Virus record (IMG/VR): IMGVR_UViG_3300044701_004588
Location: 1-24,493 of that record
Length of the DNA: 24,493 nucleotides
Reading direction: 5' to 3' (one strand)
From: a virus
Shown here: positions 1-24,493 of the stretch, one piece after another
How positions within the stretch are numbered: position 1 is the first letter of the stretch
How the letters are laid out: each line of letters begins with the position of its first letter
Position numbers and translations under genes: made by a program
Notes under the pieces: model-generated
The model's input: the letters and a program-made list of their open reading frames with translations, nothing else
Told to the model about the DNA's origin: nothing
The model's database searches: none

Positions 1-3000
1 ACGAAAACGAGATCAGGCGTCGCAGAGAGGCCATGGCCGATTGTTGCGCCACTTGTGCCGTTGCCGACGTAATAGCCGACGCTATATCCGGCAGCGTCAT
101 TTGCATTGATCTCGGTGTTAATGGTGCCGTTGGTATTAAGGACAGCCGGCAAACCTTGCTGCAACAAGAAGGCCACATATTGCCCCGCGCTCTGGTTGAA
201 ATTCGTGTTATTGCCAACGCTGAAACCGTCAGGATCAAAGCTGGTCACAGCCGTAGCTGAAGTCGACTCAGCGCTTGAATTGTTCCAAGAGAAGTACGTA
301 TTGGGGCCTCTTTGATAGTCGATAACATACGTCGGGCTGGCCGCATTGGCTTTGTGATGCAGCAAGAATCCAGGTTGGAAACCCGCCCCAGTGACGCTTT
401 GAGTTGTTCCGTTGCCCGTGTATGTCAATACAGCCGCAACAGGTGGCAAAGTCACTGAGAATGTTGCGTCCTGCCCTGTTGTCACGAAACTGCCAGCATC
501 TACTTGCAGCACATAGCCATGCAACAGGTTCACGCTTTCGCCTGTTGTCGTGAACGTGGCCCCATCTAGCTCCATGCCCTTGCCGCTAAAGCTGCCTGCG
601 TTCATGCCTGTGAGGTTGAACACACCGCCATCAGCAGCAAGCGGTGCCCGCTGGAACGCCACGATGGCGTTCTGACCGCTCAGCGTGAAGGTGCCGTAGT
701 TGGTGCCGATGCGGTAGTCGCGGATCGAGCCGGCGCCAAAACCGCTCACCGCAACGCTGCCCACACCTGCCTTGATCGACTTCGTGACCTTCAAGGCTGC
801 GGCCTGACCGCTCAGGGCATAGCTAGCTGCTGCAGCAACAAGGCGGCTAGCGATCAGCACACTCGTGCGGGTTATCACTGCAGCCGCTGTTGTGCCGCGA
901 TCCAGCGTGTAGGGGTAGTCCGTGATTGCAGCGGTAGAACGGCTGATGCCGTCCAGCAGCACCGATTCGTTGTACGGCGGCAACACCGTCGTGGGGGTAA
1001 TCACTGCGCTGTAGGTCACGCCGGTTTCCGAATCAAGCCCACCGGATGTGGGCGTGTAGGGCAGGGGCAGACTGGTGGTGCCCGGTGCCAACGGCACCCA
1101 GCTGCTGGCCAGGTCCGTGCCTGACGTTGCGCTGACCGCACCCCACAGCAGGGCATCGGTGGAGGCGACGATGCCGCTGGCGTCAAATGCCCAGCTGGTG
1201 CCATTGACGCGGTACGAGCCGGTGATGCCTGATGCCTGCAGATACAGCGGGTCAAAGGGGCGCTTGGGCAGTTGCTCCGGCGCCAGCTGCAAGCTCACGC
1301 CACTGCGGTTGCCCAGCAGCAGCTTGTTTTGGATGCGCCCGTAGCGGAGTGCTTTTTCCTTGGCGTCGCTGGGGGTGCTGCTGAACGCACCGCTGCTCTC
1401 ATCCCAGCTGATCTCGTCGTCTGGGGCATAAGGCACGGTGAACTCGGTGACGGCCGTGCTCGTGGTGCTGCCGACTACCCAAGCGAGCTCCGCTTTCTGC
1501 TCGGTAACCACCGGCTTGGTGTTGGCAGTGTTGTTGCGGTCGCTTTCGCTGGGGCGTTTCTGCAGCCCGTACTCCCGTTGGGTATGCAGGCTGGTGTCAG
1601 CACCGATGTAGACCTGGCGGCGGGCCAAGTTCAGCAGCGAGGCAATGCTGTTGCTCAGGTCAGCGGTGTCGAGATCTTGGGCGCGGGTGGCGAGATCCTG
1701 TTGACCGGACACCGTTTGCGAGCGGGAGATCGTGCGCTTGGTGATCGTCTTGGAAATGCCGCTGGTGGTGTCGGTTTCGTATTCGACGACCACCGTGGAA
1801 TCCAGCTCGCCGGCGATGGTGTCGAACTGCTCCAAGGAGCCGGTGTCGTCAATGTAGGTGTCGATGTTCAGGCTGCCGGCTAGCTCCAGCTCTGAGAAGT
1901 AGTTGTAAGTCGTCTGCGACTTCACCACATCGGCACCATCGGGCACCTCTTCGATGCAGAGGTTGGCTAAGCCGGTGTGGGCTTCTGCAGCGCTGGCCAG
2001 CCCGGCCTTGATGTCGTTCACGCCACCGCCGATCTGCTGCACAGAGCGCAGGTTGACGCTGTTAGCCGAGGCAGCGGCTTTCTCATACTCAATCACCTCC
2101 CGCACCAACTTGGCGGTGGGGACATTCCATGCGCTGCCAGCGCGGAGGGCATCACTGGCCCAGCGGTTGTTGGTCTCCGCAGAGGAGACGAGGTTCAGCG
2201 CAATCGACTCGATCTTGCGGTCCCACACGTCGTAGCGCGTGGCTGTAAAGCTGTAGGGGTAGAAGACATCGCTATCGGTGACTGTGGCACCTTCGTCGTT
2301 GGTGTAGCTAACGCTGACTTCCGAGGGCGCGCCGAAGACTTCCTCGATTTCCCAGCTGCGCTTGAGGAAGTCGTCGCCGTAGAGCTCATCAGGCGGAAGC
2401 AGACGCAGGCTGTTGAAGCGCACCACCACGCTCTCGCCGGGCAGGTCACCGACGCCGATGGGGCCAAGGTCCACCACATCGGCTGGGGTGATCACCGGGC
2501 CGGTGCCGCTGTCCTGCGTTAGGTCGAGGAACTGCAGCGTCTCGGTGCTGTCGAGGTAGCCGACATAGCCCTCAGATTGCAGCAGGTCACCCATCACCTG
2601 GATGAAGCCGGGGCTCAGGTCGAACTGCTCAACCGAATACTTGTTGGTGAGTGGGATGTTGGCGCTGTCGAGCTCCAGCGCGTCGAGGCACTGCTGGAAC
2701 ACGTATTCCGCGCTCAGGGGCAGCATCGCCTTGAGGAACACCTTGCAGGGCACATCGCTGTGCTCGTCTTTGGCGTTCGGGTCAGTAACGGGTGGCTTGC
2801 GGTTTTCGAGGTAGGTCAGCTTGCAGCCCAGCTGCACCGTGGTGGTACGGCGGAATGGATCGGCAAAGCTGCTCAACACCCGCAACACCCTTGGCAGCGT
2901 GTAGGTGGTGCCGCCCTTGGCGTAGGTGAACGTCACCTCGGTGCCGACCACAGGCGTTTGCGTGCCGTCAAGCACCACCTCGCCACGGGTCTTGATCAGG

Positions 3001-3089
3001 CCGTTGCCTTGGAGGTAGTCATCAGCAAAGCTGCCGCTAATGACTGTGCCGAGGCTGCAGCTGACTTCAGCGCGGATGTCGATGGCCAT
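1..3089 (-). CDS. Tail-tip / host-interaction protein, C-terminus beyond the left edge
   Basis: The reading frame is open from an ATG at 3089 to the window edge, giving at least 1029 residues. The start overlaps the stop of the upstream gene (TAATG) and a GGAGG lies just before it. The N-terminal third is rich in beta and mixed alpha/beta segments and would fit a tail hub. Residues from about 700 carry loosely repeated units of the form 'G-x-F-x-x-T-G-x-x-A', which I know from marine phage tail proteins. The last visible residues (from about 890) read like the DUF7483-type module of marine phage fibres, with 'TSFDPDGFSVG' and 'GNGTSGATIGHGL'. Its place directly after the tape measure and minor tail genes fits a distal tail or receptor-contact protein. 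The role is inferred from modules and synteny. Whether this is the central hub or a fibre cannot be decided without the missing end. Confidence 0.8.
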   Translation of the reverse strand, partial: MAIDIRAEVSCSLGTVISGSFADDYLQGNGLIKTRGEVVLDGTQTPVVGTEVTFTYAKGGTTYTLPRVLRVLSSFADPFRRTTTVQLGCKLTYLENRKPPVTDPNAKDEHSDVPCKVFLKAMLPLSAEYVFQQCLDALELDSANIPLTNKYSVEQFDLSPGFIQVMGDLLQSEGYVGYLDSTETLQFLDLTQDSGTGPVITPADVVDLGPIGVGDLPGESVVVRFNSLRLLPPDELYGDDFLKRSWEIEEVFGAPSEVSVSYTNDEGATVTDSDVFYPYSFTATRYDVWDRKIESIALNLVSSAETNNRWASDALRAGSAWNVPTAKLVREVIEYEKAAASANSVNLRSVQQIGGGVNDIKAGLASAAEAHTGLANLCIEEVPDGADVVKSQTTYNYFSELELAGSLNIDTYIDDTGSLEQFDTIAGELDSTVVVEYETDTTSGISKTITKRTISRSQTVSGQQDLATRAQDLDTADLSNSIASLLNLARRQVYIGADTSLHTQREYGLQKRPSESDRNNTANTKPVVTEQKAELAWVVGSTTSTAVTEFTVPYAPDDEISWDESSGAFSSTPSDAKEKALRYGRIQNKLLLGNRSGVSLQLAPEQLPKRPFDPLYLQASGITGSYRVNGTSWAFDASGIVASTDALLWGAVSATSGTDLASSWVPLAPGTTSLPLPYTPTSGGLDSETGVTYSAVITPTTVLPPYNESVLLDGISRSTAAITDYPYTLDRGTTAAAVITRTSVLIASRLVAAAASYALSGQAAALKVTKSIKAGVGSVAVSGFGAGSIRDYRIGTNYGTFTLSGQNAIVAFQRAPLAADGGVFNLTGMNAGSFSGKGMELDGATFTTTGESVNLLHGYVLQVDAGSFVTTGQDATFSVTLPPVAAVLTYTGNGTTQSVTGAGFQPGFLLHHKANAASPTYVIDYQRGPNTYFSWNNSSAESTSATAVTSFDPDGFSVGNNTNFNQSAGQYVAFLLQQGLPAVLNTNGTINTEINANDAAGYSVGYYVGNGTSGATIGHGLSATPDLVF

Positions 3090-3838
3090 TACTTCACCTC
3101 CGCCACTTCAACGGTGACCGTGTAGCGGGTGCTTTTGACGCCACCGCTGATGATCACCTCGGCGCTGGCACTGGGTGCGCTGATCGGGAAGTAGCTGCCG
3201 GTGCTGGGGGTGCTGGCGACGGCGGTTTCGTACCAGGTGCGCACGGCACTCCAGCCGCTGCTGTCGGTGGTGCCCTCAATGCGGCGCACGCGGATGGCGG
3301 TCAAAGCGCCGGAGATGTAGTGCGTGCCGCTCGCGGTCAACTGCAGCTGGGGCGTGTCCTGATAGGTCTCCATTGGGGAGAGCAGCGTGAGCGTGGCGCT
3401 GCCGAGCGTCACGGTGCCAAGGCTCGGGATCGTGGCCTCAGTGCGCTCGCGGTTCTTTTGCTCCTGGCGCAGCAGGACAGCCAGCGCTTGCGCAGCATCC
3501 ACCAGCTCACAGGTGGCTTGGATGTAGGCGCCAGCTTGCTCACCTGTTGGGGCAGCGGTGAACCAACAAGCGATGCCGCTCCAGCTGATGCCGTTGGCGC
3601 TGGCGGTCAGGCTGACGGTGGTGCCGACCGTCCCGCTGCTCAGCGTGTCGGCATCGGTGATGCGGGTGTCGCGCCAGGTGTTGTAGACGCTGAGGAGGGA
3701 CTGCCACTCGCTGGCGGTAAGCAGGCCGCTGACGGTCCACTTACGGGCGGTGAGGCCAGCGCTGGTGTCGGTTTCGTCGTAGCCAAATGGCTGAGCGATC
3801 AGCTTGCTGGTGCTGAAGGCGCCGATTGAGATGCTCAT
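3089..3838 (-). CDS. Minor tail protein, distal-tail (Dit-like) position
   Basis: This 249-aa protein is Thr/Ser-rich and beta-rich. It has no signal peptide or membrane segment. Its start overlaps the stop of the tape measure gene (ATGA) and its stop overlaps the next start (TAATG), so the three genes are translationally coupled. Siphophages usually place a distal tail protein of about this size between tape measure and tail-tip hub, and that is the main basis for the call. Residues 1-50 include 'GFDETDTSAGLTARKW'-like text (seen as 'GYDETDTSAGLTARKW') followed by 'TASEWQSLLSVYNTWRD', which suggests a structural domain with a helical insert. I do not recognise a catalytic motif. A minor tail protein unrelated to Dit is the main alternative. 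Confidence 0.62.
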   Translation of the reverse strand: MSISIGAFSTSKLIAQPFGYDETDTSAGLTARKWTVSGLLTASEWQSLLSVYNTWRDTRITDADTLSSGTVGTTVSLTASANGISWSGIACWFTAAPTGEQAGAYIQATCELVDAAQALAVLLRQEQKNRERTEATIPSLGTVTLGSATLTLLSPMETYQDTPQLQLTASGTHYISGALTAIRVRRIEGTTDSSGWSAVRTWYETAVASTPSTGSYFPISAPSASAEVIISGGVKSTRYTVTVEVAEVK

Positions 3839-6657
3839 TGGTAAACCCCCTCGCGGACGACATCACCCGAGGCGCTGCCGCCGGGCACACTCACGTAGAC
3901 GTTCCAGTCCTTGTCAGCTAGCGCTTGGGTCGCGGTGGCAAGGTCAGTGTTGACGGTGACAAGGCTTTGGTTGATCGTTGCGAGGTCGTTCTGTGCCTTG
4001 CCGAGGTCCACGCGGCTCTGGGCGAGGTCTTGCTCTAGCCTTGTTTGCTGGCGATCTGCCTGGATCAGGCGAAGGATTGCGTTATTGCGGTCTTCGTTGG
4101 TGCCCGACAGACTGAAGTTGAGGCCGCGACGGTTGGCAATCTCTTGCGCTATCGGGCGCAGTTCGGCGGCAAGTGCGGCCTGGCGGTCTGATACCTGCTG
4201 CGCAGACATGAACTCGTTGAGCCCGCCACCGCTGGTGTTCTGAAGCTGCTGGAGCTGTAGAACAGTGTCTTCGATGCCGCGGCTGATCGCGCGTACTGAG
4301 TCTTGTGCAGACTTGAAGGCGTCAATAAGGTCCGCTTTGGTCTTGGCAGCGGCCAGTCGGACGTTTTCAGCCGCAACCTGTGAGGCGTTAATCAGGTTGT
4401 TGTTGCCGGGGTCGGCGCGCAGTGCCGCCTGCGCGTCTTGCTCGGCACGCTTTGCGTCCTCAAAAGCCTTGACCGACCCCAGCGCGCCGATGCCCAAGCT
4501 GGTAAGGCCGCCCCGCCGCTGTTGGAGGGCAATGTCCTCTTGGATGCTCCTGATCTGGTTCGCAGCAGCGACGTTTTCAGCAAACCGCTTCTGATCAAGG
4601 CGGGCGATCTGCTGGTTGATCTTGTAAAGGCGTTCTGCTGCTTCCTGCTCTGTCTTTAAAGAGTTGTTGGGGTCGGCACGTAGCGCTGCCTTCTTTTCCT
4701 CAAGCAGCAACTCCTTCTCACGCTCAAGTGTTAAACGCTCGTACCCTTGCGTGCTCGCGTCAATCAGTCGGTACTTCGCGGACAGCAGGGCATTGTCTTC
4801 GCGCTGCGCATCTGTGATTTGCTTTTGTGCGTTTAGCGCTTCTTGGGTGCGAGGGCCGAACTCGCTGTTGACCTGACGGTTGATGTCGAGAATGTTCTGG
4901 CCGCCTTGAGAAATGAGTTCGCGGCGGCGCGCTAAATATGCTTGGCGATCTTCTGGGCTAAGGCCATCCTGGATGGCGCGCGATTGGGCGGCAACGCGGC
5001 CAGGTGCCAGCAGGTTGTTGAACGAGTTCAACAGGTCCGCTATCGGGCCTTGCACAACAAGACCGATGCTCACACCTAGATCCGCTAAAGAACGGTTTAA
5101 CTTGTCGCTTTCTTGCGCAAGGCGTGTGGTGGTGGCGGCGTCAAGACCGCGCTTCGCAAGGTCTTCTCGAATCTTGGCTTCCGCTTCCGCGTAACGCCCA
5201 GCATTGATCAGGGCTTCGACGTTCTTCTCTAGGGAGCGGCTGGAAAGGATTCCCGCCTGCTGGAGCTCACCAAACCGGGCAATGGGGGCGTCGAGCGCGC
5301 CAGCAAGAGCGGTCAGATTGTCCGCTTGTTGGCCAATCGCTGTACCAATCAAGGAGCCGGCAAAGCCAAAGCCGCCGCCGAATACGCCGAGCGCGCCACC
5401 TAACGCGCCCCCCACACTGGCGCCAGCACCCTGCCCGAATAGCGCAGGGAACGCGCCACCAATTAGGGAGGAGCTGAGACCAGCGCCGGGGCGGAGACCC
5501 TGGAGAGGGCTGCCCAAGGTCCGCAGTACACCCGGACCAGAAGAGCGGGAGCCCCGCTCTGCGGCTAATAGCTTGTCAGCTAATTCAGCGCGAGCAGTCT
5601 CTGTCTTAAGCCGGCGGGCTGTAACACTTGCTAAGTCAGCTTCAAGTACGTCCCGTTGACGCTGCTGCACTTCCTCTGCACGCACACGCTTCTCCGCATT
5701 GCGTCGTATGGCCTTCTGGATGGGGTCGGTGGTTCCAAAATTTCCTGCGCTGGCCGCACCAAACCCGCCTACACCCTTGGAGGCTTCCTGTAGACGTTGT
5801 GTTATTTCGCGTAGGGCGCGGGCGCGCTTTAAGTCGTTTTCTAGTAACTCACGGCTGGGGCGTAACGCTGCTTGGTATGCACGTTCGTCGCTGGCTGCGC
5901 CTGCGCCGCGGGCTAACATCGCGCCGCTGGAGTCACGAACTCCACCAGCCCTGGGATTTAGATCTGCGTAATACTGCTGGATCCCCGCGAGCTTTTCGGC
6001 GCGGCGGATCGCACGCTCTTCCTGCTGCTCAAGTTTTCTGTACTCGGAGCTGGTGCCAGAAACAATGTCCTTGTAGCGCTGCTGGGCGCGCTCTAAAACG
6101 CGGAGTGTCGCTGCGTACTCGCTTGACTCGTAGTTGAGGTTGCTGAGACGTTGTTGTAACTCGCGGATGTTTTGGCGTTCGCCTTCTAGTGTTAAAGGGA
6201 TTTCGGGGAGATTGGAGTTGGCGCCAAAGCCTGTTGAAAGCGTCGGACCACTAAATGCAGCGGCGCCGGCAGCGGCTTGCTGGCGTCCTACACGCGAAGA
6301 ACGTAGGAACTCAAGCTCGCTGATGCGTTGCAGTACATCTAAATACTGCTGACTGCTGTAGCTGAGGTCTCTGGACTCGCTGGTAAGACGAGCAATCTGG
6401 GCGCTGATCTTGCTATAGGCCGCGCCAGGAGCGTCGTTTAGAACTTGGTTCAGGGTGCGAACCTTAACCTCAGCTCGGTCTGCAGCCGTTGTTAGATTCT
6501 TGAGCTCTTTGGTTGCTACTTGTACGCCAGCCTTTACGGCGCTTAGGGCGGGGGCTTCAAGCGAGGACAGCGCTTTCTTCGCGCTGTCAAGGCCCTTTTC
6601 AAATGCCCGGAGGTCAACTGTTAGCTCTAGTTGGGCCTGGCCTAGGTTCTCCGCCAC
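3835..6657 (-). CDS. Tape measure protein
   Basis: At 940 aa this is the longest complete gene here. It sets tail length and is ejected with the DNA. By the usual 0.15 nm per residue the tail would be about 140 nm. The first 100 residues have the typical tape-measure start, with 'LELTVDLRAFEKGLDSAKKA' and long amphipathic helices. Glu/Arg/Gln-rich coiled coils follow to about residue 380. A Gly/Ala-rich hydrophobic stretch lies at about 394-445 ('GGALGGALGVFGGGFGFAG'), and further coiled coil runs to the end. The start codon is GTG. An AGGAGG on the minus strand (6674-6669) lies 11 nt upstream, which supports this start. A degenerate copy of the CGGCAACTTAG element (6690-6680) is 22 nt upstream. 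The gene is divergent from the plus-strand gene at 6705. The stop overlaps the next ATG. Confidence 0.93.
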   Translation of the reverse strand: MAENLGQAQLELTVDLRAFEKGLDSAKKALSSLEAPALSAVKAGVQVATKELKNLTTAADRAEVKVRTLNQVLNDAPGAAYSKISAQIARLTSESRDLSYSSQQYLDVLQRISELEFLRSSRVGRQQAAAGAAAFSGPTLSTGFGANSNLPEIPLTLEGERQNIRELQQRLSNLNYESSEYAATLRVLERAQQRYKDIVSGTSSEYRKLEQQEERAIRRAEKLAGIQQYYADLNPRAGGVRDSSGAMLARGAGAASDERAYQAALRPSRELLENDLKRARALREITQRLQEASKGVGGFGAASAGNFGTTDPIQKAIRRNAEKRVRAEEVQQRQRDVLEADLASVTARRLKTETARAELADKLLAAERGSRSSGPGVLRTLGSPLQGLRPGAGLSSSLIGGAFPALFGQGAGASVGGALGGALGVFGGGFGFAGSLIGTAIGQQADNLTALAGALDAPIARFGELQQAGILSSRSLEKNVEALINAGRYAEAEAKIREDLAKRGLDAATTTRLAQESDKLNRSLADLGVSIGLVVQGPIADLLNSFNNLLAPGRVAAQSRAIQDGLSPEDRQAYLARRRELISQGGQNILDINRQVNSEFGPRTQEALNAQKQITDAQREDNALLSAKYRLIDASTQGYERLTLEREKELLLEEKKAALRADPNNSLKTEQEAAERLYKINQQIARLDQKRFAENVAAANQIRSIQEDIALQQRRGGLTSLGIGALGSVKAFEDAKRAEQDAQAALRADPGNNNLINASQVAAENVRLAAAKTKADLIDAFKSAQDSVRAISRGIEDTVLQLQQLQNTSGGGLNEFMSAQQVSDRQAALAAELRPIAQEIANRRGLNFSLSGTNEDRNNAILRLIQADRQQTRLEQDLAQSRVDLGKAQNDLATINQSLVTVNTDLATATQALADKDWNVYVSVPGGSASGDVVREGVYQ

Positions 6658-6679
6658 AAGAGCTAATGCCTCCTATAGC

Positions 6680-6690
6680 CGAGGTTGCCG
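6680..6690 (-). promoter_or_regulatory. Degenerate copy of the CGGCAACTTAG element before the tape measure gene
   Basis: The minus strand reads CGGCAACCTCG, 9 of 11 matches to the exact element. It ends 22 nt before the GTG of the tape measure gene, within the 18-27 nt spacing of the exact copies. The flanking TTTCC and CGG resemble the plus-strand copy at 9251. Confidence 0.45.
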
Positions 6691-6704
6691 GGGAAACCTT
6701 GGGT

Positions 6705-7097
6705 ATGGCTTCTGCTCTCAGCGCTCTCGCTAACGCAACCGCGACATTCACCGTTGCAGGGACGGGGGTGGTGACGGATCCCACGACTGGCAACGTGACC
6801 CCGGCAACGGCAACTGTGTCTGTGCCCTTGTTCCTTAAGGCGGAGCGGGTGCGGGGTACGGCATTTCCGGGGGTGGAGATGACGGAAACGACGTTTGATG
6901 GCTACGCCCTTGAGGCGCTGGATGAGCGGATTGTTGTTGGGACCGAAGGGACGGTGGTGTTTGGGGGTGCGGATGCGGTGGAGTGTGAGGTGACCGCGTT
7001 GCGCCTGCCCTATGGAAAGACTGGATTGCTCGGGGAGACGCTCGGCGCTGCACTTGGGGAGCGGGTGCAGCTGGTGTCAAGAGAGCAGGTTGGCTGA
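6705..7097 (+). CDS. Putative head closure / head-tail connector protein, inverted relative to the operon
   Basis: This 130-aa protein is rich in Val, Thr and Gly and probably folds as a small beta barrel ('TATVSVPLFLKAERVRGT', 'LDERIVVGTEGTVVF'). It is followed, with a TGATG overlap, by an HK97 gp10-like gene, and head closure genes commonly sit just before that gene. Role and family are inferred from size, fold type and this neighbour. I chose ATG 6705. An in-frame ATG at 6666 would add 13 residues but would overlap the AGGAGG of the divergent tape measure gene. No strong ribosome binding site is visible. The gene is on the plus strand while the surrounding tail genes are on the minus strand, so it cannot share their transcript. 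Confidence 0.6.
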   Translation: MASALSALANATATFTVAGTGVVTDPTTGNVTPATATVSVPLFLKAERVRGTAFPGVEMTETTFDGYALEALDERIVVGTEGTVVFGGADAVECEVTALRLPYGKTGLLGETLGAALGERVQLVSREQVG

Positions 7098-7510
7098 TGG
7101 CGCGGGTTACGCAGTGGAACGCCGATAAGCTGTTGCGCCGTGTGCCGCTGATCCTCACTAACTACGGCATTAAGGTCACGCCCCTGCTGCAGGAGTCGAT
7201 AAAAGCAGAGGTGTATGAGTGGCCGACGACCACACGCAGGAAGAATGGTGAGACAGTCGGCAGCCCACGCAACATCGTAGATACGGGTGAGCTGTTGCGT
7301 TCTCAGTCCGCTCCAAAGGTGCAGGACAATCGCCTGACGATCACTTGGGGGGCGCCGTACTCAGGAGAAGTTCTGCGCGGTGGGTTTTTGGTGGGCACGC
7401 TGCGGAATGCGTACATCGCGCCGGGGCGAGATTGGATTACGCCGGTGCTTAGGGCGGAAGAGCCGATGCGGTTTTTTGTGAAGGAGTGGCGAAAGATTGG
7501 GGGCGCATAA
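7097..7510 (+). CDS. HK97 gp10-like tail completion / head-tail joining protein
   Basis: The protein has 137 aa, the usual length for this family. The central segment 'SPRNIVDTGELLRSQ' matches the conserved 'I-V-D-T-G-x-L-x-x-S' signature of HK97 gp10-like and minor capsid or tail-completion proteins. A C-terminal helix follows a Gly/Pro loop ('APGRDWITPVL'). Such proteins cap the tail tube and join it to the head closure ring. The ATG overlaps the stop of the preceding gene, so the two form a two-gene plus-strand unit. Downstream is a hairpin with a T-run on the opposite strand only. The family call is fairly secure; the exact assembly step is inferred. Confidence 0.75.
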   Translation: MARVTQWNADKLLRRVPLILTNYGIKVTPLLQESIKAEVYEWPTTTRRKNGETVGSPRNIVDTGELLRSQSAPKVQDNRLTITWGAPYSGEVLRGGFLVGTLRNAYIAPGRDWITPVLRAEEPMRFFVKEWRKIGGA

Positions 7511-7538
7511 AAGCCCGCCACCCCGTGGGGTAGCGGGC
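7509..7538 (-). terminator. Intrinsic terminator after the tail tube gene
   Basis: On the minus strand a GC-rich stem (GCCCGC and CCCC pairing with GGGG and GCGGGC, one mismatch) is followed by TTTT, 20 bp after the tail tube stop. On the plus strand the stem follows the gp10-like gene directly but lacks a T-run, so it may act weakly in that direction too. Confidence 0.8.
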
Positions 7539-7558
7539 GCTTAGCTCCCAGTGTTAGA

Positions 7559-8038
7559 TCAGGCGTTGGTTTCAGCGCTCCAGGTGTAGCTGCCGTAGCC
7601 GGTGAGGGTGAAGGTCACCTGGGCCACGTTGCCGGCGGCAATCGACTCGGAGAAGTCGGTCACCCATGCAACGCCGGAGTGGTACTCAGGGCTGCCAGTG
7701 GTGCTCATCTCGGGCGATTCGCGATACCACTCAACGGTGGTGCCGGATGCAGCGTTGAGGGCTGCGTTCTTCAGAACGGCGTAGCCGGCGTCGTTCAGGT
7801 TGAGGTTCATCGACATCGGGATCGTGTAGCTCTGCTGCTGCACGATGGATGCGGTGAAGCCAAGGGTGCTGCCGTAATCCAGCACATCCTGGGTTTGAGT
7901 TGAGCCCTGGATCGAAGCGTCAGTGAGGGACAGCACCTCGGTCATGCCGGTGCTGGCGGTGGGGTTGGTGGAAGCGGTGGTGCCCGCCTTCACGTAGAAC
8001 CTGTAGCCGAGGCTATTAAAAAAGGCACCAGTGGCCAT
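7559..8038 (-). CDS. Major tail tube protein
   Basis: This 159-aa Thr/Ser/Ala-rich beta protein has the look of the lambda gpV / TP901-1 tail tube group. It starts with 'MATGAFFNSLGYRFYV' and ends with 'VAQVTFTLTGYGSYTW', a typical final strand pair of tube proteins. It polymerises into the tail tube around the tape measure. An exact CGGCAACTTAG element ends 23 nt before the ATG, and a strong terminator follows the stop. It may therefore be transcribed alone at high level, as expected for a protein needed in very many copies. Only one tube gene and no sheath gene are present, which supports siphovirus morphology. Confidence 0.85.
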   Translation of the reverse strand: MATGAFFNSLGYRFYVKAGTTASTNPTASTGMTEVLSLTDASIQGSTQTQDVLDYGSTLGFTASIVQQQSYTIPMSMNLNLNDAGYAVLKNAALNAASGTTVEWYRESPEMSTTGSPEYHSGVAWVTDFSESIAAGNVAQVTFTLTGYGSYTWSAETNA

Positions 8039-8061
8039 GACTCTGGGGGGAGCTTATGGCC

Positions 8062-8072
8062 CTAAGTTGCCG
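8062..8072 (-). promoter_or_regulatory. CGGCAACTTAG element before the tail tube gene
   Basis: Exact 11-bp copy ending 23 nt before ATG 8038. Its last ten bases also encode the end of the sigma-like gene (Ala-Thr-stop). Two other exact copies do not end a gene, so the conservation is probably at the DNA or RNA level. Confidence 0.6.
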
Positions 8073-8619
8073 CTTCGCCTTGCTCTAATAACTCCCACGG
8101 TGTGGCGCGGGGGCAGATGTGGAGGTCGAAGCCGCGGATGTCGTGGTCCGTGGGGCTGGTGGCCACAAGCGCCAGTTTCAACTGCTCCTCCGTGATCTCA
8201 AGCGCTATCAACACCTCCTCACGGGTGCTGCCGCGGTCCAGCATCTTGCGGGCGAGCTGGCCGTTGCGGCGTACGGCGCCGGGGGCCTTCACCAGCCAGT
8301 TGTGGTCGCGGATGAAGTGCAACACGTCGCCTTCAGCGAAGACGGTGAGAAGCGTGGAAAAGGTTCCCTTGGCGGGCTGCCAGGCGCGACACGTCTTGAT
8401 AAAGGCTTGGTCGATGCACGAAAACACATCCTCTGCTGAGACAAAGGGGTATTTCCTGCATAACTTGCGGCCCATGAGGCGCAAAAGGCCCTGGTGCTCG
8501 CGGTACATCGCGGCGATGCGGCGCTGCTCGTCGCGGGTGAGTGGGGTCGCCAAGTAGCCGGTGCGGGGGCGGTGGCGCGCACCGGTGGGGGCGGATGACT
8601 GGGTGGCAACCTGAGCCAT
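8062..8619 (-). CDS. Sigma-70-like transcription factor lacking region 4
   Basis: The protein has 185 aa. Residues about 41-107 fit sigma region 2: 'HQGLLRLMGRKL', then an 'AEDVFSCIDQAFIKTCRAW' helix, then 'GTFSTLLTVFAEGDVLHFIR', comparable with the conserved 'D-L-x-Q-E-G-x-x-G-L' and 'G-T-F-S-T-Y-A-x-x-x-I-R' segments. Residues about 108-152 fit region 3, including 'STREEVLIALEITEEQLKLA'. Only about 30 residues follow, so no region 4 (-35 recognition) is present. Small phage late sigma factors such as T4 gp55 also lack a normal region 4. It would direct host RNA polymerase to phage promoters. It lies between the head-tail adaptor and tail tube genes, an uncommon place for a sigma gene. Family assignment is from motif reading only. 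Confidence 0.75.
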   Translation of the reverse strand: MAQVATQSSAPTGARHRPRTGYLATPLTRDEQRRIAAMYREHQGLLRLMGRKLCRKYPFVSAEDVFSCIDQAFIKTCRAWQPAKGTFSTLLTVFAEGDVLHFIRDHNWLVKAPGAVRRNGQLARKMLDRGSTREEVLIALEITEEQLKLALVATSPTDHDIRGFDLHICPRATPWELLEQGEAAT

Positions 8620-8651
8620 TCCCTAGTCTATGGCGGACCTACCTAGGTACG

Positions 8652-9221
8652 TCAGCTGCGGGTGATCGCGACCGCGCCGCCAATGCCGCCGCCCGTGGAG
8701 CTGGTGGTGAGACAGCCCAAAATAGTGGCGAGGTGGGGCAGCACTGTCAGTGGGGTGACGGCTTTTGTCGTGCTGTTGCCCACGTTGGTGTTCCACTCCA
8801 GCTCCATTACGTCCAGCTTCAGACGCTTGAGGTCGCGGTTGGGAACGCCGGTGACGAGGGCGCTGGTGGTGGGGCTGTTGCGCAGCAGGGTGGGGTCGCT
8901 GAGCAGTGCGTTGGCGAGGTCGAAGGTGGCGAGCTCGACTTCGCGCGGGATTGTGGTGGTGCTGGGGGTTTTGTCGCCGCAGCTGGCGTCAGCGCGGGGC
9001 CAGGCCAACGCTTGGGTTGTGGTTGCGCGACTGCCGATCCAACTCAGTGTTTCGAGGCCGTTGGTTGCAGTCACCAGCGCTTTCGCTTTGTTGTCGGCGC
9101 TGGCGCTGCTCCACGCAAGCGTGCCCACCATGCCGTCGGCGATGCTGTCTGCAGCAGCAACGGTTAGGTAGCTGTTGGCGTCGGCGGCGCCGGCCGTCGC
9201 AACAATCGTGGGCGCAGACAT
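8652..9221 (-). CDS. DnaT-like head-tail adaptor
   Basis: The 189-aa sequence has the pattern of the phage 'DnaT-like' family that occupies the head-tail adaptor position. It begins with 'GAADANSYLTVAAADSIADG', then 'KAKALVTATNGLETLSWIGS', a 'LAWPRADA' motif and 'IPREVELATFDLANALL'. Such proteins are mostly helical and form the ring under the portal. Despite the family name, no DNA-binding role is needed here. The ATG at 9221 is 60 bp from the divergent plus-strand ATG at 9282. The next minus-strand gene, the sigma-like factor, starts 32 bp downstream across a CCTAGG-containing spacer. Confidence 0.78.
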   Translation of the reverse strand: MSAPTIVATAGAADANSYLTVAAADSIADGMVGTLAWSSASADNKAKALVTATNGLETLSWIGSRATTTQALAWPRADASCGDKTPSTTTIPREVELATFDLANALLSDPTLLRNSPTTSALVTGVPNRDLKRLKLDVMELEWNTNVGNSTTKAVTPLTVLPHLATILGCLTTSSTGGGIGGAVAITRS

Positions 9222-9250
9222 CGCTTGGGCGCTTTATCCGAGCTTTCCGG

Positions 9251-9261
9251 GGGCAACTTCG
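9251..9261 (+). promoter_or_regulatory. Plus-strand copy of the CGGCAACTTAG element
   Basis: The plus strand reads GGGCAACTTCG (9 of 11). It ends 20 nt before ATG 9282, which is on the same strand. This supports 9282 as the start and shows that the element follows gene direction. Confidence 0.5.
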
Positions 9262-9281
9262 GTTGTAATCGTACCCGCAAC

Positions 9282-9554
9282 ATGAGCGAACAAGACAACG
9301 CAGCCGGCGCTAGGGCGCCCAAGAAGAAAGTGGCGAAGAAAGAAGAGGTGGGTGTTGCTGGGGTGCGGAAGTGGGAAGATGTTGTGCCCAAGATTCGGGA
9401 GATGAAGGAATCGGGGGCGACGGTGCCGGAGATTGCAGAGAAGCTGGAGCTCAGCTATGTGCTGGTGAATCAGGTGATGCTGCAGAGCTACAAGATGTCC
9501 GTGGACACCATTGGGGTGTTTGAACGGCAAGAGCGGATGCGGTTGGGGCTGTGA
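9282..9554 (+). CDS. Small HTH-containing protein on the opposite strand of the head operon
   Basis: The 90-aa protein has a Lys-rich N-terminus ('APKKKVAKKEE') and a probable helix-turn-helix at about residues 47-72 ('GATVPEIAEKLELSYVLVNQ'). The frame is open upstream to 9225. I prefer ATG 9282 because the GGGCAACTTCG element lies 20 nt before it and the extra residues look like translated spacer. It overlaps the next gene by TGATG. It could be a regulator of late transcription or a small connector protein. No family is recognised. Confidence 0.68.
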   Translation: MSEQDNAAGARAPKKKVAKKEEVGVAGVRKWEDVVPKIREMKESGATVPEIAEKLELSYVLVNQVMLQSYKMSVDTIGVFERQERMRLGL

Positions 9555-9754
9555 TGCAGAGCGCACGGGACTTCAATACTGAAGTTCGTGCGCCTTTCAA
9601 TGGGCCGATTTCGCACATCCTTAAGGCGATTGATGCGCACACTGCCCTCTACTTCAAAGGGGGTGGTGTGTGGCACCTTGAGCAGGCGCAGGTGCTGCGG
9701 GGGTATGTGCGGGGGCTGAAGGAATGGATTAAGGCTGAGGAGCAAAGGCATTAA
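9554..9754 (+). CDS. Small hypothetical protein, second gene of the plus-strand pair
   Basis: This 66-aa protein is probably helical ('HILKAIDAHTALYFKGG', 'LEQAQVLRGYVRGLKEWI'). The frame also opens with GTG at 9551, but the ATG at 9554 overlaps the stop of the HTH gene and is preferred. Short proteins with a C-terminal 'L-R-x-Y-V-R-x-L-K-x-W-I' helix occur near capsid genes of some phages as I recall, without known function. Its stop codon abuts the A-run that is the T-run of the oppositely directed capsid terminator. Confidence 0.65.
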   Translation: MQSARDFNTEVRAPFNGPISHILKAIDAHTALYFKGGGVWHLEQAQVLRGYVRGLKEWIKAEEQRH

Positions 9755-9776
9755 AAAAGCCCCGCCGAAGCGGGGC
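9753..9776 (-). terminator. Intrinsic terminator after the major capsid gene
   Basis: On the minus strand the stem GCCCCGC with loop TTCG pairs with GCGGGGC and is followed by TTTTTT. It lies 18 bp after the capsid stop. The T-run overlaps the stop codon of the plus-strand gene ending at 9754. Confidence 0.92.
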
Positions 9777-9793
9777 CGGGGCGCAAGAGGCGA

Positions 9794-10873
9794 TCAGGAG
9801 TAGACGCCGGTGTCGAAGGGGGTGTTGACGAGGAGACGCACCAGGGGCACGTTGCGCACGTCGTTGTAGGCGAGGCCCCAGGATGCGGTGGCACCCAGGT
9901 TGCCGGTGGTGGCAGCGTTGGTGGGGTTGTCGCCTGCGGCTGCCCACTTGGTGCCGGCTACGTGGTAGCCGTAGTGGTAATCGCAGATCAACAGATCCTG
10001 GAAGGAGCTCTTGTTGCGGTCGGTTTCGACGCGCAGCTCCTGTTGGGCGCCTTCTGCAATCACGCCAGCGCCGAACAGGTACACGGGGTACTTGTTCAGG
10101 TGGGTGGCGGTGCCGCCGCTGATTACACCGATCTGGTCGTCGATGATGACGCGCAGGCCGGCGAAGGTGTTGTAGCTGACGCCGGTGAGGCCGCTACCGG
10201 CAGACACAGTGCTGCCGCTCACCTGCACTTGCAGGTAGCCGGTTTGCTCCAGGTAGTGTGCGACGTTCGAGTGCATCGCGATGGCAGTCAGCTCGCTGCT
10301 GCGCTCGCCCAGGTTCGCCTTGGCCGTCACCACGTTGGCCGCGGTCAGGTAGTTGCTGGCGGTGGCAGTGGTGGTGCCGGTGACATCGGTGGTGTTGCCG
10401 CCGAGCACGCCGGAGCCGGCGATGCTGCCGAACAGACCGCCCAGTTGGGCCAGCAGAGTGGCGCTCTTCTTCTTGGCGATGGCGCCAGCCAGTTGGTTGG
10501 CGACGTGGCCGAGGGGGTCAGCGCCCGAGCCGAGGCGGCTGAGGTCGTCGGTGGCGAACTGGAAGCCCCTGTGCAGAATCGTCATGATCTGCTCGTCGGC
10601 AGTGACGTTCTGGCTGGTCAGGTAGCCGGCGCCAGAGGTGCCCCAGCTGTTGCCGCTGGTGATGACCTCTTCGGTCAGACCGCCGATGTTGTCGAAGAAG
10701 GGCACGCGAACGCGGGTGCCGCCGGCGCGGGCGTCCAGGGCTGCGTTGCGGGTGATCACACCAGACTGCAGAAATGCAGACTGCTCGAAGATGCGCTCCG
10801 AGGTGTACTGGAGGAACTCGGGGCGGGTGACAAGGTTGGACAGGAAGGTCCCGCCCATGTTCTGTTGGGCCAT
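9794..10873 (-). CDS. Major capsid protein
   Basis: The 359-aa protein resembles the Gp13-like / 'coat protein' branch of HK97-fold capsids. It opens with 'FLSNLVTRPEFLQYTSERIF', then 'SGVITRNAALDARAGGTRVR' and 'VPFFDNIGGLTEEV' (N-arm and E-loop like text), an 'AIAKKKSATLLAQLGGLFGS' spine helix and 'LRVIIDDQIG' in the axial domain. It forms the icosahedral shell on the scaffold encoded just upstream. No protease gene or cleavage delta domain is seen, so maturation without proteolysis is likely. The ATG has no clear ribosome binding site. A strong terminator follows the stop. Confidence 0.9.
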   Translation of the reverse strand: MAQQNMGGTFLSNLVTRPEFLQYTSERIFEQSAFLQSGVITRNAALDARAGGTRVRVPFFDNIGGLTEEVITSGNSWGTSGAGYLTSQNVTADEQIMTILHRGFQFATDDLSRLGSGADPLGHVANQLAGAIAKKKSATLLAQLGGLFGSIAGSGVLGGNTTDVTGTTTATASNYLTAANVVTAKANLGERSSELTAIAMHSNVAHYLEQTGYLQVQVSGSTVSAGSGLTGVSYNTFAGLRVIIDDQIGVISGGTATHLNKYPVYLFGAGVIAEGAQQELRVETDRNKSSFQDLLICDYHYGYHVAGTKWAAAGDNPTNAATTGNLGATASWGLAYNDVRNVPLVRLLVNTPFDTGVYS

Positions 10874-10901
10874 TGTTCTGTAGTGCGGGGTTTACCGTGA
10901 A

Positions 10902-11630
10902 TTACCCGCGGCCGGCCTCGGCCTTTAGGGCGCGGGCGAGCTCGGGGTTGTCCGCTTCAAGGCGCAGCGCTTCGGTGAGGTTGAAGCTTTCGGCCTTGTA
11001 CGGGTTGCGGGTGCCGGCAGCGGTGCTGGCGCTCGCGGTGGCTCCCATGCCTCGGGCTGTAACAGCCGCAAAGTGGTGGTCCCAGCCACTGCCCGCTGAC
11101 TTCAGGGTCTGCAGGTGGGTTTCGAGGGGGTGCTCGATGCCGTTGACGACAACGACGGGGTCGCCGTTGGAGTCGCGAAGCTGGGGTGAGAGAAGGCCGT
11201 AAAGCTGCTCGGGCGCTAAGGCGTTCGCTGCACTGATGGCGTTGATTGCACTCGCGCGGAGACGTTCGGCGCTAATGGCGCTTTCTTTCTCGTTGAGCTG
11301 CGCTTCGAGCTCACTGATGCGCTGCACCAGTCGTGCGTTCTCTGCGGTGGCGTCGTTCCACAACTGCTTGTACTCACCGCTGGATTCCAGGGTTTGTTGT
11401 GTTGTGGACTTGAGCTTTGCCTCTAACTCGCGGAGTCGTTTTTCACTCTCGCCGAGACGCTCGTTGAGCGTTCGGTTGGCTTCGCCTTTGCTCAAATTGT
11501 CCTTCTGGACAAGTTCAAGCTTCGTGCGGAGAGCGGTCAGTTCGTCGGCGGTTGGGGCACTGGCGGGTTGCTGAGTCACGGACTCAACTGACTCCTCCAC
11601 GGGAGGAGTCCCCACGACTTGCTCAGGCAT
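10902..11630 (-). CDS. Capsid scaffolding protein
   Basis: The 242-aa protein has an acidic, Pro/Gln-rich start followed by a long coiled coil at about residues 28-125 ('ELTALRTKLELVQKDNLSKG', 'LGESEKRLRELEAKLKSTTQ', 'LVQRISELEAQLNEKESAIS'). The C-terminal third ends in a basic and acidic helix ('LRLEADNPELARALKAEAG'). Size, composition and position directly before the capsid gene are those of phage scaffolds, which direct shell assembly and then leave. An exact CGGCAACTTAG element ends 21 nt before the ATG and may drive scaffold and capsid together, since no terminator is seen between them. Confidence 0.85.
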   Translation of the reverse strand: MPEQVVGTPPVEESVESVTQQPASAPTADELTALRTKLELVQKDNLSKGEANRTLNERLGESEKRLRELEAKLKSTTQQTLESSGEYKQLWNDATAENARLVQRISELEAQLNEKESAISAERLRASAINAISAANALAPEQLYGLLSPQLRDSNGDPVVVVNGIEHPLETHLQTLKSAGSGWDHHFAAVTARGMGATASASTAAGTRNPYKAESFNLTEALRLEADNPELARALKAEAGRG

Positions 11631-11651
11631 GGGGGTGGGTATAGGGACGCA

Positions 11652-11662
11652 CTAAGTTGCCG
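11652..11662 (-). promoter_or_regulatory. CGGCAACTTAG element before the scaffold gene
   Basis: Exact 11-bp copy in the 42-bp spacer after the MuF-like gene, ending 21 nt before ATG 11630. It does not form part of a stop codon of the upstream gene. Confidence 0.65.
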
Positions 11663-11672
11663 TCGCTGCGTG

Positions 11673-12554
11673 TTAATTAGCTGGGGCAGGTGTCGGGATG
11701 GGGAGGATGCGGCACCGGCAACGTGGGTGAACCGGTGGTACATACGGGAACCCCGTGTAGCGGTCGGAGGTGCGGCCGTCGAGCGGGCGGCAGATGGGGC
11801 ACGTCTTGGGGTCGAGAATGGCGTGCCATCGCCAGCCGGCGCTCGCAAATGCAGGGGCGCCTGTGGCTTCCAACACGAAAGGGCGGCCCGTGAGGTACGC
11901 CTGGCGATCAAAGACGGCGCGCTCCGCTTGGCCGCTTACCTCCCAGATTGCGTTCGCAATTAGCGCTGTGTCGCGGTTGCGTAGGGCGCTATACAGCGTG
12001 CCGCGGGCGTTGATGGGTTGGATGAAGCCCTGGCGCACGCGCTCTGCAACGACCATCCGCGCGATTTCAATGGTGGGGTCGTCGCGCATCACCGCCGTGG
12101 TGAGCTTGGCGCGGATCGCGCGGAGGTGCGCAGCGGTGAAGGGGCTGAAGCCGGTGCGGGGGTCGGCTGTAAACAGAGACAGCAAGCTGCGCCCTCCGCT
12201 GCGCGCGGTGCCCAGCAGCCCGTCCCCGCGCCGGGGGCGGTAGTCGCGCAAGGTCATGTCGAGGGCGGCGTAGTCCGCGGCGCGGCGGGCGTGCTCCTCG
12301 TCCACAAACTCCAGGCGGGTCAGCAAAATGCTGCGGAACCGCTGGGCGTAATCTTCGAGCTCTAGGGCTAGCGGCGCGAGGAGCGAGTTGAGGATCAGCT
12401 GGCGGCCTAGGCCGGTGTCGGGGAGGCTCGCAATTAGCGATTGGCGGAAACGCCACAGCAGCAGGATCAGCAGGGCGCGGGTGTCGTCTTCAACGCTCTT
12501 CTCGTCGCGCCGGAGCGCAGCTTCGCTCGCGTACAGGTACTCGTCGGGGGTCAT
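11673..12554 (-). CDS. MuF-like minor head protein
   Basis: The protein has 293 aa. Its C-terminal domain carries the classic MuF pattern: 'WHAILDPKTCPICRPLDG', then 'VPPVHPRCRCRI'. The Cys and His residues of that motif are all present. The N-terminal two thirds are helical and Arg/Leu-rich. MuF-like (SPP1 gp7-like) proteins are carried in the head next to the portal and help morphogenesis or DNA exit. The ATG overlaps the stop of the Cys4 gene (ATGA). The order portal, small protein, MuF, scaffold, capsid is standard. Confidence 0.88.
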   Translation of the reverse strand: MTPDEYLYASEAALRRDEKSVEDDTRALLILLLWRFRQSLIASLPDTGLGRQLILNSLLAPLALELEDYAQRFRSILLTRLEFVDEEHARRAADYAALDMTLRDYRPRRGDGLLGTARSGGRSLLSLFTADPRTGFSPFTAAHLRAIRAKLTTAVMRDDPTIEIARMVVAERVRQGFIQPINARGTLYSALRNRDTALIANAIWEVSGQAERAVFDRQAYLTGRPFVLEATGAPAFASAGWRWHAILDPKTCPICRPLDGRTSDRYTGFPYVPPVHPRCRCRILPIPTPAPAN

Positions 12555-12808
12555 GCGCTACGCGGGAGAAAGTGCCCGGTGCGCTCATCGCGGTAGTAGT
12601 CCGTTGTCCAGCTGGCGCATACGTCGTGCTCCCCGTGGGTAGTGGGCCAGCCGGTGGAGGGAGGTGGGCTATAGCGGCAGGTGCCGATTAACTCCTCGCT
12701 CTGTTCAGTGGCGCGCCACCAACGGCAGGTAGCGCAGTTCGCGTTAATTGGCACGCTGGTGCTCATGAACTCCTGTTTGACTTCTGCCCATGTGGGGTGG
12801 TGGCGCAT
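12551..12808 (-). CDS. Small four-cysteine protein between portal and MuF genes
   Basis: The 85-aa protein has cysteines in 'NCATCRWW', 'GTCRYSPP' and 'DVCASW', a likely Cys4 zinc or iron site. I know similar short proteins with 'C-x-x-C-x-x-W' and 'G-x-C' motifs from phages, without a set function. The start is uncertain. ATG 12808 lies 12 bp after the portal gene, but ATG 12766 is preceded by AGGAG at 3 nt spacing and would give a 71-aa product beginning 'MSTSVPINANCATC'. All four cysteines are kept in both versions. The stop overlaps the MuF start. Confidence 0.75.
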   Translation of the reverse strand: MRHHPTWAEVKQEFMSTSVPINANCATCRWWRATEQSEELIGTCRYSPPPSTGWPTTHGEHDVCASWTTDYYRDERTGHFLPRSA

Positions 12809-12820
12809 GGTTGTTTTGCC

Positions 12821-14392
12821 CTAGTTGGGGTTGCGGCCGGGGCGTATGGGCGTTGGGAGGGTTTGGCTGCTCATGGATTCGCCCTGGCCGGCGCGGGCGG
12901 CGTTGGTGCGGGTCAGCGCGTCCGGGTTCATGGCGAGTGGGTCGAGACCAAGCGCGGTGTTTTGCTCGTTGATGTAGTCGCGCGTGCGGGTGACTTCCTC
13001 GCCGATGTCCAGGCCCGCGGGGAGCACTTCGCCCTGCTGGAGTACATCCAGCAACGTCTCCTGGCTGATCGCGTTTTGCATGAAGAGCTGGAGCATCGCG
13101 GTGATGGAGTTGCCGTCGAGGAGCTTGTTGTCGTAGTCCTGTTCGATCACGACTTGTGGGGGTTCGAGGCCGACGTACTGGGCGGCGACTTCCAACATGG
13201 AGGTCAGGGCGTTGGCAAGATCGGCGCTGATGAGGGCCATGATCGAGTCGCTGTCGATCCGGTCCATACGCTTCGCTTCCGCAGCGGCGTTGGTGGTGTT
13301 CTGGCGCGTCAATGTGTTGACGCCTAGGCGCGAGATTTGCTCTTCAAGTGCTTCGAGGCACTTGAGCTGGGAGTCGAAGGCGTCGGTGGTGGGTTGGATA
13401 AACTCGCCGCCGCCGTCCACAGGCAGGAGCAGGGCGGTGTTGACGCTGATGCCCAGGGGGCTCTCAGCGTCGGGGTCGAAGCCGCGGAGCGTCAAAATCG
13501 GCATCGAGCCGACGTGCACGCTGTGCATGTAGTCGCAGAAGCGCTGGGCGTAGGCGATGTTGAGGTAGGCGACCTCTAGCAGGGGTGGGACGCTGAGGAG
13601 CGTGGCGCTGCGGTTGCCGTAGACCGTGATGAAGGGGAGACGGTCGAGGCCCGTGTCGCCGCTTTCGTACAACGCCCAGTTGCCGGGGGTGTCCTTGCGC
13701 CAAAGCTCGTAGCGGCCGGGCTCCAAAATGCGGATCTGCTCGACCTGCTCCTCGCCAAAACGCCCCACGTCGCGTAACGCCAGCTCGTGGATGCGGACTT
13801 GGGTGAGCTCCGCTTGGGGGTTGTTGTTGTACGTGCGCCAGCCGCGGATGGTCTGGGGGTGGACGTGGATTAGGTACGGGGCGCTGCGACGGGTGCGGAG
13901 GTCCGCAAGCGTGCGCGCTGGGACTGGGTCGTAGTCGACAATGGCGCTGCTGTGGCCGTACAACAGCGCTGTCTCAAGCTGCTGGCGGGCGAAGCTGTTG
14001 AGCGTTGTCCCGTCGCCGCAGACGTTGTTGGCCCACTCCTCCCAATAAGGGTCGCCCTGGAGCTGGATGCCCTTGCGCAGGATTAGGCCGGCGGCTTGGC
14101 TGGCGAGGCGCTGGAGGAATGGGGGGAGGACGGCGTGGTAGATCCGGCGCTGGTAGGCGCTGTCGTCCTCGCGCGGTTCCTGCGGGATTAAACGGCGGGC
14201 TTCCGCGCGTAATGCGCTGGTGCCGCCCATGCAGACATTGATGGGGTCCCACTTGGGGAGCATCGACAACACTGCGGCGCTGTGGACGCTCGGGTCGTCG
14301 GCCGCGCCAGGGGGTGCCAGCGCAGGAAGGGGCGTGTATTTGCGGGCGGCGGTGAAGTCGTAGCCGGTGTAGGTGCTGTTGGTTGCCGCCAC
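12821..14392 (-). CDS. Portal protein (DUF4055-like)
   Basis: The 523-aa protein forms the dodecameric ring through which DNA enters. Features of the DUF4055 portal group are 'WDPINVCMGGTSALRAEARR', 'EDDSAYQRRIYHAVLPPFLQ' followed by 'GLILRKGIQL', the central 'LLEVAYLNIAYAQRFCDYMH', and 'ISRLGVNTLTRQNTTNAAAE' followed by 'AKRMDRIDSDS'. The length fits. The start is GTG. A GCGTAGCGC sits directly before both this start and the MuF start. It lies downstream of the large terminase with an 80-bp spacer holding two hairpins, and upstream of the MuF-like gene. Confidence 0.88.
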   Translation of the reverse strand: MAATNSTYTGYDFTAARKYTPLPALAPPGAADDPSVHSAAVLSMLPKWDPINVCMGGTSALRAEARRLIPQEPREDDSAYQRRIYHAVLPPFLQRLASQAAGLILRKGIQLQGDPYWEEWANNVCGDGTTLNSFARQQLETALLYGHSSAIVDYDPVPARTLADLRTRRSAPYLIHVHPQTIRGWRTYNNNPQAELTQVRIHELALRDVGRFGEEQVEQIRILEPGRYELWRKDTPGNWALYESGDTGLDRLPFITVYGNRSATLLSVPPLLEVAYLNIAYAQRFCDYMHSVHVGSMPILTLRGFDPDAESPLGISVNTALLLPVDGGGEFIQPTTDAFDSQLKCLEALEEQISRLGVNTLTRQNTTNAAAEAKRMDRIDSDSIMALISADLANALTSMLEVAAQYVGLEPPQVVIEQDYDNKLLDGNSITAMLQLFMQNAISQETLLDVLQQGEVLPAGLDIGEEVTRTRDYINEQNTALGLDPLAMNPDALTRTNAARAGQGESMSSQTLPTPIRPGRNPN

Positions 14393-14429
14393 GCGCTACG
14401 CCAAATACAGGTGCTAATACGAGGTTTCC

Positions 14430-14464
14430 CCTGCCTACGGCAGGACACAGCCCGCGCACGGCTG
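14430..14464. other. Two hairpins between large terminase and portal genes
   Basis: CCTGCC and GGCAGG (14430-14444) form a perfect stem with a 3-nt loop. CAGCC and GGCTG (14448-14464) form a second stem. Neither has a T-run on the minus strand, so they are not ordinary terminators. They could be RNA processing, stability or attenuation structures. Confidence 0.5.
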
Positions 14465-14472
14465 CTTGGCTG

Positions 14473-15831
14473 TTATTTGAACTGGAAGTTGCTGCCGCCT
14501 GTTTGATAGCGGCGGAGTCCCGCAAGGCTGTAGATCACGTAGCCCATTGCGTCGACGGGGCCGGATTTGTCGTCGAGGCCCGTGCCGCTTTTGTCGGGGC
14601 TGCCCTTCTGGTTGTAAGTCTGCGTCTCTAACGAACGGATGAGGTACTTGCAGCTGGGGTGGACGCGGAGGCGGTTGTTGAGTAGGAGCATCTGGACGGC
14701 GTTGACGCGGTCCTCGACGAGGGGGTTGGCGTTTTGGACCTTGATGCGGAGGCCGTGCCGCTTGAGGATGGCGAGGTCGCTCTCGCTCGCGTTGGTTGTG
14801 GTGCGGTGTTTGCTGGCGGCGTCAGGCACCACCGTGAGGAGGCCGCGGTCGATGTGGTCGCCGTATTGCTCTTTCAGGCGGGTGGCAATCGTGGGCGTGT
14901 CTTTGACGTGGAACTCGGTGACGAAGTGGAATACGTCGCCGCGACGGATGCAGATTTCGATGAAGCAGGTGCCGACGTTGAAGTCGCAACCTGCGTAGAT
15001 CATGTCGTCGGGGCGGATTTCTTCGTCGCTCCAATGCACGTCGCGGTCGAAGTAGCTGTAGACCGTTGTTTTGTCGAGGGCGGTGAACTGGCCTTGGAGG
15101 TAGGCGGCGAGGAGCTGGGGTGGGTAGTTGGCGTAGAGGGAGTCGACGAAGCCTGGGGGGAGGTGGGGGTTGTCGAGGGTTTTGGCGCGGATGAGGTGAC
15201 GGTCGGGGCCGGCCTTCTGGTCGAACGTGTTCCACATGAAGCCGTAGCCCTCAGGCGTGGAGGCCAAGGCGAACTGGGGGTTGGTGCCGCCGCGCAGTCG
15301 CGCAAGGATCATCTCGGCGCCCTTTTGCGCTAACTCGAACTTGCTGGTGTCGATTTCGTCGGCGAGCGCAAATGCGAGGTTGGTGCCGCGGATGCGATTC
15401 ACTGCTTCCAACGTCCGGCACAAGATCGTGCATTGGCCGTGGGGCAGGTGCAGGGTGTACTCCGGCTGGGGGCTGGCGCGGTAGTCGTACTCGATGTTGA
15501 AGCGGTCCAAAAACTCGTCGAAGCTGCGGACCCATACGTCGAGCACCATCTGGAACGTGGGCTCGAACACGGCGCCGACCTTGCCCGGGTTGTCCATCGC
15601 CAAAAAAACAGCCTTGGCGCAGAGGGCGACCGTCTTGCCCGCGCCGAAGCCGGCGCATAAGCCCAGGAGCAGGTGGTCGATGTCGTCGACGAAGGCGCGC
15701 TGGTGCGGCAACAGCGACTCGTAAATGGCGTCGCGGAGCGCGGTGTAGGTCGTGCTGCAACGGGTGTCCACCGCGATGGGCGCGTCGAGGCACTTTCCGC
15801 CAGGAACAATGCCAAGAATCCCCACGAACAC
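14473..15831 (-). CDS. terL: Terminase large subunit
   Basis: The 452-aa protein is the packaging motor ATPase and headful or cos nuclease. Walker A is at residues 61-67 (GFGAGKT), Walker B at 152-159 (LAFALADE) and the coupling motif at about 189-194 ('LASTPEG'). The RNase H-like nuclease domain has candidate metal ligands D283 ('GCDFNVG'), D337 ('VVPDAAS') and D427 ('GPVDAMGY'). The length is typical. The start is GTG in this frame. GTG 15825 or the GTG at 15771 are possible, since GCAGG lies directly against the first. Upstream are TATA-like boxes and a CTAAATAGGTAG element. The small subunit candidate is 4.1 kb away, beyond the plus-strand cassette. Confidence 0.94.
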   Translation of the reverse strand: MFVGILGIVPGGKCLDAPIAVDTRCSTTYTALRDAIYESLLPHQRAFVDDIDHLLLGLCAGFGAGKTVALCAKAVFLAMDNPGKVGAVFEPTFQMVLDVWVRSFDEFLDRFNIEYDYRASPQPEYTLHLPHGQCTILCRTLEAVNRIRGTNLAFALADEIDTSKFELAQKGAEMILARLRGGTNPQFALASTPEGYGFMWNTFDQKAGPDRHLIRAKTLDNPHLPPGFVDSLYANYPPQLLAAYLQGQFTALDKTTVYSYFDRDVHWSDEEIRPDDMIYAGCDFNVGTCFIEICIRRGDVFHFVTEFHVKDTPTIATRLKEQYGDHIDRGLLTVVPDAASKHRTTTNASESDLAILKRHGLRIKVQNANPLVEDRVNAVQMLLLNNRLRVHPSCKYLIRSLETQTYNQKGSPDKSGTGLDDKSGPVDAMGYVIYSLAGLRRYQTGGSNFQFK

Positions 15832-15930
15832 CTGCGCTCAGTTCTATACATAGGGTACGAACCGGTGCGGTGGGCTGGGAGCGGGGGTGGGGGAGGGCTA
15901 TATAGGCCGACCTGGAGCATTAAATGAGCG

Positions 15931-15942
15931 CTACCTATTTAG
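15931..15942 (-). promoter_or_regulatory. CTAAATAGGTAG element facing terL
   Basis: 12-bp element on the minus strand, 99 nt before the terL GTG. It matches the plus-strand copy at 16199-16210 and the minus-strand copy at 23678-23667 at 11 of 12 positions each. The CTAAATA core resembles late promoter cores of T4-like cyanophages as I recall them. Confidence 0.4.
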
Positions 15943-16162
15943 AGGTGGCGAATTTTGGGGCTGCAAACGGGAGGTAGGGGGTGGGTGAGCCCCCCTGCGC
16001 GCCCTTTGTGTGGGGGTGGGGTGCCTGGGCTAGAGGGCGCCGCCAGTGGCCAGCGCTGCGGTGCGGAATCGCCGGGATCCGTTGCGGCGCAGCGTGTCCG
16101 GTCCTGCGTAACTGCCACTGCAGCAGGTACGCTGGACAGAGTGTTAAGAGTTATCAACGTTT

Positions 16163-16177
16163 AGGGTGCTGCACCCT
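16163..16177. promoter_or_regulatory. 15-bp palindrome, possible operator
   Basis: AGGGTGC-T-GCACCCT is a perfect inverted repeat in the divergent control region, 143 bp before the first cassette gene. It is too tight for a good RNA hairpin and fits a dimeric regulator site, for example for one of the RHH or HTH proteins in the window. That link is inference. Confidence 0.4.
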
Positions 16178-16198
16178 TCTGCGATAGATCTGCCAACC

Positions 16199-16210
16199 CT
16201 CAATAGGTAG
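16199..16210 (+). promoter_or_regulatory. CTCAATAGGTAG element facing the plus-strand cassette
   Basis: 11 of 12 matches to the element before terL, here on the plus strand and 110 nt before ATG 16321. It mirrors the arrangement on the terL side. Confidence 0.38.
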
Positions 16211-16320
16211 GATTTGATCGAGGCCAGAAAACTTTCGAGTCGCGCAGCATCCTGCGCCGCGAAAAATTTCAGCCCCGCGATTCAGCCGGGCGCCTCACCC
16301 TTCCCACTGCACCCCAGACA

Positions 16321-16503
16321 ATGACCAACACCGAACTGCGCGCTCAGGCCGGCCTGTTCTTCACCGCTTGCCTGTTGTTTACCGGCGCCCTGTTGCTCGC
16401 CGCCGGTTTCGCACAAGCGGACGCCCGCGCCGCACGATTCGAGCGCTGCGTTAACGCTGGCGGACTGGCCGGCCAGTGCGAGCGCGCCGCCTACGGGTTC
16501 TGA
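16321..16503 (+). CDS. Small membrane or exported protein, first gene of the cassette
   Basis: The 60-aa protein has one hydrophobic segment at about residues 11-32 ('LFFTACLLFTGALLLAAGFA'), followed by 'QADARAARFERCVNAGG' with two cysteines. This fits either a signal peptide with cleavage near 'AQA' or a single membrane anchor. No ribosome binding site is clear. The next gene starts 2 bp after the stop. It is small enough for a superinfection exclusion or lysis-accessory role, but nothing in the sequence shows this. Confidence 0.6.
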   Translation: MTNTELRAQAGLFFTACLLFTGALLLAAGFAQADARAARFERCVNAGGLAGQCERAAYGF

Positions 16504-16505
16504 TC

Positions 16506-16712
16506 GTGCGACCCGTAACGCTCCTGGCCTGCGCCCTCGCCGGTGCAGCCCTCGCCGTTAGCGCCTGCGCCCTCGCTGTCACTACAGCCGGTGCAGCCGC
16601 CTGCGCCCTCGCCCATCGCCGGTGCGCCGCCGAAGCCGCAGCCGCTGGCCTGAGCGCCGCCCACTGCGCAACGCGCCCCGCGCCCGCAATCTCCACCGCT
16701 ACCGCGTACTGA
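16506..16712 (+). CDS. Small Ala/Cys-rich hydrophobic protein
   Basis: The 68-aa protein begins with GTG 16506, 2 bp after the previous stop. It is extremely Ala-rich, with a hydrophobic first half ('LLACALAGAALAVSACALAV') and five cysteines. A signal peptide or membrane protein is likely if it is expressed. The frame is open upstream to an ATG at 16476, inside the previous gene. Low complexity lowers confidence. Its support is close packing between two better genes, with the next ATG only 3 bp after its stop. Confidence 0.45.
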   Translation: MRPVTLLACALAGAALAVSACALAVTTAGAAACALAHRRCAAEAAAAGLSAAHCATRPAPAISTATAY

Positions 16713-16715
16713 ACC

Positions 16716-17198
16716 ATGGCCACACGTTCCGCCATTGCGCTGCAGCGCTCCGATGGGAGCCTGCGCGCCGTCTACTGCCATTGGGACGGCTATCCCTCCC
16801 ATCACCTGCCGCTGCTGCAGGCCCACCACAGCAGCGCCCGCGCTGCTGCAGCGCTAATCCGCCCTGGTGACATTTCCTGCCTGCGCACGCGCACAACGTG
16901 GCAAAGCGGCGCAACCATCCGCGACGCCCACGGCGAGCCGGTGACCGATCCCGCCGGCTACTGGCGCCACCAAGGCGACCGCGAGGCGCAGCCCCTCTAT
17001 TACCACGAGCGCGGCGAGCAAGACGTGGCGCCCCGGCGCTTTGCCGACCTGCCCGCGCTGATGGCGTGGGCGGATGGCTGCTGCTGTGAACACGTCTACA
17101 TCTACCGGCCCCGCCACGGCTGGGAACACCGCGAGATCAGCGCCATCAGCACCGCCGCGCCCTCGCCGATGCCCGGCTGTGATCCCGCGCAGTGGTAA
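16716..17198 (+). CDS. Conserved phage hypothetical with 'YCHWDGYPSHH' motif
   Basis: The 160-aa protein starts 'MATRSAIALQRSDGSLRAVY' and continues into 'CHWDGYPSHH' (residues about 21-30), then 'LIRPGDISCLRTRT'. I recognise this pattern from many phage and plasmid hypothetical proteins with the same start and a 'Y-C-H-W-D-G-Y' core. Function is not known. A C-terminal part has 'LMAWADGCCCEHVYIYRP', a small segment that reads like an accessory domain. It is the best-conserved gene of the cassette start and confirms that the plus strand is coding here. Confidence 0.82.
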   Translation: MATRSAIALQRSDGSLRAVYCHWDGYPSHHLPLLQAHHSSARAAAALIRPGDISCLRTRTTWQSGATIRDAHGEPVTDPAGYWRHQGDREAQPLYYHERGEQDVAPRRFADLPALMAWADGCCCEHVYIYRPRHGWEHREISAISTAAPSPMPGCDPAQW

Positions 17199-17248
17199 CG
17201 CCCTGCGCCCTGTCCCTTTATCGCCGGTGCCACGCGCCGGCTCACACA

Positions 17249-17887
17249 ATGCGCAAATCGATCACCGTTCAAACCGCCGCTGGGCCGCGCGATATCGCCG
17301 CGGTCTGGGTTGGCGACAATCTCGCCGTGCATCGGCCGCCCATGCGCGGCGGCACGAAACCGGCGCCGAAACAATGGGCCATCACCCACACGGCCAGCGG
17401 CCTTTCTATGGGTGCGCCGTTGTGCGCCCGTAAGGAAACCGCCCTCGCCCTGGCGCGCTTATGGGATGCCGCCGCCGGAACTATCGACCCGCGCGATGCC
17501 CGCGGCTGGCGTTATTTGCGCAGTTGGCAACTTGACGTTGCCGCGGCCGAGAATCGCCGGATCGCACCCCTAGAGGGTCCGGTTCTGCCCGACAATCACG
17601 GCCCGCAAGACGTAGCGGCTGCCATCGCCGCCGCGCTGGACTCTGCCTACGCGCCCGCCGGTGATCAGGCCGCCGATCAATTCCCGGCCCACGAAACCGT
17701 GGCGGCTGATTTGCTGCGCACCGGTGCCGATGGCGTGGAAATGTTCTGGCGCGGCCGATGGTGGCCGGTGCCGACATTTGGGGAAGTGGAAGCGTGGGCG
17801 CTGGATTCCCTCGCTGAAACGCCGGACGGGCGCACGGTTGAACCGGACGCGCCCGACAGCTGGACTCGGCTCCTGGGGGTGTGCTGA
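17249..17887 (+). CDS. Hypothetical protein with Trp-rich C-terminal part
   Basis: The 212-aa protein starts at ATG 17249 ('MRKSITVQTAAGPRDIAAVW'). The frame is open to 17192, but the extra residues overlap the previous gene and look non-coding. The first half has small beta segments and an Ala/Leu helix ('ETALALARLWDAAAG'). The second half has 'GADGVEMFWRGRWWPVPTFG' and 'VEAWALDSLAE'. No catalytic motif is recognised. It overlaps the following frame near 17881-17887 and is part of the tightly packed cassette. Confidence 0.65.
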   Translation: MRKSITVQTAAGPRDIAAVWVGDNLAVHRPPMRGGTKPAPKQWAITHTASGLSMGAPLCARKETALALARLWDAAAGTIDPRDARGWRYLRSWQLDVAAAENRRIAPLEGPVLPDNHGPQDVAAAIAAALDSAYAPAGDQAADQFPAHETVAADLLRTGADGVEMFWRGRWWPVPTFGEVEAWALDSLAETPDGRTVEPDAPDSWTRLLGVC

Positions 17888-17889
17888 TC

Positions 17890-18627
17890 ATGCCCGCACA
17901 ATCCCTTACCGCGTCCGGTGCGCCCTCCCGCACCGCAGGGCGCCTGCACTTCCATCTCACACCCTCCAGCGCTAACGCCAAAACCGGCCCAATCCCTGTC
18001 AGCACGTCAAGCGCTGAAACATGCCCGAGCGCCGCGGTCTGCCCTTTCAAAGGAAACGGCTGCTACGCGGAACGGGGACCGCTTGCCCTCCACTGGCGCG
18101 CTGTCACAGAAGGCCGCCGCGGTGTTCCGTGGGCGGAATTCCTGCATGCAATCCGCGCCCTGCCCGCCCGGCAGTTGTGGCGACACAATCAGGCGGGCGA
18201 CCTATGGCGCCCCGGAACTGCCGCCGGGCGCGCCGCCCTGGCGCAACTGACAGAAGCGAACCGGGGCCGGCGCGGCTTCACTTACAGCCACCACAAGCGC
18301 ACCCCCGCCACCGTGCAAGCTTTCAAGGCCGCCACGGCCCACGGGTTCACCGTTAACGCCAGTTGTCACAGCGAGGCGGAAGCTGACGCAGCCATCGCCG
18401 ATGGCCTGCGCGCTGTGTTTGTTGTGCCCGCGGATGATCAGCGCACCGCGTGGGAAACCGCCGGCGGTAATCGCGCTGTCGTTTGCCCGGCGCAACGGTT
18501 CGATCAAATGACGTGCGCGCGCTGTCAGTTGTGCGCCGCGCGGCCCTCACACGTGGCCATCGTGTTCCTCGCCCATGGCACCGGACGCAAGGCCGCTGAG
18601 CTCGCCCTGCAGGGGGTGCAGCCATGA
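17890..18627 (+). CDS. Cysteine-rich protein of unknown function (DUF7227-like)
   Basis: The 245-aa protein starts at ATG 17890; a GTG at 17881 is less likely. Eight cysteines form two groups: C45, C51 and C58 ('TCPSAAVCPFKGNGCYAE'), and C199, C209, C212 and C215 ('TCARCQLCAARP'); C159 lies between. Other strong segments are 'GPLALHWRAV', 'LPARQLWRHNQAGDLW', 'ANRGRRGFTYSHH' and 'GFTVNASCHSEAEADAAI'. I associate this pattern with a phage and plasmid family (DUF7227) of unknown function. The three-cysteine groups suggest iron-sulfur or zinc binding. The repeated alpha/beta pattern with a strand after each helix resembles a barrel. The stop overlaps the next ATG. Confidence 0.78.
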   Translation: MPAQSLTASGAPSRTAGRLHFHLTPSSANAKTGPIPVSTSSAETCPSAAVCPFKGNGCYAERGPLALHWRAVTEGRRGVPWAEFLHAIRALPARQLWRHNQAGDLWRPGTAAGRAALAQLTEANRGRRGFTYSHHKRTPATVQAFKAATAHGFTVNASCHSEAEADAAIADGLRAVFVVPADDQRTAWETAGGNRAVVCPAQRFDQMTCARCQLCAARPSHVAIVFLAHGTGRKAAELALQGVQP

Positions 18628-18779
18628 TCGGCCCACAATCCGCCCGGATCACAATTGTGATCCCGGCCAGTGTTGCTGAGCGATTAAAGGTTCAGGCGGA
18701 AGCGCAGGGGCGGAGCATGTCGAACCTGGCAGCCCGCCTGATCGCCCTTGCATTTGAGCAGGATCGGCGCGATGGCTGA
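18624..18779 (+). CDS. Ribbon-helix-helix DNA-binding protein, 51 aa
   Basis: A short gene with an ATGA overlap to the previous gene and an 8-bp overlap with the next. The product 'SARITIVIPASVAERLKVQA' followed by 'EAQGRSMSNLAARLIALAFE' is a textbook MetJ/Arc-type fold: one strand ('RITIVIP'), helix A, a 'G-R-S-M-S-N-L' turn and helix B. It probably binds DNA as a dimer and may control the cassette. Tandem or palindromic sites nearby (16163-16177, 19562-19580) are possible targets, by inference only. Confidence 0.78.
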   Translation: MIGPQSARITIVIPASVAERLKVQAEAQGRSMSNLAARLIALAFEQDRRDG

Positions 18780-19194
18780 GCGCGCCACTGACGCGCAACG
18801 GGCCGCGCGTGAACGCGACGCGCTGGAGCTTCTCAGCTCTGGCGCCGGTTCCGCGTTTGCCGCGGCCACCCTCGCCGAACGGTACGGGGTGAGCCTGCGC
18901 CAGGCGCGCCGGTACGTTGCGGCCGCATCGTTCGAATTGTGCGATGCCGCCACGCCCGCCGAATTGGATCGGCAGGCGATGCTCTCCCTCCATCGCTTGG
19001 ATCTCATCGCGGGCCGTGCCATGGCTGCTGGGGATGAGAGCCTCGCGGTGCGCGCTACGCGGGCGCACGCCGCAGCCCTGGCGCAGTTCCGGCGCGCAAT
19101 CTCCGCGCCCGTAACGCGCTTCAGACTGCCCACAACGCAGGCGCCGCCCGGGGCGCAGGAGCCGGTGCAGGTGCCCGCGGACTGCCCCTTTTGA
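18772..19194 (+). CDS. HTH protein resembling a small terminase subunit
   Basis: The 140-aa protein starts at ATG 18772, overlapping the RHH gene. An upstream in-frame codon at 18748 is unlikely. Residues about 15-55 form an HTH ('AATLAERYGVSLRQARRYVA'), followed by helices ('AMLSLHRLDLIAGRAMAAGD', 'AVRATRAHAAALAQFRRAIS') and a Pro-rich tail. Many phage small terminases have this layout, with an N-terminal 'Y-G-V-S-x-R-Q-A-x-R-Y' recognition helix and a helical oligomerisation core. A second protein of similar layout is encoded on the minus strand at 19932-20351. Which one packages DNA cannot be told. A regulator is the alternative. A terminator-like hairpin follows 4 bp after the stop. Confidence 0.65.
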   Translation: MAERATDAQRAARERDALELLSSGAGSAFAAATLAERYGVSLRQARRYVAAASFELCDAATPAELDRQAMLSLHRLDLIAGRAMAAGDESLAVRATRAHAAALAQFRRAISAPVTRFRLPTTQAPPGAQEPVQVPADCPF

Positions 19195-19198
19195 TCAC

Positions 19199-19220
19199 GC
19201 GCCCCGAAACCACGGGGCGC
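19199..19220 (+). terminator. Hairpin after the HTH/TerS-like gene
   Basis: GCGCCCCG and CGGGGCGC form an 8-bp stem with a 6-nt loop, followed by TCTTA. The T-run is weak, so partial termination is likely. Confidence 0.55.
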
Positions 19221-19245
19221 TCTTACCCTTCCAACATTTCACGCC

Positions 19246-19473
19246 ATGAAAATCTCTGGAGATGCTTCCCTGTCGCCTGACGCCCTCATCGGCGCAGTGC
19301 TGACAAACAACAACGGCGCTCAGTTCTATCTGCTGGGGCTGGAGGTTAATCTCGCTGCCCACGAAATCAGCGCCCTGCTGCGCCCCTGCGAGGGTGGCGG
19401 AACCGTGGGAGTCAGCTGGGCATCCCTCGCCGATTGGGAGATACAGCTGCAATCGGCCCACTACATGGAATAG
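19246..19473 (+). CDS. Small hypothetical protein, last gene of the cassette
   Basis: The 75-aa protein has an even composition and a plausible alpha/beta pattern ('DALIGAVLTNNNGAQFYLLG', then 'LAAHEISALLRPCEGGG', then 'VSWASLADWEIQLQS'). No family is recognised. It is separated from the previous gene by a hairpin and followed by a strong terminator. Codon use is like that of its neighbours. The ATG has no clear ribosome binding site. Confidence 0.6.
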   Translation: MKISGDASLSPDALIGAVLTNNNGAQFYLLGLEVNLAAHEISALLRPCEGGGTVGVSWASLADWEIQLQSAHYME

Positions 19474-19500
19474 AGCCCGCGGCGCCATTCCGCCCCACGC

Positions 19501-19532
19501 GCCCCGGCTGCACCCTGCAGCTGGGGCCTTTT
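19501..19532 (+). terminator. Terminator at the end of the plus-strand cassette
   Basis: GCCCC and GCTGCA pair with TGCAGC and GGGGC (one G-T position, CCC loop), followed by CTTTT. It lies 28 bp after the last cassette stop and closes the unit. Confidence 0.75.
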
Positions 19533-19857
19533 GCTGCGCCGGCGCGCCGGGCGCGGCTGTTTTGTGTCCTAATTGTGTCCGCGGCGCGCAGGGCGCAGGG
19601 GCGCGTCAGGGCGCCCACAAGCGGCCGGGCGGCAGGGTGCGCCTGTCACAGCAGGGCGCGGAATCGCAGGGCGTGGGGAGCCGGGGCCAGACACTAGGCG
19701 GCGCCCGGCGCCTTGGGCGTGATAACGATTCTCATGCTCAGCAGCGGCCTCGCCCGCAGGCCGGGAGAAAATCCGGGCGCCGGGGTCATCCACGGGCGCC
19801 CTTTGTCCCACTGCAGAGACGACAGAACTATAGGCGACCGCTACGCGAAAACAACGC
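19533..19857. other. Non-coding GC-rich spacer between the convergent units
   Basis: No convincing gene on either strand. It contains TTGTGTCC twice with an 11-bp period (19562-19580), five loosely spaced CAGGG(C/T)G units at 19589-19673, an inverted repeat CGGCCT/AGGCCG near 19748-19766, and GCGCCCTTTGT (19796-19806), which also occurs at 15999-16009. Confidence 0.55.
19562..19580 (+). repeat. Tandem TTGTGTCC pair with 11-bp period
   Basis: Two exact 8-bp copies separated by TAA, so equivalent bases are one helical turn apart. This spacing suits cooperative binding of two protein dimers. The binding protein is unknown. Confidence 0.6.
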
Positions 19858-19914
19858 CTAGTGAATGCGTTTTCGCAGTGAATGCGTTTTTGCGCCTTAG
19901 GCGCAGTGAATGCG
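19858..19914. repeat. Iterated AGTGAATGCG repeats downstream of the small terminase gene
   Basis: Three copies start at 19860, 19877 and 19905. Two are extended to the exact 13-mer CGCAGTGAATGCG, which has CGCA/TGCG ends. Between copies 2 and 3 is a TGCGCC-TTA-GGCGCA hairpin. A fourth copy (GCGCAGTGAATGC) lies inside the small terminase gene at 20246-20258. Confidence 0.75.
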
Positions 19915-19931
19915 ATTTGGCGCCGCAGGCG

Positions 19932-20351
19932 TCAGATGCCCTTGGCTTTGACGAGCTGGAGCAGGTCCGCCTGCAGTTTCATGGCGCCGATGGCGTTGGC
20001 GCCCATGTTGCGCTCGATGCTCATCTGAATGACGGTTTCGAGCTTCTCGATCATCTCGCTCACCTTTTCTGCGCGATCCATCACGTTGATGTCGCGGATC
20101 ATTTGCTGGCGGGCGGCGGCCATCCGGTGCTCAGCAGTGCGGGTCGCTATCCCCCACCTGTCTGCGCAGCGCTGCCGGATCTGGTTCGGGCGGTAACCCT
20201 CGCTGAGCCAGTCCTGCACAATGCGGACTTGCTCTGCGATTTCGAGCGCAGTGAATGCCTGGCGGCGACGGGGCACGTCCTCCGGGTTGGCTGGGGCGGG
20301 GTTGCCAAAATCCGCTAGCTGGGCGTCGGTGCTCTCGTCGGCCATCGGCAT
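19932..20351 (-). CDS. Putative terminase small subunit
   Basis: The 139-aa protein has an HTH at about residues 37-72 ('EIAEQVRIVQDWLSEGYRPN', then 'CADRWGIATRTAEHRMAAAR') and a helical C-terminal core ('AEKVSEMIEKLETVIQMSIE', then 'GAMKLQADLLQLVKAKG'). This is the layout of cyanophage-type small terminases that recognise the packaging site and oligomerise. It lies on the same strand as the large terminase but 4.1 kb upstream of it. The start is ATG 20351; ATG 20345 (MADES) is also possible. An exact CGGCAACTTAG element ends 27 nt before 20351. The stop is followed by the AGTGAATGCG repeats. Confidence 0.72.
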   Translation of the reverse strand: MPMADESTDAQLADFGNPAPANPEDVPRRRQAFTALEIAEQVRIVQDWLSEGYRPNQIRQRCADRWGIATRTAEHRMAAARQQMIRDINVMDRAEKVSEMIEKLETVIQMSIERNMGANAIGAMKLQADLLQLVKAKGI

Positions 20352-20378
20352 AGGCGCTCGGGGCGCGGCTTCTTGCGC

Positions 20379-20389
20379 CTAAGTTGCCG
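20379..20389 (-). promoter_or_regulatory. CGGCAACTTAG element before the small terminase gene
   Basis: Exact 11-bp copy ending 27 nt before ATG 20351. Its end also encodes the last codons and TAG stop of the upstream 70-aa gene. Confidence 0.6.
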
Positions 20390-20591
20390 ACCCCTGACGC
20401 AGCTGTTGAATGATCTCGCGGTATTTGCGGGGCAGCGTCGCTAAATCGCGTTGGTGAATGGTTGTGTGCCCCCGGCGTATTAGCTCCGCGTGATACATGA
20501 ATTGCCCGTAAGCATCGTTGCGCTCCGCGATGTTGGCGCGGGCGTAGCGCTCAATGGCGCTGGCGGCGGCCTTGTTGCTGGGGCGCGACAT
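20379..20591 (-). CDS. Small hypothetical protein upstream of the small terminase
   Basis: The 70-aa protein is basic and helical ('AAASAIERYARANIAERNDA', 'TLPRKYREIIQQLRQG'). No family is recognised. Its C-terminus, 'GSAT' plus stop, is written by the CGGCAACTTAG element, as is the 'EAAT' end of the sigma-like gene. A second exact element ends 18 nt before its own ATG. It may be a small DNA-binding or packaging-related protein, from position only. Confidence 0.68.
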   Translation of the reverse strand: MSRPSNKAAASAIERYARANIAERNDAYGQFMYHAELIRRGHTTIHQRDLATLPRKYREIIQQLRQGSAT

Positions 20592-20609
20592 GGAGCTGGG
20601 GCGGCAGCG

Positions 20610-20620
20610 CTAAGTTGCCG
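20610..20620 (-). promoter_or_regulatory. CGGCAACTTAG element before the 70-aa gene
   Basis: Exact 11-bp copy in an 80-bp intergenic spacer, ending 18 nt before ATG 20591. It is not part of any coding sequence I accept. Confidence 0.65.
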
Positions 20621-20671
20621 GCCGCCCCGGGCGCGGGGGCGCAATGGGGCGTAGGTATTTGTGCCTAGTGC

Positions 20672-20905
20672 TCAGGCAGGGCGGCGTTCGTGGATGAGTA
20701 CGTCCTGGCCGGTGTCACGGCCGACCCAGGTGAAGTCGGCGCCTGTCACGATTCGTTCGGCGTCCTGCAGCGTGTACCAGCGGTGGTCGCAGCTGTTGCA
20801 GTGGCGGCGGCGCAACGTGTGCAGGTAGTCGCGGCTCTGGCGGGTGACGACAACGTGCGTGCGCCGACTGCCGCACTCAGGGCATTGGGAGGGGGGCTTG
20901 TGCAT
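20672..20905 (-). CDS. Zinc-ribbon protein, NrdR-like zinc finger
   Basis: The 77-aa protein has two Cys pairs, 'QCPECGSRRTHVVVTRQS' (C8, C11) and 'RRRHCNSCDHRWYT' (C36, C39), which form a zinc ribbon like the N-terminal domain of NrdR or phage Ogr-type activators. The NrdR ATP-cone is absent. It could bind nucleic acid or RNA polymerase. It is the last gene of the early block, 3 bp after the 58-aa gene. The function is not shown by the sequence. Confidence 0.78.
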   Translation of the reverse strand: MHKPPSQCPECGSRRTHVVVTRQSRDYLHTLRRRHCNSCDHRWYTLQDAERIVTGADFTWVGRDTGQDVLIHERRPA

Positions 20906-20908
20906 GGT

Positions 20909-21085
20909 TTAGGGGCGCACCAGTAGCTCAGCCTCGAGGGCCAGCAATACGTCGCAGTCGATGAGCTGGTGCTCCCATAGCCAGGCGCCGACTTCACTGA
21001 TTGCACGCCTGGAGTCTTGATCACTGATCTCGGTAGCCATCTTGATTCGCCACATCAGGCGATTCTTGAGGTGAGAGGGTGTCAT
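20909..21085 (-). CDS. 58-aa hypothetical protein
   Basis: A short gene whose ATG overlaps the stop of the 87-aa gene (ATGA) and whose stop lies 3 bp before the zinc-ribbon ATG. The product is largely helical ('HLKNRLMWRIKMATEISDQD', 'AISEVGAWLWEHQLIDCDVL'). The tight overlaps on both sides are the main support. No family is recognised. Confidence 0.68.
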   Translation of the reverse strand: MTPSHLKNRLMWRIKMATEISDQDSRRAISEVGAWLWEHQLIDCDVLLALEAELLVRP

Positions 21086-21345
21086 GGGGCGCAGTGGGTG
21101 ATTTCGGTGGGCGTAAATTCGCCACTTGGGTGGTGGTGCCAGACCTGAATGGTCGCGTCGAGCTGGTCGGTGCGGTGCTCCTCAACCAAGACGCGCAACC
21201 AGTTGCCAAGCCACTTGCCGGTGCGGATGCCCCGGACCGTGAAGACAAGGTCGGGCTGGGCTGGGATGCCGTGCGCAGGAATGAATTGCAAAACCGCGGT
21301 TGTGGTATTTCGCGGTGGGAGGTAGTGGTCCTCGTGGGCGCTCAT
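21082..21345 (-). CDS. 87-aa hypothetical protein downstream of the exonuclease
   Basis: The ATG overlaps the exonuclease stop (ATGA) and the stop overlaps the next ATG, so it is part of a coupled run. It has beta segments and Trp/His residues ('IRTGKWLGNWLRVLVEEHRT', 'IQVWHHHPSGEF'). It could be an accessory of the exonuclease or a small DNA-metabolism protein; this is from position only. Confidence 0.68.
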   Translation of the reverse strand: MSAHEDHYLPPRNTTTAVLQFIPAHGIPAQPDLVFTVRGIRTGKWLGNWLRVLVEEHRTDQLDATIQVWHHHPSGEFTPTEITHCAP

Positions 21346-22067
21346 TGCTCAAAACCGTGTTGGGCCGTGTAGTACGTGTTGGCGCGGGAAATGAACTTGC
21401 GGCCGTAGTCGCGCAGTTCCTCGCCCGTTAGCTCCCAGATGTCGGGGAAGTCGCCGTGTGGACGTGCGATCACCAACAACGCACGCTCCGGTTTGACGCC
21501 GTAGACGTAGTCAATCGCTGTCGCGTAGGCGCCGAGCTGACAGCAGTAGTCCTCCACCAGCGCTGCGTCGCGCTTGTTCTTCGACGTTTTCCAATCCAGC
21601 AGTGTCAGCAGTTCGCTGGCGTCCTCGGGGGTGAGGTCGTCGCGCTGCGTGTAGTTGCTGTAGCCCAGGGCGTCGAATTGGCCGGCGAAGCGGGTGGGGT
21701 GGTACACCGCACACTCCTGCGCCACGAGCTGGACCCAGTGCTGCTCCAAGAACGGGCGGATGTTGCGCCAGTACGCCCCAAACGCAAAGTGCTTGGGGTC
21801 GGGAAGCGGGTCGCCCGCTTGGTGCGCCAGCAGCCAGTTCTCGATTTGCTTGTGGGTCCAGGTGCCGCGGGCCTTGGCCGCATCGCTGATCGCAGCCGCG
21901 TCAGGGCGCTTGAGCCATTGCTCAAGGCGCTTTTTGCTCGTGCCTGTCTTGCCCAGGATGCTGGTGACGGAGTCGAGCCGGCCCACCGGGCTGGTGTATC
22001 CGCTCTTGTCAGGTAGACGTGTGACAACGCCCCGCGGCTTTGGGAGTGACGTGAGGCGGTCTGGCAT
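21342..22067 (-). CDS. RecB/MGME1-like PD-(D/E)XK exonuclease
   Basis: The 241-aa protein carries the RecB-nuclease motif set: 'ARGTWTHKQIENWL' (residues 66-79), E118 ('AQECAVY'), 'FAGQFDAL' with D132, 'LLDWKTSK' with D158 and K160, and 'QLGAYATAI' with Q177 and Y181. Length and order match MGME1-like single-strand exonucleases of cyanophages and other phages. It would process DNA ends in replication or recombination, together with the ssDNA-binding-like protein upstream. The ATG at 22067 lies 3 bp after the stop of the 67-aa gene. All key residues are present, so it is probably active. Confidence 0.88.
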   Translation of the reverse strand: MPDRLTSLPKPRGVVTRLPDKSGYTSPVGRLDSVTSILGKTGTSKKRLEQWLKRPDAAAISDAAKARGTWTHKQIENWLLAHQAGDPLPDPKHFAFGAYWRNIRPFLEQHWVQLVAQECAVYHPTRFAGQFDALGYSNYTQRDDLTPEDASELLTLLDWKTSKNKRDAALVEDYCCQLGAYATAIDYVYGVKPERALLVIARPHGDFPDIWELTGEELRDYGRKFISRANTYYTAQHGFEQ

Positions 22068-22070
22068 CGG

Positions 22071-22274
22071 CTACTGATTCAGCAGGGCTGTGGTGATGGC
22101 GTCGATGGAGGCGTCGCTGAGGTACAGCGACTTGGCAATGCTTTGGGCTTTGACGGCTGTGCGCAGAGCCAAGGCGTTGGCGATGGCGTCTGCGTCCAGC
22201 TCGTTGATGGATGCCGCTAGCTGCTCCTCCTCCTGGCTGAGACCGTCCTGAAGGTCGTCGAGGAGGTGTTTCAC
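22071..22274 (-). CDS. 67-aa hypothetical acidic protein
   Basis: The start is GTG 22274, overlapping the stop of the upstream gene (GTGA). The protein is acidic and helical ('LLDDLQDGLSQEEEQLAASI', 'ADAIANALALRTAVKAQSIA'), with no cysteine and no known motif. It ends 3 bp before the exonuclease gene and is probably co-translated with it. Confidence 0.65.
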   Translation of the reverse strand: MKHLLDDLQDGLSQEEEQLAASINELDADAIANALALRTAVKAQSIAKSLYLSDASIDAITTALLNQ

Positions 22275-22513
22275 GCGGGTGTAGGTACAGCTTTGTACGA
22301 GGTTGCCGCTGGGCGGACGACGACCACGACAACCGCGCTCTCACCTGTGTTTTTGGTGTAGAGGCGGCACGCCTTGTGGCAGGCGTCGAGATCGACCCAT
22401 TCCTGCGCTTCCTCTGGAAAGCGTGTCCAGTGCTGGTCCGCGCCGGGGCGTTGGTGGGCCTCGGCGCGGTAGTACCCGCGTGCTGTTTTGATCAGGTAGC
22501 GGGTGACATACAT
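22271..22513 (-). CDS. 80-aa hypothetical protein
   Basis: I prefer ATG 22513 ('MYVTRYLIKTARGYYRAEAH'), since similar short phage proteins begin in this way. The frame stays open to a GTG at 22717, which would give 148 aa, but the extra 68 residues look less like a folded protein. The C-terminal part has 'WVDLDACHKACRLYTKN' and 'SAVVVVVVRP'. Overlap of its stop with the next GTG supports expression. No function is recognised. With the short start, 22514-22733 is a 220-bp leader without an obvious gene. Confidence 0.6.
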   Translation of the reverse strand: MYVTRYLIKTARGYYRAEAHQRPGADQHWTRFPEEAQEWVDLDACHKACRLYTKNTGESAVVVVVVRPAATSYKAVPTPA

Positions 22514-22733
22514 GGGGAGCAGGGCGGGTGATGGTGCTGCGGACTTACGGGTGTGCTGCTTTGGTTGCGCTCTTACGCGATGCAGTCGCTGGAACCAGCG
22601 CAACTCCTCGACGGGAACCAGGGTTTCAAAGGCGGAAAAGTACGAGCTCACCGGATGGCCCGACCAGTGACAAATCCGCCTTATGGCAAGCAGCGTTTGT
22701 GGCGCATGAATAGCCACGGCCCTGCCGCATTAA

Positions 22734-23369
22734 CTATTTGGCGCTGAAGGGGTTGCCACCGTCAGTCAGGCGCCAGATGTCAGCGCCAGCAGCCTTTGCT
22801 GCTTCCCAGGCGTCGTTCAACGCCGCAGCCACTTTCTTGTCCTTCGCACGAAGCGCAGGCTTCATGTCGGCGGTGTAGCTGACCTTGGGGCTGGTGACCT
22901 TGCTGATCTCCAGATCCCACGCGGTGAGGTCTTCGTAGTCCGGGTCGCCGGTCTTGCGGTCGATGTCACGCAGGAGCGACACCTGGGTGTAGCTCAGCAC
23001 CTTCACCGCCTCGGCTTCGTAGTCGTAGATGAAGAAGGCTGCGCACTTCTTAATTGCTTTGCGGTCCGTGGGCTGCTTGGTCTCGTAGTCGACCTCGTAA
23101 GCAACCGTTCCGCCAATCTGCTTTTCGTATTCGGCCAGCAGGGCGTCGCTCGGGTAGTCGCCAGCAGCGATGCGCTTGGTTTTGCCGCCGTCTGCCTTGT
23201 CGAACCAGATTTCGTAGCCGGTCAACGGCTCCTCACTGAGGATGGCGCACCTAAAGGGGTTGGGTAGTGTCTTGCCGATTTGTGACGGGTTGACGTAGCC
23301 GTCACGGCTGGAGCTTTCGGTTTCTTTGGGAGCGAGGGAAGCGCTGAATGTTTGCGAGAAGAAAGGCAC
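22734..23369 (-). CDS. Putative single-stranded DNA-binding protein (OB-fold, gp2.5-like)
   Basis: The 211-aa protein starts with GTG 23369. Segments 'PNPFRCAILSEEPLTGYEIW', 'AIKKCAAFFIYDYEAEAVKV', 'LSYTQVSLLRDIDRK' and 'YEDLTAWDLEISKV' match the pattern of cyanophage ssDNA-binding proteins, in which 'G-Y-E-x-W' and a 'V-x-x-x-T-Q-x-S-I/L' strand-helix are conserved. Such proteins protect and organise ssDNA in replication and recombination. It is encoded two genes before the exonuclease. Identification is by memory of the family pattern, so moderately sure. Confidence 0.68.
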   Translation of the reverse strand: MPFFSQTFSASLAPKETESSSRDGYVNPSQIGKTLPNPFRCAILSEEPLTGYEIWFDKADGGKTKRIAAGDYPSDALLAEYEKQIGGTVAYEVDYETKQPTDRKAIKKCAAFFIYDYEAEAVKVLSYTQVSLLRDIDRKTGDPDYEDLTAWDLEISKVTSPKVSYTADMKPALRAKDKKVAAALNDAWEAAKAAGADIWRLTDGGNPFSAK

Positions 23370-23423
23370 TGTGTTCGAGGTGGGTCGTTTGGGGCCTACC
23401 CGACCTGGATAGGTATGGAGACG

Positions 23424-23639
23424 CTAGCGGGGGCGGTTGAGGTCGTCAAGCATTTCAGTCGCTGCTTGACGCGCCATACGCTCCACAACCTCGCTAATGC
23501 TCACACCCTCCCTGTCCGCAAGGCTTCTCAGGATTTCGTGGCAGGTGTCAGTCATGCTCAAGCTGCGGCACCGCTTCATCTCTCCCCAGTGCGTTAGACG
23601 CTGGACTGCGGGCCGGGGCTGGATGATCGGTTCGGGCAC
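23424..23639 (-). CDS. Ribbon-helix-helix (CopG-like) protein
   Basis: The 71-aa protein starts with GTG 23639. A Pro-rich arm (residues 1-20) precedes the RHH part at about 24-58: strand 'RCRSLSMT', helix 'CHEILRSLADREG', turn 'SISEV' and helix 'VVERMARQAATEML'. It is probably a dimeric DNA-binding regulator. A CTAAGTAGGTAG element ends 27 nt upstream. It is the second RHH protein in the window and differs in sequence from the 51-aa one. Confidence 0.75.
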   Translation of the reverse strand: MPEPIIQPRPAVQRLTHWGEMKRCRSLSMTDTCHEILRSLADREGVSISEVVERMARQAATEMLDDLNRPR

Positions 23640-23666
23640 GATGCGCTGCTCAGGTGCGGCGCGAGT

Positions 23667-23678
23667 CTACCTACTTAG
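23667..23678 (-). promoter_or_regulatory. CTAAGTAGGTAG element before the RHH gene
   Basis: 11 of 12 matches to the element facing terL. It ends 27 nt before GTG 23639 and also encodes the final Leu-Ser-Arg-stop of the upstream gene, the same dual use seen with the CGGCAACTTAG element. Confidence 0.38.
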
Positions 23679-24365
23679 GTTCGCTTGCAGGTGCTCCCAC
23701 AGAGCGCTTCCGCTCAGCCCGACCAGGCGCCCAATGGCGTCCAGGTCGTGGACAAGCCGGTCGGCGGGCACTGGGCGATTGAGGAGCAGGGGCTCAATCG
23801 TCGGGCAGTCGTAGACCAGCTCCGGCAGCTTTTCGTACCAGTCGATGTTGTGCTTGCCGTAGTGGGCGCGGAGGAAGGCGCCCAGCACGCGGCAGGCGGC
23901 TGGGGCGTCAGCCTCGTCCAGCTCACGGCGTTCACGGGCGGGGAGCTCACGCAGGCCGCAGAACGCCTCAAACATGCCCACCGGCCCCATCGCGATGCCG
24001 TTGCTGTCAAGCATGGGGATCGTGTACTCCCAGTGCTCCTTTAGGTAATGCGGGAGCACAGGTGGGTAGCCGATGTCAGGCGCTTGCTCGATCAGTTCTT
24101 CTGGGTGGCCAGTGCTGCGGGCCAGGGCGGTGTTGAAGTAGCCCAGCGCCAGGAGCGTCTTGGGGGCGGGTTCGGTGAGCTTGCCGGTGCGGAAGCCGCC
24201 GATGGTGCTGCTGTGGATCGCCTTGGTGCCCAGGTAGGCCGCGGCCAGCTTCATGAACTGCGTCTGCGTCATCTGGCTGCTCAGCGCCCGGAACGCAGGG
24301 GGGAATTGCATCGCGCCCTGCTCAAGTGCGGTCAGGAGCGGTGCGGCCTTGGTTGCTTCCGTCAT
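23667..24365 (-). CDS. Conserved hypothetical protein with HTH-like N-terminus
   Basis: The 232-aa protein has an N-terminal segment (residues about 30-85) that reads like a helix-turn-helix: 'MTQTQFMKLAAAYLGTKAIH', 'SSTIGGFRTGKL' and 'PAPKTLLALGYFNTALARS'. A middle part has 'GMFEAFCGLRELPARERREL' and 'AACRVLGAFLRAHYGK'. I remember this arrangement from Synechococcus and cyanophage hypothetical proteins, where 'S-S-x-I-x-G-F-x-x-G-K-L-x-x-P-A-P-K' is conserved. Regulator is a guess from the HTH. The last codons coincide with a CTAAGTAGGTAG element. The ATG at 24365 follows a CCTAGCTAGG palindrome by 6 nt. Confidence 0.72.
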   Translation of the reverse strand: MTEATKAAPLLTALEQGAMQFPPAFRALSSQMTQTQFMKLAAAYLGTKAIHSSTIGGFRTGKLTEPAPKTLLALGYFNTALARSTGHPEELIEQAPDIGYPPVLPHYLKEHWEYTIPMLDSNGIAMGPVGMFEAFCGLRELPARERRELDEADAPAACRVLGAFLRAHYGKHNIDWYEKLPELVYDCPTIEPLLLNRPVPADRLVHDLDAIGRLVGLSGSALWEHLQANLSR

Positions 24366-24493
24366 GGGTGGCCTAGCTAGGTAGCCCTGACGCTACCTGA
24401 GGGCGCATTAGCAGGTGCCCAAACTCCTGTTCCCTTTAATACTCCCCCGGTTTGCGTGTCCGTGTTAGCTGTAACCCCTTGGGGGGGAATGTA
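24366..24493 (-). promoter_or_regulatory. Leader upstream of the 24365 gene
   Basis: 128 bp without a gene, cut by the window edge. It contains the palindrome CCTAGCTAGG next to the ATG (with CTAGCTAGGTAG on the plus strand at 24373-24384), a GAGTATTAAAGG that could hold a -10 box on the minus strand, and GTTAGCTGTAAC (24464-24475), an inverted repeat suited to a regulator. No proof of function. Confidence 0.4.

Follow-up and report, generated by a model that had tools for sequence, protein, structure and literature searches.

Small phage sigma factors that act on promoters without a -35 element are known from T4. Its gp55 has sigma-70 similarity centred on domain 2 and serves late promoters that consist of nothing but a -10 element (PMC2988020). 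In Staphylococcus phage K, too, the late promoters were described as having a -10 element but no conserved -35, without identification of the phage factor involved (PMC11598898). Among bacterial sigma factors, SigB reads the -10 element GGGWAW as double-stranded DNA with its regions 2 and 3 (PMC11156646). For cyanobacterial phages of the kind studied here, only sigma-70-type promoters had been predicted before in the openly licensed literature. In the following, a promoter and its likely sigma factor are proposed for this widespread phage group, in which a ten-letter start signal and a cut-down sigma factor occur together. The motif appears to be new within the openly licensed literature that was covered, and an earlier report is possible. 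After T4 gp55, the sigma factor would be the second example of a phage sigma that lacks region 4, apparently with an independent origin, and such proteins help to ask how the polymerase starts without contact to a -35.

The sigma gene was found in the window, i.e. the whole analysed stretch of 24,493 nucleotides, as an intact ORF with an ATG start encoding 185 amino acids. Its product is a sigma-70 family protein with region 2 and a reduced region 3 and without region 4. Pfam Sigma70_r2 (region 2) matched residues 38-108 with E=1.7e-4, slightly below the gathering score, and was matched by 40 of 48 members of the sigma family. The PHROG_351 sigma family matched residues 35-153 (E=1.1e-9). The AlphaFold2 model of the protein had a mean pLDDT of 72. 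Residues 29-107 of the model superposed on region 2 of SigE (2.2 Å over 77 residues) and of E. coli sigma70 (2.1 Å over 76 residues) and thus fall on region 2 of solved sigma factors, where an earlier note made from the DNA letters had placed residues 41-107. Residues 27-158 superposed more loosely on regions 2-3 of SigB, and the modelled C-terminus (about residues 159-185) was of low confidence and was left unmatched. With Foldseek, the top matches of the model were sigma factors, but they were weak, with a best E-value of 0.0019 and nothing below 0.001. Region 3 is reduced but present and aligns in sequence and model with SigB/SigF to about residue 148-158. The regions 2 and 3 that had been read in the protein before were confirmed, region 3 in its reduced form. 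SigB/SigF (group 3) were its closest relatives by profile and structure, the similarity being weak but consistent.

The lack of region 4 was confirmed, as none was detected across the 48 family members and only about 25-30 residues remain after region 3, too few for such a region. These last residues are conserved in the family, H159, F164, C169-P170-R171 and P174 being invariant, and a short helix containing hydrophobic and acidic residues forms the end of the tail. The position of the gene between adaptor and tail tube genes was likewise corroborated, both neighbours being recognised by PHROG matches (Table 1). The capsid kin of the window virus include S-2L, KBS-S-2A and MED4-184, and its host is probably a cyanobacterium, judging from its cyanophage relatives only.

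Table 1. Sigma gene, neighbouring genes, terminator-like hairpins and element sites in the window.
Feature	Position	Strand	Remarks
Sigma factor gene	8062-8619	-	Regions 2 and 3, without region 4; conserved C-terminal tail (about residues 155-185)
Head-tail adaptor Ad1 gene	8652-9221	-	PHROG_477, E=1e-29; upstream neighbour of the sigma gene
Tail tube gene	7559-8038	-	Tail PHROG, E=1.6e-12; behind element 8062-8072
Terminator-like hairpin	9758-9777	-	After the major capsid gene
Terminator-like hairpin	7513-7538	-	After the tail tube gene
Element CGGCAACTTAG	8062-8072	-	Over the sigma stop codon; 23 nt before tail tube ATG (8038)
Element CGGCAACTTAG	11652-11662	-	21 nt before scaffold ATG (11630)
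Element CGGCAACTTAG	20379-20389	-	27 nt before terS-like ATG (20351); overlaps the stop of ORF 20379-20591
Element CGGCAACTTAG	20610-20620	-	18 nt before ATG (20591) of a 70-aa ORF
Variant element GGAAAGCTCG	9239-9248	-	17 nt before adaptor ATG (9221); candidate promoter for the unit of adaptor and sigma genes
Variant element GGAAACCTCG	14420-14429	-	27 nt before portal GTG (14392)
Variant element GGCAACCTCG	6680-6689	-	22 nt before GTG (6657) of the probable tape measure gene
Variant element GGCAACCTCG	22298-22307	-	23 nt before GTG (22274) of ORF 22071-22274
Variant element GGCAACTTCG	9252-9261	+	20 nt before HTH-like ATG (9282); back to back with 9239-9248

The sequence CGGCAACTTAG occurs in the window in four exact copies, all on the minus (late) strand and 18-27 nt ahead of ATG codons, while only 0.36 copies are expected by chance even with one mismatch allowed. 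A chance repeat was ruled out by this count and by column-permutation controls. Variants were located with a position-weight scan that had been trained without the window. They fit GGNAANYTNG, so that position 8 of the element is A or C and not strictly A. The scan also matched one site inside the capsid gene and, on the plus strand, a site at 6692 only 3 nt ahead of a start codon. No sigma-70-type promoter was found in the window between 7000 and 21000.

According to the earlier note, the sigma gene ends within the element. The copy at this place does include the stop codon, but the overlap is incidental because the element of relatives falls inside the sigma gene, across its stop or past its end. 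The sigma is encoded in 80 IMG/VR loci with 56-98% identity, most of which keep the element ahead of the tail tube gene as GG(C/A)AANYTAG. As it is kept there at shifting distances from the sigma stop, the element is selected as DNA. The same shifts ruled out that it results from the coding sequence in which the sigma gene ends.

In 13 larger records, picked because they carry this sigma, GGNAANYTAG matched the late strand 103 times and the opposite strand seven times. The count in 400 column permutations was 8.9 ± 5.4 with a maximum of 34; sites in different records are not independent since the records are related. A called gene start lay downstream of 101 of the 110 sites, mostly at 17-27 nt (random expectation 7.6%), gene starts in these records being called by a simple codon-usage script. 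The element stood ahead of the tail tube gene in 13/13, of the scaffold gene in 10/12 and, as the exact element, of the adaptor gene in 8/13 records, with roughly 6-10 exact matches per record. Three records were mapped, and their elements are located within the terminase-to-lysis block; none was found in the replication block or ahead of the gene of a second, RpoD-like sigma. When 505 dereplicated gene starts of sigma-bearing records were searched for motifs without prior input, the motif was recovered ahead of 26% of them, whereas nothing coherent came from the records of sigma-less relatives. An enrichment in the sigma-less records G020 and G023 was only apparent, with matches inside genes and not before starts, and no sigma domain was found when the two were searched for one.

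Upstream of the element, no conserved sequence could be detected among 181 dereplicated sites, and a -35 is therefore lacking. This agrees with the earlier suggestion of a target of the -10 type only, the sites being putative promoters. At the same sites A was preferred at position 14 (55%) and position 16 (40%), the first G being counted as 0. The motifs of the cultured cyanobacterial phages S-CBS2, S-CRES1 and P-SS2 strongly kept G0, G1, A3, C6 and T7, followed by A8. Their constancy favours A3 as -11, T7 as -7 and position 14 near +1, which would put the GG at -14/-13 and the preferred A at or near the predicted start site. The SigB structure, with G at -15 and -14 and A at -11 (PMC11156646), gives a numbering that moves the site by one, and the data fit either. 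In a gapless phmmer alignment with SigB, R100, which contacts -14G, corresponds to the invariant R104 of the phage sigma and R97 to the invariant H101. The structural analogy is incomplete, as R110, which contacts -15G, has G114 as its counterpart. An ECF-type -35 (GGAAC-like) was ruled out for the element, which is too near to the start codons.

From these comparisons it is quite probable that the protein is a phage late sigma factor which reads -10-only promoters and is itself expressed from one. Limited to regions 2 and 3, it would associate with the core of the host RNA polymerase and guide the enzyme to promoters in which only the -10-type sequence GG(A/C)AA(C)(C/T)T(A/c)G is conserved, mostly 17-27 nt ahead of the start codons of late genes. 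Adaptor, sigma and then tail tube gene would form a unit headed by the element at 9239-9248, so that production of the sigma would become self-reinforcing once late transcription begins. The positive feedback loop of the earlier note thus has the variant element that it requires ahead of the adaptor-sigma unit, the autoregulation itself being a prediction.

The best reading of the sequence data is that the window sigma would work like T4 gp55, the likeness being one of predicted function. Both are small phage sigma factors with target promoters, putative ones in the present case, that lack a -35. No gp55 family was among the PHROG or Pfam matches to the window sigma; gp55 is very diverged and was compared through families only. 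The window sigma differs from gp55 in its region 3, its SigB/SigF-like sequence and its element GG(A/C)AANYTAG. Hence, from the gp55-type reading in the earlier note, a late sigma without region 4 and a -10-type target are favoured by the comparison, whereas the sequence is nearer to SigB/SigF. The -10 element of SigB begins with GG as well, but SigB/SigF also possess region 4 and use a -35 element, and the window family has neither. The late promoters of Staphylococcus phage K resemble the putative ones of the window family in lacking a conserved -35 and differ in their -10 sequence.

How such a sigma would initiate was considered in two forms. Somewhat tentatively, we propose a two-domain sigma (regions 2 and 3) that reads a GG-starting -10, needs neither region 4 nor a mimic of it and initiates alone, with its conserved tail either doing what region 4 does elsewhere or linking the enzyme to the replication clamp. 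If true, this would define a class of late transcription common to marine and freshwater cyanosiphoviruses. A variant of the same explanation, possible but more doubtful, is that reading of the element by the sigma requires a sliding clamp or a partner in place of region 4, as in T4, where gp55 works with gp33 and gp45. T4 late transcription runs that way (PMC2988020), and the C-terminal tail of the sigma, with its short hydrophobic and acidic helix, is loosely like the clamp-binding tail of gp55. However, no sigma-specific partner, whether a gp33 counterpart or a clamp, was identified among the genes conserved with the window sigma: the other sigma-only cluster (11 records) resembles a tail protein, and small HTH genes are present in sigma-less relatives too. 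None of the genes confined to sigma-bearing records suits the part of a gp33-type partner that would supply region 4 in trans.

The association of sigma and element was compared in capsid-matched loci. The element was present in 96/96 loci with the sigma and in 2/36 without it, each of the two having a single match. In one locus, L145, the tail tube gene (82% identical product) directly adjoins the adaptor gene, yet neither the sigma nor the element is present in its 20-kb record. The independent events behind the association are few because the sigma label requires about three changes on the capsid tree. The sigma was the sole gene cluster present in 13/13 sigma-bearing and 0/12 sigma-less records, a count that is descriptive since the records were chosen by the sigma gene.

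The presence of a full-length, RpoD-like sigma is associated with the element nearly as closely. It occurs in 11/13 sigma-bearing records, the other two being fragments, and in 1/12 others. The element could accordingly be a promoter read by this RpoD-like phage sigma or another co-inherited regulator, while the small sigma would, for example, modulate the core enzyme. We regard this as improbable. G021 and KBS-S-2A, which are the only records that set the two sigma factors apart, possess the RpoD-like homologue without the late sigma and have elements only at chance level. In addition, the element lacks the -35 normally used by a full-length sigma, and the RpoD-like gene itself has no element ahead in the mapped records. 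The RpoD-like protein comprises regions 1.2 to 4 and is encoded on the strand opposite to the late genes (799-1812 in L241; also in G001-G009, G011, G012 and G021). Its presence in most of the larger sigma-bearing records suggests a two-sigma cascade, in which it may act at an earlier stage.

It is very improbable that the element is no promoter but a signal for translation or RNA processing within late message leaders. It does lie close ahead of start codons, but it is unlike a Shine-Dalgarno sequence, most genes lack it, as does the early block, it stands back to back on opposite strands ahead of divergent genes, and it is absent from sigma-less relatives, which must translate late genes too.

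The preferred reading of a late sigma with -10-only promoters extends to cultured cyanosiphoviruses. The nearest sigma factors among annotated phages were P-SS2 gp003, S-CBS2 gp077 and those of S-CRES1-3 (gp20 in S-CRES1). Those of P-SS2, S-CBS2 and S-CRES1, which are SigF-like ('type III / rpoS'), are homologous to the window sigma over regions 2-3 with about 32-36% identity. They differ in their longer C-termini and in being encoded after terL. In the P-SS2 and S-CRES1 proteins, Pfam matched region 2 only and no region 4, although the longer C-termini might hide a diverged one. Motif searches on the annotated gene starts of S-CBS2, S-CRES1 and P-SS2 gave TnGGnAnnCTAG-like motifs with log-likelihood ratios of 106, 99 and 92, compared to shuffle maxima of 46, 44 and 51. 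As in the window family, these are -10-only motifs of the GGnA..YTAG type ahead of genes, and no conserved -35 was found at the sites picked by the pattern; in contrast to the window family, position 4 is not fixed as A. In KBS-S-2A, which has an RpoD-type sigma only, the ratio was 48 versus 39 for the shuffle and the same kind of motif was absent. No description of a -10-only promoter for P-SS2, S-CBS2 or S-CRES1 was found in the openly licensed literature. Given the homology in regions 2-3 and the motif, it is proposed here that the SigF-like late sigma factors of cyanosiphoviruses form a group with the window sigma. Start sites and late operons can thereby be predicted for cultured P-SS2, S-CBS2 and S-CRES phages, so that the predictions are testable at once.

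Further observations concern the phages and the surroundings of the late genes. An integrase-like gene (cluster 56, a tyrosine recombinase by eye) was seen in six sigma-bearing records (G001, G002, G004, G009, G011 and G012), which suggests that some of these phages are temperate. A sigma with 92% identity is encoded at 1602-2156 of L290, a 3.3-kb contig binned with a Rhodoferax metagenome-assembled genome. It was the sole genome match, and a prophage in a sequenced host was discarded, the contig being probably a mis-binned phage fragment. Between the tail tube and tape measure genes, two genes opposite to the late strand (6666-7510, plus strand in the window) recur in almost every sigma-bearing record. 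They matched no family, and the first has a divergent element ahead in several relatives. A small HTH-like gene (9282-9554, plus strand) lies by the gap between capsid and adaptor genes, opposite to the late genes, and was found in 6 sigma-bearing and 12 sigma-less records. Finally, the genes at 18748-19194 (plus strand) and 19932-20351 (minus strand) belong to a single sequence cluster but lie on opposite strands; one has an element ahead, and the other is weakly similar to the late transcriptional activator family PHROG_836 (E=0.002).

What the first reader, a model, noticed from the sequence alone, without database searches (positions are those of the whole stretch)
15832..19931. Opposite-strand eight-gene cassette separating small and large terminase genes
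The terminase genes are usually adjacent. Here a plus-strand unit from 16321 to 19473, closed by a terminator, lies between them. It brings an RHH protein, a TerS-like HTH protein, a cysteine-rich protein and exported or membrane-like small proteins. This looks like a self-contained accessory module (moron, defence or anti-defence island, or relic of a satellite). The many start-stop overlaps inside it indicate one operon.
Basis: partly seen in the sequence, partly recalled or inferred. Interest (0 to 1): 0.7.

Follow-up and report, generated by a model that had tools for sequence, protein, structure and literature searches.

The report
Swappable anti-defence operon beside phage terminase
Between two DNA-packaging genes of an uncultured, cyanophage-like virus lies an opposite-strand operon that relatives also have, with interchangeable cargo genes (an anti-restriction gene in some) and always a copy derived from the small packaging protein, so it looks like a fixed slot for swappable host-takeover genes rather than a chance insertion.

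Summary
Observation confirmed: eight plus-strand ORFs (16321-19473), closed by a strong hairpin-T terminator, lie between minus-strand TerL (14473-15831) and TerS (19932-20351). It is not an insertion that split the terminase: every relative examined has the plus-strand unit, and none is empty. In 15 of 26 loci it lies between TerL and TerS; in 11 TerS sits next to TerL and the unit follows it. So TerS and the unit change sides, at least twice. The interior is exchangeable: {phrog_1987, o212, DUF7227} as here, or {ArdA antirestriction and/or a very acidic ~280-aa protein}; DUF7227 never with the others in 40 loci. The distant cyanophage S-2L carries its Z-genome genes (PurZ/MazZ/DatZ) in the comparable place. 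The constant part is the 'HTH' gene: a TerS paralogue (profile E 2e-8), followed in most loci by a conserved 11-bp-spaced direct repeat, and found in phages with unrelated TerL. DUF7227 is modelled as a barrel with cysteines placed as in radical-SAM enzymes (best structural hits viperin and QueE, weak). Best reading: a fixed anti-defence/host-takeover slot with swappable cargo and a terminase-derived DNA-binding protein with its own site. Function is inferred, not shown.

The parts
14473..15831 (-). TerL, large terminase, first gene of the late block
   Evidence: Terminase_6N 2.8e-9, phrog_2 3.7e-33
15832..16320 (.). divergent intergenic region between TerL and the cassette; long stretches identical in 5 aligned sequences; presumed promoter region of both
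   Evidence: alignment A4; no sigma-70 match found
16321..16503 (+). o60, small protein with hydrophobic N-terminus
   Evidence: dN/dS 0.14-0.42; no family at E below 0.01
16509..16712 (+). o67, small Ala/Cys-rich protein, GTG start
   Evidence: dN/dS 0.18 vs L045, 0.69 vs L043
16716..17198 (+). o160, phrog_1987 family, also in cyanophage genomes
   Evidence: 5.9e-25; 44 phage records, mostly Synechococcus/Prochlorococcus phages
17249..17887 (+). o212, unknown family found with DUF7227
   Evidence: in 11 of 40 loci, the same 11 as close DUF7227 homologues
17890..18627 (+). DUF7227 (PF23872), cysteine-rich, radical-SAM-like predicted barrel
   Evidence: 8.1e-76; AF2 pLDDT 91.3; VIA Z 6.1-6.7 to viperin, QueE, EpeE, SuiB
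18624..18779 (+). RHH, ribbon-helix-helix DNA-binding protein, allele swapped relative to close relatives
   Evidence: RHH_5 2.4e-12; dS 0.75-0.81 versus 0.13 and 0.30 in the flanking genes
18772..19194 (+). HTH, TerS paralogue, constant last conserved gene of the unit
   Evidence: hhalign to TerS family E 2.1e-8; AF2: HTH plus two long helices
19246..19473 (+). o75, small acidic protein, accessory, found in 2 of 40 loci
   Evidence: dN/dS 0.16; 2 of 40 loci; gaps in L041, L042, L044, L048
19501..19527 (+). intrinsic terminator of the unit
   Evidence: hairpin retained with changed stem in relatives
19562..19580 (+). direct repeat DR: TTGTGTCC-TAA-TTGTGTCC, 11-base period, candidate HTH site
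   Evidence: 13-14 of 14 positions in 26 of 37 HTH relatives
19719..19733 (.). 15-base 7-1-7 palindrome (Fur-box-like by recall)
19862..19914 (+). three TGAATGCG iterons
   Evidence: clusters of 3 or more TGAATG within 1.2 kb of HTH in 35 of 36 loci
19932..20351 (-). TerS, small terminase, last gene of the exonuclease block
   Evidence: family profile hits the MED4-184 gene upstream of TerL, 5.8e-16
21342..22067 (-). Exo, exonuclease; marks the other border of the slot
   Evidence: phrog_298 8.5e-29

Best explanation
The cassette is a standing transcription unit of a group of uncultured, cyanophage-like siphoviruses, in a fixed slot between the late block (TerL onward) and the exonuclease block. 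It carries exchangeable host-takeover/anti-defence cargo. SHOWN: the unit is conserved in position; its interior swaps between {o160, o212, DUF7227} and {ArdA-like and/or acidic P280}; it ends in a TerS paralogue (HTH), a terminator and, in most loci, a conserved direct repeat; TerS has changed side relative to it. INFERRED: the cargo is expressed early and blocks or evades host restriction-type defences. ArdA does so by DNA mimicry in known cases; DUF7227 would do it as a radical-SAM-like enzyme acting on a nucleotide or on DNA. RHH would repress the operon. HTH would be a small-terminase protein recruited to bind the direct repeat just behind its own gene, marking a packaging or regulatory boundary between the converging blocks.
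For: Slot conserved and TerS moves: 15 loci TerL-unit-TerS, 11 loci TerL-TerS-unit, 0 otherwise, of 26; at least 2 switches forced by well-supported branches of the TerL tree. Cargo: 12 of 40 loci DUF7227/GP88-like, 10 ArdA-like, 11 P280, none with DUF7227 and either of the others, 14 with none of the three. ArdA PF07275 5.7e-20; the five ArdA-like and P280 proteins tested have pI 4.1-4.3 and net charge -27 to -37, as DNA mimics do. S-2L (portal 37%) has PurZ/MazZ/DatZ between its nuclease block and TerL; MED4-184 has a DNA methylase and a queuine tRNA-ribosyltransferase just upstream of TerS-TerL. DUF7227 is PSSP7_001, the first annotated gene of phage P-SSP7, ahead of RNA polymerase, and precedes RNA polymerase in S-SRP01 and P-SSP2. 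HTH is TerS-related (MED4-184 TerS hit by the HTH profile at 1.9e-7). DR quality follows HTH identity (rho 0.45, p 0.006), not TerS (0.09); with TerL identity it is negative (-0.50). HTH is 61-79% identical in phages whose TerL is only 25-27% identical.
Against: No gene in the window's own cargo has a tested anti-defence function; the case is positional. 14 of 40 loci carry none of the three cargo families (some cut by contig ends). DUF7227's structural matches have Z below 8, the level the tool calls possibly common arrangement, and Foldseek gave nothing at E up to 0.001. DR correlations ignore phylogeny, and in the 25 loci with TerL the HTH correlation alone is not significant (rho 0.24, p 0.25). 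DR scores only 9-11 in 6 of 37 relatives. The direct repeat lies behind the operon and no second copy was found near its promoter in the window, which argues against simple autorepression by HTH. The host is inferred from relatives only.
Confidence: 0.55

Rival explanations
1. HTH is a second working small terminase, and the terminator-DR-iteron stretch (19501-19914) is the packaging site (pac or cos); the phage packages with two TerS-type proteins or swaps between them.
For: HTH and TerS are homologous and HTH has the TerS layout in the model; 38 of 40 loci carry both, and the 2 exceptions are near contig ends; conserved DNA elements lie beside the HTH gene.
Against: HTH is conserved across phages with unrelated TerL, unlike a TerL partner; it is on the other strand and in another unit; structural matches to small terminases are weak (E 1.4 or more, Z 5-6, some with rmsd above 11).
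Confidence: 0.2
2. HTH is an Aca-like autorepressor that marks an anti-defence operon, as aca genes mark acr loci.
For: Constant regulator-type gene at the end of an operon with variable cargo, found in otherwise different phages; anti-restriction genes in the operon. Aca proteins repress acr loci and acr loci cluster with ArdA (PMC7648647, passages seen).
Against: The only conserved motif found that follows HTH is downstream of the operon, and no further copy appears in the promoter region of the window; RHH is the likelier repressor.
Confidence: 0.15
3. Core early-gene operon: ordinary replication or host-shutoff genes of the group with no anti-defence role.
For: Conserved position in all 26 loci; DUF7227 sits among early genes of podoviruses.
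Against: Interior genes are replaced wholesale between phages with 95-100% identical TerS and TerL (window versus L044 and L045), and ArdA is among the replacements.
Confidence: 0.2
4. Recent insertion or satellite relic that split an adjacent terminase pair.
For: TerS and TerL are adjacent in 11 of 26 relatives and in MED4-184.
Against: Those 11 relatives also have the unit; no empty site; no integrase or replication gene.
Confidence: 0.03

Closest known systems
acr-aca and anti-restriction gene clusters of mobile elements (PMC7648647, passages seen)
   Same: variable anti-defence cargo beside a more conserved DNA-binding gene; ArdA takes part
   Different: the marker gene is TerS-derived and its conserved motif is behind, not in front of, the operon; no known acr found
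ArdA antirestriction proteins (PF07275)
   Same: ArdA occupies the same slot in several relatives
   Different: the window itself has no ArdA; it has DUF7227, o212 and o160 instead
Phage small terminase TerS (e.g. phage G20c/P74-26)
   Same: HTH plus two-helix layout, and sequence homology of HTH to the group's own TerS
   Different: opposite strand, separate unit, not tied to the TerL lineage
DUF7227 / GP88 phage families (PF23872, PF17338)
   Same: clear member of DUF7227 (255 bits, cut-off 27)
   Different: GP88 score is just under its cut-off (24.3 versus 24.4)
Radical-SAM nucleotide enzymes (viperin, QueE)
   Same: barrel model with three Cys in the loop after an early strand; top nine structural rows are radical SAM
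   Different: CX5CX6C here (CX3CX6C in most aligned family members) instead of CX3CX2C; Z below 8
Cyanophage S-2L Z-genome cluster (PurZ, MazZ, DatZ)
   Same: lies between the nuclease block and TerL in a phage with a related portal
   Different: same strand as TerL, other genes; S-2L TerL only 24% identical over part

Membership tests
Small terminase (TerS), for HTH 18772-19194 | Sequence homology to a TerS | tested here: met
   hhalign HTH versus TerS family: prob 95.3, E 2.1e-8; HTH profile hits MED4-184 TerS-position gene 1.9e-7
Small terminase (TerS), for HTH 18772-19194 | N-terminal HTH and helical oligomerisation hairpin matching solved TerS | tested here: inconclusive
   elements present in the AF2 model, pLDDT 80, but matches to G20c/P74-26 TerS are weak
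Small terminase (TerS), for HTH 18772-19194 | Encoded beside TerL in the same unit | tested here: not met
   opposite strand in the window and in the relatives mapped
Small terminase (TerS), for HTH 18772-19194 | Binds a packaging site and stimulates TerL | not testable with these tools
   needs protein
Radical SAM superfamily, for DUF7227 | Canonical CX3CX2C cluster motif | tested here: not met
   C45-X5-C51-X6-C58; most aligned members CX3CX6C
Radical SAM superfamily, for DUF7227 | Radical-SAM barrel fold | tested here: inconclusive
   top nine VIA rows radical SAM, Z 6.1-6.7, rmsd 4.0-4.6, but below 8 and close to other barrels at 5.8
DUF7227 (PF23872) | Score above the curated cut-off | tested here: met
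   255 versus 27 bits
ArdA-type antirestriction locus | ArdA gene present | tested here: not met
   no PF07275 in the window's eight ORFs; ArdA-like gene in 10 of 40 loci, not in the window
acr-aca locus | Regulator motif at the operon promoter | tested here: not met
   DR found only in the HTH 3' flank of the window; RHH sites not tested
acr-aca locus | Known anti-CRISPR gene | tested here: inconclusive
   no Pfam, PHROG or NCBIfam name for o60, o67, o212, o75, but o60, o67, o75 were not run in NCBIfam
Phage satellite | Integrase and own replication genes | tested here: not met
   none among the eight ORFs
Insertion into an adjacent terminase pair | Empty site in relatives | tested here: not met
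   unit present in 26 of 26 loci

The most novel reading that the evidence does not exclude
A small-terminase paralogue has been recruited, with its own direct-repeat site, as the constant core of a mobile anti-defence slot that passes between phages with unrelated terminases, and DUF7227 is a phage radical-SAM-like enzyme that changes a nucleotide or DNA base to evade host restriction, filling the place that ArdA fills in relatives and the Z-genome genes fill in S-2L.
Probability: 0.2. Interest if true: 0.8.

Novelty: new variant of a known kind. Interest (0 to 1): 0.55.

Why it matters
If right, the HTH gene and its repeat are a marker for finding counter-defence genes in uncultured cyanophage-like genomes, where few are known to me, and DUF7227, a family with 186 matching phage records and at least 598 matching stretches in IMG/VR, gets a first testable role. 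It also shows a small terminase gene duplicated and put to another use, and a gene (TerS) that repeatedly leaves its partner.

Tried and rejected
Operator search in the divergent promoter region of 25 loci (15 used as representatives) gave only GC-rich coding-like words. Folding of the stretch behind TerS was no better than shuffles, and the terminator region only z -1.3 because the whole stretch is GC-rich. DUF7227, HTH and TerS profiles gave no convincing solved relative by sequence. Foldseek alone gave no significant fold for HTH or DUF7227. TerS, HTH and the L061 TerS have no tblastn match in the phage collection; one genome-contig scan for HTH found no relative, a pattern-limited search. 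NCBIfam named none of the cargo tested. Paper searches: 'DUF7227' 0 papers; phage + radical SAM + GP88 1 paper, listing only; second small terminase 1 paper, listing only; ArdA/cyanophage listing only; anti-defence/Aca listing; cyanosiphovirus listing only. Only passages of PMC7648647 were read.

An artefact removed: the ArdA2 seed carried an out-of-frame N-terminal extension over o67 and so 'hit' window 16622-16870 and o160; the recount with the trimmed family is. The iterons were first thought to belong to HTH; L203, which has no close HTH and no direct repeat by the patterns used, still has them, so they are not tied to HTH. Of the 33 new loci from the iteron scan (35 stretches), most others are unrelated, many with spacings divisible by three. 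The TGAATG word is strand-biased throughout (window 9 versus 1), which weakens its meaning outside the clusters.
Full report
WHAT THE WINDOW IS. The window is a whole IMG/VR record of 24,493 bases, linear. It is a GC-rich siphovirus-type genome part: portal, scaffold, major head protein, head-tail adaptor, major tail protein, terminase and an exonuclease block. Its nearest isolated relatives are cyanophages: TerL 42-45% identical to KBS-S-2A, S-H1 and MED4-184, portal 37% to S-2L. The host is inferred to be a picocyanobacterium from these relatives only; HTH was found in none of the GTDB contigs scanned.

THE OBSERVATION. The eight plus-strand ORFs are real. Against L043 seven have dN/dS 0.09-0.42; o67 is 0.69 there but 0.18 against L045. 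A 12-pair terminator closes the unit at 19501-19527, and a hairpin recurs in the same place with changed stem bases in several relatives. TerS is recognised by its family: its profile hits the 107-aa gene directly upstream of TerL in MED4-184 at 5.8e-16.

NOT AN INSERTION. Seventeen TerL relatives were fetched from IMG/VR, 20 and then 39 loci with HTH, and 80 with DUF7227. For the gene maps I used 40 loci: the window, 37 with HTH, and L061 and L063 from the DUF7227 search. L046, L047 and other re-cuts of contigs already taken were left out. In the 26 of 40 where TerL, TerS and HTH are all readable, the order is TerL-unit-TerS in 15 and TerL-TerS-unit in 11, with no other case. Because most of these loci were chosen by HTH, the fairer test for an empty site is the TerL-chosen set: of its 17 loci the seven that reach from a whole TerS to TerL (L005, L006, L009, L011, L012, L014, L015) all hold the unit with HTH; the other ten are cut before they could show it, although three of those records (L002, L003 and, for DUF7227, L004) show parts of it. 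L203, found by its iterons, has TerL-TerS adjacent and plus-strand ORFs, but no close HTH. On the TerL tree the two orders need 3 changes, of which well-supported branches force 2; on the TerS tree the picture is the same. So TerS and the unit have exchanged sides more than once, and I found no empty site.

THE CARGO SWAPS. Alignment against close relatives shows sharp mosaics: L044 and L045 match the window well up to about o67 and again from RHH/HTH on, while about 16700-18600 is replaced. The replacement in L044 is an ArdA antirestriction protein (PF07275, 5.7e-20). ArdA-like genes occur in 10 of 40 loci, a second very acidic ~280-aa family (P280) in 11, DUF7227/GP88 in 12, and DUF7227 is never with either of the others; 14 loci have none of the three. 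The HMM for ArdA matches 4 of 8 members at E up to 0.1, so several of the more distant ones rest on iterated similarity. The five ArdA-like and P280 proteins tested have pI 4.1-4.3 and net charge -27 to -37, as DNA mimics do (established knowledge). In L059 and L060 ArdA and P280 lie on the other strand while HTH keeps its direction. RHH is swapped on its own: dS 0.75-0.81 to L042/L043, against 0.13 in DUF7227 and 0.30 in HTH beside it.

THE SLOT IN ISOLATED PHAGES. In S-2L the Z-genome genes PurZ, MazZ and DatZ lie between the PD-(D/E)XK nuclease block and TerL. In MED4-184 a DNA methylase and a queuine tRNA-ribosyltransferase lie just upstream of TerS and TerL. Both are on the TerL strand, and only the portal and a piece of the head gene are clearly related to S-2L, its TerL 24% over part, so this is a parallel, not an identity.

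DUF7227. The protein is a clear member of PF23872 (255 bits, cut-off 27). The AF2 model has pLDDT 91.3. The nine best VIA rows are all radical-SAM enzymes (viperin, EpeE, QueE, SuiB; Z 6.1-6.7), but dehydroquinases follow at 5.8 and all are below 8, and Foldseek alone listed mixed barrels. Cysteines C45, C51 and C58 lie in the loop after the early strand 37-40, where radical-SAM clusters sit (placement recalled), and C199, C209, C212, C215 could hold a second cluster. The motif is not the canonical one, so I do not file it in the superfamily. In podoviruses it is an early-region gene by position: PSSP7_001, the first annotated gene of P-SSP7, and ahead of RNA polymerase in P-SSP2 and S-SRP01. 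No paper in the library names DUF7227.

HTH AND ITS DNA. HTH and TerS are homologous families (hhalign E 2.1e-8), and HTH forms one side of a branch in the joint tree (support 94). HTH was found in 39 and TerS in 39 of 40 loci; the two gaps (L168, L153) are near contig ends. HTH is 61-79% identical to the window's in phages whose TerL is 25-27% identical, so it travels apart from TerL. Behind HTH and its terminator stands TTRTGTCC-N3-TTRTGTCC. Within 400 bases of HTH, 26 of 37 relatives score 13-14 of 14 and 31 of 37 score at least 12; elsewhere in the same loci the best is 10-12, mean about 9. The score follows HTH identity (rho 0.45, p 0.006, n 37), not TerS (0.09, n 36), and runs against TerL (-0.50, n 25); in those 25 the HTH correlation is 0.24 and not significant. 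These tests ignore kinship. The two most different HTH proteins (L061, L063) have no repeat. I read this as HTH and the repeat belonging together; binding is not shown. Further on, TGAATG clusters stand in 35 of 36 loci, but also in L203 without a close HTH, so they seem to belong to the end of the exonuclease block.

HOW IT MIGHT WORK. Shown: conserved slot, exchangeable cargo, TerS paralogue with a conserved site, TerS changing sides. Inferred: early expression, anti-restriction or related host takeover by the cargo, RHH as repressor, HTH binding the repeat as a packaging or transcription boundary. The function of o160, o212, o60, o67 and o75 is open.

VERDICT. It is a new variant of the known anti-defence cluster, made interesting by the terminase-derived marker gene and by DUF7227.

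Noticed in passing
window 19862-19914: Three TGAATGCG iterons behind TerS; clusters of 3-6 recur in 35 of 36 loci and in L203; the word is strongly strand-biased in the genomes.
   Followed up: partly
window 19719-19733: 15-base 7-1-7 palindrome between converging genes, conserved in close relatives and, by eye, three times in L203; Fur-box-like by recall.
   Followed up: no
window 7097-7510, 9225-9554, 9551-9754: Single plus-strand genes inside the minus-strand late block, kept on the opposite strand in relatives.
   Followed up: no
window 8062-8619 and L139 3703-4716: A sigma-factor-like gene in the late block (phrog_351) and, by eye only, a second one in the longer relative G002.
   Followed up: no
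L003, L007, L008, L010: Several contigs end 58-394 bases upstream of the TerL match, inside or beside the cassette, perhaps because strain variation there breaks assembly.
   Followed up: no
L203 (reverse orientation 11217-11564): A divergent small HTH protein of TerS-like layout, seen by eye, also stands in the plus-strand unit of a phage that lacks close HTH.
   Followed up: partly
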